From an uncultured Roseobacter sp. (GTDB taxonomy: Bacteria > Pseudomonadota > Alphaproteobacteria > Rhodobacterales > Rhodobacteraceae): a stretch of 64,000 nucleotides of DNA. This document shows positions 1 to 64,000 of this stretch, one piece after another. Position numbers and translations under genes: made by a program. The notes beneath the pieces were generated by a model. The model was not told the origin of the DNA, made no database searches, and was given only the letters and a program-made list of their open reading frames with translations. Within the stretch, counting starts at the first letter, position 1. Each line of letters begins with the position of its first letter. The DNA is taken from assembly GCA_947488305.1 (NCBI GenBank), contig CANKZM010000003.1, positions 434,001-498,000 on the forward strand, in the 5' to 3' direction.

Positions 1-188
1 TTCCCCTCTACAAGCAAGATCAGAGCACTTTGTGACGGATTTCCATTTGCTGTGATCGTTGCCGCAGCCTGCTTCAATTCCGAAGATACCGGAGCGATTG
101 CGGCTTGTGTAACTGCCTTCGGCTGATCAAGAGGGACAGGCGCACAGGCTGAAAGAAGGACCGCAAGTGATGCACACATCGAGCGCAT
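1..188 (-). CDS. Lipoprotein, N-terminal part (gene continues beyond the left edge)
   Basis: An open frame reads leftwards from an ATG at 188 with no stop before the window edge. The first 15 residues form a short lipoprotein signal: Arg at position 2, a hydrophobic stretch, then a lipobox L-S-A-C with Cys15 as the presumed lipidated residue. The protein should therefore be exported and anchored in a membrane, probably the outer one. Another in-frame ATG lies 33 bases upstream at 221, but it would put Cys-Cys-Phe and Arg residues ahead of the signal, so 188 is preferred. Only about 62 residues are visible and they do not identify a family. A rho-independent terminator of the neighbouring pntB lies upstream. 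Confidence 0.6.
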   Translation of the reverse strand, partial: MRSMCASLAVLLSACAPVPLDQPKAVTQAAIAPVSSELKQAAATITANGNPSQSALILLVEG

Positions 189-330
189 GCCAAATCTTAG
201 AAAGCAGCAGTTGAACCCCATTCGCCTACCCTGCGGTTTCATTGCGTTATTTGCCCATTTGCATCCGCATCACAGGCGCTCGCTTCACGACAAACGCCAA
301 AGCGCTATACACGCTTAGCCGGATACAACA

Positions 331-366
331 AAAAAAGCGCGCCGGTTGACCTGGCGCGCTTTTGTT
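331..366 (-). terminator. Rho-independent terminator of pntAB
   Basis: An 11-bp perfect stem (333-343 with 353-363, GC core GCGCGCC/GGCGCGC) closes a 9-base loop. Read on the reverse strand it is followed by a run of T, and it starts about 20 bases after the pntB stop codon. On the forward strand the T run is shorter, so it mainly serves pntB. Confidence 0.85.
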
Positions 367-382
367 TTGGTAAGTTCACCGA

Positions 383-1879
383 TCAGTCGATCATCGGCAA
401 CAGTTTATCAAGGCTGGCCTTCGCATCGCCGTAGAACATCCGCGTGTTGTCCTTGAAGAACAACGGATTCTCAATGCCGGAGTAACCGGTGCCCTGCCCG
501 CGCTTGGAGACAAACACCTGCTTGGCCTTCCAGCACTCCAGCACTGGCATGCCCGCAATCGGCGAATTTGGATCGTCCTGTGCTGCCGGGTTCACGATGT
601 CATTTGACCCGATAACAATGGCCACATCCGTGTTCGGGAAATCCTCGTTGATCTCGTCCATTTCCAGCACGATGTCGTAAGGCACCTTCGCCTCGGCCAA
701 CAGCACGTTCATGTGACCGGGCAGACGCCCCGCTACAGGGTGGATCGCAAAACGAACGTTCTTTCCCTTGGCACGCAGCTTCTTGACAAGCTCGCTGACC
801 GCCTGCTGAGCTTGTGCGACCGCCATCCCGTACCCGGGGATGATGATGACGCTGTCGGCCTCATTGAGCGCTTGTGCGACCCCATCCGCCTCAATTGCCA
901 CCTGTTCGCCTTCGACCGCCATCTGCTCTCCTGCAGGGCCACCGAAGCCGCCCAGAATAACGCTGATAAAGGAGCGGTTCATCGCCTTACACATGATGTA
1001 GCTGAGGATCGCACCAGAAGAACCCACCAGCGCGCCTACAACGATCAGCAGATCGTTTCCGAGCGAGAAACCAATGGCCGCCGCGGCCCAGCCGGAATAG
1101 CTGTTAAGCATCGAGACAACTACAGGCATGTCCGCGCCACCGATCCCCATGATGAGGTGGTACCCGATGAAAAGCGCCAGAAGCGTCAGCAGCACCAATG
1201 TCCAGCTTCCCGACCCGCCAAGGTACATTGCTGCAAAGAACAATGACAAAAGCGCTGCACCAGCATTGAGAAAATGGCCTCCTGGCAATTTCGCGGCCGA
1301 GGAGTCCACCTTGCCGGCCAGTTTGCCATAAGCAATCACGGAGCCGGTGAATGTTACCGCACCGATCCAGATGCCCAGAACCAGCTCAACCTTCAGGATG
1401 TTGATCTCAACAGCGGACTTCTTGGCGATCAACTGACCAAAGGACGACAGCCCTTCGTAGATTTCCTTGGGCAGTCCAATTGCCTTGAACCCACCCTCTT
1501 CGGTCGCGCCAAGCACAAGCTCGTTTGCCGCAAAGACGCTTTCCAGGTTGTTGATCATGATGTCCGCGTTGAAACCAACGAACACCGCCGCAAGCCCCAC
1601 CAGGGAGTGCATGATGGCGACAAGCTCCGGCATTTGCGTCATTTGCACTTTTGTTGCCAGCTGGTAGCCAACCGCCGCGCCAAGCGCGATCAGGATGATG
1701 GAAACAATGCCAAGCCCTTGCCCCGGTCCAATCAGCGTTGCAACCACGGCAATCGCCATGCCCACAATGCCATACCAAACTGCGCGCTTGGCACTTTCCT
1801 GCCCGCTGAGGCCCCCAAGGCTGAGGATGAAGAGAACAGCAGCAACCGCATAGGCTGCAATAGTAAATCCGAATTCCAT
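383..1879 (-). CDS. pntB: NAD(P) transhydrogenase subunit beta
   Basis: This is the beta subunit of the proton-translocating transhydrogenase. The enzyme moves hydride from NADH to NADP+ while protons flow back across the inner membrane, supplying NADPH. The 498-residue protein has the expected layout: about nine membrane segments in residues 1-310 (domain II), then a soluble NADP(H)-binding domain III whose fingerprint G-Y-G-M-A-V-A-Q begins at residue 349. Length is normal for PntB (about 460-500). It starts 13 bases after the pntA stop with an AAGGGGA ribosome site, so the two subunits are made from one transcript ending in the terminator at 331-366. Confidence 0.96.
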
Positions 1880-1892
1880 GATTTCTGTCCCC

Positions 1893-3467
1893 TTACGATT
1901 TCTGGAACATGGCGAGCATGCGCCGTGTCACGAGGAAGCCGCCGAAAATATTGATCGACGCCATAAAGACCGACAAAGCCGCCAGCAACGTGATCAGCAA
2001 TGAGCTTGAGCCGATCTGGATGAGCGCTCCAAGGATGATGATCGACGAGATCGCATTCGTCACCGCCATTAGGGGCGTATGCAGGCTATGCGCCACATTC
2101 CAGATCACCTGGAAGCCGATGAAGACGGAGAGGATGAATACAATGAAGTGCTGCATGAAGCTGGCAGGTGCCACCAGCCCGACCGCCAGCACCAGTGCTG
2201 CGCCAACGGCAATCAAGCCCACTTGGGTCTGTGTCTGCTTTTTGAAGGCTGCGAGCTCTTGTTCGCGTTTCTCCTCGGCTGTCAGCTCCTTTGGTGCTTC
2301 CTTTTTCGGAGCGGCGGCAATGGCGGCCACCTTTGGGGGCGGTGGCGGGAAAGTGACTTCTTTCTCGTGCGCAATTGTTGCACCCCGGATGACATCATCT
2401 TCCATGTCATGATTGACCACGCCGTCTTTCTCAGGCGTCAGATCGGTCATCAGGTGACGAATGTTCGTGGCATAGAGATTGGAGGACTGGGTGGCCATCC
2501 GGCTTGGGAAGTCAGTATAACCAATGATCGTCACACCGTTTTCGGTCACGATTTTTTCGTCCGCGACGGTGAGCTTACAGTTTCCGCCCTTCTCAGCCGC
2601 AAGGTCCACAATCACCGAGCCTGTTTTCATGGACTTCACCATGTCCTCGGTCCAAAGCTCAGGCGCCTCCCGGTTGGGGATCAATGCCGTGGTGATGACG
2701 ATGTCCATCTCTGGCGCAAGTTCACGAAATTTGGCCAATTGTGCCTCGCGAAACTCCGGTGAAGAAACCGAAGCATACCCCCCCGTGCTGGCACCATCTT
2801 GCTGCTCTTCCTCGAAGTCGAGGTAAACGAACTCAGCACCCATGGATTCAACCTGTTCGGCCACTTCTGGGCGAACATCGAAAGCGTAGGTAATCGCTCC
2901 AAGTGAGGTGGATGTCCCGATAGCGGCAAGCCCTGCTACACCGGCACCGACCACCAGAACCTTCGCAGGCGGCACTTTACCCGCTGCTGTAATCTGACCG
3001 GTAAAGAAACGGCCGAAGTTGTTGCCCGCCTCGATTACGGCCCGGTATCCGGCGATATTCGCCATCGAGCTCAGCGCGTCCATTTTCTGGGCCCGACTGA
3101 TCCGTGGGATCATTTCCATCGCAATGACAGTCGCGCCTTTTTTGGCGGCGGCAGCCATCTTGTCTTCGTCTGCAACAGGGCTGAAGAAAGAGATCAACGT
3201 CTGGCCCTCGCGCAGGCGCTTCATTTCGGCGTCAGATGGCACGCGAACCTTGGCAACGATGTCTGCCGCTTTCCACAAGGCGGCGGCGGTCTTGGCAACT
3301 TCGACGCCTGCAGCCTTGTAATCCGCATCCGAAAACCCTGCCATTTCACCGGCGCCCGTTTCCACGATGCATTCATGTCCAAGCTTTTGAAGCTGCAAAG
3401 CGCTGTCAGGCGTCATGGCAACACGCGCCTCGCCCTCAAAAATCTCTTTTGGTGTCCCGATCTTCAA
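1893..3467 (-). CDS. pntA: NAD(P) transhydrogenase subunit alpha
   Basis: The alpha subunit carries the NAD(H)-binding domain I of the transhydrogenase and, here, its own membrane part. Residues 1-370 resemble the alanine-dehydrogenase/PntA fold, with the Rossmann loop G-A-G-V-A-G at 174-179. A proline/alanine-rich linker around 370-395 leads to about four membrane helices at 415-520, so this is the fused alpha form (524 residues) as in E. coli, not the split alpha1/alpha2 form of Rhodospirillum. The start codon is TTG at 3467, supported by a GGGGGAG ribosome site six bases upstream and by the conserved start M-K-I-G-T-P-K-E. pntB follows directly. Confidence 0.95.
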
Positions 3468-3592
3468 TTGAGGCTCCCCCGTCTGATACGTTTTTGAGCA
3501 ATCTGGTGCACAGAAGTGCGCTGTCCACTAGCGTCATCGACGCAAGATCACAAGGTGGAAGATGGTATGGGGCGATCAAAGAACCGCCAGAG

Positions 3593-4042
3593 TCACACCC
3601 AACGCCTCGTTTTTTGGGCATATCTTGCGAAATCCGCCCGAAAACTGCGACGCAGGCGATCCTCTTCGGGAATGACAAATCGCGTCTCCAATATCCAGAA
3701 GAGCGCTGGCACAAGTGCCAGTGACAGAACCGCGTCCCACCAAAGAACCAACCCGGTCAGGATCAATACATCTGCCAGATAAATCGGATTACGGCTGCGC
3801 TTGAAAATGCCCGTTTGTATCAATTGCGTGGGCACCTGATGCGGCATGATCGAGGTGCGGTATCGCTTGAACTCCATCACCGCCAGCAGGACCAGAACGA
3901 TGCCGCCGCCGACCAGAAGCCCTGAGATTAACATGGTGACCGGATGTGCGAGGCTTAACCCGAATGGAAACCATTTGGCCTGAGCATAAGACAAGGCTGC
4001 AAATGCCGCCAACCAGATCGGCGGTAGATCAAGCCATTTCAT
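3593..4042 (-). CDS. Isoprenylcysteine-carboxymethyltransferase-like membrane protein
   Basis: The 149-residue membrane protein has three to four hydrophobic segments and ends with the family pattern of the ICMT/phospholipid methyltransferase group: an R-N-P-I-Y motif near residue 90, then E-x-R-F, E-E-D-R-L-R and a closing Y-A-x-x-T-R-R-W. Members use S-adenosylmethionine to methylate small or lipid substrates at the membrane; the substrate here cannot be told. The gene starts 12 bases after the VOC gene with a strong AGGAGA site, so the two are probably cotranscribed. A gap of 125 bases separates it from pntA. Confidence 0.75.
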   Translation of the reverse strand: MKWLDLPPIWLAAFAALSYAQAKWFPFGLSLAHPVTMLISGLLVGGGIVLVLLAVMEFKRYRTSIMPHQVPTQLIQTGIFKRSRNPIYLADVLILTGLVLWWDAVLSLALVPALFWILETRFVIPEEDRLRRSFRADFARYAQKTRRWV

Positions 4043-4054
4043 GGGGTGTCTCCT

Positions 4055-4417
4055 TTACTTGGGCTCCCAGAGCTCGATGGGGTTACCTTCGGGGTCGTGC
4101 AGCCGTGCAAACCGACCGTTAGGATAGGTTTCTGTATCCACTGTGACCTCTACGCCCCCGTCCCGCAGCTTTTTCACCAGACCGTCCAGATCTTCAACCC
4201 TTAAGTTGATCATGAACTGCTGGCTGTCGGCGCCAAAATAGTCGGTTTCTTTAGGAAACGGCGCAAAAACCGTTGGCCCGGCCTGTTGCTGCCAGACGGG
4301 TGTGTCGTAGTCCTTTGGGACGGGTGAAATACCCAAATGTTGCGCATACCAAGCGCCGAGAGCTTCCGGATCCGCTGCCCGGAAGAACACCCCGCCAATA
4401 CCCGTAACCTGACCCAT
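4055..4417 (-). CDS. VOC-family (glyoxalase/dioxygenase fold) protein
   Basis: A 120-residue protein with the vicinal-oxygen-chelate fold: N-terminal G-x-F-F-R-A-x-D-P-E-A-L-G-x-W-Y and a C-terminal R-L-H-D-P-E-G-N-P-I-E-L-W-E, which supplies the usual Glu metal ligand. Such proteins include glyoxalases, ring-cleavage dioxygenases and resistance proteins; the substrate is unknown. The start at 4417 is chosen because GGAAAGG precedes it and the VOC fold begins there; the frame is open about 320 bases further upstream but that part overlaps the divergent SDR gene and is low-complexity. The ICMT-like gene follows in the same direction. Confidence 0.8.
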   Translation of the reverse strand: MGQVTGIGGVFFRAADPEALGAWYAQHLGISPVPKDYDTPVWQQQAGPTVFAPFPKETDYFGADSQQFMINLRVEDLDGLVKKLRDGGVEVTVDTETYPNGRFARLHDPEGNPIELWEPK

Positions 4418-4505
4418 AGCGTTTCCTTTCCTGTCCACTGAAATTGCAATTCTTGCCTTCGCCGTCTCCCCGCTTAGGATGGAGCATATCATGGAAGGAA
4501 AAACT

Positions 4506-5264
4506 ATGGGACTGAGTGGCACACATGCGCTGGTAACTGGCGGCGGGACGGGCATTGGCCTCGCCATCGCGCAGGATCTGGCTGCCGCCGGGTGCCTGGT
4601 TACCATCACCGGTCGCCGGCAGGACGTGCTGGATAAGGTCGCAGCACAGACACCTGGGTTGTCCGGGCTGACAATGGATGTGCGGGAAGAAGCAGATGTT
4701 GTTGCAAAGACTGCCGAGGCCGTCGCCGCACGGGGCCCCATTCAGATTTGCATCGCCAATGCAGGGATTGCTGAAGGGCGTGCTTTGCACAAGACAGATT
4801 TAACGTTTTGGCGCAACATGATGGCGACCAATCTTGACGGCGCATTTCTGACAATTCGCGAAGCGCTTAAATCCATGAATACAGCTGATTGGGGTCGCGT
4901 CATCGCGGTGTCCTCGATCGCGGGGTTACGTGGCCTGCAAGGGGCTTCCTGCTATACGGCGTCAAAGCACGGCATGATTGGGTTGATCCGTGCGTTGAGC
5001 GAAGATTATCTGGGCAAACCGATTACTTTCAACGCGATCTGCCCGGCCTACGTCGACACAGAAATTGTCAGCAGGAATACGGCCTCAATTGCCGAGCGTG
5101 CTGGACTGACCGAATCCGACGCCCTTAAGATCATGGTGGGCGCCAACCGCCATAAACGTCTGATTGATCCCAAGGAGGTCTCTGCGGCGGCCATGTGGCT
5201 GGTATCACCCGGGTCAGAAAGCGTGAACGGTCAGGCGATTGAAATCGCTGGTGGGCAGATGTGA
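4506..5264 (+). CDS. Short-chain dehydrogenase/reductase (SDR)
   Basis: A classical SDR of 252 residues: cofactor loop T-G-G-G-T-G-I-G at residues 12-19, the N-A-G motif, catalytic Ser followed by Y-T-A-S-K (YxxxK), and a C-terminal I-A-G-G. It is an NAD(P)-dependent oxidoreductase in the 3-oxoacyl-ACP reductase / 3-hydroxybutyrate dehydrogenase range; the substrate is not deducible. The start at 4506 has GGAAGGA six bases upstream, better than the in-frame ATG at 4479. It is divergent from the VOC gene, with 88 bases between them for both promoters. Confidence 0.85.
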   Translation: MGLSGTHALVTGGGTGIGLAIAQDLAAAGCLVTITGRRQDVLDKVAAQTPGLSGLTMDVREEADVVAKTAEAVAARGPIQICIANAGIAEGRALHKTDLTFWRNMMATNLDGAFLTIREALKSMNTADWGRVIAVSSIAGLRGLQGASCYTASKHGMIGLIRALSEDYLGKPITFNAICPAYVDTEIVSRNTASIAERAGLTESDALKIMVGANRHKRLIDPKEVSAAAMWLVSPGSESVNGQAIEIAGGQM

Positions 5265-5429
5265 CGCGGTATCCTTAAAGTCCGGTACCTACCTTGATTT
5301 TCTACTTTTGCGGGAATTTTCTTGCGCGATGTTGTTTGTGCGGGCAGTCTTTTCATTATCGCCACCCCATTTCCGGCGATCTGGAATGTCCTGCCACGGC
5401 GGCAGGGCCTAAGAAAAGGAGATTTAATC

Positions 5430-5684
5430 ATGCCGCATTTTGCACAAGGCACCAGCGGATGGACCAAGCTCACAAGTTATCAGGCGGTCTGGGATCCAAA
5501 AATAGATCTGGGTAAATTCTACTTTACTACTTTTCAGGGGAAGCGACAGGAAACGCCATATATGACGGCTGAGAACTTTGCGCGGGTGATCGATATTCTA
5601 CGCAATGAAACGCCTGTCTATGGCAATGCAACCACTGGATCAGTCACCACGCAGGGTGAAGAGGTCGGCGAAGAAGAAAGCTGA
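5430..5684 (+). CDS. Small hypothetical protein (84 aa)
   Basis: An 84-residue reading frame with a textbook AAGGAG ribosome site ten bases before its ATG. The product is polar, has no membrane segment or signal peptide, is rich in aromatic residues in the middle, and ends in an acidic tail (E-E-V-G-E-E-E-S). I do not recognise a family. It lies 165 bases after the SDR gene and ends ten bases before the convergent amidotransferase gene. The gap upstream holds a small hairpin at 5390-5406 (CCTGCC/GGCAGG) without a T run. The strong ribosome site and protein-like composition argue that it is real. Confidence 0.65.
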   Translation: MPHFAQGTSGWTKLTSYQAVWDPKIDLGKFYFTTFQGKRQETPYMTAENFARVIDILRNETPVYGNATTGSVTTQGEEVGEEES

Positions 5685-5694
5685 CTGTGTATGG

Positions 5695-6471
5695 TCAGGC
5701 GACCCGCGCTGGTGTCGCCCGGCCCTCCTGTGCCCAGACGCGCGTTGCCTCGCCAAAGGCAGAAAAAAGCTTCGTCGATACCGGGTCTTTGTCCGCCCGG
5801 TATTCCGGATGCCATTGCACCGACAGTGTGAAACCGGGTGCGCCATCAATATAGATCGCTTCTGGCGTGCCATCGGGCGCACAACCATCGATCACAACCC
5901 GGTCACCCGCGGTTTTGATCCCCTGCCCGTGCAAAGTGTTCGTCAATACTTCCTGCTCGCCCAGTAGCCTATGGAACACGCCGCCTTGGCTGAAGCGGAC
6001 CTTGTGTCGTAGCTCGAATTTCTCGTCCAGACTGCCGTCGGGCGGCATCCTGTGGTTCATCCGGCCCGGCAATTCGCGGATTTCAGGATAGAGCGACCCG
6101 CCCATTGCCACGTTGACCTCCTGAAACCCACGGCAGACCCCAAAAAACGGCTGTCCGCTTTTGATGCAGGCCCGGATCAGGCCCAGCGCCACGGAATCCC
6201 GTGCGCGGTCAAAGTCGCCATGAGCGGGCGTTTCCGCTTCGCCATATTCAGCGGGATGAACATTGGGTCGACCGCCCGTAAAGAGGAAACCGTCGCAGAT
6301 GTTCAATAATTCCTCAACAGAGACAAACGCAGGATCGGCCGGAATGACCAGCGGCAGGCACCCTGCGACTTCGGCAATGGCCGTCGTGTTCATCAGCCCT
6401 GCCGCGTGGACAGGATATTCTTCGTTCAAAAGAGCGTAGTTGCCAATTATTCCAACAACCGGACGTGTCAT
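5695..6471 (-). CDS. Gamma-glutamyl-gamma-aminobutyrate hydrolase family protein (class I amidotransferase fold)
   Basis: A 258-residue peptidase C26 / PuuD-like enzyme. The nucleophile Cys is in F-F-G-V-C-R-G-F-Q-E (about residue 113) and the catalytic His-Glu pair in V-Q-W-H-P-E-Y near residue 220. Family members cleave gamma-glutamyl bonds, as in putrescine breakdown, but no putrescine genes are next to it, so the substrate is open. The start at 6471 is chosen because GAGGA sits six bases upstream; the in-frame ATG at 6477 directly abuts that site. It lies downstream of the glcB-GlcG-like pair in the same orientation, 100 bases away. Confidence 0.85.
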   Translation of the reverse strand: MTRPVVGIIGNYALLNEEYPVHAAGLMNTTAIAEVAGCLPLVIPADPAFVSVEELLNICDGFLFTGGRPNVHPAEYGEAETPAHGDFDRARDSVALGLIRACIKSGQPFFGVCRGFQEVNVAMGGSLYPEIRELPGRMNHRMPPDGSLDEKFELRHKVRFSQGGVFHRLLGEQEVLTNTLHGQGIKTAGDRVVIDGCAPDGTPEAIYIDGAPGFTLSVQWHPEYRADKDPVSTKLFSAFGEATRVWAQEGRATPARVA

Positions 6472-6573
6472 CGACATTCCTCATGTAAGACGTAGGACCA
6501 TATAGCCACGCAATCGTTAATTTAACAGCCCATGCCCGCGCATCTTATTGTGCGCTGGCGCTCAATCCGATGG

Positions 6574-6999
6574 TCAACCGTCCGCCGTAAGCCCGGCCGC
6601 TTCGATGCCTGCAACGGCAGCGATAAGATCGTTGTCAGAGGTATCACCGGTCACGCCGACCGCGCCGATTACGGCGCCTTTCTTATCCCGCACCAAAACG
6701 CCGCCAGGGACCGGAACGACCTTGCCGTCAAACAGCCCGTTCATTGCATTCATGAAATAGGCCTGTGCCTCGGCACGCGCCATTTGCGCCGTCCCCCCCA
6801 ATCCCAACATCACGGCGCCAAATGCTTTACCACGTGCAATATCAAAACGCCCCGGCGATGCACCGTCCTCGCGTTCGAATGCTTTGACATGACCGCCCGC
6901 ATCCAGCACCACGACGGACAGGGGCTTCAGATCGAGCTCGCGGCCTTTTTCAAGTGCCTTGCGGATGATTGTCTTTGCTTTTCTCTGAGTGACTTCCAT
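6574..6999 (-). CDS. GlcG/HbpS-type haem-binding family protein (DUF336)
   Basis: The 141-residue protein matches the GlcG/HbpS (DUF336) family: L-x-V-V-V-L-D-A-G-G-H near residue 25, R-x-D-G-A-S-P near 45, and the C-terminal G-V-T-G-D-T-S-D-N-D. Members are small cytosolic or secreted proteins often found in glycolate and glyoxylate operons; some bind haem. The start at 6999 is preceded by AAAGGA. It begins 54 bases after the malate synthase G stop codon, which fits a shared transcript in glyoxylate metabolism, as seen for glcG with glcB in enterobacteria. Confidence 0.85.
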   Translation of the reverse strand: MEVTQRKAKTIIRKALEKGRELDLKPLSVVVLDAGGHVKAFEREDGASPGRFDIARGKAFGAVMLGLGGTAQMARAEAQAYFMNAMNGLFDGKVVPVPGGVLVRDKKGAVIGAVGVTGDTSDNDLIAAVAGIEAAGLTADG

Positions 7000-7053
7000 C
7001 TCAATTCCTTTCAACGGCTGGCGCCGTCCTATGTTCAAATTTCATCAAGGGGC

Positions 7054-9195
7054 TCAGCTTGCCGCCTTCAGTTCGAGGCGGCGCGCATGCAGCACAGGTT
7101 CCGTATAACCAGAAGGTTGCACCCGGCCTTTGAAAACCAGATCGCTGGCAGCCTGAAACGCTATGCCGTCAAACCCGGGGGCCATGGGGTGGTAGAGTGG
7201 ATCGTCGGCATTCTGACTGTCCACAACCTCCGCCATTTTACGCATTGCGGCCATGACCTGCTGCGCGTCCACAACGCCGTGGTGCAGCCAATTTGCAATG
7301 TGCTGGGCCGAAATCCGACAGGTCGCCCGATCTTCCATCAACCCGACATCATTGATGTCAGGCACCTTCGAACATCCGACGCCTTGGTCAACCCAGCGCA
7401 CGACATATCCCAAAATGCCTTGGGCATTGTTTTCGACTTCACGGGAGATTTGGTCAGGGGTCCATTTCTGGTACTCGGCCAACGGAATGTTCAGCACCGT
7501 ATCAACATAAGCACGTCGCCCGGCAGCTTTCAGTTTCTCCTGAACCGCAAAGACATCAACCTTGTGGTAGTGCAGAGCGTGCAGTGTCGCCGCCGTCGGG
7601 CTTGGCACCCACGCGCAATTGGCGCCGGATTTCGGATGCTCGATCTTCTGTTCCAGCATCGCGGCCATCTGATCCGGCATCGCCCACATGCCTTTGCCGA
7701 TCTGCGCGCGCCCGGACAAGCCACATTCCAATCCGATGTCGACGTTTTGGTTCTCATAGGCGCCAATCCAGGACTTGCGCTTGATGAAGTCCTTTCGGCT
7801 GAAAGGTCCCGCTTCCATGGAGGTATGGATTTCATCGCCGGTCCGGTCCAGAAATCCGGTGTTGATAAAGGCGACCCTTGATTTGGCCGCTCGGATGCAC
7901 TCCTTGAGATTGACGGATGTGCGCCGTTCTTCGTCCATGATACCGAGCTTCACGGTGTATTGCGGCAAACCAAGCACTTCCTCAACTTGAGTGAAAATGC
8001 GATCCGCAAAAGCGACCTCTTCGGGACCGTGCATTTTGGGTTTCACAACGTAGACGGACCCGGTCACCGAATTCCCACCGTCGCGTTGCAGATCGTGCAT
8101 CGCGATCAGCGTGGTCACCATCGCGTCCATCAGCCCTTCGAAAACCTCATTGCCATCCCGGTCATGGATTGCCGGGTTGGTCATCAGGTGGCCCACGTTC
8201 CGCACCAACATCAAAGCCCGGCCCTTGAGATTAACCTTTTCCCCATTGGGGCCGGTCAATGCCAGGTCTGGATTGAGTTCACGGGTCAGCTTTTTACCCG
8301 CCTTTTCGAAAGTCTCTTCAAGCGTGCCCTGCATGAGACCCAACCAATTGGCGTAGGCCAGAACCTTGTCTTCCGCGTCTACACAGGCGACGGAATCCTC
8401 ACAATCCATTATCGCGGATATCGCGCTTTCCATCTGCACATCAGCCAGTCCCGCCTGATCTCGCCCGCCAATTGCATGCGTACGGTCGAAAACGAGCCTG
8501 ACATGAAGACCATTGTTGCGCAGGACAATACTGTCGGGTGCTTTTGCATGGCCTTCATATCCGACGAATTTCTCTGGATGTACCAAGGGCTGATCATCGA
8601 TCAACAACGCGCCCTTGTGGACGATGTAGCGGCGAGCATCCGCGTGACTTGTCCCTACGATCGGAAAAGCCTCGTCCAGAAAAACCCGTGCGCGCGCAAC
8701 AACCCGCGCACCACGTCCCTGATCATACCCGCCCGCAGGCGCGGGGCTGCCCATAGCATCCGTTCCATAGAAACCATCGTAAAGGCTCCCCCAACGCGCA
8801 TTGGCAGCATTGAGCGCGTAGCGCGCATTCGTGATCGGCACGACAAGCTGCGGCCCGGGGACCGAAGCGATTTCGGGATCGACATTGGTTGTATCAATCT
8901 CAAAGCTCTCACCCTCCTCCACCAGATAGCCGATCTCGTGCAGGAAGGATTTGTACTCCTCGTGATTGTGCGCCTCACCACGGCGTGAGACATGCCAGGC
9001 ATCTATCCGAGCCTGCAAGGCATCGCGTTTTTCCAGAAGGGCACGATTTTCCGGGCCAAAGTCGTGTACAAGGTTGGAAAACCCTTGCCAGAAGTCATCC
9101 GCTTTGACGCCCGTTCCCGGCAGAGCCTGATCCTCGATAAATGACGCGAGCGCCTCTGCAACCTGCAAGTCGCTTTTTGCCTTGTAACCGGTCAT
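7054..9195 (-). CDS. glcB: Malate synthase G
   Basis: Condenses glyoxylate with acetyl-CoA and water to malate and CoA, feeding two-carbon compounds into the TCA cycle. The 713-residue length is right for the monomeric G isoform (about 720). The active-site loop [11 protein letters not shown] near residue 615 holds the catalytic Asp, and the N-terminal region begins in the usual way after M-T-G-Y. The frame remains open for another 68 codons upstream, but GAGAGG lies just before 9195 and family alignment ends there, so 9195 is used. The GlcG-like gene follows. Confidence 0.96.
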
Positions 9196-9268
9196 GCGGT
9201 GTCCTCTCAGCCCTGGGAATACTATTTGCCAAGTCGTGTAGGCATTTTGGCGGGGTGAGGCAACCGGA

Positions 9269-9448
9269 TCAGGTTTTAGGCGGATCAGGTCGACGGGCTG
9301 TTGATGCAGGTTTTCGGTGACCGCTGCACCGCTTCGAACAATAGCGCACGTCGTTCCAGGTTTTTTCCCATTTTTTACGCCACGAAAAGGGGCGGCCACA
9401 GGTGGCGCAAAGCTTCTGCGGCAAATCCCCTTTTCGGCGCATTTTCAT
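9269..9448 (-). CDS. DUF2256 domain protein (59 aa, zinc-ribbon-like)
   Basis: Almost the entire 59-residue protein is the DUF2256 domain: C-x-x-C at residues 14-17 followed by G-R-P-F-x-W-R-K-K-W, then Y-C-S-x-R-C at 36-41, giving four cysteines that could hold one zinc. The function is unknown; in other bacteria the domain is often next to cryptochrome/photolyase genes, which are absent here. Its ATG (9448) overlaps by one base the TGA of the small membrane-protein gene upstream (T-G-A-T-G), so it is probably translated by re-initiation. A TTG at 9514 in the same frame has no ribosome site and would read through the upstream gene. Confidence 0.8.
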
Positions 9449-9579
9449 CAGGCAATTGTCAACGTGATGGCCGATACAATCGCTACAGCCGCTGCAATTG
9501 CAAACCCCCACCAAATACCCTTTACCATCGTGTGATGGCGGCGTTTTTGTCGTTCAAGGCTTAAGTCTGGCGCAGACAT
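9448..9579 (-). CDS. Small single-span membrane protein (43 aa)
   Basis: A 43-codon frame has an excellent ribosome site (GAGAGGAG, five bases before the ATG at 9579). Residues 1-17 are polar and basic (R-Q-K-R-R-H-H) and residues 20-43 are one continuous hydrophobic helix beginning G-I-W-W-G-F, so a cytoplasmic N-terminus and single inner-membrane helix are expected. The stop codon overlaps the DUF2256 start, forming a two-gene unit. The size and layout recall small accessory subunits of membrane complexes, but I see no match to the aa3 oxidase subunit IV pattern. Confidence 0.6.
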
Positions 9580-9678
9580 ATGATCTCCTCTCAAATTGTT
9601 ATCCTAGGCCACCTTGAAGGCAGCCATCTGCTGACCTAACGTCTCAGAATTCAATTCGTTCCCGGAAAGTGCCCCCTG

Positions 9679-12228
9679 ATGCGAGATGCGACCCCACAGA
9701 CGATTTATCTACGCGACTACACGCCATTTGGTTTCGATGTCGAAAATGTTGAGCTGACTTTTGATTTGCACCCGAACAAAACGAGGGTCAAAAGCCGCAT
9801 CTCATTTGCACCCAAACCGGAGGGCGATGGCACCTTTTTTCTCCATGGGGAAAGCCTGACGCTTCTTTCAGCGTCGATAGACGGCGCGCCTGTCACCCCT
9901 GACGTGACGGCAGAGGGCCTGACATGTGACGTGCCCAATACGCCTTTCATCTGGGAAGCCGAGGTGGAGATCGACCCCGCGAACAACACGGCCCTAGAAG
10001 GTCTCTACATGTCCAATGGCATGTATTGCACGCAGTGCGAGGCCGAAGGGTTTCGCAAGATCACCTATTACCCGGACCGCCCGGATGTCATGAGCGTCTT
10101 TACCGTGCGTATCAACGGCCCGCACCCGGTGCTTTTGTCCAATGGTAATCCGGTCGATATGCGTGAAAACCACGCTGAATGGCATGATCCCTGGCCCAAG
10201 CCTGCATACCTGTTTGCGCTGGTGGCCGGCGAACTTGTCGCGCATACCGACATTTTCACAACACGCTCGGGGCGGGATGTCGCGCTGAATCTTTACGTGC
10301 GCCCTGGCGATGAGGGCAAATGCGCGTTTGGGATGGAGGCACTGAAAGCCTCCATGAAGTGGGATGAAGATGTCTATGGGCGCGAGTATGACCTCGACAT
10401 CTTCAACATCGTGGCGGTTGACGACTTCAACATGGGTGCAATGGAAAACAAGGGGCTTAATGTCTTCAACTCGTCTGCGGTACTGGCCAGCCCGGAAACC
10501 TCCACCGACACCAATTTTCAGCGGATAGAGGCCATTATCGCACATGAGTATTTTCACAACTGGACCGGCAACCGCATCACATGCCGCGACTGGTTCCAAC
10601 TGTGTCTCAAGGAAGGGCTGACGGTCTACCGCGACAGCCAGTTCACGAGTGACATGCGATCCGCCCCCGTAAAGCGCATATCTGATGTGATTGAATTACG
10701 GGCGAGGCAGTTTCCGGAAGATCAGGGTCCGCTGGCGCATCCGGTACGGCCAGAGAGCTTCCAAGAGATCAACAACTTTTATACAGCAACAGTCTATGAA
10801 AAAGGCGCCGAGGTCATTGGTATGCTACGATGCCTCGTGGGCGCGGATGCTTACTCCAAGGCCTTGGATCTTTATTTCGAGCGTCACGATGGACAGGCCT
10901 GCACCATCGAAGACTGGTTGCAAGTATTCGAAGACTCCACCGGCCGCGACCTGACGCAATTTAAAAGGTGGTATTCGCAGGCCGGAACACCGCGTCTCAA
11001 GGTGTCGGATGCCTGGTATTCCGGCACCTACATACTCAGTTTCCAGCAGGAACTCAGCCCGTCGGCAACAACGCCTGATCCGCAACCTCAGGTCATTCCG
11101 ATTGTGACAGGGCTTCTAGCGCGCGACGGTACCGAAGTTTTGCCAAGCCGGGTGTTGGAGATGACGCAGGAAAGCCAGACCTTTACTTTCGAAGGGTTGA
11201 AAGAGCGCCCCGTTCCATCCGTTCTGCGTGGCTTTTCCGCGCCAGTAATTCTTGAGAAAGAGTTGTCCGCCGACCATACGGCCTTTTCGCTGGCGCATGA
11301 CACAGACCCCTTCAACCGTTGGGAAGCTGGACGCACCCTGGCGCGAGAAAGCCTGCTTTCGACGATCCAAAACGGAGCCGCGCCGGATGCCGCTTACCTT
11401 GACGGAATTCATGCGGTTGTTGCTGATGCATCGCTTGATCCCGCCTATCGCGCGCTGATGCTTGGCCTGCCAAGCCAGTCCGACCTTGCGACCGCACTAC
11501 ATGACGACGGGATCAGCCCCGATCCGCAGGCCATATGGCAGGCGAGCGAGGATATGCGCATGGCACAAGCGCAGCACCTCAGCGATTTCCTGCCCGGCCT
11601 TTATGCCGATCATCAGGTCGAGGCCCCCTATATGCCAGATGCCGATCAATCCGGCAAACGTGCGCTCGCAAACGCAGCGCTCGGCCTGATTGCCCGTCAA
11701 GACAAGGGCGCACTCGCACAGCAACAGTTCGATACAGCTGACAACATGACCCAGCAACTGGCCGCACTTGCAGTGCTTTTGAAGGCAGGTACCGGGCTGC
11801 AGGCGCTCAGCGCCTTCGAAGCGCAGTGGAAAGAGGACCGGCTGGTAATGGACAAGTGGTTCGGTTTGCAGGTCATGCAGTCCGCTCCGGAGGACACGGC
11901 GACCGTCACGCAGAAACTGACGCAACATGCCGACTTCAACTGGAAGAACCCCAACAGGTTCCGGTCCGTTATCGGTGCGATGTCCATGCACCACGCTGGT
12001 TTTCATCATGAGAGCGGCGCGTGCTATGATCTGCTGGCCGATTGGTTGATCCGTCTTGATCCCGTCAACCCGCAAACGGCCGCGCGCATGTGTGCAGCCT
12101 TTCAGACATGGCGACGATACGACGAACGCCGCCAGAACCGGATGGCGCGCGCTCTGGACCGCGTGCTTGAAACGCCGGATTTGTCCCGCGACACAACAGA
12201 AATGCTCACACGCATCCGAGGGAAATAA
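9679..12228 (+). CDS. pepN: Aminopeptidase N (M1 metallopeptidase)
   Basis: A cytosolic zinc exopeptidase that removes N-terminal residues from peptides during protein turnover. The 849-residue protein shows the M1 signatures: G-A-M-E-N near residue 253, which binds the free N-terminus, and H-E-Y-F-H-N-W with zinc ligands His289 and His293 and catalytic Glu290; the third ligand Glu lies in L-K-E-G-L-T about 20 residues later. Length and the C-terminal helical domain match the E. coli-type enzyme (about 870). The start has only a weak ribosome site. The SDR gene begins two bases after its stop, suggesting coupled expression. Confidence 0.96.
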   Translation: MRDATPQTIYLRDYTPFGFDVENVELTFDLHPNKTRVKSRISFAPKPEGDGTFFLHGESLTLLSASIDGAPVTPDVTAEGLTCDVPNTPFIWEAEVEIDPANNTALEGLYMSNGMYCTQCEAEGFRKITYYPDRPDVMSVFTVRINGPHPVLLSNGNPVDMRENHAEWHDPWPKPAYLFALVAGELVAHTDIFTTRSGRDVALNLYVRPGDEGKCAFGMEALKASMKWDEDVYGREYDLDIFNIVAVDDFNMGAMENKGLNVFNSSAVLASPETSTDTNFQRIEAIIAHEYFHNWTGNRITCRDWFQLCLKEGLTVYRDSQFTSDMRSAPVKRISDVIELRARQFPEDQGPLAHPVRPESFQEINNFYTATVYEKGAEVIGMLRCLVGADAYSKALDLYFERHDGQACTIEDWLQVFEDSTGRDLTQFKRWYSQAGTPRLKVSDAWYSGTYILSFQQELSPSATTPDPQPQVIPIVTGLLARDGTEVLPSRVLEMTQESQTFTFEGLKERPVPSVLRGFSAPVILEKELSADHTAFSLAHDTDPFNRWEAGRTLARESLLSTIQNGAAPDAAYLDGIHAVVADASLDPAYRALMLGLPSQSDLATALHDDGISPDPQAIWQASEDMRMAQAQHLSDFLPGLYADHQVEAPYMPDADQSGKRALANAALGLIARQDKGALAQQQFDTADNMTQQLAALAVLLKAGTGLQALSAFEAQWKEDRLVMDKWFGLQVMQSAPEDTATVTQKLTQHADFNWKNPNRFRSVIGAMSMHHAGFHHESGACYDLLADWLIRLDPVNPQTAARMCAAFQTWRRYDERRQNRMARALDRVLETPDLSRDTTEMLTRIRGK

Positions 12229-12230
12229 CA

Positions 12231-12971
12231 ATGAAACCTGTCATGCTCATTACCGGCGCCTCTGCCGGGATTGGCGCCGCTGCGTCACGCATCGCGGCCA
12301 CAAAGGGCTATGATCTCGCCCTGAACTACCGTTCGGACGACGCAGGCGCAAAGGCCGTGGCCGAAGCCTGCACCGATCTAGGCGCAAGGTGCGTTCTTTG
12401 CAAAGGCGATGTGTCGGACCCGGACGCTATCGCCGCAATCTACCAAACGGTCGATACGGAATTCGGCAGGTTAGACGCGCTGATCAATAACGCCGGGGTC
12501 GTGGATCAAACCGCCAAAGTGACTGAATACACCCACGCACGCCTGCGGCGCATGTTCGACATCAATGTGATCGGGGCCATTCTTGTTGCCAAGGAAGCGG
12601 TGATCAAAATGCAGGCTGCTGGCAATGGTGGAGTGATCGTCAACGTCTCTTCCGCCGCGGCCCGCCTGGGGTCCGCCAACCAATACGTGGATTATGCGGC
12701 GTCCAAGGCAGCGATTGATATCTTTACCAAAGGTCTCTCAGACGAAGTGGCGCAGGACAACATCCGCGTCATGGCCGTGCGTCCGGGACTGATTGAGACC
12801 GAAATCCACGCCAAGGGCGGCGAACCTGGTCGTGCCGACAGACTAGCGCATATGGTGCCGATGAAACGCAAAGGGTCTGCGGAAGAAGTGGCTCAGGCAA
12901 TCATCTGGCTTTGCACCGACGACGCCCGCTATGTCACAGGCTCCACTTTGGATGTCACGGGTGGACGCTGA
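12231..12971 (+). CDS. Short-chain dehydrogenase/reductase (SDR)
   Basis: A second classical SDR, 246 residues, with T-G-A-S-A-G-I-G at residues 7-14, N-N-A-G near 88, catalytic Ser in V-N-V-S-S-A, Y-A-A-S-K and the family ending T-G-S-T-L-D-V-T-G-G-R. It resembles glucose 1-dehydrogenase or 3-oxoacyl-ACP reductase-like members; substrate unknown. It starts two bases after pepN and overlaps the next gene by about 20 bases, so the three genes look like one transcription unit. It is only distantly similar to the SDR at 4506. Confidence 0.87.
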   Translation: MKPVMLITGASAGIGAAASRIAATKGYDLALNYRSDDAGAKAVAEACTDLGARCVLCKGDVSDPDAIAAIYQTVDTEFGRLDALINNAGVVDQTAKVTEYTHARLRRMFDINVIGAILVAKEAVIKMQAAGNGGVIVNVSSAAARLGSANQYVDYAASKAAIDIFTKGLSDEVAQDNIRVMAVRPGLIETEIHAKGGEPGRADRLAHMVPMKRKGSAEEVAQAIIWLCTDDARYVTGSTLDVTGGR

Positions 12972-13398
12972 CAATTTCAGCTTTCGCAAGGTAGGCCGGA
13001 ACCGCGCTGCTCTTTATACTGTCGTCGCCATTTGGTTCGTGCTTCTGGCACTGATCATTCTGGTCGAGGCCGCAGCGTGGCTGATGGCTGTGATTGGCTT
13101 ATTCACCCTGCCAGCCCTTTGGGAGCTTTACAAAAACCCGCAATCAGGTCTCGAATTCACACCTGATGCATTGCACTGGTTTACCGGCCGCCATGAAGGA
13201 TCGCTGGACTGGGCTGAGATTGACCGCGTGCGGCTGGATACCCGGTTGGATTTCTCAGTGCGCGCCACCGCCGTTTTACATTCCGGCAAGAAAATCCGCC
13301 TCCCCTACGAGTGCACGCCGCCGCACCAGCTGTTTGAGGCAGCGCTGAACGCGCGCGGCGTCCGTACAGAACGGCATCATTTTTCTCTGATTGGCTGA
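12952..13398 (+). CDS. Membrane protein with PH-like C-terminal domain (hypothetical)
   Basis: The 148-residue protein has two adjacent hydrophobic segments at about 18-36 and 40-55 followed by a soluble part containing L-E-F-T-P-D-A-L-H-W and L-D-W-A-E-I-D-R-V-R-L-D. That two-helix-plus-beta layout is typical of small bacterial PH-domain membrane proteins, but this is inference from pattern only. The ATG at 12952 overlaps the end of the SDR gene by 20 bases; a GTG at 12961 is a possible alternative. It ends five bases before the convergent lytic transglycosylase gene. Confidence 0.65.
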   Translation: MSRVDADNFSFRKVGRNRAALYTVVAIWFVLLALIILVEAAAWLMAVIGLFTLPALWELYKNPQSGLEFTPDALHWFTGRHEGSLDWAEIDRVRLDTRLDFSVRATAVLHSGKKIRLPYECTPPHQLFEAALNARGVRTERHHFSLIG

Positions 13399-13403
13399 GC
13401 CCT

Positions 13404-14009
13404 TCAAGAATCGTCCGTGCAATAGGGCTGCTGTTTCAACCAGCCTGACATGTCCCTGCGTTTCGAACCGACGCGCAACGGACCCCAATCTGCCGCCACC
13501 CCCCGCCAGCGTCCGTCATTATCAGCAATCACCTGATCGCGTGGAACCGTGACCGCCATGATCCGCACTGCACAACTCAGGTTTTCGCCGCCTACCTTCA
13601 GGTCGGCGCCGGAATCCGCCCGGCAATTGTAGCCGCGCGCGGTCGCAGGCGAGATCTGCAACAACCCGAACCATTTTCCATTGCTGCTGACGACAGCCGG
13701 TTGGTAGGTACTTTCATGTTTGGCCAGGGCAGACAGAAAGCCGATCCAAAAGGCTTTGCGCTGCGCCTCGGTCCCATCTTTGTAGGCCGGGCACCAGTTG
13801 TCGATGTCCCTTGGTACAGTTTCGAGCAATGGTTTGCCGTGTCCGTCCAAGGCCGCGAGGGCCGCAGCATTCCACTGGTCGTTGCCGGGAACATGGCTCC
13901 ATCTCATCTCCGGCAAAGACTCACGGGTCAGTTTTTCCGGCGTTTCCGGCTCTTCGGCGCAGGCGTTTAAAAGGGCCGCACTAAGCATCACAACAAACAG
14001 TCTTATCAT
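13404..14009 (-). CDS. Lytic transglycosylase (SLT domain) lipoprotein
   Basis: A 201-residue exported lipoprotein with signal peptide and lipobox L-N-A-C (Cys17). The mature part carries the SLT/lysozyme-like fold: catalytic Glu in K-H-E-S-T-Y near residue 100, then S-S-N-G-K-W-F-G-L-L-Q-I-S, the usual substrate-groove motif. Such enzymes cleave the MurNAc-GlcNAc bond of peptidoglycan with formation of 1,6-anhydro ends. Several cysteines in the mature part may form disulfides, consistent with a periplasmic site. The start at 14009 gives a proper signal sequence; the frame is open 93 bases further upstream without one. Confidence 0.8.
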   Translation of the reverse strand: MIRLFVVMLSAALLNACAEEPETPEKLTRESLPEMRWSHVPGNDQWNAAALAALDGHGKPLLETVPRDIDNWCPAYKDGTEAQRKAFWIGFLSALAKHESTYQPAVVSSNGKWFGLLQISPATARGYNCRADSGADLKVGGENLSCAVRIMAVTVPRDQVIADNDGRWRGVAADWGPLRVGSKRRDMSGWLKQQPYCTDDS

Positions 14010-14096
14010 GCCAATATAAGGCCTCCCGCATCTGTGTTTGGCAAGTGATATGCTAGATAAACAAGCAGCTTTCCGCACAATCCCATGGCAACCGGG

Positions 14097-14112
14097 TGAC
14101 AAATGTTTGTCA
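14097..14112. promoter_or_regulatory. Operator-like inverted repeat
   Basis: TGACAAA-N2-TTTGTCA, two perfect 7-base arms around a 2-base centre. It sits in the 243-bp gap between the divergently transcribed lytic transglycosylase and the unknown gene at 14253, a typical place for a dimeric regulator. The arms do not match FNR, CRP or lux-box consensus, and the regulator is unknown. Confidence 0.4.
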
Positions 14113-14252
14113 TCGTCAACAATCCCGGAACAACTACGGGCGATTGTCTCACATCGGGGCGCTAATCAACGCGAGAACTCCGCGCCTGCGCCATGTTTCA
14201 GCCCCAAAACCTCGGCAGAGTCAGCCCGTTGTTAACTCGTGGACTATGTTTA

Positions 14253-15536
14253 ATGGACCTGCTCGACAAAGCACGCCGGTTTTGTGCTTCAATACTCACG
14301 CGCTCAAGCGCCACTGCCGACGATGTGCTGCGGGTCGCTGTACCGCAGGACCAAGCACGTCTGGCTGAGAAGCTGTCCATTCCCTGCCCCAACCCGACGG
14401 CCGAAGATAAGGTGCGTGACGAACATCGCTTGCACGGACAATTTCTGGCGCGTCAGGAGCGTTGGTCAGACCTTGTAGATGACGTTGAACGCGCCGATGC
14501 AGCTTTTGAGATGACACCGGCCGCGATGCCTGTGGCGGACTTGCTCTGTTATGGTGCGCGCGCTGACGTGGTCGCCACTGTCGAGCATGCCCTGATCGAT
14601 GGGCAGTCACGCGAGGACGGCCCGTTCATTGACGGCATCGAAGCACTTGAAGAAATGCTTGCCGAGGACCCCAAAAACCCGATCCGTGCCGTGATTGTCG
14701 CACTGACCCATATGGATCTGGGCTGGGCTTGGCGCGGGTCGGAGTCTCAAGAATCGGTCCCGGAAGCGAATCTGTCCGCCTTCGACGCCCATTTTGACCG
14801 CGCGCGAGACATTCTCGCGCAATGCGAGAAGAGCTTCCCGCGTGGCGAGAACCACTTGCACAAATCGCCTCTTTTTGTGTCAGCAACCTGCGCTTTGAAC
14901 GCCAGTGGTATTGCGCCAACGGCGCGTTTGGCGCAGGATTATGAGCGCTTGATTGATCTGAATGTAATGTCTCCGGGTCCGATGCGAGCGCTCGGAACCT
15001 ACCTTTCGCCAAGGTGGTACGGAAGCCAAACCGAACTGGAAGTTGAGGCACGTCGCACGGCGGCCAGAACGCAAAAGGCTTGGGGTGCCGGAGGATATAC
15101 CTGGGTCATGATGGACGTGCTTGCAGGGGACGATGTTACCTGCGCGCAAGTGGATGTTGAGTTTTTTGTTGAGGGGTTGAGGGATATCTTGGATCGTATG
15201 CCGGACCAGCACACAGCAAACGTTTTTGCTGCCTATTGCGCCCTCACATTGGGCGAACATCATTTTGCGGATGAACGTGCGGAAACAACCCGCAGGAAAA
15301 TCAGCAGATGCGTAGACTGGATCGTTCGCTCCTACATGACAGAATTGCACCCCTTGATCTGGGCCCATGCCCGGGCGGGTTTCGATAACAATCTGCGGGT
15401 CAGGTCACACCGCAAGTTTGCCGACGCTGGACGGCAGAACGGTATGCAGAAGATCGCCGAGGTTTTTCGGCGCGAAATCGAGAACAATCAGACGATCGAA
15501 TTTACGGCGAATGGCCCCGTAGCCAGGCACTGTTAA
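14253..15536 (+). CDS. Hypothetical protein (427 aa), alpha-helical
   Basis: A large soluble protein without signal peptide or membrane segment that I cannot assign to a family. It looks mostly alpha-helical, with helical pairs such as the stretch around residues 125-150 (I-E-A-L-E-E-M-L-A-E-D-P-K-N-P) that recall TPR/SEL1-like folds, but no regular repeat can be read. Eight or more cysteines and many Trp/His are scattered through it. The start at 14253 (M-D-L-L-D-K-A-R-R-F) is favoured over an in-frame ATG at 14193; neither has a strong ribosome site. The downstream 160-residue unknown starts 23 bases after its stop and is probably coexpressed. Confidence 0.7.
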   Translation: MDLLDKARRFCASILTRSSATADDVLRVAVPQDQARLAEKLSIPCPNPTAEDKVRDEHRLHGQFLARQERWSDLVDDVERADAAFEMTPAAMPVADLLCYGARADVVATVEHALIDGQSREDGPFIDGIEALEEMLAEDPKNPIRAVIVALTHMDLGWAWRGSESQESVPEANLSAFDAHFDRARDILAQCEKSFPRGENHLHKSPLFVSATCALNASGIAPTARLAQDYERLIDLNVMSPGPMRALGTYLSPRWYGSQTELEVEARRTAARTQKAWGAGGYTWVMMDVLAGDDVTCAQVDVEFFVEGLRDILDRMPDQHTANVFAAYCALTLGEHHFADERAETTRRKISRCVDWIVRSYMTELHPLIWAHARAGFDNNLRVRSHRKFADAGRQNGMQKIAEVFRREIENNQTIEFTANGPVARHC

Positions 15537-15559
15537 GACTAAGTAAGAAAGGACGCATC

Positions 15560-16042
15560 ATGGGAAACATACCCGAAGACGCAGCCCACTGGGACAGTGG
15601 CGACTGGATTGAATGGCACCGGACACCCTCCGGCCTTGATGACCGTCCTTGCACCGCAGCTTCACCGGAGCCTTTTGCGCGACTAACCGCGTTGCACGTC
15701 AGCCTCTTGCGATCAGCCAAGTCGTATTTCGTGCTGACCGGCGATCACCTGCCTGTGTATCAGCAGATTGCGCTGGTGCATGCTGCCGTCTATTGCGATG
15801 TGCCACTCGAAGGGATGGGACGGAGTTGCGAAAAAACTGGCGTGGAAATCCTGAATCTGCCACCGCATGGACCTGACAACGTTGTCACTGTCGATCTCAG
15901 CAAGGCGTTTGCAACGCTGATTGTTGTACGGATCAAGGATAACTTCACTTGCGAAGCCCGCATGATCCAACGGCGCGCGCTGCCGGAAACGACCGACAAG
16001 GCCTACGAGCTCCGTTGGCAGGCTTTGCCGCATAAAATTTAG
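15560..16042 (+). CDS. Hypothetical protein (160 aa)
   Basis: Begins with ATG at 15560 after AAAGGA seven bases upstream. The soluble 160-residue product has no signal or membrane segment and matches no family I can name; it contains a central hydrophobic helix region (residues 60-80, L-P-V-Y-Q-Q-I-A-L-V-H-A-A-V-Y) and a beta-rich second half. It follows the 427-residue unknown in what looks like a two-gene unit. Downstream, GCCCCAAG (16051-16058) can pair with CTTGGGGGC (16073-16081) to form a hairpin, but there is no T run, so it is at best a weak terminator before gatB. Confidence 0.65.
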   Translation: MGNIPEDAAHWDSGDWIEWHRTPSGLDDRPCTAASPEPFARLTALHVSLLRSAKSYFVLTGDHLPVYQQIALVHAAVYCDVPLEGMGRSCEKTGVEILNLPPHGPDNVVTVDLSKAFATLIVVRIKDNFTCEARMIQRRALPETTDKAYELRWQALPHKI

Positions 16043-16143
16043 TCCCGTAGGCCCCAAGGCAGGCCATTACGGCTTGGGGGCTTGCAGCACTCTTTGTGCT
16101 GTCCTAAACCGTCGCTCATCCGCACGGCTACAAGGGACGCCCC

Positions 16144-17655
16144 ATGCTCGATCTGACCTACGATACGCCAAAACCCAAGGTAATCTCCGGCGCGAAAGAT
16201 GATTGGGAGCTTGTGATCGGCATGGAAGTGCATGCCCAGGTCACATCAAATGCCAAGCTGTTCTCTGCGGCATCCACCAAATTCGGGGCAGAACCAAACA
16301 GCAATGTCTCCTTTGTGGATGCGGCCATGCCCGGCATGTTGCCAACCATCAACGAATATTGCGTCGAACAGGCGGTCCGCACAGGTCTGGGTTTAAAGGC
16401 CGAGATCAATCTGATGTCCGCCTTCGACCGAAAGAACTATTTCTACCCCGATCTGCCGCAGGGATATCAGATCAGCCAGCTTTATCACCCGATTGTCGGC
16501 GAAGGTGAAGTGTTGGTCGAAATGGGGGATGGAACCGCACGACTGGTGCGCATCGAGCGCATTCACCTGGAGCAAGACGCGGGGAAGTCGATCCATGACA
16601 TGGATCCCAATATGTCTTTTGTCGATCTGAACCGCACCGGCGTAGCGTTGATGGAGATCGTATCGCGCCCCGACATTCGTGGCCCTGAAGAAGCCGCCGC
16701 CTATCTGGGCAAACTGCGGCAGATCATGCGTTATCTTGGCACCTGCAACGGCGACATGCAATCGGGCGCGATGCGCGCAGACGTCAACGTGTCGGTCTGC
16801 CGTCCCGGAGATTACGAGAAATACCAGGCCACTCAGGATTTCGGCCACCTCGGCACGCGCTGTGAAATCAAGAACATGAACTCGATGCGCTTTATTCAAC
16901 AGGCCATCGATCATGAAGCCCGGCGCCAGATCGCAATCATCGAAGCTGGTGGCGAGATCGAGCAAGAAACACGCCTTTATGATCCCGACAAGGGCGAGAC
17001 CCGGTCCATGCGGTCCAAGGAAGAAGCGCATGACTACCGCTATTTTCCCGACCCTGACCTGCTGCCGCTAGAGATCGAACAGGCTTGGGTCAATGAGATC
17101 GCCGCCACCCTTCCCGAGCTGCCAGATGCCAAGAAGGCACGCTTTATCGCCGATTTCGGCCTCAGCGATTACGACGCTTCGGTTCTGACAGCGGATCTTG
17201 ATTCCGCTGGGTATTTCGAAGTTGTCGCCAAAGGCCGGGATGGCAAGATGGCGGCGAACTGGGTGATCAATGAGCTCTTTGGCCGTCTGAAAAAGGAAGA
17301 TCACGACATCACCGACAGCCCGGTGACACCAGCTCAGCTTGGCGGCATCATCGATCTGATTGCCTCGGACGCCATTTCAGGAAAAATCGCCAAGGATCTC
17401 TTTGAGATCGTCTATACCGAGGGTGGCGATCCTGCGGTCATTGTCGAAGAACGCGGCATGAAACAGGTCACGGATACAGGGGCAATTGAAGCTGCCGTGG
17501 ACGAGATCATTGCCGCCAATCCCGAACAGGTTGCGAAGGCCAAGGAAAACCCCAAACTGGCAGGTTGGTTCGTTGGTCAGGTGATGAAATCAACGGGCGG
17601 CAAGGCCAACCCGAAAACCGTCAATCAGCTTGTGTCCAAAAAACTCGCCGAGTGA
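16144..17655 (+). CDS. gatB: Asp-tRNA(Asn)/Glu-tRNA(Gln) amidotransferase subunit B
   Basis: GatB is the kinase/tRNA-binding subunit of GatCAB, which converts mischarged Glu-tRNA(Gln) or Asp-tRNA(Asn) into the correct amidated species; alphaproteobacteria need it because they lack GlnRS or AsnRS. The 503-residue protein has the typical opening [12 protein letters not shown], the glycine-rich [14 protein letters not shown] region, E-I-K-N-M-N-S near residue 243, and the C-terminal YqeY-like tail ending G-G-K-A-N-P. gatA and gatC are not in the window, which is usual in this group. Confidence 0.97.
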
Positions 17656-17686
17656 CGCCAGAGGCCCGGTCTAACTAAAGACAATC

Positions 17687-17700
17687 GGGCACGCGTGCCC
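17687..17700. other. Perfect 14-bp palindrome after gatB
   Basis: GGGCACGCGTGCCC lies 32 bases after the gatB stop codon. It could fold into a short hairpin but no T run follows, so a terminator role is weak; a protein-binding palindrome is equally possible. Confidence 0.3.
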
Positions 17701-17714
17701 ACACTTTGGGCGTA

Positions 17715-17936
17715 TCAGGTGCAAATCGACAAAATGAACGCCCAGATATATCCCAAGGCCGGCAAGTTCATCGTGTGATGCAAGATCATGACAAGGCACA
17801 GCAAAGACGACACGCCACAAAACCACCACGCACGCCTCAATAACGTTGCATCCCGCTCAGTTTCGAGGAAGGCATCCTTCAAACGCGCATTCCCAATCAG
17901 GTTTTCGGTCAAGACTCGATCAGCATATATGTGCAT
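17715..17936 (-). CDS. Small membrane protein (73 aa), hypothetical
   Basis: A reverse-strand frame between gatB and the thioesterase gene. Residues 1-34 are charged and end in R-R, followed by two hydrophobic segments at about 36-53 and 57-72, giving a plausible two-helix hairpin membrane protein with positive residues on the cytoplasmic side. The gap would otherwise be 470 bases long with no forward gene. The ribosome site is weak (CGGGAA), and an out-of-frame ATG sits just upstream, so existence rests mainly on the protein-like hydrophobicity pattern. Confidence 0.45.
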   Translation of the reverse strand: MHIYADRVLTENLIGNARLKDAFLETERDATLLRRAWWFCGVSSLLCLVMILHHTMNLPALGYIWAFILSICT

Positions 17937-18126
17937 GGCATTGTTCCCGTTTTACGTGTTAGTGCCCGCCATTTATGGCAGTAAAGGGTCCAAAGCGTGG
18001 AATTTCCGTTAAATTTGTTCGATGTTTCCGTCATATTCAAAGAGACGGCCCGCATCATTCTCAAACCACCGAAATGCGCGCGATAAACCGCTCAATTGAC
18101 GACATGGACACCGGAGACACCGACAC

Positions 18127-18603
18127 ATGATTGAGGCTCCTTTTCGCTCTTCCGTGATGACGGTGCGACCCGAATGGATCGACTACAACGGGCATATGAA
18201 CATGGCGTATTACGCGGTGCTCTTTGACGAGGCTGCAGATGAAATTTACCCATTCATCGGATTTGGACCAGACTACCAGAAGACGGGTTTTACGACGTAC
18301 ACCGCTGAGTTTCACATCTGCTATCTGCGGGAATTGCATTTGAACGACAAGGTTACTGTCACACTGCAGTTGATTGGGTTTGATGAGAAACGGATCCATA
18401 CGTATCAGGAAATCTGGCATGAGGATGGCTGGTGCGCCGCCACCGGCGAAGCGCTTGGATTGCATGTGGATCAATCAGGGCCCCGTGTCGCACGGATGCC
18501 CGAGCCTATTCAGGCTCAGCTTGCAAAACTCCGCGATGCACATGCTTCTTTGCCCCACCCAGAACGGGCCGGACGCCATATCGCGATCCCGCGCAAGACA
18601 TAG
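18127..18603 (+). CDS. Hotdog-fold acyl-CoA thioesterase
   Basis: A 158-residue protein of the 4-hydroxybenzoyl-CoA thioesterase-like hotdog family. The motif W-I-D-Y-N-G-H-M-N-M-A-Y-Y near residue 20 contains the conserved Asp and Asn-Gly-His-Met of the active site, followed by F-D-E-A-A-D and the usual beta strands with Y-L-R-E-L-H. Members hydrolyse acyl-CoA; similar proteins accompany carnitine and betaine breakdown genes, but none are adjacent here. GGAGA eight bases upstream supports the start. Confidence 0.8.
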   Translation: MIEAPFRSSVMTVRPEWIDYNGHMNMAYYAVLFDEAADEIYPFIGFGPDYQKTGFTTYTAEFHICYLRELHLNDKVTVTLQLIGFDEKRIHTYQEIWHEDGWCAATGEALGLHVDQSGPRVARMPEPIQAQLAKLRDAHASLPHPERAGRHIAIPRKT

Positions 18604-18664
18604 TTGTCCTTTTCCACGAACAGGACAGTTGCTATAGAGCTTCGGTGCGATAAGCGGAGAAGAT

Positions 18665-19156
18665 ATGTCAGAGTACGAATACAAGGTTATTGCAGCCCCC
18701 ACGAAGGGCCAAAAAGCCAAAGGGATCAAATCTACGGAAGATCGCTATTCTCATGCATTGGAATTGAAGATGAACGAGTTGGCGGCGGAAGGCTGGGAAT
18801 ACCAGCGCGCGGAAGCGCTGCCATCTGTTGAACGTTCGGGCCTGACCTCGACCAAAACAACCTGGCACAACCTGCTTGTCTTCCGTCGTGTGAAAATCGC
18901 GGCACCGAAAGAGATCCCTGTCGCACTTCCCATGCCCTCAGCGGTTGACGACCAGATGGCAGACACGACAGACAAACCGCGCGCTGATCCGCCGATCGTT
19001 AGTCCCGCTTCACCTGATGATGATGCCTCTCAAAGCGAAGGGGCAAGCCGGATGTTGCGCGACAATGGGGTCGAAGAACTGAGCGATGTCTCTGGCATGA
19101 CGGACTCGCTCAAGCAACTCGCGCGGAACAGAAGTTCAGAAAAATCAGATGATTAA
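18665..19156 (+). CDS. DUF4177 domain protein
   Basis: Residues 1-75 form a DUF4177 domain, with the typical start Y-E-Y-K-V-I and L-N-E-L-A-A-E-G-W-E-Y in which a helix is followed by the G-W motif. The remaining 90 residues are polar, rich in Ser, Asp and Pro, and look disordered. Function unknown. The start at 18665 has GGAGAAG upstream. It lies 61 bases after the thioesterase and converges on bolA. Confidence 0.8.
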   Translation: MSEYEYKVIAAPTKGQKAKGIKSTEDRYSHALELKMNELAAEGWEYQRAEALPSVERSGLTSTKTTWHNLLVFRRVKIAAPKEIPVALPMPSAVDDQMADTTDKPRADPPIVSPASPDDDASQSEGASRMLRDNGVEELSDVSGMTDSLKQLARNRSSEKSDD

Positions 19157-19165
19157 CCTACGACT

Positions 19166-19423
19166 TTAAACGTCCACATCAAGAGCCAGCGCGTGAATGC
19201 GGGAGATCAGCTCGGGACCCAGTGCGGTGTGAATGGCCCGATGCCGAGAAAGACGATTAAGCCCTTCGAACTTCCGGGACCGGATCATGACGTTGAAGTG
19301 ACTTTCAACCCCTTCGGTAAAGCCCGCATGCCCGCGATGACTTTCCGTATCATCCACAACCTCCAGGGCAGTCGGCTCGAAAGCCCTACGTAAACTATCT
19401 TCAATCTCTTGCCGTTTCGACAT
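19166..19423 (-). CDS. bolA: BolA-family protein
   Basis: A small BolA/IbaG-type protein (85 residues from this start). The family core is visible: L-E-V-V-D-D-T-E-S-H-R-G-H-A-G with the metal-ligand His region, then H-F-N-V-M-I-R-S and L-S-R-H-R-A-I-H-x-A-L. These proteins act with monothiol glutaredoxins in iron-sulfur cluster handling and iron signalling. An ATG at 19435 in frame is an alternative start; the ribosome-like AAGGGGG is too close to it and rather far from 19423, so the choice is uncertain. It is divergent from the J-domain gene, the usual arrangement in this group. Confidence 0.9.
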   Translation of the reverse strand: MSKRQEIEDSLRRAFEPTALEVVDDTESHRGHAGFTEGVESHFNVMIRSRKFEGLNRLSRHRAIHTALGPELISRIHALALDVDV

Positions 19424-19498
19424 TTTTTTGCCCATGCCCCCTTCACTCTTTTCTCACGCAGTCTAAACTAAGCGGCCTCGACTCGAAAAGGTGCCAAA

Positions 19499-20125
19499 AT
19501 GCCAAAACCCGATCCATTCGGATTCGACATGTCAGTATCTTCCTCCAAGAAGAAGAATCCGCGCGGACGGCGTGGAATGTCCGGTGCGTCCGAGACATCG
19601 ACTCGCGTCTGCGACAAGGAGGGATGCAACGAACCCGGCAAGTACCGCGCGCCGAAAGCGCCTGATGTTCTGGACGACTACTACTGGTTTTGTCAGGCAC
19701 ATGTGCGCGAATACAATCTGAAATGGAACTTCTTTGACGGCACCACCGAGGCTGAACTGAACGCCCAGATGTCCAAGGACAAGGTCTGGGAACGGGCGAC
19801 CAAACCCATGGGCGATCCCGAGGCGCGAGCCTGGGCCCGGTTGGGCATCGAAGACCCACATCAGGTGCTGGGAGCAAATGCCACGCGGAACCCCGGTAAA
19901 GGCGCGCAAAGCGGACGCCGCCTGCCTCCCACCGAACGGCGTGCTGTTGAAATTCTGGAAGCCAAAGACAACTGGACAAAAGCCGAGGTACGCAAAGCCT
20001 ATAAGGCGCTGATCAAGGTGCTGCACCCGGATATGAACGGCGGCGATCGCAGCCAGGAAGAACAGCTTCAGGAAGTTGTCTGGGCCTGGGATCAGATAAA
20101 AGGCAGCCGTAATTTCAAGGACTGA
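19499..20125 (+). CDS. J-domain (DnaJ-like) protein
   Basis: A 208-residue protein with the J domain at its C-terminus (about residues 140-205): helix II K-A-Y-K-A-L-I-K-V, the H-P-D tripeptide near residue 173, and a short closing helix. The first 135 residues lack the Gly/Phe and zinc-finger regions of DnaJ but contain C-D-x-x-G-C-x-x-x-G near residue 40. It probably stimulates DnaK ATPase for a special client. The start has AAAAGG seven bases upstream. cobS follows 122 bases later, and this dnaJ-like/cobS/cobT order is common in related bacteria. Confidence 0.88.
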   Translation: MPKPDPFGFDMSVSSSKKKNPRGRRGMSGASETSTRVCDKEGCNEPGKYRAPKAPDVLDDYYWFCQAHVREYNLKWNFFDGTTEAELNAQMSKDKVWERATKPMGDPEARAWARLGIEDPHQVLGANATRNPGKGAQSGRRLPPTERRAVEILEAKDNWTKAEVRKAYKALIKVLHPDMNGGDRSQEEQLQEVVWAWDQIKGSRNFKD

Positions 20126-20247
20126 TGGCCTAAAGATTACGGGGAACTGGCCCAGCCCTTTCCCTTGCACCCAACCGCAATATGTTGCACGACGTGACGC
20201 GGGCGACAGACCGCCCACTTACACGCTTACTTGAAGGACCGAAGCTC

Positions 20248-21234
20248 ATGGCCGATGGCGCACTGGACATCAACACGAAGCCAACCGAGGACATCAATGT
20301 GCGCGACGTGTTCGGCATCGACTCGGACATGGTGGTCAAGGGATTTGCCGAGGCAAGCGACAGGGTGCCGGATCTGGACAGCACCTATAAGTTCGATCCC
20401 GATACGACTTTGGCAATCCTCGCGGGCTTTGCGCACAATCGGCGTGTGATGATCCAGGGCTATCACGGCACGGGTAAATCGACCCATATTGAACAGGTTG
20501 CAGCACGCCTCAACTGGCCTGCTGTACGAGTCAACCTCGACAGCCATATCAGCCGGATTGACCTGATCGGGAAAGACGCGATCAAGCTGAAAGACGGCAA
20601 GCAGGTCACTGATTTTCAGGAAGGCATTCTGCCTTGGGCACTTCGTAATCCCACGGCCATCGTGTTTGACGAATACGACGCGGGCCGCGCGGATGTGATG
20701 TTTGTTATTCAGCGGGTGCTCGAGGTCGACGGCAAGTTGACGCTGCTCGACCAGAACCAGGTGATTACACCGCATCCGTACTTCCGGATTTTCGCCACGG
20801 CCAACACCGTGGGTCTGGGCGATACCACCGGTCTTTATCACGGCACTCAGCAGATCAACCAGGGCCAGATGGACCGCTGGTCGCTGGTCGCGACGCTCAA
20901 CTACCTGAGCATCGACGCGGAGACCGCGATCGTTTTGTCGAAAAACCCGCATTACAACACCGAAAAAGGCCGCAAGATCGTCAAGCAGATGGTCACGGTC
21001 GCGGACCTGACACGGACCGCCTTCATGAACGGTGACCTCTCAACCGTAATGAGCCCCCGTACGGTGATCGCCTGGGCGCAAAACGCCGAGATTTTCCGCA
21101 ACGTGGGCTACGCGTTCCGCCTGTCCTTCCTGAACAAATGCGACGAGCTGGAACGCCAGACCGTGGCAGAGTTCTACCAACGTCTCTTTGATGAGGAATT
21201 GCCGGAAAGCGCCGCGAGCGTGAGTCTCGGGTGA
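20248..21234 (+). CDS. cobS: Cobaltochelatase subunit CobS
   Basis: CobS is the AAA+ ATPase subunit of the CobN-CobS-CobT cobalt chelatase, which inserts Co2+ into hydrogenobyrinic acid a,c-diamide in the aerobic cobalamin pathway. The 328-residue protein has Walker [10 protein letters not shown] at residues 71-79, Walker B A-I-V-F-D-E-Y-D at 137-144 and the sensor region [11 protein letters not shown]. Start at 20248 follows family length; an ATG at 20182 would add 22 unlike residues. cobT follows after an opposite-strand gene; cobN is not in the window. Confidence 0.96.
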
Positions 21235-21251
21235 GAGCGGAACCGGAAAAT

Positions 21252-21671
21252 TTAGCTGCCACCTCCACTTTGTGGCCCAGCACGAATTACTCCAATGGCG
21301 TAGAGGCTAATGCCAAGGATGAAAAACACGTGCTGCGGCCAGCATGCGAACTTGATCTTTGCGGTCACGTCGAAAAACAACAAGGGTTTTGTAGTCACCG
21401 AAACTTCATAGAATGCCTTCGCGCCATGCAGATTTTGCGCGACAATTGGAACCAACGCCAGTGTCAACATGCCAAATATGATCGCCAGCGTCAGGCAGCC
21501 GAGGCTCGCGTTGAAGAAACCTCTGCTGATCCCCAAAGGCTTTGTGGAAACCCATCCCAAACTACCGACGGACGTTACCAGCAAATAATTGCTCCAATCT
21601 TTGAAATAACCCAGGGCGGTCAGCATATTCTTGATGGCTTCGGCATCTTGTGTGACAATATTCGTAGCCAT
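21252..21671 (-). CDS. Hypothetical membrane protein between cobS and cobT (opposite strand)
   Basis: A 139-residue protein with two clear hydrophobic segments (about 55-78 and 110-128) and a soluble N-terminal 40 residues. The ATG at 21671 has GGGAG eight bases upstream. No family recognised. It lies between cobS and cobT on the other strand, ending 17 bases after the cobS stop and starting 92 bases before cobT, and its DNA looks visibly richer in A+T than the two cob genes. This suggests a later insertion that separated cobT from cobS, giving cobT its own promoter. Confidence 0.6.
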
Positions 21672-21763
21672 TTTCGCTTCTCCCAACAGCTTCCAAGCAT
21701 CTCGCGTTCGCGCAGCATAGCGATGAATTCAGACGGTGCATATTCAACTTTGACGATAGAACC

Positions 21764-23641
21764 ATGAGTAAACCGTCCGATAATCCGGCAGATGCGTTCA
21801 AGAAGGCGCTTGGTGAAGCCACCAAGGTGATGGCGCATGATCCGGAACTGACGGTCAGCTATTCCGTCGATCCCGCCGGGGTGTCCGGGGATGCCATGCG
21901 TTTGCCGCAGGTGAGCCGTCGCATGACACGCGCCGAGGTGATGCTTGCGCGCGGCACGGCAGATGCGTTGGCACTCCACCGCCGCTATCACAACGGGCAG
22001 ACCCACGCGAAGTACCAGCCGCAAGGTGAAATGGCGCGTGAACTCTATGAGGCGATGGAAACAGCCCGCTGTGAAGCCATGGGCGCACGTGACATGCCCG
22101 GCACAGCCGGGAACATTGACGCAAAGATTTCGCATGAGGCCATGCGTAAGGGGTACGATCAGGTCAGTCAGGCTGCAGACGTCCCACTTGCGACGGCGGC
22201 CGGGTATCTGATCCGACATCTCGCCACTGGTCGCGACCTGCCGTCCGGCGCGCAAAATGTGATGGAGCTGTGGCGCGGGTTTATCGAAGACCAGGCGGGC
22301 GGGACGCTCGACAATCTGGATGATACCTTGTCGGACCAGTCCGCGTTCGCAAAGTTTGCGCGCCAGATGATCTCTGATCTGGGCTATGGGGATCAGCTGG
22401 GTGACGACCCCGACCAGATCGACGAGGATCAGGAGGACGAGGCCGAGGACGGCAGCGACGATCAGGAGGAACCTGATAGCACCGGTCAGGACGATCAGGA
22501 CGAAGAAGATGCCGACGCCTCGCCTGAACAAAGCCAGGAAGATCAGCAGGACGCATCGCAGGCTCAGGTCTCCATGGATGACATGGCCGATCAGGAAATG
22601 GGCGACGAAGCGGAGATGCCTGAGGGCGAAGCGCCCCTTGAACCGCCTGCCCCGCAGCCCGTGTCCGAAGCGGATCCGAATTACCAGGTCTACCAGTCAG
22701 ATCACGATGAGGAGATTGGGGCCGAAGAATTGGCGGAACCTGTGGAGCTTGAACGCCTTCGCGCTTACCTAGATCAACAGCTTGAACCCCTTAAGGGCGC
22801 GGTGAGCCGGCTGGCCAACAAGCTGCAACGCCGCCTGCAAGCGCAACAGAACCGTTCCTGGGAATTCGACCTGGAAGAAGGGATACTGGATGCCGGACGG
22901 CTTGCGCGCGTGGTCGCCAACCCGACGACACCGCTGAGCTTCAAGGTCGAAAAGGACACCGACTTTCGGGATACGGTTGTGACCTTGCTGCTGGATAACT
23001 CCGGCTCCATGCGGGGTCGGCCAATCTCCATCGCTGCTATCTGCGCAGACGTGCTGGCCCGCACGCTGGAGCGCTGTAACGTGAAGGTCGAAATTCTGGG
23101 CTTCACCACCCGGGCATGGAAGGGCGGTCAGGCGCGTGAGGCTTGGCTCAACGACGGGCGTCAGCAGCAACCGGGTCGCCTGAATGACCTGCGGCATATC
23201 ATTTACAAATCTGCCGATGCGCCTTGGCGGCGGACGCGGCCTAACCTCGGGCTGATGATGAAAGAGGGCCTGCTAAAGGAAAACATCGACGGCGAAGCGC
23301 TGGAATGGGCGCATCGGCGCATGCTCGCCCGTGGCGAGGCGCGCAAGATTCTGATGGTGATCTCGGACGGGGCCCCGGTCGATGACAGCACGCTCTCGGT
23401 CAACCCTGCAAACTACCTCGAAAAACACCTTCGTGACGTGATTGCGATGGTCGAAAAGCGAAAAGCCGTTGAATTGCTTGCCATCGGGATCGGGCACGAC
23501 GTGACGCGCTATTACGACCGCGCCGTGACCATCACCGATGTCGATCAACTGGCCGGTGCAATGACCGAACAACTGGCCGCTCTCTTTGACAGTGATCCGA
23601 GAGCGCGGGCCCGCGTCATGGGAATGAAGCGGCGCGCTTGA
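21764..23641 (+). CDS. cobT: Cobaltochelatase subunit CobT
   Basis: CobT partners CobS in the cobalt chelatase. The 625-residue protein has an N-terminal domain (1-205), a long highly acidic Asp/Glu/Gln stretch at about 210-300, and a C-terminal von Willebrand A domain with the MIDAS motif D-x-S-x-S at 411-415 (L-L-L-D-N-S-G-S-M). All three parts and the length match CobT from cobalamin producers. The ribosome site is weak; the divergent membrane gene lies immediately upstream. Confidence 0.96.
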
Positions 23642-23729
23642 CGCAAAACGGCTGACGTAAATTGCCTTTACGAAAATAATTGCTCAGTGTGCGCCCAGCG
23701 AATTGCGGCACGAAATGATGGAGGCATCG

Positions 23730-25520
23730 ATGTTTCAGTCCTTTGAGGTTACAGCACGCCCGGAACAAGGCCCGCCCCGGTTGGCCTTGCTGAGACAAGC
23801 GATGTCCGGTGCGGGTCTGGATGGCTATCTGGTGCCGCGCGCTGATGCTCACCAGGGTGAGTATGTTGCCCCACGGGACGAAAGGCTTGCCTGGCTGACC
23901 GGATTTACAGGCTCTGCCGGGTTCTGTGCGGTTTTGCCCGACGTGGCCGGGGTTTTTATTGATGGCAGATACCGGACACAGGTCAAAGCTCAGGTTGCTG
24001 ATGTGTTTTCTCCCGTACCCTGGCCTGAAACGACACTTGGCGACTGGCTGAAGGACCAACTGCCCGATGGTGGCGTGGTCGGTTTCGATCCGTGGCTCCA
24101 TACGCCGGGCCAGATCGAGGAGTTGGAGCGCAAACTGAAAGACACCGGCATTGAGATGAAAGCCTGTGACAACCTTGTGGACGCGATCTGGCAAGACCAA
24201 CCCGAAGCGCCATTGGCAAAGGTGAAGCTTCACCCCTTGGTCTTTGCAGGCGAAAGCCATGGCGAAAAGCGTGCGCGGTTGGGGTCGGAACTCGCCGCGG
24301 ACGGGCAAAAAGCAGCGCTGATCACCCTGCCCGACTCCCTTTGCTGGCTGTTGAACATTCGCGGCGCCGATATCCCGCGCAACCCCATCGCACAGGGATT
24401 TGCGGTGCTGGAAGCCAGCGGGCACGTCCATCTCTTTATGGACAGCCGAAAACTCACCGAGGTACGCGATCATCTTGGTGCGGACGTGACGCTCCACGCG
24501 CCAAACGAACTGACTGGTTTTCTTGGTAAGATTGACGGCCCGGTACGGATCGAAAAATCCACCGTGCCCTGCCGCCTGGCGACGTTGCTCGGCGACCGTG
24601 GGGTTTGGGGCAGCGACCCTTGCGCCTTGCCAAAAGCGCGCAAAAACGAGGCGGAGATAGAGGGCTCGGCCGAGGCCCATCTTCGCGATGGTGCTGCCGT
24701 GGTAGAGTTGCTGACATGGCTTGATGCCCAAGCGCCCGGCAGCCTCTGTGAAACCGAAGTCGTCAGCAAGCTGGAAGGGTTCAGGCGTAAGGACAACGCC
24801 TTGCAGGACATCAGCTTTGAAACCATTGCGGGCACTGGTCCAAATGGCGCGATCATGCATTACCGTGTGACCGAGGAAACAGACAGCCAACTTGAAGACG
24901 GGCAGTTGCTCGTGCTCGATAGCGGTGGGCAATATCTCGACGGTACGACGGACATCACCCGAACCATCGCAATAGGTAGCCCTCCCGATGAAGCAAAAGA
25001 AGCGTTCACGCGGGTGCTGCAGGGAATGATCGGCATGAGTCGTCTGCGCTGGCCAAAGGGCTTGGCAGGACGGGACATCGAGATGATCGGACGATTGCCG
25101 CTCTGGATGGCCGGACAGGACTTTAACCACGGTCTGGGACATGGCGTCGGCGCTTATCTAAGTGTGCACGAAGGCCCGCAACGGTTGAGCCGCATGAGTA
25201 CGGTGCCGCTGGAGCCGGGCATGATCCTGTCCAATGAGCCCGGCTATTATCGGGAAGGCGCGTTTGGCATCCGCATCGAAAACCTGATTGTCGTGGAGGA
25301 AGCCCCTGCCTTGCCCGGCGGCGACGCAGAGCGTGAGATGCTTTCGTGGCGTACATTGACCTTCGCTCCGATTGACCGACGTCTTATCGTCACCTCCATG
25401 CTCAGCCGTCATGAGCGCGCATGGCTCAATGCTTATCATGCAGAAGTTGCTGAGAAAATCATGCCCCGTGTCTCTTCTGACGCGCAGGTCTGGCTCAAAA
25501 CAGCAACCGCCCCGATCTGA
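23730..25520 (+). CDS. Aminopeptidase P family protein (M24 metallopeptidase)
   Basis: A 596-residue Xaa-Pro aminopeptidase-like enzyme with the three-domain arrangement of the long form: two creatinase-type N-terminal domains (1-310) and the pita-bread catalytic domain. Metal ligands are visible: Asp pair in V-L-D-S-G-G-Q-Y-L-D-G-T-T-D-I-T-R-T, His in H-G-L-G-H-G-V-G, and Glu residues in N-E-P-G-Y-Y and R-I-E-N. It removes N-terminal residues preceding proline using two divalent ions. The start at 23730 has GGAGG five bases upstream and is preferred over ATGs at 23703 and 23718. Confidence 0.9.
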   Translation: MFQSFEVTARPEQGPPRLALLRQAMSGAGLDGYLVPRADAHQGEYVAPRDERLAWLTGFTGSAGFCAVLPDVAGVFIDGRYRTQVKAQVADVFSPVPWPETTLGDWLKDQLPDGGVVGFDPWLHTPGQIEELERKLKDTGIEMKACDNLVDAIWQDQPEAPLAKVKLHPLVFAGESHGEKRARLGSELAADGQKAALITLPDSLCWLLNIRGADIPRNPIAQGFAVLEASGHVHLFMDSRKLTEVRDHLGADVTLHAPNELTGFLGKIDGPVRIEKSTVPCRLATLLGDRGVWGSDPCALPKARKNEAEIEGSAEAHLRDGAAVVELLTWLDAQAPGSLCETEVVSKLEGFRRKDNALQDISFETIAGTGPNGAIMHYRVTEETDSQLEDGQLLVLDSGGQYLDGTTDITRTIAIGSPPDEAKEAFTRVLQGMIGMSRLRWPKGLAGRDIEMIGRLPLWMAGQDFNHGLGHGVGAYLSVHEGPQRLSRMSTVPLEPGMILSNEPGYYREGAFGIRIENLIVVEEAPALPGGDAEREMLSWRTLTFAPIDRRLIVTSMLSRHERAWLNAYHAEVAEKIMPRVSSDAQVWLKTATAPI

Positions 25521-25596
25521 TCCAATTGTAGTGCTGCCGCGTTTACAATCTGTGGTGCGGAAAATAAGGTGTCCGCTCAATAAGGGAGTATGAAGA

Positions 25597-25941
25597 ATGG
25601 CGCAGCATATTACGATCAGGAAAGCGGACGGGACATGGTCGGTGCGCGCAGGCGGTGCGGTTCTGGGTGAGAGCATCAATGCCCTGGAACTCTCTGAGGG
25701 CGACTACCCTTCGGTGATCTATTTCCCCCGCGAAGATATTGCCATGGCCTTTCTCGATGAGACGGAGAAATCGACGCATTGCCCGCATAAGGGGGATGCA
25801 CGCTACTTTTCCGTCGTGACCAAGAGCACGACCTTGAAGGACGTTGCCTGGTCTTACGAAGATCCCAAAGAGGATGTGGCCCGGATCAAAGGGCATGTTG
25901 CATTCTACACAGATGGTGACGTCACGGTTGAACAAATCTGA
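25597..25941 (+). CDS. DUF427 domain protein
   Basis: The 114-residue protein is a single DUF427 domain: a short strand with W-x-V-R-A-G-G-A-V-L-G-E-S, Y-P-S-V-I-Y-F-P-R-E-D-I, then the hallmark C-P-H-K-G-D-A-R-Y-F-S-V and a final G-H-V-A-F-Y-T-D-G-D. The biochemical role is unknown. AAGGGAG eight bases upstream fixes the start. It converges with the chloride-channel gene, with only seven bases between the two stops. Confidence 0.88.
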   Translation: MAQHITIRKADGTWSVRAGGAVLGESINALELSEGDYPSVIYFPREDIAMAFLDETEKSTHCPHKGDARYFSVVTKSTTLKDVAWSYEDPKEDVARIKGHVAFYTDGDVTVEQI

Positions 25942-25948
25942 GCAGGGT

Positions 25949-27634
25949 TCAGGAATGTTCTTCCGCTGCCGTCGCGGCGAGCGCCCGGTTGTATATCTTC
26001 AATGCGTCGACGTGGAATAAGGCCCCAACGAATTCAGGCGGCCCCTCGCCTGTCGACAGCGATACGACGGGAATAAAACTATGACCGTCGTCAAAAAGCG
26101 GCATCGCAGCTTCCAGCGTTGCGCTGCGCCTCAGGTAGACCCCTTGCGCCATCAAATCCCGACAAGTTTCTTCCTGAGCAGCCCGTAAATCCTGCTTGTT
26201 GCGGACAACTGCGCTGACCCTGAACATGGCAAGCAAATAGGCCTGTGGCCCTGCCGCGAGATGAATGTCGCGTCGTTCCAATTGGGTCAGGAAAAAGCTG
26301 CGATCCACCAATTGCGACGCCAATGCCGTCGACAATGAAACCGCGACCATCACCGCAAGCCCGGTCTGCCAATCGCCTGTCAGTTCAAAGACAATTAAGG
26401 TGGTAGAGATCGGTGCGCCCAGAACAGCCGCCGCCACAGCGCCCATACCGGCCAGCGCATAAAGCGAGATCGAGCCTGACACATCAGGGAAAATGCTTGT
26501 CGCAATCAACCCGAAACTCAAACCGGTCAGCGCGCCGATCATCAGCGATGGCGAGAACACACCACCCCCCATCCGGCCCCCCATGGTCACTGCAACGGCC
26601 ACGGTCTTAATGACGGTAAAGACAATTGCATCCCAAAGCAGCAGCTGTCCGTTCAAGGCAAGGAATGTCGTCTCGTACCCGACACCGATAATATGCGGGT
26701 AATAGATCGCAATCGTGCCTAGGAGCCCGCCAGCGATCGCCGGACGTAGCCACCGTGGGATCGACAAGCGGCTCTGTACCTCTGTCCCGAAATCATCAGC
26801 GAGGAAGATCGCGCGCATCAGCACCACCGCGACTAGCCCACTGACCAACCCAAGCAGCAGGTAGGCAGGAAGCTCCTGATAAAACTGGACTTCATTCACC
26901 GTCCCCAACGAGAATTCCGTCACGCCCCCAAATTCAAGCCGGTTGATCACCGTGCCCGCTGCGCTGGCAATCACAATGGGCGCGAAGGCATGCACGGCAA
27001 AGTGTCTCAGCACCACTTCCAACGCAAAAAGCGCCCCCGCGATGGGTGCGTTGAAACTTGCAGACACCGCCGCAGCAACAGCACATCCCAACAGATCCCG
27101 CCCAGTGATACCATCCGCCAGAATGCGTCTGTTTACCCAAGTGGAGATCACTGCCGCGAGATGCACCACCGGACCTTCGCGCCCGGTAGAGCCGCCCGTG
27201 CCGAGCGTAATCATCGACGCCATCGCCGACGCCAATCCCGCCTTGGTTTCAACCCGCCCGTCTTTAAGTGCCGCACCGTAGATCACATCAGCGACCGAGC
27301 GGGCCCGGGCATCCTTGGTGAACAGGTGAAGAATGATGCCAACGATCAACCCGCCAACCATCGGGATGACCAAGATCAGATACCAAGGCAACGACTCCGC
27401 AAAACTGTGCAACAGTCGCACATCTTCGGTTCCATACACGAAGGTCTGAAGCGCATTGACGCCCTTGCGAAAAAAGAGCGCGGCAAATCCTGCTGCAATT
27501 CCGACAATAAGCGCAATGAACCAGAACTGGATCTGGCCGGGACCACGATGACGCAGGAGATCGTAGCCCTCCTGACAGGAGGTCAGCGCCCGATCAAGCT
27601 TTTGGCTGAAAAAAGATTTTTTCCCGACGGACAT
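25949..27634 (-). CDS. ClC-family chloride channel/transporter with CBS-like tail
   Basis: A 561-residue ClC protein in the inner membrane. Selectivity-filter motifs can be seen: G-S-T-G-R-E-G-P near residue 155, containing the gating Glu, and G-G-G-V-F-S-P near 360. The pore part (about 35-450) has the usual ten or more helices; the last 90 residues contain a CBS-like segment (D-L-M-A-Q-G-V, S-F-I-P-V-V-S, F-V-G-A-L-F), a nucleotide-sensing module in other ClC proteins. Members exchange Cl- for H+ or conduct Cl-. It is the last reverse-strand gene of the block starting with dcw, 67 bases after recN. Confidence 0.9.
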   Translation of the reverse strand: MSVGKKSFFSQKLDRALTSCQEGYDLLRHRGPGQIQFWFIALIVGIAAGFAALFFRKGVNALQTFVYGTEDVRLLHSFAESLPWYLILVIPMVGGLIVGIILHLFTKDARARSVADVIYGAALKDGRVETKAGLASAMASMITLGTGGSTGREGPVVHLAAVISTWVNRRILADGITGRDLLGCAVAAAVSASFNAPIAGALFALEVVLRHFAVHAFAPIVIASAAGTVINRLEFGGVTEFSLGTVNEVQFYQELPAYLLLGLVSGLVAVVLMRAIFLADDFGTEVQSRLSIPRWLRPAIAGGLLGTIAIYYPHIIGVGYETTFLALNGQLLLWDAIVFTVIKTVAVAVTMGGRMGGGVFSPSLMIGALTGLSFGLIATSIFPDVSGSISLYALAGMGAVAAAVLGAPISTTLIVFELTGDWQTGLAVMVAVSLSTALASQLVDRSFFLTQLERRDIHLAAGPQAYLLAMFRVSAVVRNKQDLRAAQEETCRDLMAQGVYLRRSATLEAAMPLFDDGHSFIPVVSLSTGEGPPEFVGALFHVDALKIYNRALAATAAEEHS

Positions 27635-27701
27635 TTACTCTGGCCACTATACCCTTCCTGTCTAGGCCAAGCCCGCACGACAAGAAAGCCCCTGCGACCC
27701 T

Positions 27702-29351
27702 TTAGCCGATCAATAATGCTCTTGCTGCACCACGCGCCTCGTCCGTGATGGTGTCTCCAGAGAGCATCCGGGCAATTTCATCAACACGATCCGGGTCTGA
27801 CAATGCAACGACGGTCGATGTGGTCATCCCACGGCTCACCTGTTTCTCGACGCGCCAATGATAGGCGCCCAAGGCGGCGACTTGCGGGGAATGTGTCACG
27901 ACCAATACCTGCCCGTCCTGCGCAAGTGCTGAGAGCCGACGTCCCACAGCATCGGCGGTCGCGCCGCCGACGCCACGGTCAATCTCATCAAAGATCATGG
28001 TCAGGCCGTTCTGCCCTTTTGTCAGACATACCTTCAGAGCGAGTAAGAACCGGCTAAGCTCCCCGCCGGAAGCGATCTTATTGAGTGCCCCGGATGGTGC
28101 GCCGGGATTGGTTGCAACCGTGAACGCAACCGCATCTGCACCATCAGCGCCGGGCGTATCTGCTGTAATCTCGGTCTTGAATACGGCACGTTCCATCTTG
28201 AGTGGTGCAAGCTCAGCCGACACAGCCCGGTCAAGTTGGCTGGCAGCTTTTTGACGAGCAGCGGTCAACGTCGCTGCTGCGGTGCCAAAGGCCGCCTCGG
28301 CCTTTTCCATATCCTTCTGCAGTGCAGCCAAATCGGCATCACCAGCCTCCAACGCGTTCAGCTTTGCGCGCAGACCTTCCGCAAACTCCGCCAACTCATC
28401 AGGTAGCACATCGTGCTTGCGTGCGAGCGCCCGGATCGCGAAGAGGCGCTCCTCGGCCTCTTCCAGCGCAAGGGGATCAAAACTCAGCCCCTCAATAGCG
28501 GCGGCAATCCCGTCAACGGCCTCATCAAGCTCATGTAGCGCTCTGGTCAACGATGTGATCGAGGTATCAAGCGTTCCCGCCGCGGGGCCGGCGGCACCAT
28601 CGAGCCAGCGCAAGGCATCATTCAACGCGGACGCCGCGCCCTGGTTGCCCAAGAGCTCATGTGCGCGGACCACATCTTCACGAATTTTCTCTGCGCCCTG
28701 CATGGCACGACGACGCTGGTCCAGCTCCGCTTCTTCGCCCGGTACCGGAGCCAGCAGATCCAGTTCTGCGACTGAATGGCGCAGAAAATCCTCTTCTTCC
28801 CGAATGGCTGCCATTGCTGCTTCTGCCGCAGCCAAAGCCTTGGCGGCCTGCCCCTTTTTCGACCACGCATCTCGGACTTTCGCCTTGCGTGCCGCCAGAC
28901 CCGCAAATTCATCCAATATGGCACGGTGACCACGCGGATTGAGCAACCCTCGATCATCATGCTGGCCGTGCAGTTCGACCAGCGTCTCGGATAAAGCACG
29001 AAGCACGTCACCCGAAACCCGACGGTCATTGACCCAGGCGGTTTTGCGTCCGTCTTGTGTGTTGACTCGACGAAGGATCAGCTCATCACCGCACGGCAGA
29101 CCAGCGTCTTCCAGCAGAGCCTGCGCGGGATGGTCCGCTTTCAGGTCAAAGACTGCGGTAACTTCCCCCTGCGAAGCACCTTGCCTGACAAGCTCAGCCC
29201 GCCCCCGCCAACCCAAAACAAAACCAAGCGAATCCAATAGGATAGACTTACCTGCACCGGTCTCACCGGTGAGCACGTTAAGCCCCGGTTGAAACGTAAG
29301 CTCCAACCGGTCGATGATCAGCATATTCGAGATATCCAATGCGCGAAGCAT
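27702..29351 (-). CDS. recN: DNA repair protein RecN
   Basis: An SMC-like ATPase acting early in double-strand break repair. The 549-residue protein has the expected order: Walker A G-E-T-G-A-G-K-S at about residues 30-37, a long coiled-coil-prone centre (about 155-365) rich in Ala, Glu and Lys, the ABC signature-like L-S-R-F-L-L-A-L-K, and Walker B M-I-F-D-E-I-D-R-G-V-G-G near 460. It follows bamD by 34 bases, an arrangement conserved across alphaproteobacteria, and no LexA-type operator is evident in that gap. Confidence 0.95.
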   Translation of the reverse strand: MLRALDISNMLIIDRLELTFQPGLNVLTGETGAGKSILLDSLGFVLGWRGRAELVRQGASQGEVTAVFDLKADHPAQALLEDAGLPCGDELILRRVNTQDGRKTAWVNDRRVSGDVLRALSETLVELHGQHDDRGLLNPRGHRAILDEFAGLAARKAKVRDAWSKKGQAAKALAAAEAAMAAIREEEDFLRHSVAELDLLAPVPGEEAELDQRRRAMQGAEKIREDVVRAHELLGNQGAASALNDALRWLDGAAGPAAGTLDTSITSLTRALHELDEAVDGIAAAIEGLSFDPLALEEAEERLFAIRALARKHDVLPDELAEFAEGLRAKLNALEAGDADLAALQKDMEKAEAAFGTAAATLTAARQKAASQLDRAVSAELAPLKMERAVFKTEITADTPGADGADAVAFTVATNPGAPSGALNKIASGGELSRFLLALKVCLTKGQNGLTMIFDEIDRGVGGATADAVGRRLSALAQDGQVLVVTHSPQVAALGAYHWRVEKQVSRGMTTSTVVALSDPDRVDEIARMLSGDTITDEARGAARALLIG

Positions 29352-29385
29352 TCGCCTTACCTGTCTTGCTCAGGGGGGCACACCG

Positions 29386-30252
29386 TCAGAGCCATTGGCC
29401 TTTTACAGTCTGTCGATAAAGCTGCCGCAACCAGCCATCACCGCTTGGTTCCGGTCGCAATCCCTGCCCTGTCAAAAGCGCAAAGCTGTCCTGATACCAG
29501 ACAGTAGATTGATAGTTATACCCCAGAATGGCCGCAGCAGTTTGCGCCTGATCGGTCAGACCAAGCGAAAGGTATGCCTCCACCAAGCGGTGTAAGGCTT
29601 CGGGTGTATGCGAGGTTGTCTGAAAGTCTTCAACTACAACACGGAAGCGGTTGATCGCGGCGGTAAAATGATCCCGACGCAGGTAGTAACGTCCGATTTC
29701 CATTTCCTTGCCAGCCAGATGATCAAAGGCGAGATCGAATTTCAAAATAGCTGACCGAGCATATTCGCTGTCTGGATAGCGTTCGATCGTCTGCCGCAAC
29801 GCTTGCAGGGCCTGAAATGTCAGACCCTGATCACGCCCGACCTCATCGATCTGGTCATAGTAGCTGAGCGCCAACAGATACTGCGCGTATGCGGCGTCAT
29901 CATCGTCCGGATAGAAATCAATAAAGCGCTGTGCCGCAGATCGGCTGTTGGGGTAATCCTGATCCTGATGATAGGAAAACGCCTGCATGATCAGGGCGCG
30001 CCGTGCCCAGTCGGAATAAGGGTATAGCCGTTCGATCTCTGCAAAGTAGAACGCGGCATCGTCCGGGCGGTTGCGGTTCAGCTCAAACTCACCGCGCTCA
30101 AAAATCTGTTCCGGCTGGTAGGCTTCGAGGGGGATTTCCTTCTGGTTAAAAATGGTACCCGTCGTCCGACCGGGATCGCTGGTACAGGCCGCCAGCACAG
30201 AGCATGCAAGCGTGACCGCGACCAGTCGCCGTCCTGTTCCAACCCCACTCAT
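29386..30252 (-). CDS. bamD: Outer membrane assembly lipoprotein BamD
   Basis: BamD is the essential TPR lipoprotein of the BAM complex that inserts beta-barrel proteins into the outer membrane. The 288-residue precursor has a signal peptide with lipobox L-A-A-C (Cys22) and five TPR-like repeats in the mature part, including A-A-F-Y-F-A-E-I-E-R-L-Y-P-Y-S and F-I-D-F-Y-P-D-D-D-D, which is the usual BamD pattern. The start at 30252 has GAGGG upstream. It sits downstream of lpxC and upstream of recN, linking envelope assembly with the division cluster. Confidence 0.93.
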   Translation of the reverse strand: MSGVGTGRRLVAVTLACSVLAACTSDPGRTTGTIFNQKEIPLEAYQPEQIFERGEFELNRNRPDDAAFYFAEIERLYPYSDWARRALIMQAFSYHQDQDYPNSRSAAQRFIDFYPDDDDAAYAQYLLALSYYDQIDEVGRDQGLTFQALQALRQTIERYPDSEYARSAILKFDLAFDHLAGKEMEIGRYYLRRDHFTAAINRFRVVVEDFQTTSHTPEALHRLVEAYLSLGLTDQAQTAAAILGYNYQSTVWYQDSFALLTGQGLRPEPSGDGWLRQLYRQTVKGQWL

Positions 30253-30428
30253 TCAGCAACACCCTCTAAACGTTCGCAAACGACTGCACGTGCCAGCCGC
30301 CCTTTGTGCTGTCCTAACACAGAATTTTGGCATGCAAAATGCTCTTTGCACGGAAGCTGACGACATGGTGATTTGATGCAATTGAGTCCCAATCGCCCTG
30401 CGTTCCAAAGCTGAAAGGAAAAGCAGGC

Positions 30429-31352
30429 TCAGGCCACCGCTGGGATCTCATCCCACGCCAACCCGTAGCCCGGCAAACGCGACGCGGTGGACGCATCGCA
30501 TACGATCATGCGGACCGCGTCCGGCGTCGCAAAAAGCTTACGCAGCAAGGTGTTGGTAAGAGAATGACCTGCGCGAACACCCGTGTAATGTCCGATCAAC
30601 GGTGCCCCTGCGAGCGCAAGATCGCCCAACGCATCCAGCATCTTGTGACGCACCGGCTCATCCGCATAGCGCAATCCGCCGGGGCTCAACACGCGGTCCC
30701 CTTCGAACACTACAGCGTTCTCTCCGGGATTGCCGCCAAGAGCCAGCCCATTGGCTTGCATGTTGTCGACATCTGCCTGGCGGCAGAATGTCCGGCTGTC
30801 GCACAACTCGCGCGCAAAGCTGCCATTGTTCATCACGAGCGACTTTTTCTGGTGGCCGATCGCGGTATCTTCAAAATCGATTTCGAAATCTATCCGCATC
30901 GTCTCCGCCGGGGCCAATGTTGCCGTTGCAGCACCGTCGGTGACGGTTACTGTCTTGACCACCTCAAAGGCGCGCACAGGTGCATTCAGAACGCGCAACC
31001 CACGCTGCATGATACCCCGCACGAAAGGCGCGGCTGATCCGTCAAGAATAGGTACTTCCGGTCCATCAACCTCAATCAGTGCATTGTGCACGCCACAGCC
31101 TGCCAAAGCAGCCATGACGTGTTCTACTGTTGATACCGTCAAGCCGGAGCCGTTTTGCAACTTCGTGCAAAGAGGGGATCGCAGAACAGCGTCCCAGCGC
31201 GCTGGGATCATGCGGTCGCCAACAGCAACATCCGTGCGCGAAAACCAGATGCCGTGCTCTGCGGATGCTGGTCGGATCGTCATGGACACACGTTGACCAG
31301 AGTGCAGGCCGCACCCGGAAAAGCTGATCGCTGATTTGACAGTTGTCTGCAC
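30429..31352 (-). CDS. lpxC: UDP-3-O-acyl-N-acetylglucosamine deacetylase
   Basis: LpxC catalyses the committed zinc-dependent deacetylation step of lipid A synthesis in the cytosol. The 307-residue length is normal. Visible signatures are S-T-V-E-H-V-M-A-A-L with the first zinc His, P-I-L-D-G-S-A-A-P-F, and H-K-M-L-D-A-L-G-D-L followed by H-Y-T-G-V-R-A-G-H-S, which hold the remaining zinc ligands and catalytic His. The start codon is GTG at 31352 with a G-rich sequence upstream. It lies just after the ftsZ terminator, so it probably has its own promoter in the 200-base gap. Confidence 0.95.
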   Translation of the reverse strand: MQTTVKSAISFSGCGLHSGQRVSMTIRPASAEHGIWFSRTDVAVGDRMIPARWDAVLRSPLCTKLQNGSGLTVSTVEHVMAALAGCGVHNALIEVDGPEVPILDGSAAPFVRGIMQRGLRVLNAPVRAFEVVKTVTVTDGAATATLAPAETMRIDFEIDFEDTAIGHQKKSLVMNNGSFARELCDSRTFCRQADVDNMQANGLALGGNPGENAVVFEGDRVLSPGGLRYADEPVRHKMLDALGDLALAGAPLIGHYTGVRAGHSLTNTLLRKLFATPDAVRMIVCDASTASRLPGYGLAWDEIPAVA

Positions 31353-31504
31353 GTGGCCCCCACGAAAAACGGACTTTCGTCCTATTGGAACCGTAACTAT
31401 GGGCTCCTGCGTCAGGGCTCAACTCAATCTTTGCAACGGACTGAAACACTACTGTTACAATTGAGCGCAAAGGCGCTCGCACCACCATAATGTATTGTTT
31501 TAAA

Positions 31505-31538
31505 ACAAAAAAGGGCCACGCAATGGCGGCCCTCTTTG
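31505..31538 (-). terminator. Rho-independent terminator of ftsZ
   Basis: On the reverse strand an A-rich arm and GGGCC (31528-31532) pair with GGCCC (31513-31517) and a following run of six T, starting about 18 bases after the ftsZ stop codon. It separates the ftsZ transcript from lpxC. Confidence 0.75.
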
Positions 31539-31555
31539 GGTGGATTGTGAACCCT

Positions 31556-33175
31556 TTAGTTCGCTTGGCGGCGCAAAAAGGCTGGAATTTCGATCCGTTC
31601 CTGATCGGGATCATGCTGCTCTTGCGGCATGGGTGCCGGAGCAGGTGCCCGCTGTTGCACGGGAGGTTGTTGCCGCGGTGCAGCAGAAGCGCCGGCCTCG
31701 CCATGCCCGGTCATCCGGTTAATCAGCGAATTGATCCCGAAACGAGGCTGTTTGTCACCTTGAGGCGCCGACGCAACATCTTCTCGCGCAGCTGGTGCGG
31801 GTGCCGGTGCCTGCTTTTGAGCTGCGGCACGCAGACGCGCCATCGCCTCTGGTGAGGGCGTACCAGGTGCGCGCGGTGCTTCGTAGGCTTCGACTTCTGG
31901 TTGCCGATCATCATCACGGTTTGGTTCAAACGCGGCGACCTGCGGTTGATATGCAGGCGGCGGGAGATCATCGTCTGACGCTACCGTCTGCGCCGGCTCG
32001 TCGAATATGGCCTCACCGATATCTTCGGCCGCGATCCGCTCAGCGTCCAGCTCACCAAAGAGTGACGGCTCATCTGTCTCGACGGCCTGAGCGGCGATTG
32101 GCTCCGCGACGGGCTCGTCCGTCACCTCTGCAACTTCCTCAGTCTGCGTAACCGGCTTCAACGGTTCTGACATCGACCGGCGTGGCAATGGCATATCAGT
32201 GTTCACGTCTGTCGCGTCGATGCCTGTCGCGACAACGCTTACGCGCATCAGCCCACCCATTTCTGTGTCGAGCGTGGATCCGACGATGATATTGGCTTCC
32301 GGATCCACTTCTTCGCGGATCCGGTTGGCTGCCTCGTCCAATTCAAAGAGCGTAAGATCATGCCCGCCGGTGATGTTGATCAGCACACCCTTGGCGCCGC
32401 GCAACGAAATCTCATCAAGGAGCGGGTTCGCGATGGCTTTTTCTGCCGCTTGAATGGCACGGTCTTCGCCGTCGGACTCTCCTGTTCCCATCATCGCCTT
32501 GCCCATCTCGTCCATAACGGCCCGCACGTCCGCAAAGTCGAGATTGATGAGCCCGGGTCGAACCATCAGATCCGTGACGCCTTTGACACCTTGATACAAA
32601 ACGTCATCGGCCATCGAGAAGGCTTCGGTAAAAGTGGTTTTCTCGTTCGCCAGCCGGAACAGGTTCTGGTTCGGAATGATGATGAGCGTATCAACGACCT
32701 TTTGCAGCGCATCAACGCCGTCTTCAGCCTGGCGCATACGCTTGGCACCTTCGAACTGGAACGGCTTGGTCACAACACCAACCGTCAGAACGCCGAGTTC
32801 GCGCGCTGCCTGCGCGATGATCGGCGCAGCACCTGTGCCGGTGCCGCCTCCCATACCAGCCGTGATGAAGCACATGTGCGCACCCGCAAGGTGGTCCACG
32901 ATTTCTTCGATGCTTTCCTCAGCGGCGGCGGCACCCACGGTCGCCCGCGCGCCGGCCCCTAGCCCTTCTGTCACCTTGACGCCCAGTTGAACGCGATTGT
33001 CGGACTTGGCCTGCTGCAATGCCTGTGCATCGGTGTTCGCCACGACGAAATCAACGCCATCGAGCGCTTTCTCGATCATGTTGTTCACCGCGTTGCCGCC
33101 AGCGCCGCCAACGCCAAAGACTGTGATGCGTGGTTTGAGCTCTGCCTGTCCGGGCATCGAAAGGGTAAGGGTCAT
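31556..33175 (-). CDS. ftsZ: Cell division protein FtsZ
   Basis: The tubulin homologue that polymerises into the Z-ring. The GTPase core (about 1-325) carries the tubulin signature G-G-G-T-G-T-G at 109-115 and the T7 loop N-L-D-F-A-D-V near 210, needed to complete the active site of the next subunit. The 539-residue length is above the common 380-400 because of an approximately 200-residue Pro/Ala/Glu-rich linker, as is usual in this lineage. The protein ends with a conserved peptide ([10 protein letters not shown]) for binding FtsA and other partners. The upstream 353-base gap carries an inverted pair of DnaA boxes. Confidence 0.97.
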
Positions 33176-33469
33176 ACTAAAATCCGCCTGTTTCTGGCCC
33201 GTTTACACGGGTATTCTTGCTGCCAACATTGTACCGACCCTACCCGTTCACTGCCTCAGGGTCACGCAAAAAACGCAAATTTACCACAAAATATGGGCAA
33301 TTTCTGGCTAAAACAGGCCTGATCTGGGGGACATTGGCGATATCTTGCGGAAATTTCCCAGCGTGCCATAGGTGCAAACGCAAAGAAGCTGCGCCGAAGC
33401 GTCAAAACACTTCGAAAAACCTCAATGCAAGATCAGCAAACTGCTCGGTCTGCCCGCGTCTTTTTCGAC

Positions 33470-33500
33470 TTATACACAAAACTACCACATCTGTGGATAA
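33470..33500. promoter_or_regulatory. Inverted pair of DnaA boxes plus GANTC site upstream of ftsZ
   Basis: TTATACACA at 33470-33478 on the forward strand and TTATCCACA on the reverse strand at 33492-33500 both fit the DnaA consensus TTATNCACA; they face one another 13 bases apart. A GATTC (GANTC, the CcrM methylation site) follows at 33510-33514. The 353-base gap (33176-33528) between ftsA and ftsZ contains no gene and must hold the ftsZ promoter. In Caulobacter, DnaA and CcrM methylation influence ftsZ expression, so a cell-cycle role is plausible here by inference. Confidence 0.55.
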
Positions 33501-33528
33501 ACGTCATGCGATTCGATCCCCGCTGACC

Positions 33529-34863
33529 TTACCAATTGTCGCGGAACCACTTGACCGCACGCTTGAGAGAACGCTGCGGGTAACGGTCCGTCGGGATATC
33601 AAAATCCCACCACTCGTCTTGCGGATGTGCGGCAAAAAGCGACAGTCCGACAACCGATGCGAATGCAGGGCCTGTAGCTGCTTGTGGCAAGCCATGCACG
33701 CGTAGCGGTCGACCAAGGCGGACTTGTTGTCCGAGGATCTTGCTGGCCAATCCATCCAATCCCGGTATCTGGCTGCCCCCGCCTGTCAGGACAATCTGTT
33801 GGCTCGGCAGGTGCTCAAACCCAGCGGCGTCCAACCGAACCCGCACATCTTCCAGTATCTCTTCAACTCTGGGCCGCATGATACCGATGACTTCGGCTCG
33901 GCTGGCGGTGCGCCTGTCATGCTCAAAATCTCCCGTGTCGCCCCCGATTTCGATCAACTCGCGATCATCGACCCCTGTCGCATGCACCCCACCGTGAATG
34001 GTCTTGATGCGCTCGGCGTTTGATGTCGGGATTTGCAGCCCCATCGAAATATCGGATGTAATATGATCGCCACCCATCCGGACCGTGTCCGCAAAAATCA
34101 TGTGTTTTTTGATGAAGATCGATACGCCCGTCGTGCCGCCGCCCAAATCAATACAGGCCGCGCCCAATTCCTGTTCGTCCTCCACCAGCGCGGAAATACC
34201 ACTCACGTAAGCCGAAGATGCGATCCCCGCCAACTCGAGATCACAACGCTTGATGCAATGTGCGAGATGCTGGATGGCTGCACCATCCACGGTCAGCATA
34301 TGCATGTCGGCTGAAAGACTGTTTCCCAGCTGCCCCCGTGGGTCAATCAAGCCGGAACGATGGTCGAGCGCGAAATTAACAGGCTGTGCATGCAACACCT
34401 CACGCCCGGCGCCATAATCCGGCACGTCGCAGGCGGCCAGAACGCGGGCAACGTCGTCTTCAGTGACGGCTTCTCCCTCAAGCGGAATCTGGGCGTCCAA
34501 CCCATAAGAGCGCGGCTCGGCCCCAGCAAAACAAGCGATGACGTGATCAACCCGGATGCCCGCCATCTTTTGAGCGGCCTGCAACGCTGAACGGATGGCG
34601 CGTTCGGTTTCGGGCATCGCAGAAATTTCGCCGAACTTCACGCCAAGCGACCGCTTGACAGCAAACCCAATCACCCGAAACCCTGATTGCCCTGCGAGCG
34701 AACCGATCTCGCCCTCTTCGCCCAGCGTGGAATAGCCGTCGAACCGCAAAACCAGGCAGGAGATTTTTGAAGTACCCACATCCAGAATCGCCACAACGCC
34801 TCGCTGCATTGCGGCCTTGCGCATGTTTCGCATCTGCCGTTGGTTGTCGTACAAGTCACTCAT
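33529..34863 (-). CDS. ftsA: Cell division protein FtsA
   Basis: The actin-like protein that tethers FtsZ to the membrane. The 444-residue product begins (after a short basic leader) with A-I-L-D-V-G-T-S-K-I-S-C, the phosphate-1 motif of the actin fold, has I-D-L-G-G-G-T-T-G-V-S near residue 220 (phosphate-2) and L-T-G-G-G-S-Q-I-P-G near 365 (adenosine site), and ends in an amphipathic R-A-V-K-W-F-R-D-N-W helix for membrane binding. The start at 34863 lies five bases after the ftsQ stop; the frame is open 13 codons upstream, inside ftsQ. Confidence 0.96.
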   Translation of the reverse strand: MSDLYDNQRQMRNMRKAAMQRGVVAILDVGTSKISCLVLRFDGYSTLGEEGEIGSLAGQSGFRVIGFAVKRSLGVKFGEISAMPETERAIRSALQAAQKMAGIRVDHVIACFAGAEPRSYGLDAQIPLEGEAVTEDDVARVLAACDVPDYGAGREVLHAQPVNFALDHRSGLIDPRGQLGNSLSADMHMLTVDGAAIQHLAHCIKRCDLELAGIASSAYVSGISALVEDEQELGAACIDLGGGTTGVSIFIKKHMIFADTVRMGGDHITSDISMGLQIPTSNAERIKTIHGGVHATGVDDRELIEIGGDTGDFEHDRRTASRAEVIGIMRPRVEEILEDVRVRLDAAGFEHLPSQQIVLTGGGSQIPGLDGLASKILGQQVRLGRPLRVHGLPQAATGPAFASVVGLSLFAAHPQDEWWDFDIPTDRYPQRSLKRAVKWFRDNW

Positions 34864-34868
34864 AGTCG

Positions 34869-35738
34869 TTATTGCCCTGATACCTGCCTGATGTCCCACC
34901 ATGTTTCGTTGGCGAATTCGCTCATTTGCACTGTGGGCCTGGCCCCAAGCCGCAGATCGACGCGCTTGATGTCTCGGCTGAGAATATCCTCGGCCGCATC
35001 AAGCGTGATCACGCGCTCCAACGCCTGTACCGGCCCGTCCTCAGGCAAGAGGATACGTTGATCACGGTCCAAAACGATGTCCCAGCGCCGGCCCCCCATT
35101 CTGACGATACCGCGCAATCGGCCTCCCAGCGGGGCCGCGGCACGATAGAGGTTCAGCGCCTCCTTGATGTGGTCCGTTGCCCCAATCCCTGCGATCAAGG
35201 GCAAATCTGGGCGATCCATCCGCAAATCCACGGTACTGACATGCGCGCCGGTTACATCAACAAGATCCAACCCTTTTCGATTGCGCCAAATCACAACAGG
35301 GACCCTCGGTCTCACGTCAACCTGCAGAACGCCGCCCGGACGAATGCGCACCGTGGCGGATTTCACCGGGTCCAGGCTTGTGATGTGATCGCGGATCTCT
35401 CCGAGGTTCAGATCGAAAGAACTGACCGGAAAACTCAGCGGGACCTCGGCACGAATAGCCTGCGCCAACGCATCGTCTGCGCCGTCAATTGCCAGCAGTT
35501 GAACCATGAACTCCGGTCGTGTCTCGAAACTCGCGCGCGCCTCGGCAACGGTTTCCCAAATGGCCGCGCGGCGATCTTCGTCAGAAAGCCACCAGACGGC
35601 CAATCCGAAGCCAATCACCACGGGAATGCCGGCCCGCAGGAAGAGCAAGAACAACGGCGTCAGCATCAACCGTTCGAACCGCCAGGCCCAGCGAGACGGT
35701 GAGGGGTCACTCGCACGCCTGCGCTTCATCGGTCGCAT
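34869..35738 (-). CDS. ftsQ: Cell division protein FtsQ
   Basis: A bitopic inner-membrane protein of the divisome. The 289-residue protein has a basic cytoplasmic N-terminus, one membrane helix at about 30-50, a POTRA domain starting at about 75 and a beta domain; [10 protein letters not shown] and the V-x-P-R-V-P-V-V-I-W pattern are typical of the alphaproteobacterial form. The start at 35738 has GGAGG seven bases upstream and is preferred over an ATG at 35759, both of which overlap the end of ddl, so translation is coupled. ftsA follows after five bases. Confidence 0.92.
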
Positions 35739-36646
35739 GATGCGTCCTCCACCATCCATGCACAGAGTTTGCCGAAAGACATGCCGGTGACCGCAGCCTG
35801 TTCAGGCGTTAGCGATGTGGCGGTCATACCGGGTTGCGTGTTCGTCTCTAGTAGGATCAACCCGGCGGCCCCTTTGGCTTCATCCCACCGAAAATCCGTT
35901 CGGCTGACGCCCCGGCACCCCAAGGCGCGATGTGCCCGGAGCGCATAGTCCATGCACAAATCAAAAATCTCTTTCGGGACATCTGCCGGCACCACGTGGT
36001 GTGAGCCGCCCGGTTTGTACTTGGCATCATAGTCATACCAGCCGTCGGTGATAATATCCGTCACCGTCAGGGCGCGGTCTCCGATAACTGTCGTTGTCAG
36101 TTCACGGCCGGGTGCGAAGGCTTCCACCATGACCTCTGTGGGCATGTCATCAGAGAGTTGCGGTGGACCATTCGCCGCTTCATGGACGATGTAGACGCCC
36201 ACGGACGATCCTTCATTGTTGGGCTTGACCACATAGGGTGGTTGCATCACGTGCTTCTGTCGCACGTCGCTCGCGGCGGCAATGACACTCGGCACAACCG
36301 GCAGGCCCGCAGAGACGAAAGCCTCCTTGCTGCGCTGTTTGTCCATCGCTAGAGCGGATGCAAGTACGCCTGAGTGAGAATATGGAACACCCATCCATTC
36401 CAGCAGCCCTTGCACACATCCGTCTTCGCCCCAACGGCCATGCAGGCAATTCAGAACAGCAGTGGGAGCGACCTCATGGAGTCGCACGCAAAGATCATGG
36501 GAGGCATCAACCTCGACCACTTCATATCCTTCTTCCCGCAACGCGGCAGCGCAGGCGTTCCCGCTGGACAGAGACACTTCGCGTTCAGCCGAAGGTCCGC
36601 CCATCAATACTGCCACTTTCGGGGGTGTCCTGCTCGACTGACCCAC
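35726..36646 (-). CDS. ddl: D-alanine--D-alanine ligase
   Basis: Joins two D-Ala with ATP for the peptidoglycan pentapeptide; target of D-cycloserine. The 306-residue ATP-grasp enzyme shows the start [30 protein letters not shown] near 135-147 (ATP-binding), and the C-terminal [11 protein letters not shown] with metal ligands. The start codon is GTG (36646) with AGAGG seven bases upstream. It overlaps ftsQ by 13 bases and is separated from murB by 119 bases, with no gene between. Confidence 0.95.
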
Positions 36647-36765
36647 GATGGTGCCTCTGATGTGGGCCCTTTTGCGGACCCATTTGTTTTGTAGTTGCCC
36701 GACTTTTGCGCCGGTTCACCGTCATTTATGTCGCGGTATCGTGGTCAAATTTGGTTAACGAGATC

Positions 36766-37674
36766 CTAATTTTCACCAATCCGCATGATTTCCCATTCTA
36801 GCGTGATCCCGCTGGAATCGTAAACCTTTTTTCTTACCTCTTCGCCAAGCCCTTCAAGGTCCGTTGCGGTGGCACCTCCTGCATTGATCAAAAAGTTCGA
36901 ATGCTTCTCGCTCATCTGCGCGCCCCCTCTGCGCGCACCGCGCATGCCCGCATCGTCAATGACCTTCCATGCCTTGAGGTCGTGCACATCATCCGCCCGC
37001 CCAGTCGACGAAAACCCAGCAGGATTGCGAAAGGTCGATCCCGCACTTCGATCCTTGGTGGGTTGCGTGGCATCCCGTTTTGCCAGCTGCTCTTCCATCC
37101 GGGCGTTCAACGCTTCAGGCGCCCCTGTTGGAGCATTGAATACGGCTTTCGTAATTATCCAATCCTGAGGTAACGTGCTTTGGCGGTAAGAAAGATTTAG
37201 CGCGCTACAGGGCAGTATTTCCTTTTCCCCCGAGCGCGTTACGACCTCAACCTCATGCAACCGGTCCGCAACATAGGTGCCATAGCATCCCGCATTCATG
37301 CGAACCGCACCGCCGATGCTGCCGGGGATGGTGCGTAGAAAAGTGAGGTCCAGACCTGCCTCAGCCGCTCGTTTGGCCACCTGGGCGTCCAATGCCGCGG
37401 CGCCGGCGGTGACTTTGTCCGCCGCGACGTCGACGGTGTTGAAATTGCGTCCTAGCCGAATGACCACGGCGCGCAACCCGCCATCCCGGACGATCAGGTT
37501 AGACCCGACACCCATTGGAAACACTTCAATTTCATCCGGTAGCGCCTTGAGAAAATTACAAAGATCGTCAACATCAGCAGGCTGAAACAACCAATCAGCC
37601 GGGCCACCCACCCGCAGCCATGTCAGATCGCTCAGGTTTCTGTTCGGTGTCAGGCGACCACGCACCGGAGGCAT
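36766..37674 (-). CDS. murB: UDP-N-acetylenolpyruvoylglucosamine reductase
   Basis: FAD enzyme that reduces UDP-GlcNAc-enolpyruvate to UDP-MurNAc with NADPH. The 302-residue protein (type without the extra loop of E. coli MurB) has [33 protein letters not shown] and, near the end, the catalytic Ser in A-G-S-T-F-R-N-P and Glu in E-K-H-S-N-F-L-I-N. The frame is open 100 codons further upstream through the DUF2484 gene, which is certainly not MurB. The ATG at 37674 lacks a clear ribosome site, and a GTG at 37689 is an alternative. Confidence 0.94.
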
Positions 37675-37694
37675 GTTGGCGGCAGTCACGGAGC

Positions 37695-37943
37695 TTATCG
37701 CAGGGTCTTGCGCTTGATCCAGCGCCCAAGATAGATCACCGGCCACCGCAGGATGGACATCCCCGCCGCCATGATCAGCATCCCGATCCAAGGTCCATGT
37801 TGCCAGGTGACAAATCCGACAATCGGAATGCCAATTGCAATCAGAACATATGCGTTGCGCCAGTGGTGGTCCTTGCTTGGCGTCATGGCGAGAAGGTTCG
37901 CCACCAAAGCCCATAAGGCGGCGAGGGTCAAAGAAAGCGTCAT
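37695..37943 (-). CDS. DUF2484 family membrane protein
   Basis: An 82-residue protein with three hydrophobic segments separated by short loops and a basic end (W-I-K-R-K-T-L-R). The pattern [10 protein letters not shown]-x-P-S-K-D-H-H-W is the DUF2484 hallmark, a family I know only from Rhodobacterales, always next to murB/murC. No function is assigned; location in the middle of the cell-wall operon suggests a role in envelope growth. GGAGGG six bases upstream fixes the ATG, which overlaps the stop of a 22-codon ORF. Confidence 0.88.
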
Positions 37944-38008
37944 TCCGAACCCTCCAGCCTTGGCGATTGCCCATAGATCACAAAGGGCGCAGTCTCAAAA
38001 AACACCAT
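37940..38008 (-). CDS. 22-codon bridging ORF between murC and DUF2484
   Basis: An ATG shares its A with the last base of the murC stop (T-G-A-T-G at 38010-38006), runs 22 codons, and its TGA lies inside the start of DUF2484 (A-T-G-A at 37943-37940). The whole gap between the two genes is therefore covered by one frame that would let ribosomes pass without leaving the message. The peptide is short (starts M-V-F-F-E, ends E-G-S-E) with no family. It may simply serve translational coupling. Confidence 0.45.
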
Positions 38009-39414
38009 CAAGCCGCCCCTTTTTGCAGGCGCGCGGGCAGCCCGTTTGCCCAGGCACTGATCGTACCGGCCCCAAGGCAAACCACCATGTCGCCCGGCCG
38101 TGTTTGCTCTCGGACCAAACGCTCTAGGTCATCTTCGCCTACAACCGCACGCGCATGGCGATGACCATGACGGATCAACCCTGCGACCAGATCATCCCGG
38201 CTGGCGCCAGGAATAGGGTCTTCGCCAGCAGCGTAGACCTCGGCAATTCCGACAACATCCGCATCGTTGAAGCAGGCACAGAAGTCGTCAAAAAGACTGG
38301 ATAGTCGAGAATAACGGTGCGGCTGGTGCACGGCGATCACGCGGCCATCTGTGGCCTGCCGCGCGGCTTTCAGCACCGCGGCAATCTCGACCGGGTGGTG
38401 GCCATAATCATCAATGATCGTCACGCCTTCTACTTCGCCCACACGGGTAAACCGACGGTTAACGCCTCCGAAAGCGGCTAAGGCTTCCTTAATGACCTGA
38501 GTTTTCATCCCCAAATGACGGGCGACGGCGATGGCGGATAGCGCGTTGGACACGTTGTGATCGCCCGGCATTGGCAAGCTGCACCCTTCGATCAGCATGC
38601 CTTCGGCCTGAAGGGCGACATCAAAATGCGCGATCCCCGCCTCGTACCGCAGATTGACCGCCCGGACATCGGCTTGCGCATTAAATCCATAAGTGATGAC
38701 GCGACGGTCCGAGATCTTGCCGACAAGGCTTTGGACCTCTGGATGATCGGTGCAGCACACCGCAACGCCGTAAAATGGAATGTTTGAAACAAAGTCCAGA
38801 AACCCCTGCCGCAGCGTATCAAAATCGCCCCAGTGCTCCATATGCTCGGGATCGATATTGGTCACAATCGCAATAGTTGCTGGCAAACGATTGAACGTAC
38901 CGTCGCTTTCGTCCGCCTCCACGACCATCCACTCGCCCTCGCCTTTCCGGGCGTTCGAGCCATAAGCATGGATGATGCCACCGTTCACCACCGTCGGGTC
39001 AAACTCGCCCGCATCGAGCAACGTGGCGACCATCGTTGTCGTTGTGGTTTTGCCATGCGTGCCAGCGACCGCGATATTCGATTTCAGCCGCATCAGTTCC
39101 CCAAGCATTTCCGCCCGGCGTACAATCGGAAGGCCCTGAGCGCGGGCGGCATCAAGCTCTGCATTTCCCGGTTTGATCGCACTGGAGATCACAACGACCT
39201 CTGCATTTTCGATGTTCTCGGCGCGTTGACCCTCAAAAATCTGCGCGCCAAGCTCCTCGAGCCGAGATGTGATCGGGGTCGACTTCAAATCCGATCCCTG
39301 AACCGTGTAGCCATGGTTCAGCAGTACTTCGGCGATGCCGGACATCCCGATCCCGCCGATACCCACAAAGTGGATTGGCCCAACGTCGCCAGGCAATTTC
39401 GTTGCTGCGTTCAT
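38008..39414 (-). CDS. murC: UDP-N-acetylmuramate--L-alanine ligase
   Basis: Adds L-Ala to UDP-MurNAc with ATP, the first amino-acid step of the stem peptide. The 468-residue Mur ligase has the Rossmann-like [11 protein letters not shown] near residue 16-26, P-loop G-T-H-G-K-T-T at 118-124, E-A-D-E-S-D near 165, and H-Q-P-H-R-Y-S-R near 330, which is characteristic of MurC. Its ATG overlaps the murG stop by four bases. A 22-codon ORF and DUF2484 follow. Confidence 0.97.
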
Positions 39415-40511
39415 TGCTCACGCCCCTTTGCGCCCAAGTATTCGACCATTTCGACCAGCGCTTCTGTTGCGTCCGGCTTTCCAAATCGTCCTGCGGCGGT
39501 GGCCATTTGCATCGCCGCCTTCGGATTGTCCAGCACAGAAAGGATCTGTTCCGCAACGGAATCCGGTGTTGCCATGGATTCTGGTATCATAATTGCCCCG
39601 CCAGCCTCGACCAACCCGCGCGCGTTAGCGGTCTGGTGGTCTCCCGTCGCCGCTGCAAATGGGATCAGGATCGAAGGTCTGCCGATCACCGAAAGATCTG
39701 CAACGGAAGATGCACCGGCACGGCTGATCACCAATTGCGCTTCGGTCATCCGCCGCGGCAAGTCGTGGAAAAACGGCTGCACTTCCGCTTTGATGCCGTG
39801 TTCCGTGTAATACTCGGCAACCCGTTCCTGATCTTCCTCTCGGGCCTGATGGCTCACCCGCAGGTTTCCGAGCATCGCCATCGGCAAGCTGGCAATTGCC
39901 GGAGGCACGACATCGCTGAGGATCCGCGCGCCCTGACTTCCGCCAATGACGAGCAGTTCCATCGGGTAGTCACCCGGGCAGATGTATCCCGCCTCCGTCC
40001 GTTCCAATATCGCCGCGCGCACAGGGTTGCCTGTGTGATGGCCCTCAACACCGTCTGGCAATGCTGTCGGCCATGTGCCGCAGGCGATGGCATCAACGCG
40101 CGATGCAAAAACGGTATTCACCTTCCCCAAAATACCGTTTTGTTCGTGGATCATCCTCGGCAGCTTCAACATCCAAGCCGCTGACATGGCCGGGATTGTC
40201 GGGTAGCCACCAAAGCCCACAACGACGGACGGTCGATCGCGCAAGAATGCCATCAACGCGCCCAGGACACCCGTCCCGATCTGGAAAGGCGCAGCCGCTT
40301 TGGCCAATATCCCTCCGCGCGCAAAAGTAGCGCTATGGATTTCCTGAATATCGGTCGAGTGGGGAAAGCCGCTGGTGTACCGCGCACCGCGCGCATCTGT
40401 TGTCAGCCGCACCCGCCAGCCACGATGCAGCATCGCCTCGGCCAAGGCTTGTGCAGGGAACATATGCCCGCCGGTACCGCCAGCGGCGATGAGCAAAAGC
40501 GGCGCTGTCAT
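39411..40511 (-). CDS. murG: Lipid II synthase (GlcNAc transferase) MurG
   Basis: Peripheral membrane glycosyltransferase that adds GlcNAc to lipid I. The 366-residue protein has the N-terminal [11 protein letters not shown] glycine-rich loop at residues 9-19, [13 protein letters not shown] near 120, G-G-S-Q-G-A in the second domain and [14 protein letters not shown] for donor binding. It overlaps ftsW upstream and murC downstream by four bases each (A-T-G-A), so all three are coupled. Confidence 0.97.
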
Positions 40512-41677
40512 CGGGCCCGCCCGCGCGACAGTAGGTCACTGATTTCGCCCTGAGGCCGCGTCCGTGTAAAGGCCAGAAGCATCCCTACCGCGATGCCCGA
40601 GGCAATCACGGATGAGCCGCCGTAGCTGACAAAGGGCAAGGTCATTCCCTTGGCGGGCAATAGCCGCACAGCGACCCCCATGTTGATCATGGCCTGCACA
40701 CCCAGCATGCACGCCAATCCGGTGCCCGCCAGACGAATGAAAGGATCACGTTCGCGCACCAGGCGCATCAGAGAACGTACCACAACACTTGCGTAGAGCG
40801 CGATGACCACCAGGACGAGGATGAGCCCGTATTCCTCAGCCGCCACCGCAATAATGAAGTCCGTGTGAGCGTCAGGCAGCGACCATTTCACTTGCCCCTC
40901 TCCGACCCCAACCCCAAAGAGCCCGCCTTCCTGAATCGCGTTGGTCGCGTAGCCAAGCTGTGTTGTCGGGTCGACGTCAGTGCTCAGAAATCCGTCGATA
41001 CGGCGCGCAAAATGCTCAGAATTGGAGTATGCAACGACGCCGCCCAGCACCACCAGAACAGCCATGACGACCAGCAGCAGCATTGGCGCTCCCGCGACGA
41101 AATAGATCACACCCCAGCCGAAGAGCACAAGGCACGCTTGCCCGAAATCCGGCTGCAATGCCAACATGAAGACGATGGACAGGCAAAGCGCAAAAGACCA
41201 CGTCTTACCCGGTGGGCCATTCACATCTGCTGACGCCGCCATCATCCAGGCCGCAACAACGACGAAACCCGGCTTGAGAAACTCGGACGGCTGCACAGAA
41301 GCAAAGCCAAGACTGTACCAGCGCACCGCCCCTTTTCCGAAATCCGATCCGAAGAATGGCAAAAGCGCCAACGCAACAAAAGCAAAGACAAATCCCACCA
41401 CCGCAAGTCGTCTCACAAGCGTCGGAGACATCATCGACGTGATCATCATGACGATTAGCGCGAAGGTGCCGAAAAAGGCTTGCCTTTGCACATAGTGGAA
41501 CGGCTCAAACCCGTTCTTGGCAGCAAGCGGTGGCGACGCAGCAAGCCCCAATAGCAACCCCACAGCGAAAAGGATCAACACGCAGGACATCGACCATTTG
41601 TCAATCGTCCGCCACCATTTGGGGAGGATCGGTTCGCCATCGCGAACCGGAACTGCGCCATAGACCATTTCCGTCAT
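40508..41677 (-). CDS. ftsW: Septal peptidoglycan polymerase FtsW (SEDS)
   Basis: Polymerises lipid II at the septum together with FtsI. The 389-residue protein has about ten membrane helices and the SEDS patterns: Q-P-S-E-F-L-K-P near residue 127, D-F-G-Q-A near 172, and the C-terminal M-G-V[20 protein letters not shown]. It is the first gene after the opposite-strand flavoprotein, so it probably starts a new transcript in the 133-base gap that carries ftsW-murG-murC and onwards. Confidence 0.96.
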
Positions 41678-41810
41678 GGGTGCCTGCCTTGGTACTCTAC
41701 ACTGCCGATACGCCCCTTTTCGGGGTCTGATGGCGAAGTGTAGCGTGAAATCATTGCAATAGCTAGCCTGAACCCTTGCAAAACAGCGAGTTTCCCGGCA
41801 CCTGCCACGG

Positions 41811-42983
41811 ATGCAGGTTGATGTAGCAATTATCGGGGCGGGTGCCGCCGGAATGATGTGCGCGGCACATGCTCGTGGACGTGTCTTGCTGATCGATCAC
41901 GCCAAGGCTCCCGGGGAAAAAATTCGCATATCAGGAGGCGGTCGCTGCAACTTTACCAATATGCATTGCGACGCAAACGCCTTCCTTTCTCGCAACCTCC
42001 ATTTCGCCAAGTCAGCATTGGCTCGTTATACGCAGTGGGACTTTATCGACCTTGTAGATCGCTTCGGCATCGCGTGGCATGAGAAAACGCTGGGGCAATT
42101 GTTTTGCGATACTTCTGCAAAAGAGATCATCGCGATGCTGCGCGCGCTCATGCAGGACAACAATGTCGATTTACATCTACGTACAAGCGCCCGGGGCTTT
42201 GAAAAAACGCCCGAAGGCTTTCGTTTTCTAGTTGAAAGTGACGGGCAAGCCACGCTCGTGCAGGCCAAAATTCTGGTCGTTGCAACGGGGGGAAAATCCA
42301 TCCCCAAGATGGGCGCCACTGGCCTCGCATATGACGTTGCAAAGCAATTTGGTCTGGCAATCACCGAAACACGACCGGCACTGGTGCCTTTTACCTTTTC
42401 GGATGGACGCTTCGCAGCGCTTTCCGGCATCTCGACTGCGGCCCGGGTGACCGCAGGGCAGGCAGGTTTTGATGAAGCGATCCTTTTCACTCATCGGGGC
42501 CTATCTGGTCCCGCGGTGCTTCAGGCTTCTTCCTATTGGCGCGAAGGAAAGCCCGTCACCATCAATCTTGTGCCTCAGCAAAACATCTTAGGTGACCTGA
42601 AGGCCAAGCGCGCGAGTGCGGGGCGTCGCAACCTCTCCAACGAATTGGCGGAGTTTCTGCCCGCACGTCTCATTGATCACATTGGAACAGAGCTGAATCT
42701 GACTGGAAATCTCGCTGACCAATCCGACCAAAGGCTCGCAGACGTGACCCGTCACCTTCAAAACTGGGTCCTTTACCCATCAGGCACAGAAGGGTACCGC
42801 ACCGCCGAAGTCACCTTGGGCGGGGTCGATACTGACGCGCTATCCGCGAAAACCATGGAAGTGAAATCGGTGCCCGGCCTCTTTTTCATAGGCGAAGCCG
42901 TTGACGTGACCGGATGGCTGGGTGGCTACAACTTCCAATGGGCCTGGTCCTCAGCCATGGCGGCAGCCCGGCATCTTGCCTGA
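41811..42983 (+). CDS. FAD-dependent oxidoreductase of the HI0933/BaiN family
   Basis: A 390-residue flavoprotein. The FAD loop I-I-G-A-G-A-A-G-M-M begins at residue 7, G-G-G-R-C-N-F-T-N (residues 43-51) is the family signature, V-V-A-T-G-G-K-S-I-P-K-M-G lies near 163, and the C-terminus has G-L-F-F-I-G-E-A-V-D-V-T-G-W-L-G-G-Y-N-F-Q-W-A-W, the second FAD-binding region. Substrates of most members are unknown. It is the only forward-strand gene inside the dcw block, converging on murD and divergent from ftsW, so it interrupts the usual continuous murD-ftsW transcript. Confidence 0.9.
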   Translation: MQVDVAIIGAGAAGMMCAAHARGRVLLIDHAKAPGEKIRISGGGRCNFTNMHCDANAFLSRNLHFAKSALARYTQWDFIDLVDRFGIAWHEKTLGQLFCDTSAKEIIAMLRALMQDNNVDLHLRTSARGFEKTPEGFRFLVESDGQATLVQAKILVVATGGKSIPKMGATGLAYDVAKQFGLAITETRPALVPFTFSDGRFAALSGISTAARVTAGQAGFDEAILFTHRGLSGPAVLQASSYWREGKPVTINLVPQQNILGDLKAKRASAGRRNLSNELAEFLPARLIDHIGTELNLTGNLADQSDQRLADVTRHLQNWVLYPSGTEGYRTAEVTLGGVDTDALSAKTMEVKSVPGLFFIGEAVDVTGWLGGYNFQWAWSSAMAAARHLA

Positions 42984-43023
42984 CCGTGAACGAAGGGCTG
43001 GTTGTCGCGCTCTAGTCCTGAGA

Positions 43024-44418
43024 TCAGATGTGCTTCAGGACCTGGCGCATGAAATCCTCACCGCGCATTTCGAAATTGTCGTATTGATCGAAACTCGCCG
43101 CTGCCGGTGCCAATAGCACAACATCGCCGGGCTGAGCTTCAGCTGCCGCGCGCGCGACCGCCGCTTCCATCGTCGTGCAAACCTCTGCTTCGACAGGCAG
43201 TTTCATCGCGAATGCAGCGGCCTCCCGCCCGATCACATAAGCTTTCGCCACGTTCTGGCTGGCCTCAGACAAAGCATCAAAACCGCCTTCTTTTTCCAGC
43301 CCACCGCATATCCAGCGGATGGAAGTAAACGCAGCAAGCGCGTTGGCCGCTGCGTCCACATTCGTGGCCTTGCTATCATTTACAAACCGCACCCCATTGC
43401 GTTCCCCAACAAACTGGCTGCGATGTGGCAGCCCGGCAAAGCTATGCAAAGCCGTCTCGATCACCTTTGGCGCCAATCCAAGGGTCCGGCATGCAGCGTA
43501 TGCAGCACAGGCGTTTTGGTGGTTATGGACCCCCGGCAAACCCGCAATGCCCCGCAAATCGATCGACGCCACCTGCTTGCCTTTGCGGTACTCTGACAGG
43601 AAGCCCTTGCGGGCAAAGACCTGCCACCCCGGCCCGGTCAACTTACGTTCGACGGAGACGCGGATTACCCGGTCATCCGCGCGTCCCTGTGCCATCTGCC
43701 CCGCGAGGTAGCGGCCCTCGTCTTCATCAACGCCGATGATTGCGCGATCCGGACCGCCTTCCGCAAAGAGCCTGCGCTTGGCCGCAAAGTACCCCCCCAT
43801 GCCGCCGTGACGGTCAAGATGATCCTCTGACAGGTTGGTAAAGATCGCCACGTCGGGCGTCAGGCTCCGTGCCAGATCGGTCTGGTAGCTGGAGAGTTCC
43901 AGCACCACCACCTCGCCATCATGCGGCGGATCAATGTCGAGAACCCCACGCCCGATATTTCCCGCCAGTGTCGCCGGGCGATGTGCATGTTCAAGAATAT
44001 GATGGATCAACGCCGATGTTGTCGACTTCCCATTCGACCCGGTGACCGCAACAACGCGGGGGGCCACGTCGAAATTGTCCCACTCCGGCGTCGCGAAGGA
44101 CTGGAAGAAGAGGCCAATGTCATTGTCGACCGGCACCCCCGCCTCAAGGGCGGCGGCAACCACCGGATTGGGTGCAGGATAAAGATGCGGAATACCCGGG
44201 CTGACAACCAGCCGGGCGATGTCCCCAAAGGCTTGAGGGGTTGCGAATTGAACGCAGGTGAACCCTTCGGCTTCGGCACGGCTACGCGCTTCCGGATTGT
44301 CATCCCAACAAACGGGCATTGCACCGCCTTCCCGCAGTGCGCGCGCAGCGCTGAGCCCTGAACGGCCAAGACCAAGTACCGCAACCTTTTGACCTTGCAA
44401 CCCTCTGACCGGAATCAT
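43024..44418 (-). CDS. murD: UDP-N-acetylmuramoylalanine--D-glutamate ligase
   Basis: Adds D-Glu to UDP-MurNAc-L-Ala. The 464-residue Mur ligase has [15 protein letters not shown] near the start, P-loop [10 protein letters not shown] near residue 120, [10 protein letters not shown], and V-N-D-S-K-A-T-N near 325, all MurD features. The start at 44418 follows G-A-A-G-A-A-G-G-G; the open frame for 95 codons upstream runs through an intergenic gap and the TPR gene and is not MurD-like. An 88-base gap separates it from the TPR gene upstream. Confidence 0.95.
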
Positions 44419-44506
44419 GCCGCCTGTCCCTTCTTCAATCCTCGCGAGACTGCCCGCCCGCGTGAACGGGGGCAAGGTCGTTCGTGAACCGTGAGGAGCA
44501 GCGGCG

Positions 44507-45898
44507 TCACTCCTTCCCTTGGACCAAGGTATCAATCCGGCGCTGCGTTTCGGCGATGTGCGGATGATCCGATGGCAGGGTCGCTTCAAAAATCGCCAGC
44601 GCCTGTCGTAGAACTTCACGCGCTTCTTCAACTTTACCTTGCACGCCCAGCAAACGCCCGAGGTTTCCGAGGCGGATCGCATAGGTCGGATGCTCCTTTC
44701 CAAGAGCCGCCGCGGTAATATCCATCGCCTTCAGGTAAAGCTTCTCGGCCTCCTCAACTGTTTGCACGGCTTTCGCAAGATTGCTGAGGTGGATGGCATG
44801 GTCGGGATGTCGCTCGCCAATCGTTTCGCGGTCGATTTCCAGCACGCGATTGTGGATCTCTTCTGCCTCATCAAAGCGCCCCTGTTTCTGCACAACCACC
44901 GCGAGGTTACTGAGCCGGCTGGCGTAGTCCGGATGCACCTCACCAATCGTCGCCCGACCAATTTCCAGCGCTTGACGGTAGAGAGTCTCAGCTTCGTCAA
45001 ACCGCCTCTGCGCCTGCACCGCTTCCGCTAGATTGTTCAGCCGGACAGCGTAGTCCGGATCCATCTCACCAATCGTCGCACGGCCGATTTCCAGCGATTG
45101 ACGGCAGAGGGTTTCGGCCTCCGGGAATTGACCGAGCGCCTGCAGCGTCAGTGCATGCTCGTTCATGGCAGATGCCAGATTTGTTTGGATGCCTTCTGTC
45201 TCTGCATGAACGAGGAGATCTTCGCCCAGACGAAACGCCGCATCAAAGTCACCGGCGCGCCAGGCAAATTTCCGCGCCTGAAAGAGCCGGTCAAAATTCG
45301 GCGACAACTGTGCAGCGCGGGCGTAGTGGGTGGCTGCGTCGGCCCAGCGGACTTCCTGCTCGGCGACTTCACCGCGCCCGAAGGCAGCGCGGGCGGCGCG
45401 CTGGACTTCGATGTCGGCGCGGGCTTCGATTTCGGCAAAAAGGTCATCGGCTAGGGAAAAATCGCCTGCTTCCAGTGCGGCGCGCGCCTCGGCAATGCGG
45501 TCGGGCGCAATCTCATTGCCTTCGCGTTCGAGCAGCGCTTCGAGGTCTGTGATGCGTTTTTGGGCCTCGGCAAGCGCCGCGTCTGGATTAGCAATCTGGC
45601 TTTCCAGTTCGGTGATCCGGACTGTGAGTTGGGCTTTTTCCTCGGTTGAGGCATCTTTTAACTCTGCCTCGAGTTCTGCTTTAAGGTCGCGGCGAAGTTG
45701 GATGAATTCTTCGAGTGTTAGCTTAGTTGCTCCACCGCCAGGCTGCTCCGGCGAAACTGGCGATTGTACCGCCGAGCCTCCCCGTCGCCCAGCGATCCAT
45801 TTCAAGATAGCCCATATAAAAACGATAATGGCGGCAATGGCCGCCGCTGCACCAAGCTCTTCGGTGTATTCTTCCAAAAATCGGAGAATTGCTTCCAT
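44507..45898 (-). CDS. Tetratricopeptide-repeat membrane protein inside the dcw cluster
   Basis: A 463-residue protein with one membrane helix (about 15-35, after the acidic start E-E-Y-T-E-E-L-G), an alpha-helical/coiled-coil section (about 60-150) rich in Glu, Ala, Leu and Lys, and a C-terminal array of 42-residue TPRs of the kinesin-light-chain type ([17 protein letters not shown]). It is probably a membrane-anchored scaffold. The start at 45898 precedes the membrane helix. TPR proteins are not normal dcw members; it lies between mraY and murD behind a large palindromic element, suggesting insertion. Confidence 0.82.
44690..45190 (-). repeat. 126-bp tandem repeats encoding 42-residue TPRs
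   Basis: The DNA of the TPR gene repeats with a period of exactly 126 bases. For example the segment starting CACCAATCGTCGC at 44941 recurs at 45067, and a more diverged copy starts near 44815. About four copies are recognisable, the middle two most alike, which points to recent duplication or gene conversion within the gene. Confidence 0.8.
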
Positions 45899-45960
45899 CA
45901 AATTTGACCGCCTAAGAAACAAGAGGGACTGTAGTTGATACGGTCGGAAATCAAAGCCTA

Positions 45961-46034
45961 ATCCGGCAAGGCCGGATAGCGCCCGGACCTCTCCCACGGG
46001 GAGGGCGCTTCTCGCCCACCCCGAGGTCCGGGCG
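45961..46034. repeat. Compound palindromic element after mraY
   Basis: A 12-bp perfect stem (45980-45991 with 46023-46034, CGCCCGGACCTC/GAGGTCCGGGCG) encloses a 31-base loop that itself holds a GGGCG-N5-CGCCC hairpin, and just outside lies a second perfect hairpin ATCCGGC-N3-GCCGGAT (45961-45977). It sits between the mraY stop and the TPR gene. Its size and nesting resemble a REP/MITE-like mobile palindrome; it may also act as the mraY terminator on the reverse strand. Confidence 0.6.
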
Positions 46035-46048
46035 TTGCGTTTTGCCGC

Positions 46049-47131
46049 TTACCGCACTTTCAGCGTGGCCAGACCGATGATCGCGAGGATGAGGGAGATG
46101 ATCCAGAAACGGATGACGATGGTGCTCTCTGCCCAGCCCTTCTTTTCATAATGGTGGTGGATTGGGGCCATCAGGAACACGCGTTTGCCGGTTTTCTTGA
46201 AGTAGAGCACCTGAATGATCACGCTCAGCGCTTCGACCACGAACAGCCCACCTACAATGGCCAGCACAATCTCGTGTTTGGTGGAGACCGCGATCGCCCC
46301 CAGCGCGCCCCCGAGGGCAAGGCTACCCGTATCCCCCATAAAGACAGCAGCAGGCGGCGCGTTATACCACAAAAAGCCAAGCCCACCGCCAAAGAGACCG
46401 GCAGTGAAGATCAGGATTTCACCTGTCCCGGGCACGTAGTGTACGTCCAAATATTCGGTAAAGTCGACGCGCCCCACCGCGTAGGCAATTACACCCAGTG
46501 TGCCCGCCGCGATCATCACCGGCATGATCGCCAGCCCATCCAGCCCATCGGTAAGGTTCACGGCATTTGCCGCACCGACGATCACGATTACCGAAAACGG
46601 AATGAACAAATATCCAAGATTGATCAGCGTATCCTTGAATACAGGCAAGGCCAGCCTGTTTTGCAGCGCTTCAGGGTGGTATTGCGCAGCCCAGAACGCA
46701 GCGACAGCGGCAATGGCAAATCCCAGCAAGAGGCGCACCCGGCCCGGAACACCGGCAGTCGATTGTTTTGAGACTTTGGCATAGTCATCCATGAAGCCAA
46801 TGGCGGCAAAAGACATGGTGACAAACAGGACGATCCAGACAAACCCATTGTCGAGCCGCGCCCAAAGCAGTGTAGAGGTCAACAACGCGCCAACGATCAG
46901 CAGCCCGCCCATCGTCGGTGTCCCTTGCTTGGCAAAATGGCCTTCAGGGCCGTCGTCACGGATCGGTTGGCCCTTGCCCTGCCTGCGCCGGAGCACATTG
47001 ATGAGGGGTTTTCCAAACAGGAAACCGAAGATCAACGCCGTCAGGAACGCCCCGCCTGCCCGAAAGGTAATATAGCGGAAGAGGTTGAAGAAATCTCCTC
47101 CATCCGACAGCAGCGTCAACCAATAGAGCAT
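46049..47131 (-). CDS. mraY: Phospho-N-acetylmuramoyl-pentapeptide transferase
   Basis: Forms lipid I by moving phospho-MurNAc-pentapeptide to undecaprenyl phosphate at the inner membrane. The 360-residue protein has about ten membrane helices and the MraY motifs G-T-P-T-M-G-G near residue 71, F-M-D-D-Y-A-K near 112-118 with the catalytic Asp pair, [10 protein letters not shown] near 190, and the final [11 protein letters not shown]. murF ends nine bases before its start, so the order murF-mraY is tight; downstream the conserved continuation to murD is interrupted by the palindrome and TPR gene. Confidence 0.97.
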
Positions 47132-47140
47132 GTGGTGTTC

Positions 47141-48571
47141 CTATTCCTCGTCCAGCGGGGCATGTCCCATTTTGCGGATGGCGTCAACGATCAGCGCCAG
47201 TTTCATGCTCAAAGACCCTTTTGCCAGGACCACATCACCACTATCGAGATGTGTCTTGACCCGGCTAACCGCGTCCTGTGCTGTCTCGAACCATTCGCCT
47301 CGTTGTGGCGCCGGCAGAGCCTTGTAAAGCGATTTCATCAAGGGTCCGATGCAATGGATCAGGTCGATGTTCTTTATCGCGGGCAGCTCCGCAAGACCCT
47401 CATGCAAAGCAACCTCGTCTTGGCCCAGCTCCTTCATGTCGCCAAGGTAGGCAATGCGCCGCCCTTTCGACACACGTCCGATATCGTTTGTAACCCGTGC
47501 AGCTGCCAGAACCTCAAGCGCCGCTGCCATCGAGGTTGGGTTGGCATTGTAGCTGTCATCAATCAGGTCGAGCGAAAGACGGGTCTCGACTGGGTCAAGG
47601 TGGATGCGCTCGCGCTGTCCCCGTCCCTTGTAAGGCATCCAACGCCCGAGCGCCCCGAGCGCTAAAGCAACGTCTGTGCGCAGGGCAGCCATCACAGCGA
47701 TCGCACCGAGTGCATTCACGGCAAAATGCCGCCCCGGAGAGTTGATTTTGTAAAGGATCGGGACCTCCCCCATTTGCGCGCGCACAACGGTTGTATCCCC
47801 TTGCAGGTCCGCGCGGATCAGCCGGTAGTCCACGCCATTTTCACCAAAACTGATTTCCCGTAACCGGCAGTGTCTGGCCTTGTCTTGTAGGATCGACGAC
47901 GTGTCTACGTCTGCATTCAAAACCGCGACTCCATTCGGGAGCACACCCTCAAAAATAGAGGCTTTCTCCACCGCAATCCCGTTTATGTCCTCAAAGGCTT
48001 CCAAATGTGCAGCGGCCACTGTTGTGACCAAAGCCACATGCGGTTGCGCCAACTTGGAGAGTGGTGCGATCTCGCCGGGATGGTTCATACCGATTTCTAT
48101 GACAGCATATTCGGTGTCTGGTGGCATGCGCGCCAATGTCAGGGGCACCCCCCAATGATTGTTATAGCTCGCGACAGATGCATGGGTCTTGCCTTGCTCA
48201 GTCAGCATGGCAAGCAACATCTCCTTGGTGGAAGTCTTGCCGACGCTTCCGGTCACAGCGGCAACCTTGCCGGTCATGCGCGCGCGACCAGCTCGGCCCA
48301 GATCCTCAAGGGCGCCCATCACATCCTCAACAATGAGCAGCGGCGCATCCTCTGATACCCCCTGCGGAACACGGCTGACGAGAGCAGCCGCTGCCCCGTT
48401 TTCCAACGCCTGCGCAACAAACTCATGCCCGTCGCGCACATCCTTGAGCGCTACGAAGAGATCACCCTGCTGCAAGGTGCGCGTGTCGATCGAGACGCCT
48501 TTGGCCACCCAATCCGAGGTACAGTGTCCGCCTGTTGCGTCAGCAGCATCGCTCGCCGTCCACAAGCTCAT
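47141..48571 (-). CDS. murF: UDP-MurNAc-tripeptide--D-alanyl-D-alanine ligase
   Basis: Adds the D-Ala-D-Ala made by Ddl to the UDP-MurNAc tripeptide, finishing the cytosolic precursor. The 476-residue protein has G-S-V-G-K-T-S-T-K (P-loop, near residue 107), N-N-H-W-G-V-P-L-T-L, E-I-G-M-N-H-P-G-E-I and D-S-Y-N-A-N-P-T-S-M, which distinguish MurF. Its start overlaps the murE stop by four bases. Confidence 0.97.
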   Translation of the reverse strand: MSLWTASDAADATGGHCTSDWVAKGVSIDTRTLQQGDLFVALKDVRDGHEFVAQALENGAAAALVSRVPQGVSEDAPLLIVEDVMGALEDLGRAGRARMTGKVAAVTGSVGKTSTKEMLLAMLTEQGKTHASVASYNNHWGVPLTLARMPPDTEYAVIEIGMNHPGEIAPLSKLAQPHVALVTTVAAAHLEAFEDINGIAVEKASIFEGVLPNGVAVLNADVDTSSILQDKARHCRLREISFGENGVDYRLIRADLQGDTTVVRAQMGEVPILYKINSPGRHFAVNALGAIAVMAALRTDVALALGALGRWMPYKGRGQRERIHLDPVETRLSLDLIDDSYNANPTSMAAALEVLAAARVTNDIGRVSKGRRIAYLGDMKELGQDEVALHEGLAELPAIKNIDLIHCIGPLMKSLYKALPAPQRGEWFETAQDAVSRVKTHLDSGDVVLAKGSLSMKLALIVDAIRKMGHAPLDEE

Positions 48572-50049
48572 GCCAACCTCCCATCCAGCGCAGAAACCGC
48601 AACACTTGCCTGTTCCACATCATCAAACGGCAGGACATCAGTGCCAATGGTTTGTCCAGTTTCATGCCCTTTTCCCGCGATCAAAAGGGCATCACCCGGG
48701 CCCAAAGCATCTACCCCGCGCAGGATCGCTTCCGCGCGGTCCCCAACTTCCATGGCTTCCGGTGCCCCCAGGAGAACGGCGGCTCGGATCGCCGCCGGGT
48801 CTTCGGAGCGCGGGTTGTCATCCGTCACAATCACAAGATCGGCGTTCTCGGCCGCGGCTTGCCCCATCAACGGACGTTTGGTCGCATCACGGTCACCGCC
48901 TGCCCCGACGATGGCAATCAACCGACCCAACACATGCGGGCGCAAAGCGCTGAGAGCCGTGGATATCGCATCCGGCGTATGTGCGTAGTCAACAAAGACG
49001 GCGGCCCCGTTTTCGCGGGTTGCGGCCAGTTGCATGCGTCCCCGCACGGTCGTCAGCTGATCCAGCGTGTCAAACACGGCGTCCGGAGCCTCCCCACAGG
49101 CAATAACGATCCCGGCGGCCAGCATGACGTTTTCTGCCTGGAAGTCGCCAATCAACCGCAATCGGCAGACATGCTGTTTGCCCTGATGCTTGAAACAGAC
49201 CGTCTGACCCGTCGCATCGACCTGGATGTTGCCAAGATGGATGTCACCACTGTCACGCCCGACACTAGTTACATCGCAACCCCGCGCCTTTGCGATGGCC
49301 GACATATCCACGCCACGTGCGCCGTCGATGTTGATGACCGCCGCGGCATCTTCTGGCAGCACCCGCGCAAATAGCCCGGCCTTGGCGTCAAAATAGTCTT
49401 CAAAGCTTGGATGATAATCCAGATGATCCTGCGTGATGTTAGTAAAACCAGCGGCAGCGAGCGTGACACCGTCGAGCCTGCGTTGATCCAATCCATGTGA
49501 GGATGCCTCCATCGCCGCGTGGGTGATCCCATTCTCAACAGCTTCCGACAAGGCGCGATGCAGGGTGATCGGTTCTGGCGTGGTGTGCGCAAGCGGGGCG
49601 CTCCATGCCCCTTCAATGCCGGTGGTGCCAAGATTGATCGCCTCGTGCCCCAGAAGCGTCCAGATCTGGCGCACGAAAGTGGCCACGGACGTTTTGCCAT
49701 TAGTCCCGGTGACGGCAACGGTCGTCTGGGGTTGCGTGCCGAACCAAAGTGCGGCGGCACGCGCCAGCGCCTCCCGTGGTGCTTCGGACACGATCACTGC
49801 CGCGTCGCTGGATTTGAGCACATCCGCCGCAATAGCCGCGCCTTCGGCATCGGTCAGAACAGCGACGGCGCCCATATCGAGCGCAGTTGAGATGAACTGC
49901 GCGCCATGTACCTTTGCCCCGGGAAGCGCAAAGAATAGAAAATCCGCGCGAACGTCCCGACTATCCACCGCCAGGCCGCGTATCTCAGCCGTGCGCCCGC
50001 CTCGCGCCGTGAGACCCAATTGAAAAAGTGATTTTTTCTGCCCGCGCAT
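48568..50049 (-). CDS. murE: UDP-MurNAc-L-Ala-D-Glu--meso-diaminopimelate ligase
   Basis: Adds the third stem-peptide residue. The 493-residue protein has P-loop G-T-N-G-K-T-S near residue 115, the carbamoylated-Lys neighbourhood, and the D-N-P-R motif (T-D-D-N-P-R-S-E-D-P, near 405) that marks meso-DAP specificity as opposed to lysine, in keeping with a Gram-negative. It starts 18 bases after the ftsI stop and is coupled to murF by a four-base overlap. Confidence 0.97.
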   Translation of the reverse strand: MRGQKKSLFQLGLTARGGRTAEIRGLAVDSRDVRADFLFFALPGAKVHGAQFISTALDMGAVAVLTDAEGAAIAADVLKSSDAAVIVSEAPREALARAAALWFGTQPQTTVAVTGTNGKTSVATFVRQIWTLLGHEAINLGTTGIEGAWSAPLAHTTPEPITLHRALSEAVENGITHAAMEASSHGLDQRRLDGVTLAAAGFTNITQDHLDYHPSFEDYFDAKAGLFARVLPEDAAAVINIDGARGVDMSAIAKARGCDVTSVGRDSGDIHLGNIQVDATGQTVCFKHQGKQHVCRLRLIGDFQAENVMLAAGIVIACGEAPDAVFDTLDQLTTVRGRMQLAATRENGAAVFVDYAHTPDAISTALSALRPHVLGRLIAIVGAGGDRDATKRPLMGQAAAENADLVIVTDDNPRSEDPAAIRAAVLLGAPEAMEVGDRAEAILRGVDALGPGDALLIAGKGHETGQTIGTDVLPFDDVEQASVAVSALDGRLA

Positions 50050-50067
50050 TGCCCCCGCCTTTGCGGC

Positions 50068-51849
50068 TTAGTTACTGGTCAGCTTTATATCGTCCAGAGG
50101 CACAGGTTCAACGGTTGGTCTGAGACCCAGCAAAGGCGCAACCCGACGGATCATTTCCGCGGCAACAGGCACAGCTGTCCATCCAGCAGTACGGCGCGGC
50201 TCATCTCCTGTCGTATCCACCGGCTCATCCAACGTCACGATCAGCACGTATTTCGGATCATCCGCCGGGAAAATCGACGCAAATGTCGCGATCACCTTGT
50301 CATCATAGTATCCGCCCCGCCGCTTTGGTTTGTCTGCGGTGCCAGTTTTGCCTGCAACTGCGTACCCTTTGACTTCACCAAAGCTCGCCGTACCTTCGGT
50401 CACAACTTTGCGCAGCATTTTTCGGGACGCCGCTGACGAGGTTTCGCTGAACACACGTTCGCCCTTTTGGGAGGCCGGGCGCTTCAGAATGGTGGGCTGG
50501 ACCTTGTAGCCGCCATTGGCAATGGCCGCATATCCCGCCGCCAAATGCATCGGCGAGGTTGAAAGCCCGTGCCCGTAAGAGATCGTCATGGTGCTCAGCT
50601 CCGACCAGTTCGGCGGCAGCAGCGGACGCCCCGTGGCCGCTTCGACGATCTCAAAGCCTGTTGTCTCCAGCATGCCGAGGCGATCAAGGAACGCGCGCTG
50701 CCGCTCCACGCCGATGGCCTGTGCAAGACGGGCCGTACCGATGTTGGAGCTTTTGACGATCACTTTCGTCACGGTCATCTCGTCGCCGTAGTTTCGAAAA
50801 TCGCGAATGCGGTGTTTACCCCACCGCAACGGGCCTTTGGTGTCGATAAGCGTATCCGGGTTCACCAGACCCAAATCCATGGCCTGAGCCACGGTAAAGA
50901 TCTTGAAGGTGGAGCCAAGCTCATAAACACCCTGCACCGACCGATTGAAAAGCGGGCTGTCGGAGGCGTCGCCAGATGTGGCTGGCCGGGGTCGCTTGTT
51001 GGGATCGAATGTGGGCAGTGACACGACACTGATGACCTCACCAGTGTGTGCATCCATCAGGATGGAAGTGGCGCCTTTGGCATTCATCAACTTCATGCCG
51101 CCATAAAGCACGCGTTCCGCCGCGGCTTGGACGGTCAGGTCCAGCGATAGCTGCAAGGGCTTTGCGCCATTGGCAGGGTCGCGCAAATATTCATCGAAGT
51201 ACTTCTCGACCCCAGCAACACCGATTACTTCGGCAGCGTTGACGCCCTCTTTCCCGAAACTTGCGCCGCCCAACACATGTGCCGCCAGCTTGCCATTGGG
51301 GTAAAGGCGCATGTCGCGAGACGCGAAAAGCAGACCCGGATCACCGATTTCATGCACGGCCTGCAGTTGTTCCGGGCTTATTTTTCGCTTGATCCACAGA
51401 AACTTACGCTTGCCCGTAAAATCCTCCAGCAGTTCATCCGCTTCGAGGTCGGGGAAGATTTGTGCTAATTCCTCTGCGGCATGAACGGGATCGACCATAA
51501 GCGGCGGCTGTGCGTAGAGCGCATGGGTTTCGAAATTTGTTGCGAGCAGATTGCCGTGGCGGTCGACGATATCGGCCCGTGCCGCATGGATTTTCGCGCC
51601 AGGCGCATCCACGCGCGGCTCCGTGGGCTCCGATGTCGCGAGCATCCCCATGCGCAAACCAACCACGCAAAAAGCCACGACAAAAAACATGCCCAGCACC
51701 AACAAACGCCCTTCGGCGCGCTGCCGGGCCTGGTCGCGCATCTGTTCATGGCGGATCCGTATGTTCTCGCGTTCAATTGCGTCCGGGTTTTCTCCCTTCT
51801 CGCGAGCGTCAAGAATGCGGGCGAGTGGGCGCAGCGGTGTCCGTATCAT
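50068..51849 (-). CDS. ftsI: Penicillin-binding protein 3 (FtsI), septal transpeptidase
   Basis: Cross-links septal peptidoglycan with FtsW. The 593-residue protein has a cytoplasmic leader rich in charge, one membrane helix at about 50-70, a pedestal domain, and the transpeptidase domain with S-x-x-K at Ser313-Lys316 (L-G-S-T-F-K), S-S-N in K-S-S-N-I-G near 370, and K-T-G in A-G-K-T-G-T-A-D near 505. Its ATG overlaps the ftsL stop by four bases. Confidence 0.96.
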   Translation of the reverse strand: MIRTPLRPLARILDAREKGENPDAIERENIRIRHEQMRDQARQRAEGRLLVLGMFFVVAFCVVGLRMGMLATSEPTEPRVDAPGAKIHAARADIVDRHGNLLATNFETHALYAQPPLMVDPVHAAEELAQIFPDLEADELLEDFTGKRKFLWIKRKISPEQLQAVHEIGDPGLLFASRDMRLYPNGKLAAHVLGGASFGKEGVNAAEVIGVAGVEKYFDEYLRDPANGAKPLQLSLDLTVQAAAERVLYGGMKLMNAKGATSILMDAHTGEVISVVSLPTFDPNKRPRPATSGDASDSPLFNRSVQGVYELGSTFKIFTVAQAMDLGLVNPDTLIDTKGPLRWGKHRIRDFRNYGDEMTVTKVIVKSSNIGTARLAQAIGVERQRAFLDRLGMLETTGFEIVEAATGRPLLPPNWSELSTMTISYGHGLSTSPMHLAAGYAAIANGGYKVQPTILKRPASQKGERVFSETSSAASRKMLRKVVTEGTASFGEVKGYAVAGKTGTADKPKRRGGYYDDKVIATFASIFPADDPKYVLIVTLDEPVDTTGDEPRRTAGWTAVPVAAEMIRRVAPLLGLRPTVEPVPLDDIKLTSN

Positions 51850-52205
51850 TGCTCCACCTCGCCGGTCTCATCCCCCAGATTGGCGACCTCAATCACGTTC
51901 TCCACCTCGATCACAGGCGCAGGCGGGTAGGCGACTTGATCCACATGTCCGAATTGCTCAGGTCGCAGAGGTAAGAGCCCTAACCGGTCAAAGTTGATCC
52001 CGGCCAGATCGCGTAGACGGTCGGGGCGGTTGAGGTACGCCCACTCGGCCTTCAGCATGGAGAGGCGTTCATGCGCCGTGCGAATTTCGAGGCGCAGCGA
52101 CCGGGTTTCCGCAAGTGCACTTTGGGTCGCGTAATTCTCTCGATACGCCCAGAAGGCCAACCCAATCACACTCAGGGTCGTCAAAATATACAAAAAAGTA
52201 CGCAT
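51846..52205 (-). CDS. ftsL: Cell division protein FtsL
   Basis: A 119-residue bitopic protein with a membrane helix at about 3-20 and a periplasmic coiled coil (about 25-65, leucine-rich heptads such as L-A-E-T-R-S-L-R-L-E-I). Poorly conserved in sequence, but the size, topology and place between rsmH and ftsI identify it. With FtsQ and FtsB it activates FtsW-FtsI. It starts directly at the rsmH stop (T-A-G-A-T-G) and ends overlapping ftsI. Confidence 0.88.
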   Translation of the reverse strand: MRTFLYILTTLSVIGLAFWAYRENYATQSALAETRSLRLEIRTAHERLSMLKAEWAYLNRPDRLRDLAGINFDRLGLLPLRPEQFGHVDQVAYPPAPVIEVENVIEVANLGDETGEVEQ

Positions 52206-53198
52206 CTAAATCCCCGCCTTGACCATCGGCATCCCGATGGTCTTTGCCTCTATGTCCCCCGCTGGCGCAGCCGTGCGCTCAGCCACCCGTAATTTTGCAG
52301 AACGCGCCCGCGGGTTCTGCGCTATTTCTGCCGCGTCCGCTGCGATTGCCTTGCGCGACTTCAACTTAAATGCTGGTGCGGCCTGCTGGCGTTCCGGTGC
52401 ATAACGATTTGCATTGCCGCCAGCACCGGCACGCGCGGTCAGAAACCGCTTTACCATGCGATCCTCCACCGAATGGAAGGTCACAACAGCCAGCTTCCCG
52501 CCGGGCTTGAGCGCCCGCTCGGCCGCCATAAGTCCCTGATATAACTCTTTATACTCTTCGTTGACGGCTATCCGCAGCGCTTGAAAGCTTCGCGTCGCAG
52601 GATGAGATTGTCCGGGCTCGGCGCGCGGCAGACATCCCTCGATGATCTCTGCAAGACGCAATGTTGAAACGATTGGTGCATCATTTCGTGCTGCAACAAT
52701 TGCGCGCGCGATACGCCGGCTGGCCCGTTCCTCTCCGTAGTGGAAAAGAATATCGGCAATGTCTTCGGCTGTCGCACCGTTTACGATATCTGCCGCGGAT
52801 TGCCCGTCCTGGCTCATCCGCATGTCGAGCGGCCCGTCTTTCATGAATGAAAAGCCACGCTCCGCCCGGTCAAGCTGCATCGAAGACACACCGAGATCCA
52901 GAACGACGCCGTCCAAGTCCGAGCCGTATTCGTCCATCCGTGAGAAAACGCCCGCGCGTTGTTCCAATCTGGGTCCATAGTCGTCTGCCCATCCAGCCGC
53001 CAATTCGAATGCCAGAGGATCGCGGTCCACCGCGATGACCTTTTCCGCACCCGCTTCAAGCAAACCTCGTGTGTACCCGCCAGCACCGAACGTCCCGTCG
53101 AGCCATACGCCCGCGACCGGAGCCACCTCGCGCAGGATTGCAGACAACAGAACGGGAATGTGCGGGGCGGTATCATCGATGGGAGCGGCAGCAGCCAT
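52206..53198 (-). CDS. rsmH: 16S rRNA (cytosine1402-N4)-methyltransferase
   Basis: Methylates C1402 in the decoding centre with S-adenosylmethionine. The 330-residue protein has H-I-P-V-L-L near residue 13, [11 protein letters not shown] (SAM motif I) near 33-43, [11 protein letters not shown], and near the end [14 protein letters not shown], all typical. Second gene of the cluster, three bases after mraZ. Confidence 0.96.
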
Positions 53199-53201
53199 CG
53201 T

Positions 53202-53705
53202 TCATTCCCCCTGCCCGCCGTCCAAATAGACCAGCGGATCAAAATCATCGGGCAATTCGTCAAGCCAGGCCTCGGTCTTCGAGGCCTCCTCGGACTCATA
53301 GGTCTCTGGGTTCCAGATCTGGAAAGTATCACCGGCCGCAATAAAGAACGCCTCTTTATCGAGACCGATTTTCTGACGCAGCTTGGCCGGCAAAACCAGC
53401 CGCCCAGTGTCATCTACTGCTGTCGGGAAGGATTGTCCGTTAAACAGTCGCTGCAACATGCGCCGTTCCATGGAGCCACGCGGCAGGGCATCGATCTTTT
53501 CATCGACTTCCTCAATCGCTTCCATGGTGTAGCATTCCAGGTAGTTTCGGCGATGATCCCCGTACACGATAACCAACTCAGGGGCATCTCCAGAGGACCA
53601 GTTCGGGTCCGAGGCTTCGATCACACGCCGAAAAGAGGCCGGAATAGACACCCGCCCCTTTGCATCGACCTTGTGATGGCTTTCGCCTCTGAACCTGCGG
53701 CCCAC
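53202..53705 (-). CDS. mraZ: Transcriptional regulator MraZ
   Basis: A double-AbrB-fold DNA-binding protein that represses its own operon in E. coli. From a GTG at 53705 the protein is 167 residues and opens G-R-R-F-R-G-E-S-H-H-K-V-D-A-K-G-R-V-S-I-P, the normal family start, with the second repeat D-D-T-G-R-L-V-L-P-A-K-L near 120. An in-frame ATG at 53789 would add 28 unrelated residues and lies in the loop of a strong hairpin (53768-53803), so the shorter form is preferred. GGGA and AAGG occur just upstream of the GTG. Confidence 0.88.
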   Translation of the reverse strand: MGRRFRGESHHKVDAKGRVSIPASFRRVIEASDPNWSSGDAPELVIVYGDHRRNYLECYTMEAIEEVDEKIDALPRGSMERRMLQRLFNGQSFPTAVDDTGRLVLPAKLRQKIGLDKEAFFIAAGDTFQIWNPETYESEEASKTEAWLDELPDDFDPLVYLDGGQGE

Positions 53706-53767
53706 TGCCTTATCCCAATCTGCGGCGCGTTTGTCCTGCCGCGCCTCTTCCCCCCTAAAAATGGAAA

Positions 53768-53803
53768 CGGCGGGTTGATCTGCTGCCACTGATCAACCCG
53801 CCG
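53768..53803 (-). terminator. Terminator/attenuator-like hairpin in the mraZ leader
   Basis: A perfect 13-bp stem (53768-53780 with 53791-53803, core GGCGGGTTGATC) with a 10-base loop. On the reverse strand it is followed by a pyrimidine/T-rich tail ending in five T. It lies 63 bases before the mraZ GTG, downstream of the likely operon promoter, so it could act as a transcription attenuator or end an upstream short RNA. Confidence 0.65.
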
Positions 53804-54423
53804 CCCTCGTCCCGCGTTGCGGGGAAGTCCAGCTGCGCGCGCCACCTGGGGGGATGTCTGCTCGCTCGCGCGCCGGATCTCTTGTTTGATGAAAGCGAGG
53901 TGCCTGTATGAAACCTGCTAGAGTTTTTGATTTGCGTGGGGTCGTTTGCTGCCCCTGTCTCGTTCTCATCTTATGCAATAGGGATACTATGGGAATACAT
54001 GGTCTAGCAAGGGAAAATTTGCCTCAAACGCACTATCGCTTCTTTTCAGGCAGCTTCGAAAGAGCGCTATTCCACAGAATATCGTACACACTACGCCACA
54101 ATTTGCGCACGAAGGAAATTACAGCACAATATATAGATCTGTTCGCCGCTACTGGCCCATCCCACAAAATCCCGCCGAGCACGCGATATTTTTGATGTTT
54201 GATGGCTGATATTACACCAACACAGACAAAACATTTGGAGAATCCCTAGGAAAATATGGCCTGAGAGGTTTGATTCGCCGGAAAATGACAGCACCAAGCG
54301 CTGTCTGTACCATGATTTCCCATAAATCGATCTTCAGTGACAACCCCTATACCACGAAGGTCGGCCCCCTACTGCTACATCGCCCCGCACGACCAACAGC
54401 TTAAAGGTGTCACTGGGGGTCTT
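53804..54423. other. 620-base gene-free stretch between mrp and mraZ
   Basis: No convincing gene on either strand. The half near mraZ (53804-53900) is very G+C-rich with several short hairpins (e.g. CCCGC-N3-GCGGG at 53811-53823); the rest is clearly richer in A+T than flanking genes. It holds the MraZ-type repeats at 53980-54004 and a second, weaker candidate (CGGGA-N5-TGGGA on the reverse strand, 54160-54174). I looked for RNase P RNA hallmarks and found none. Confidence 0.6.
53980..54004 (+). promoter_or_regulatory. Candidate MraZ operator overlapping the operon promoter
   Basis: Three pentamers with an exact 10-base period, AGGGA-N5-TGGGA-N5-TGGTC, match the MraZ pattern of TGGGN repeats separated by five bases. 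On the reverse strand the same stretch contains TTGCTA (54010-54005) and TAGTAT (53989-53984), a possible -35/-10 pair though the 15-base spacer is short. Binding here would repress mraZ and the dcw genes. Confidence 0.5.
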
Positions 54424-55497
54424 CTATGCCATCCCACCCCGGATAAGACCTTCGGCGATGCGCGCGTAGGCCTGCGCCATTGCACCATTTCCAGCGGCGA
54501 TTGGTGTTCCGCCGTCACCGGCGAGTCGGGTTTCGAGATCGATTGGCAACGCCCCCAACAAGGGCACCCCCATCTTCTCAGCCTCGGCCGCGACACCGCC
54601 CTGCCCGAATATCTGGTGCTCTGATCCACAGTCAGGGCAAACGAACATCGACATATTCTCTATCAACCCCAGCACTGGGGTCTTGAGCGTTGCGAACATG
54701 TCCAGCGCTTTGCGGGCATCAATCAATGCCACGTCCTGCGGTGTCGAGACAACGATCGCACCAGTCAAATCCGATTTGGTGCAGAGCGTCAGCTGGACGT
54801 CACCTGTTCCGGGCGGCAGGTCCACCAACAGAACGTCGAGCTCGCCCCATTCCACCTGCCCCAACATTTGCTGCAGCGCTCCCATCAGCATCGGTCCACG
54901 CCAAACCACCGCTTTGCCTTCCTCCAGCATGAAACCAATCGACATCATCGTGACGCCATGGGCCCGCAAGGGGATGATCGTCTTGCCGTCGGGGCTGGCG
55001 GGACGCTTATTAACGCCCATCATCCGCGGCTGGCTCGGGCCGTATATATCTGCATCCAACAGACCCACCTTGCGCCCGGCCCGCGCCAATGCAACCGCGA
55101 GGTTTGAGGATATCGTAGATTTACCAACGCCCCCTTTACCCGACCCGATTGCAAGAATGCGTTTGACGCCCGCTGGTTTGCTGGGTCCGTCCTGAGGCTT
55201 TGGATGACCGCCGATCTTCAAGCTGGGTGGCACTGGCTTCTTTTCTGCTGGTCCATGTGCCGTCAGAGCGACCGAAGCAGAGGTGACCCCAGGCATCTCA
55301 GAGACAACTTTCTCTGCTGCGTCCCGGAGAGGCCCCATTTGGCGCGCGACGTCGGGGGATGGTGCTTCAATTACAAAGCGCACATTTGTGCCATCGACGG
55401 ACAAAGCGCGAATCAAATCATGCGCGACAAGGCTGCGTCCGTCTGGAAGCGTCACGCGGTCCAGTGCTGCTTCGATCTCGGCTTTGGTCACGGACAT
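54424..55497 (-). CDS. mrp: Iron-sulfur cluster carrier protein Mrp/ApbC
   Basis: A P-loop ATPase of the Mrp/NBP35 family that carries [4Fe-4S] clusters to target enzymes. The 357-residue protein has an N-terminal MIP18-like domain (about 1-80), deviant Walker A S-G-K-G-G-V-G-K-S-T near residue 118, D-L-P-P-G-T-G-D near 225, and the cluster-binding C-P-D-C (C-x-x-C) near 285. The start at 55497 has GGAGAA upstream; the frame stays open 19 codons more without a ribosome site. Divergent from the DUF1127 gene. Confidence 0.94.
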   Translation of the reverse strand: MSVTKAEIEAALDRVTLPDGRSLVAHDLIRALSVDGTNVRFVIEAPSPDVARQMGPLRDAAEKVVSEMPGVTSASVALTAHGPAEKKPVPPSLKIGGHPKPQDGPSKPAGVKRILAIGSGKGGVGKSTISSNLAVALARAGRKVGLLDADIYGPSQPRMMGVNKRPASPDGKTIIPLRAHGVTMMSIGFMLEEGKAVVWRGPMLMGALQQMLGQVEWGELDVLLVDLPPGTGDVQLTLCTKSDLTGAIVVSTPQDVALIDARKALDMFATLKTPVLGLIENMSMFVCPDCGSEHQIFGQGGVAAEAEKMGVPLLGALPIDLETRLAGDGGTPIAAGNGAMAQAYARIAEGLIRGGMA

Positions 55498-55590
55498 GCA
55501 CAAATTCTCCTCAGGCTCGCCACTCCATATAGCAACTCGGTCAAGAAGCGCCACTCTCCCACTTCAATTGATTAAGCATTGGGCGGCACG

Positions 55591-55615
55591 CTTAATTTTC
55601 AACCTTTTACCCCAT
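55591..55615 (+). promoter_or_regulatory. RpoH-like promoter for the DUF1127/hairpin transcript
   Basis: CTTAAT (55591-55596), 13 bases, then CCCCAT (55610-55615) closely resembles the heat-shock sigma consensus CTTGAA-N13/14-CCCCAT. The -35 element lies within one arm of an inverted repeat ATTAAGC (55571-55577) / GCTTAAT (55590-55596). Homologous transcripts in Rhodobacter are under RpoHI/RpoHII control, which supports the reading. Confidence 0.5.
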
Positions 55616-55716
55616 GCAATTGCTGCATGGCAGCATTGCTACAGAAGTTATTGTGCACGCGCAGCAATTCCCTAAGTATGGTGCACAAGAAACGAGTAAT
55701 GAGAGAGCAAGACGTA

Positions 55717-55950
55717 ATGGCATACTATACACAACATCAGACAGGCAGCATCGTCGAACGCCTGCTTGCAGGGTCCGCCTTCGCACTCGAGCGCGCGGCG
55801 GCACGATATGCCCACTATAGAGTTTACAGCGAGTCGCTGTCTGAACTTCGCGCTCTGAGCGACCGTGAATTGGAAGACATCGGATTGCACCGGTCATCCC
55901 TGAAAACAATCGCGCGGCAAGCCGCGGACAGAAGCGTGACCTTGAAATAA
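55717..55950 (+). CDS. DUF1127 protein (CcaF1-like)
   Basis: A 77-residue basic protein whose C-terminal half is the DUF1127 domain: L-S-E-L-R-A-L-S-D-R-E-L-E-D-I-G-L-H-R-S with a following basic helix. Proteins of this type are small stress-related factors; the Rhodobacter sphaeroides homologue CcaF1 is an RNA-binding protein whose 3' region yields CcsR small RNAs. The same arrangement is seen here, with CCTCCTCCC hairpins directly downstream. ATGs at 55681 and 55699 in frame are alternative starts; 55717 fits family length best. The long leader contains a hairpin CCATGCA-N5-TGCATGG (55611-55629). Confidence 0.82.
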   Translation: MAYYTQHQTGSIVERLLAGSAFALERAAARYAHYRVYSESLSELRALSDRELEDIGLHRSSLKTIARQAADRSVTLK

Positions 55951-55993
55951 CGAAACGTTCGGGCGCAACTCCTCCCTTAGCGCCCGCATGTTG

Positions 55994-56028
55994 GCGGCGG
56001 TATCTATCCTCCTCCCAGATATCGCCGC
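55994..56028 (+). ncRNA. CcsR/cuckoo-type hairpin 1 (CCTCCTCCC loop)
   Basis: A 12-bp stem (55994-56005 with 56017-56028, one G-U pair) presents an 11-base loop that ends CCTCCTCCC. It begins 44 bases after the DUF1127 stop. This loop is the defining motif of the CcsR/cuckoo small RNAs of alphaproteobacteria, which bind G-rich targets resembling ribosome-binding sites. Confidence 0.75.
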
Positions 56029-56090
56029 TCACGGACAAAGCGCGCACATCAAGCGCGCACCTGATGACAAAGAGCATCAGGTTCACGAGA

Positions 56091-56124
56091 CAGGCACTTC
56101 ATTCCTCCTCCCTTGGAGTGTCTG
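56091..56124 (+). ncRNA. CcsR/cuckoo-type hairpin 2 (CCTCCTCCC loop)
   Basis: A 10-bp stem (56091-56100 with 56115-56124, two G-U pairs) with a 14-base loop containing CCTCCTCCC. The stem sequence is unrelated to hairpins 1 and 3 while the loop is kept, the pattern expected if only the loop is selected. An additional perfect 8-bp hairpin ACCTGATG/CATCAGGT (56059-56082) separates it from hairpin 1. Confidence 0.75.
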
Positions 56125-56132
56125 CACCAAGG

Positions 56133-56175
56133 CGGTGGCATCTATCCTCCTCCCGGATGCCACCGTCCCTTTATC
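56133..56175 (+). ncRNA. CcsR/cuckoo-type hairpin 3 with terminator tail
   Basis: An 11-bp stem (56133-56143 with 56155-56165) with the same 11-base loop as hairpin 1, followed by a T-rich tail, so it probably also ends the transcript. Together with hairpin 2, only eight bases away, it has the size and two-hairpin form of one cuckoo RNA. Confidence 0.75.
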
Positions 56176-56288
56176 TTTTCTTAACATCTTTAATTTCGGG
56201 CCTTTCTGGCTTAGTCTGCGCCAAAGTGCGGTTGGCCATTGGGCTCCGTGGTTTGTAGTGACACCGTTGCGCCTGAAGGAAGAAACAT

Positions 56289-57320
56289 ATGGTATTGCGT
56301 AACTTTTTTGCCATCGACAATACCGGGCTCACTGTCACATCGAGCCCGAACGGATCGATTGTGGGCGGCCCGATTATCAATAACTCTTCAACACCGGATG
56401 GCACCATCTTCAACTTTGGCGGTGGCACCTTCCGCGAGATCACCGTCGATGACACTGGTGGCGGACGCAACCGGCTGAACGATGACCTGCCGGACGATCA
56501 TGTCGTGGTAGATGGGTCCGGACTTGTGGCTGACGGTGCCGAGATCGAAGGTGAATCCATAATCGTCGTGCGAAAGCTCGACGATCAGGGCAACCCAACA
56601 GGTCCGGAAATCGACCTTTATGTGTTCTCGCAGAACGGTGACTTCAGCGACATCTGGGGTTTTGGCTCCAGCGATCCTCTGGAAACCGGCGCGAACTACG
56701 TTAAGGTAGATGGCGATAACGACGGCACGGTGCGGTACAACGACATCGTTGCCTGCTTTACCGCCGGCACTCTGATTGACACACCGCAAGGACCCGTCCC
56801 GGTTGAGGAGATCGCTGTAGGCGATTTGGTTTGGACGCAAGGATCCGGGCCGCAACCCGTGCGCTGGGTGGGAAGCACGCGCGTCCCCGGGCGTGGCCGC
56901 TTTGCACCGGTGCGTATCGCCGCAGGCGCGTTGGGCAATACGAAAGACCTGCTGGTCTCGCAACAACACCGGATCTGGATTGAAAACGCCACGGCTGAGC
57001 TGCATTTCGGAACCAGCGCGGTATTGGTCGCGGCAAAGCATCTGTCTGGCAGTCCCGGCGTGGAAATCGAGCCAGTCGATGAAGTGCATTACGTGCATTT
57101 CATGTTCGATCAGCACCAGATCGTGCGATCCAGCGGCCTTTTGACCGAGAGTTTCTTTCTGGCTGACCGTTCAATCGCATCGCTGGAGAGCGAGGCACGT
57201 GCGGAGCTCGACGCCTTGTTTCCTGACTTGTCAAAAGGCTTGGCTGGTTTTGGCGCCACCGCTGCGCCCACGTTGACCGCACGCGAGGCCGCCATGATGA
57301 AACACTATCTGGCCGCCTGA
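56289..57320 (+). CDS. Hint-domain protein
   Basis: A 343-residue protein. Residues 1-150 are beta-rich, acidic and repetitive in feel (N-F-G-G-G-T-F, D-D-T-G-G-G, D-G-D-N-D-G-T), possibly a calcium-binding or adhesin-like extracellular part, without a classical signal peptide. From Cys156 a Hint (hedgehog/intein) module follows: A-C-F-T-A-G-T-L-I-D-T-P-x-G-x-V-P-V-E-E-I-x-V-G-D-L-V-W-T, then L-L-V-S-Q-Q-H-R with the block-B-like His. Cys156 could attack the preceding bond and split the protein. Such genes are frequent in roseobacters; role unproven. GAAGGA upstream supports the start. Confidence 0.85.
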   Translation: MVLRNFFAIDNTGLTVTSSPNGSIVGGPIINNSSTPDGTIFNFGGGTFREITVDDTGGGRNRLNDDLPDDHVVVDGSGLVADGAEIEGESIIVVRKLDDQGNPTGPEIDLYVFSQNGDFSDIWGFGSSDPLETGANYVKVDGDNDGTVRYNDIVACFTAGTLIDTPQGPVPVEEIAVGDLVWTQGSGPQPVRWVGSTRVPGRGRFAPVRIAAGALGNTKDLLVSQQHRIWIENATAELHFGTSAVLVAAKHLSGSPGVEIEPVDEVHYVHFMFDQHQIVRSSGLLTESFFLADRSIASLESEARAELDALFPDLSKGLAGFGATAAPTLTAREAAMMKHYLAA

Positions 57321-57326
57321 AGTGTC

Positions 57327-59738
57327 CTAGAACGGAATATCGTCCGCTGCGGTGATGAATTTGGCGACGACCTTTTTGACGCCTGCTTTCTCGAAAGCAA
57401 TCTCCAGCTTGTCGCCTTCTATGTCGGTGATTGCGCCATAGCCAAACTTCTGGTGAAACACCCGCTCGCCCACGCAAAAGCTCGACACTGCGGTCATGTC
57501 GATCACCGTATTGCGGGTCTCGCGCGGCTGGCTGACCGGGCGTTCGGCACTCCGTGCCTGCAAACGCCGCCATCCGGGTGAGTTGTAGACGTTGGCCTCT
57601 GCCGCCTGTTCGTGCAGCGTGCTGCGCGGCGCCGCAGCCCCGTATCCGCCGCCATAGAGACCCGGCGGCGTTAGTACCTCGACGTGATCCTCCGGCAATT
57701 CATCGATGAAGCGCGAGGGTATACAGGAATGCCATCCGCGATGTTCACGGTTAAACGAAACTCGGTTCGACGCGAAAGATATAACGCAGATTTCTTCCGC
57801 TCGAGTAATTCCCACGTAAGCAAGCCTCCTTTCCTCTTCGAGGCCCTTGAGCCCGCTTTCGTCCATAGCACGCTGCGACGGAAACAAACCATCTTCCCAA
57901 CCCGGCAGAAAAACCACTGGATATTCAGCGCCTTTTGCTTGATGCAAGGTCATAATTGATACTTTTTCTGTGTCGCTCTCTTGCAAGTTTTCGAGAACTA
58001 GACTGACGTGCTCCAAAAACCCTTGAAGGTTTTCAAAGTCTTTTAGCGCTCCCAATAGCTCCTTAAGGTTTTCCAGCCGGCCCGCTGCCTCAAGTGTTTT
58101 GTCGTTTTGCCAATGCGCAGTGTAACCGCTCTCATCGAGGATGATCTCCGCAAGTTCAACATGGTTGATTGCAGCGCGCGTGCCCCCTTCATCGATCACC
58201 GCATCGGCATCCACAGGGATACGCGCGCGCATCATCTTGGCCCAGCGATCTATGCCTGCGATGAGTTTTGACAGCCCTGCCCGGCCCTTGCCGTTTATAG
58301 CTTCGGTTTCCACGCAATAGCGCGCGCTTTCAAGAAGACTTCGTCGTTCTGAATTTTGAGGGCGCGCAAGTTCATGGATGGTTTCCAGCGCTTTCTTTCC
58401 CAGCCCACGCTTAGGCGTGTTCACGATCCGCTCGAAGGCCAGATCGTCGTCTGGGCTGACTACGATGCGGAAGTAAGCTATGGCGTCGCGGATCTCCATT
58501 CGCTCATAGAAACGTGCACCTCCAAGAACACGATAAGGCAGACCGATCGACATGAATCGGTCTTCAAATATCCGCATCTGTCCAATTGCTCTCACCATTA
58601 TAGCAATGTCGTTTAGACCTATGGTAGCCATGCCCCGCGTGCCACGCTGCATCGCCTCGATCTCCTCGCCGATCCAACGCGCTTCTTCTTCGCCGTCCCA
58701 ATGTCCGATTAAGCGAACCTTTTCGCCTTCCTCTATTTCCGTGAACAGCGTCTTGCCAAGCCGACCCTTGTTGCCTTCGATCACCCCAGCAGCGGCGGCC
58801 AGAATATGCGGGGTAGAGCGATAGTTCTGCTCCAGCCGAACAACATGAGCGCCGGGGAAATCCTTTTCAAAACGCAGGATATTGCCTACCTCAGCCCCAC
58901 GCCAACCGTAGATCGACTGATCGTCATCCCCTACGCAACAGATGTTCTTGTGCCCCGCCGCAAGAAGCCGCAACCAAAGGTATTGGGCCACGTTGGTGTC
59001 CTGATACTCATCCACGAGAATATAGGCGAACCAGCGCTGGTATTGCTTCAATACGTCTTCATGGGACTGGAAGATGGTGAGCATGTGCAACAGCAAATCA
59101 CCAAAATCGCATGCGTTGAGCTCTTTCAGGCGGGTTTGGTATTGGGCATAGAGCTTGATGCCCTTGTGGTTATAGGCGCCAGCGTCACCCGTGGGTACTT
59201 TATCAGGTGTGAGCGCACGGTTCTTCCAACCGTCAATAATGTGGAGCAACTGCCGTGCGGGCCAACGTTTGTCGTCTACGCCTTCCGCCGACACGAGTTG
59301 TTTCAGCAAACGCAGTTGGTCATCGGTATCAAGGATAGTGAAGTTGGATTTCAACCCGACCAGTTCGGCATGTCGGCGCAGCAGCTTTACGCAGATCGCG
59401 TGAAACGTGCCAAGCCAGGGCATACCCTCAACCGGCTGTCCCAGCATCTGGCCCACACGGTTCTTCATCTCGCGTGCAGCCTTGTTCGTGAAAGTCACAG
59501 CAAGGATTTCATTGGGTCGCGCGCGGCCACTGTTCAGCAGATGCACAATCCGCGCGGTCAACGCCCGGGTCTTGCCCGTTCCCGCACCAGCCAGCATCAG
59601 GACCGGCCCATCCAGCATCTCAACAGCCTCGCGCTGTGCCGGGTTCAGGCCATCCATGTAAGGCTGTGGTCGGGCCGCCATCGCCCGCGCGGACAAAGAC
59701 GCACCGTCAAAGGCGTCCATTTCATCAAAACTGCTCAT
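57327..59738 (-). CDS. uvrD: ATP-dependent DNA helicase UvrD/PcrA
   Basis: A superfamily 1 3'-5' helicase for nucleotide-excision and mismatch repair and clearing of stalled complexes. The 803-residue protein has Q-motif L-N-P-A-Q-R-E-A, Walker A A-G-A-G-T-G-K-T near residue 50-57, motif II D-E-Y-Q-D-T-N near 245, G-D-D-D-Q-S-I-Y-G-W-R-G (III), and T-L-H-Q-A-K-G-A-E-Y (V), and ends with a Tudor-like domain (V-F-H-Q-K-F-G-Y-G-A-I) that contacts RNA polymerase in PcrA. Converges on the Hint gene with six bases between. Confidence 0.95.
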   Translation of the reverse strand: MSSFDEMDAFDGASLSARAMAARPQPYMDGLNPAQREAVEMLDGPVLMLAGAGTGKTRALTARIVHLLNSGRARPNEILAVTFTNKAAREMKNRVGQMLGQPVEGMPWLGTFHAICVKLLRRHAELVGLKSNFTILDTDDQLRLLKQLVSAEGVDDKRWPARQLLHIIDGWKNRALTPDKVPTGDAGAYNHKGIKLYAQYQTRLKELNACDFGDLLLHMLTIFQSHEDVLKQYQRWFAYILVDEYQDTNVAQYLWLRLLAAGHKNICCVGDDDQSIYGWRGAEVGNILRFEKDFPGAHVVRLEQNYRSTPHILAAAAGVIEGNKGRLGKTLFTEIEEGEKVRLIGHWDGEEEARWIGEEIEAMQRGTRGMATIGLNDIAIMVRAIGQMRIFEDRFMSIGLPYRVLGGARFYERMEIRDAIAYFRIVVSPDDDLAFERIVNTPKRGLGKKALETIHELARPQNSERRSLLESARYCVETEAINGKGRAGLSKLIAGIDRWAKMMRARIPVDADAVIDEGGTRAAINHVELAEIILDESGYTAHWQNDKTLEAAGRLENLKELLGALKDFENLQGFLEHVSLVLENLQESDTEKVSIMTLHQAKGAEYPVVFLPGWEDGLFPSQRAMDESGLKGLEEERRLAYVGITRAEEICVISFASNRVSFNREHRGWHSCIPSRFIDELPEDHVEVLTPPGLYGGGYGAAAPRSTLHEQAAEANVYNSPGWRRLQARSAERPVSQPRETRNTVIDMTAVSSFCVGERVFHQKFGYGAITDIEGDKLEIAFEKAGVKKVVAKFITAADDIPF

Positions 59739-59844
59739 GCCGTTAACCTAGCCCGACAGGCCGTAGAGATAAAGAGACGTTCGCGCTCTGTTCCATAGCT
59801 TTTCCGCACTGGACAATATGCTGATCTGGCACGCAAATAGGGCT

Positions 59845-60981
59845 ATGAGCCTGCACAGCCGATACCCAGCCATCTCCGACCTTCGGGAGCGCGCGCGTAA
59901 ACGTATCCCGAAATTCGTCTGGGAGTATCTTGATTCGGCGACCGGCAACGAAGCGACGAAACATCGTAATCGTGCACGTCTGGACAAAATCGGTTTCACA
60001 CCGTCAATCTTGCATGGGGAATTCGCGCCTGATCTGACAACCGATTTTCTGAGGCAAAAGCGCGCCCTGCCCTTCGGGATTGCACCGGTGGGCATGTCCG
60101 GACTGATGTGGCCGGATGCCGAAGGCCACTTGGCGCGTGCTGCGCAAAAGCTGGGTCTTCCCTATACGCTTTCCACGGTCGCCAGCCAATCGCCAGAGGA
60201 TCTCGCCCCGCATCTTGGGGACGACGCCTGGTTTCAGATGTATCCGCCGCGCGATGAAGACATTCGCAAGGATATGCTGGACCGCGCCAGAACAGCAGGT
60301 TTCAAAACTCTCGTACTGACAGTTGATGTTCCTGTGGCCTCGCGCCGGGAACGGCAAACACGCTCCGGCCTTACACAGCCCCCCAGATTGACGCCCCGCC
60401 TGCTGGCTCAGGTTGCGCTGCGCCCGGCCTGGGCGCTTGGTATGGCGCGACGTGGCATGCCTCGGATGCGCGGGCTTGAAAAATACACACCGAAGACCTC
60501 GACAGCGCTCTCTTCGACGCAACACGCGGGCTACTTGCTCCGCACCTCCCCGGATTGGGACTATGTCTCGTGGCTGCGGGACCACTGGCAGGGGCCACTG
60601 ATCGTCAAAGGCGTGCTTAGGGTCGAGGATGCAGAACCTTTGGCGAAACGTGGCATCGATGCCTTGTGGGTTTCAAATCACGCTGGCCGCCAATTTGATG
60701 CAGCCCCGGCAACAATTGACGCGCTGCGTGCCATCCGGCCGGAAACCAGCCTGCCATTGGTGTTCGACAGCGGCATCGAAGGGGGCCTTGATATTCTGCG
60801 CGCCTATGCCTGCGGTGCCGATTTCGTCATGCTTGGGCGCGCATTTCACTATGCTCTTGCCGCGCTTGGCCCGCCCGGCATCGACCACCTCGTCGATATC
60901 TTGCGGAAGGATATGGAGGCGAACATGGGTCAATTAGGGGCTGCGACGCTGACCGACTTACCCCCTCCCATTTCTCTATGA
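59845..60981 (+). CDS. FMN-dependent alpha-hydroxy-acid dehydrogenase (L-lactate dehydrogenase-like)
   Basis: A TIM-barrel flavoenzyme of the LldD/glycolate oxidase family that oxidises L-2-hydroxy acids to keto acids. The 378-residue protein has P-F-G-I-A-P-V-G-M-S-G near residue 75, T-V-D-V-P-V-A-S-R-R-E near 165 and, for substrate binding and catalysis, S-N-H-A-G-R-Q-F-D near 270, where the catalytic His is kept but the canonical S-N-H-G-G-R-Q-L is altered at two places. Start 59845 fits the family; an ATG at 59818 adds nine residues. Its neighbour pyc would use pyruvate, the product if lactate is the substrate. Confidence 0.85.
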   Translation: MSLHSRYPAISDLRERARKRIPKFVWEYLDSATGNEATKHRNRARLDKIGFTPSILHGEFAPDLTTDFLRQKRALPFGIAPVGMSGLMWPDAEGHLARAAQKLGLPYTLSTVASQSPEDLAPHLGDDAWFQMYPPRDEDIRKDMLDRARTAGFKTLVLTVDVPVASRRERQTRSGLTQPPRLTPRLLAQVALRPAWALGMARRGMPRMRGLEKYTPKTSTALSSTQHAGYLLRTSPDWDYVSWLRDHWQGPLIVKGVLRVEDAEPLAKRGIDALWVSNHAGRQFDAAPATIDALRAIRPETSLPLVFDSGIEGGLDILRAYACGADFVMLGRAFHYALAALGPPGIDHLVDILRKDMEANMGQLGAATLTDLPPPISL

Positions 60982-61110
60982 CGCCAAATGCGGCGCAGGT
61001 CACGCCCCGCACATTCCGCCTGCTTGCACGACATACCCATTTCTACGCGTTTACCTGACGTAGGATTCCCCCTAAACAGTGCCCATCAGCCCAATGACCA
61101 AGAGGCCCAT

Positions 61111-64000
61111 ATGCCAGATTTCAAGAAAATTCTCATCGCAAACCGGGGCGAAATTGCCATCCGCATCATGCGCGCGGCAAATGAAATGGGCAAGAAAACG
61201 GTCGCGGTCTACGCCGAAGAGGACAAACTGGGGCTGCACCGCTTCAAAGCAGATGAAGCCTACCGTATTGGCGAAGGTCTGGGCCCCGTTGCCGCTTATC
61301 TGTCGATTGACGAGATGATCCGCGTGGCAAAAGCAGCCGGGGCGGATGCGATTCACCCCGGATACGGCCTATTGTCGGAGAATCCGGATTTTGTAGATGC
61401 CTGCGATCAGAATGGGATCACCTTCATCGGTCCCAAGGCCGACACCATGCGCGCGCTTGGCGACAAGGCTTCGGCCCGCCGCGTTGCAATCGAAGCCGGC
61501 GTGCCCGTGATCCCCGCAACTGAAGTACTTGGCGATGACATGGCCAAGATCAAGAAAGATGCCAAGGCAATCGGGTATCCTCTCATGCTCAAGGCATCCT
61601 GGGGCGGCGGCGGGCGCGGCATGCGCCCCATTCTGGGCGAAGAGGAAGTCGAGGAGAAGGTCCTGGAAGGCCGTCGCGAAGCCGAAGCGGCCTTCGGCAA
61701 TGGCGAAGGCTACCTTGAAAAAATGATTGAAAAAGCCCGCCATGTGGAGGTGCAGATTCTCGGCGACAAACACGGAGACATGTATCACCTCTACGAGCGC
61801 GACTGCTCTGTTCAGCGTCGAAACCAGAAGGTCGTGGAACGCGCGCCTGCCCCCTACCTGACAGATGCCCAGCGGGACAAAATTTGCGAGCTGGGGTACA
61901 AAATCTGCAAACACGTGAATTACGAATGCGCTGGCACTGTCGAGTTCCTGATGGATATGGAGGACGGCAAATTTTATTTCATTGAAGTGAACCCACGTGT
62001 GCAGGTGGAACACACCGTGACCGAAGAGGTGACGGGGATTGATATTGTTCGGGCGCAGATCCTCATCGCAGAAGGCAAGACGATCGCCGAAGCGACGGGC
62101 AAACCGACACAAGGCGACGTAAGGTTGGACGGGCACGCCTTGCAAACCCGGATCACGACAGAAGACCCTCAGAACAACTTCATTCCCGACTACGGCCGGA
62201 TCACCGCATTCCGCGAAGCCACTGGCATGGGCATCCGTCTGGACGGCGGCACCGCCTATTCAGGTGGCGTTATCACGCGGTACTATGACAGCCTGTTGGT
62301 GAAAGTCACGGCCAAGGCCCAGACACCGGCTGCTGCCATCGCACGGATGGACCGTGCCCTGCGCGAGTTCCGTATCAGAGGCGTATCGACGAACATCGCC
62401 TTTGTCGAAAACCTGCTCAAACACCCGACGTTCCTGGACAATACCTACCATACCAAGTTCATCGACCAGACACCGGAGCTCTTCCAGTTTTCGCGCCGCC
62501 GCGACCGGGGTACCAAGGTGCTCACCTATATTGCCGATATCACCGTGAACGGTCATCCCGAAACCAAGAACCACCCACGCCCGGCCGCCCATGTAAAGGA
62601 TCCGCGCCCGCCAAAAGAACGCGCAGAACCCATGATGGGCACTCGCAATCTGCTGGAGCAAAAAGGCCCGCAGGCCGTGGCGGATTGGATGAAACAGCAA
62701 CGCCAATTGCTGATCACCGACACCACCATGCGCGACGGGCACCAGTCGCTGCTGGCCACACGGATGCGCTCCATCGACATGATCAAGGTGGCTCCCGCGT
62801 ACTCCGCCAACCTGCCGCAGCTTTTCTCGGTCGAGTGCTGGGGCGGTGCGACCTTTGACGTGGCCTATCGTTTCTTGCAGGAGTGCCCCTGGCAGCGGTT
62901 GCGCGATCTGCGCGCTGCGATGCCGAACCTGATGACGCAAATGTTGCTACGCGCGTCAAATGGAGTCGGATACACCAACTATCCAGACAATGTAGTACAG
63001 GAATTCGTCCGTGTGGCAGCGCAGACCGGTGTCGATGTTTTCCGCGTCTTCGACAGCCTCAACTGGGTCGAAAACATGCGCGTCGCAATGGATGCCGTGA
63101 TCGAAAGCGGCAAGATTTGCGAAGGCACGATTTGTTACACCGGGGATATCAACGACCCGGACCGGGCGAAATACAACCTTCAATACTACGTCGAAATGGG
63201 CAAGGAACTGCGGGATGCGGGCGCCCATGTGCTGGGGTTGAAGGACATGGCCGGGCTGTTGAAACCTGCGGCTGCCCGCCAACTTGTCCGGGCTTTGAAA
63301 TCAGAGGTGGGGCTACCCATCCATTTCCACACCCATGACACGGCGGGCGTTGCTTGTGCCACCATCCTCGCCGCCAGCGAGGCCGGAGTGGACGCGGTTG
63401 ATTGTGCCATGGATGCGCTCTCGGGCAATACATCTCAAGCCACATTGGGATCAGTTGTCGAAGCGCTCAAGCACACCGACCGAGACACCGGACTCGACAT
63501 GACCGCGGTGCGTCAAATCTCCGATTATTGGGAAGAAGTCCGCGCCCACTACGCGGCCTTTGAGACCGGCATGCAGGCCCCCTCCTCCGAGGTTTACCTG
63601 CACGAGATGCCGGGCGGACAGTTCACAAACCTCAAGGCACAAGCGGCATCGCTGGGGCTTGAGGACCGTTGGCATGAAGTGGCGCAGACCTATGCGGATG
63701 TGAACCAGATGTTTGGCGACATCGTCAAAGTGACGCCTTCATCGAAGGTTGTGGGAGACATGGCATTGATGATGGTAGCGCAGGGTCTAACCCGCGCAGA
63801 TGTGGAGGACCCAGGCACCGAAGTTTCCTTCCCGGAAAGTGTTGTCGACATGATGCGCGGCAACCTCGGTCAACCCCCCGGGGGTTTCCCGGATCACATT
63901 GTCGAGAAAGTTCTCAAAGACGAAAAGCCGAATTTTGAACGCCCCGGCAAACATCTGAAGCCCGTGGATCTGGAAGCGGTACGAACCGAAGTATCCGAAA
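61111..64000 (+). CDS. pyc: Pyruvate carboxylase (3' end beyond the window)
   Basis: ATP- and biotin-dependent carboxylation of pyruvate to oxaloacetate, replenishing the TCA cycle. About 963 of an expected 1,146 residues are visible, with no stop or frameshift. Domains in order: biotin carboxylase (1-460; I-A-N-R-G-E-I-A-I-R, W-G-G-G-G-R-G-M, E-V-N-P-R-V-Q-V-E-H), then the carboxyltransferase barrel from about 530 (T-D-T-T-M-R-D-G-H-Q-S, H-F-H-T-H-D-T-A-G near 740 with metal-binding His) and the allosteric/PYC-OADA region. The C-terminal biotin-carrier domain lies outside. AAGAGG supports the start. Confidence 0.96.
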   Translation, partial: MPDFKKILIANRGEIAIRIMRAANEMGKKTVAVYAEEDKLGLHRFKADEAYRIGEGLGPVAAYLSIDEMIRVAKAAGADAIHPGYGLLSENPDFVDACDQNGITFIGPKADTMRALGDKASARRVAIEAGVPVIPATEVLGDDMAKIKKDAKAIGYPLMLKASWGGGGRGMRPILGEEEVEEKVLEGRREAEAAFGNGEGYLEKMIEKARHVEVQILGDKHGDMYHLYERDCSVQRRNQKVVERAPAPYLTDAQRDKICELGYKICKHVNYECAGTVEFLMDMEDGKFYFIEVNPRVQVEHTVTEEVTGIDIVRAQILIAEGKTIAEATGKPTQGDVRLDGHALQTRITTEDPQNNFIPDYGRITAFREATGMGIRLDGGTAYSGGVITRYYDSLLVKVTAKAQTPAAAIARMDRALREFRIRGVSTNIAFVENLLKHPTFLDNTYHTKFIDQTPELFQFSRRRDRGTKVLTYIADITVNGHPETKNHPRPAAHVKDPRPPKERAEPMMGTRNLLEQKGPQAVADWMKQQRQLLITDTTMRDGHQSLLATRMRSIDMIKVAPAYSANLPQLFSVECWGGATFDVAYRFLQECPWQRLRDLRAAMPNLMTQMLLRASNGVGYTNYPDNVVQEFVRVAAQTGVDVFRVFDSLNWVENMRVAMDAVIESGKICEGTICYTGDINDPDRAKYNLQYYVEMGKELRDAGAHVLGLKDMAGLLKPAAARQLVRALKSEVGLPIHFHTHDTAGVACATILAASEAGVDAVDCAMDALSGNTSQATLGSVVEALKHTDRDTGLDMTAVRQISDYWEEVRAHYAAFETGMQAPSSEVYLHEMPGGQFTNLKAQAASLGLEDRWHEVAQTYADVNQMFGDIVKVTPSSKVVGDMALMMVAQGLTRADVEDPGTEVSFPESVVDMMRGNLGQPPGGFPDHIVEKVLKDEKPNFERPGKHLKPVDLEAVRTEVSE

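Follow-up and report, generated by a model that had tools for sequence, protein, structure and literature searches.

The window, the whole 64,000-nucleotide stretch of DNA that was analysed, carries on its + strand a DUF1127 gene with a conserved element upstream and an array of hairpins downstream. The gene encodes 77 residues, and its product matched PF06568 with 37.7 bits (E 1.7e-9, cut-off 23.3), in agreement with the initial annotation, which had placed a DUF1127 gene ahead of the hairpins. Compared with its best relatives in the genus, the protein showed 51-61% identity over part of its length. The features of the locus, and one gene found elsewhere in the same genome, are as follows:

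55615-55667, + strand: conserved 53-bp element TGCAATTGCTGCATGGCAGCATTG-N10-TATTGTGCACGCGCAGCAA, a proposed LsrB/VtlR-type operator (genus alignment, pattern scans)
55615-55628, + strand: TGCA-N6-GCAT, the LsrB-site form of the NfeR1 promoter (exact match)
55624-55638, + strand: TGCATGGCAGCATTG, agreeing with the reverse-complemented VtlR motif in 14 of 15 letters (motif comparison)
55651-55679, + strand: proposed -35 TTGTGC (55651-55656) and -10 TAAGTAT (55673-55679) (genus alignment by eye)
55717-55950, + strand: DUF1127 gene, 77 residues plus stop
55954-55992, + strand: hairpin 1, loop with CTCCTCCC at 55969-55976 (fold, pattern search, CcsR1 and ar14 matches)
55993-56029, + strand: hairpin 2, 13 pairs, loop with CCTCCTCCC at 56008-56016 (letter search, fold, Rfam)
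56040-56058, + strand: spacer hairpin C1, GCGCGC arms (fold)
56059-56082, + strand: spacer hairpin C2, ACCTGATG/CATCAGGT arms (fold)
56091-56124, + strand: hairpin 3, loop with CCTCCTCCC at 56104-56112 (letter search, fold, Rfam)
56131-56167, + strand: hairpin 4, 13 pairs, loop with CCTCCTCCC at 56146-56154; with the tail, a proposed terminator
56168-56186, + strand: U-rich tail (sequence, terminator scan)
C3:334362-335264, outside the window, own genome: LsrB-like LysR gene (profile search)

The array begins 3 bases past the DUF1127 stop codon and runs on the same strand through hairpins 1 and 2, two plain hairpins, hairpins 3 and 4 and the U-rich tail. A gene for a Hint-domain protein (PF13403) lies immediately 3' of it on the same strand, at 56289-57317. 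The three CCTCCTCCC loops of the initial annotation were all found where it had placed them, but they are not the full count, as the CTCCTCCC loop of hairpin 1 had been missed. The layout is two close pairs rather than one single hairpin and one pair, and folding gave two further hairpins between the pairs where one had been described. Nor are the stems all unrelated, since the 5' arms of hairpins 2 and 4 are identical in 11 of 13 letters.

We then compared the loop letters and the fold with shuffled sequence. The nonamer CCTCCTCCC occurs three times in the window against 0.50 expected, and 1 of 100 shuffles gives three, a count that ignores the clustering of all three within 147 nt and in predicted loops. 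The 8-mer CTCCTCCC occurs four times against 1.56 expected, and 11 of 100 shuffles also reach four; the fourth loop is therefore carried by its fold and conservation and not by the count. No further CTCCTCCC core was found on either strand of the window, the surroundings of mraZ included, which were of interest because of UpsM. The region 55945-56190 folds with an energy of -101.5 kcal/mol (z -8.68), which none of 200 shuffles equalled. At its end, a terminator scan detected a site at 56155-56168 that, with the U-rich tail, overlaps hairpin 4. The terminator tail ascribed to the last hairpin thus coincides with a terminator-like site, which is weak on its own because 2 such sites occur in the region against 0.7 expected.

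To relatives of the same genus we applied the check that the initial annotation had proposed, a look for loss of the nonamer; each of the 18 genus loci examined has between 3 and 6 exact cores downstream of the same gene, and the array proposal stood. In these loci the loop letters are conserved and the stems covary. For hairpin 4, 98.6% of cells were paired across 17 genus rows (11 distinct), against 31.5 to 60.0% in slid controls. Five of its 13 pairs are altered on both sides, and the covariation score was reached by 0 of 500 shuffles, while further pair types showed no excess (496 of 500 shuffles reach it). One locus with its loop out of register (L037) was left out, and the rows were chosen by the exact core CTCCTCCC, so that the selection of rows accounts in part for the lack of variation in those eight loop columns. 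The spacer between the two pairs is 52-72 nt long and variable in sequence in the genus loci, and it forms at least two hairpins in 15 of the 16 loci folded (z -1.3 to -5.4, mean -3.0), L039 with one hairpin being the exception; L038, with one unit fewer, and L051, whose loop 2 has no exact core, were left out of this folding. These results indicate that the two spacer hairpins are a genus feature and not a local oddity.

Next, we assigned the array to a family. Rfam at gathering scores returned nothing in the window, and a verdict of 'no known family' drawn from that empty scan would have been wrong, as a permissive scan gave both CcsR1 and ar14. Two matches to CcsR1 (RF02791) span its full 83 positions, one at 56087-56171 (48.4 bits, E 3.8e-10) and one at 55952-56033 (36.2 bits, E 1.5e-6), both under its gathering score of 65.3 bits. 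Matches to ar14/NfeR1 (RF02344) scored 42.4 and 40.5 bits, below its gathering score of 58.8. The covariance-model check suggested for this interval thus found CcsR1 in both units, at scores short of the gathering level. The rest of the own genome added one CcsR1 match at E 0.96. All 19 genus genomes have a CcsR1 match, none above the gathering score. Two loci resembling that of Rhodobacter sphaeroides, L031 and L032, each have a first unit above the cut-off (94.1 and 106.2 bits); these are 2 of their 13 CcsR1 matches, the other 11 scoring 39.4 to 56 bits, and the units of the window score similarly to, or slightly below, those sister units. At loose E-values, CcsR1 also matched control genomes (12 of 14 at E <=10, 8 of 14 at E <=1), so weak matches were left out as evidence. 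A search pattern requiring two cores with a spacing of 20-45 nt matched 160 of the 198 family genomes, and its backward control also matches some. The CIN1 type is recognised by CCUCCUCCC in hairpin loops, and here three loops hold the full nonamer and one holds CTCCTCCC.

Taken with the full-length CcsR1 matches, these findings make the CcsR/cuckoo assignment of the initial annotation almost certain. With the fourth loop present, the locus consists of two two-hairpin units, so the further claim of a differing arrangement, perhaps with another processing pattern, is not supported. The locus, with its two CcsR-type units, is an unexceptional example of the known DUF1127/cuckoo-RNA operon type and adds one further CcsR-type locus.

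The own genome holds a second DUF1127 locus (L061) on contig C6, at about 315833-316451, with two overlapping DUF1127 ORFs (56.3 and 15.5 bits), two CTCCTCCC hairpins, an ar14 match of 30.1 bits and the direct repeat CTGCAGTGCAGCA upstream. It is divergent from a LysR gene (168.6 bits to the LysR profile A2 described below), and no LsrB-type element was found there. Its layout is shared by one other genome (G210, L062) and was found by DNA in 2 of the 19 genus genomes.

To describe what lies upstream of the array, we compared the promoter regions. The stretch 55615-55667 is one well-kept block ahead of the DUF1127 gene in the genus alignment. It opens with an exact TGCA-N6-GCAT at 55615-55628, which would stand at -72 if transcription started at 55687; in the NfeR1 promoter, the LysR activator LsrB is reported to have its site, TGCA-N6-GCAT, at -72 to -60 (PMC10746234). 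The VtlR motif is printed as CAATGCAGCCATGCA (PMC12595884), and 55624-55638 is the sole site in the window with at most one mismatch to it. From the A. tumefaciens box GCAT-N3-TG-N3-T (PMC7486931), the element is one letter off (A for T). A sigma-70 consensus scan gave no + strand promoter at the proposed -35 and -10.

The element pattern was present in all 18 loci L034-L051 and in L072 of the nineteenth genome, that is, in 19 of 19 genus genomes; it also occurs in L031, L032 and L053, and is absent from L052. The two-box pattern has a single match in the own genome. A strict form was found in 69 of 198 family genomes (backward control 0), and the own genome misses this form by its last letter only. 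Thirty strict-form loci were taken, 25 with a downstream DUF1127 gene, 25 with at least one core, 24 with both and four with neither (L110, L113, L123 and L125), which look like chance matches. A wider scan of a collection of 84,980 species gave at least 117 stretches with at least 118 elements. Among the matches listed, 99 of 118 elements had 700 nt of downstream sequence, and of these 94 had DUF1127 within 450 nt, 96 a core within 700 nt and 91 both, most element copies having been found by a pattern drawn from DUF1127/loop loci. As controls for the listed elements, the opposite strand and 700 nt of upstream sequence together held 2 cores. By order, 112 of the 117 listed stretches presumably belong to Rhodobacterales, and five are unspecific (L140, L147, L154, L175 and L248).

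The other eight of these 99 listed elements have either a gene without a core (L146, L178 and L181) or cores without a DUF1127 gene found (L151, L192, L201, L225 and L245). The cores of L151, L201, L225 and L245 begin 91-126 nt past the element, and L151 exceeds the ar14 cut-off (59.4 bits). Since these four have loops and no DUF1127 gene was found, the promoter seems able to drive the RNA alone, as for NfeR1. On the reverse strand of L187, two elements stand in tandem at 2550 and 2774; two cores follow the first, and a DUF1127 gene with a single core follows the second. Among 55 elements followed by at least 1.5 kb of sequence, the number of cores no more than 2.5 kb away varied from 0 to 16. 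One locus, L011 of genome G165, has 26 CTCCTCCC cores arranged as repeating groups downstream of a DUF1127 gene (reverse strand, 386-1548), far more than the window's 4, and has no exact TGCA-N6-GCAT box. Neither this promoter element nor an LsrB-like regulator was found reported for this operon in the open-licence literature searched. The element makes it testable what, besides heat-shock sigma factors, activates CcsR/cuckoo RNAs in Rhodobacterales.

We also searched for a regulator that would fit the element. The query profile comprised 11 LysR proteins adjoining trxB, drawn from 30 trxB loci of alphaproteobacterial genomes (alignment A2, with 11 of 13 candidates; L269 was dropped as another LysR, L279 was dropped without a strong reason, and L267 was not matched by the pattern). 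Searched with this profile, the own genome gave 365.9 bits at C3:334362-335225, the next LysR reaching 175.8. The encoded protein is the genome's closest LsrB match over full length, and among solved structures it matches 9HH1 best (245.8 bits, next 110.7), the accession given for the LsrB structure in PMC11975290. As a name from NCBIfam, only distant LysR models came up, all far below their cut-offs. Matches at E <=1e-55 were present in 192 of 198 family genomes, one in each except G114, which has two. PMC11975290 treats VtlR as the same regulator as LsrB, describes it as unique to Rhizobiales and reports it alongside trxB; the occurrence in 192 of 198 genomes questions that printed confinement. 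The gene is not beside trxB in the own genome, trxB being on contig C7 and the LsrB-like gene on C3. The protein also lacks the conserved cysteines C144 and C273 (A. tumefaciens numbers; PMC11975290) and has only one cysteine, at 190, so that LsrB-type redox sensing is not supported. A LysR tree placed the Rhodobacteraceae proteins in one group (98/100) and left orthology unsettled, with several of the own LysR rows on very long branches and an unsure rooting. Because of its position away from trxB, the missing cysteines and the unsettled tree, we call the protein LsrB-like and not LsrB.

Regulator and array were also compared across the family. The two-core pattern was missing from 17 of 23 genomes with a weak or no regulator match versus 21 of 175 with a strong one (Fisher p 9.4e-10), weak meaning a best E above 1e-130, a cut-off picked after seeing the data and uncorrected for kinship. 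Six weak-regulator genomes have the array (G022, G028, G114, G158, G160 and G196); five are incomplete or in hundreds of contigs (G196 is 64% complete). This association is not relied on because of the post hoc cut-off, kinship and the fragmentary genomes. The LsrB-like protein probably acts through 55615-55667, and element and protein together form an exact protein-DNA pair to test.

These elements suggest a course of events, to which we give a probability of roughly 0.6 as a whole, the role of the spacer apart. An LsrB-like LysR protein would bind 55615-55667 and aid RNA polymerase in starting near 55686. A single transcript would then cover the DUF1127 gene and the array and end at hairpin 4. 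By analogy with R. sphaeroides, where RNase E and CcaF1 take part in producing CcsR1-4 from the 3' UTR of the ccaF1 mRNA (PMC8625941, PMC10253847), RNase E, assisted by the DUF1127 protein, may cleave this transcript to give two RNAs, each about 80 nt long and with two hairpins. CcaF1 is reported to bind RNA and Agrobacterium DUF1127 proteins to bind the protein PhoR (PMC12501420), which makes it uncertain that the DUF1127 protein acts as a helper here. As a guess, the pair of spacer hairpins might mark the cleavage site or shield it. The anti-Shine-Dalgarno sequence CUCCUCCC, present in every loop, would pair with purine-rich ribosome-binding sites and block translation, as the loops of NfeR1 silence ntrB at its translation start in S. 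meliloti (PMC10746234).

Another kind of control was considered, in which the same CcsR-type array is activated by RpoHI/RpoHII and the element serves another DNA-binding protein. The sequence CTTAAT-N13-CCCCAT at 55591-55615, which we take to resemble a heat-shock sigma site, was counted in its favour; in the genus alignment, judged by eye, the upstream half of this site is not kept, whereas the element is. In R. sphaeroides, CcsR is reported to be transcribed from an RpoHI/RpoHII promoter (PMC10253847), yet the element also occurs in L031 and L032, the loci with CcsR1 over the cut-off, so that both controls may coexist. Control by RpoHI/RpoHII with an unrelated use of the element appears rather unlikely to us, though it is the strongest competitor of activation by the LsrB-like protein.

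It is improbable that the hairpins act only in cis, stabilising or terminating the 3' end of the DUF1127 mRNA and yielding no small RNAs in trans. Their place immediately behind the gene and the terminator-like hairpin at the end would suit such a role, but conserved loops on covarying stems exceed what a plain stabiliser needs, and the four loci with loops 91-126 nt past the element have no DUF1127 gene found. Chance hairpins in C-rich DNA, a reading that agrees with the absence of any Rfam gathering-score hit, have a negligible probability in view of the fold z-score, the hairpin 4 covariation and the conservation in the 18 genus loci and 19 of 19 CcsR1-matching genus genomes.

Finally, we compared the locus with known systems. 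The ccaF1-CcsR1-4 operon of R. sphaeroides (CIN1-type, RF02791) likewise has a DUF1127 gene, units of two hairpins whose loops show CCUCCUCCC, and a terminator at the end, and the R. sphaeroides-like loci L031 and L032 share the promoter element. It differs in having four units against two in the window, where the first loop reads ACTCCTCCC and both units fall below the RF02791 cut-off, as do 11 of 13 in L031 and L032; the RpoHI/RpoHII control is reported for that operon (PMC10253847). NfeR1/alpha-r14 of rhizobia (RF02344) resembles the array in its several anti-Shine-Dalgarno hairpins and its TGCA-N6-GCAT LysR-activator site at about -72, but it is described as stand-alone with three such loops (PMC10746234), whereas in the window a DUF1127 gene is accompanied by two pairs of loops, four in all. 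The VtlR/LsrB regulon of Brucella, Agrobacterium and Sinorhizobium shares with the locus a motif matching in 14 of 15 letters and, as LysR targets, a small RNA and DUF1127 genes; Brucella VtlR is reported to activate the small RNA AbcR2 and three DUF1127 genes (PMC12595884). There, the small RNA and the DUF1127 genes are separate genes, unlike the presumed single operon of the window, and the LsrB-like gene here lies away from trxB and lacks the two conserved cysteines.

Beyond this locus, it is an even question whether Rhodobacteraceae possess a near-universal, usually single-copy LsrB-like LysR activator with the DUF1127/anti-Shine-Dalgarno RNA operon as its signature target. If true, a LysR switch would free decoys of the ribosome's mRNA-binding tail, with loop number setting the dose, and the NfeR1 of rhizobia and the CcsR of Rhodobacter would represent two branches of a single ancient regulon, a unity that the element makes testable.
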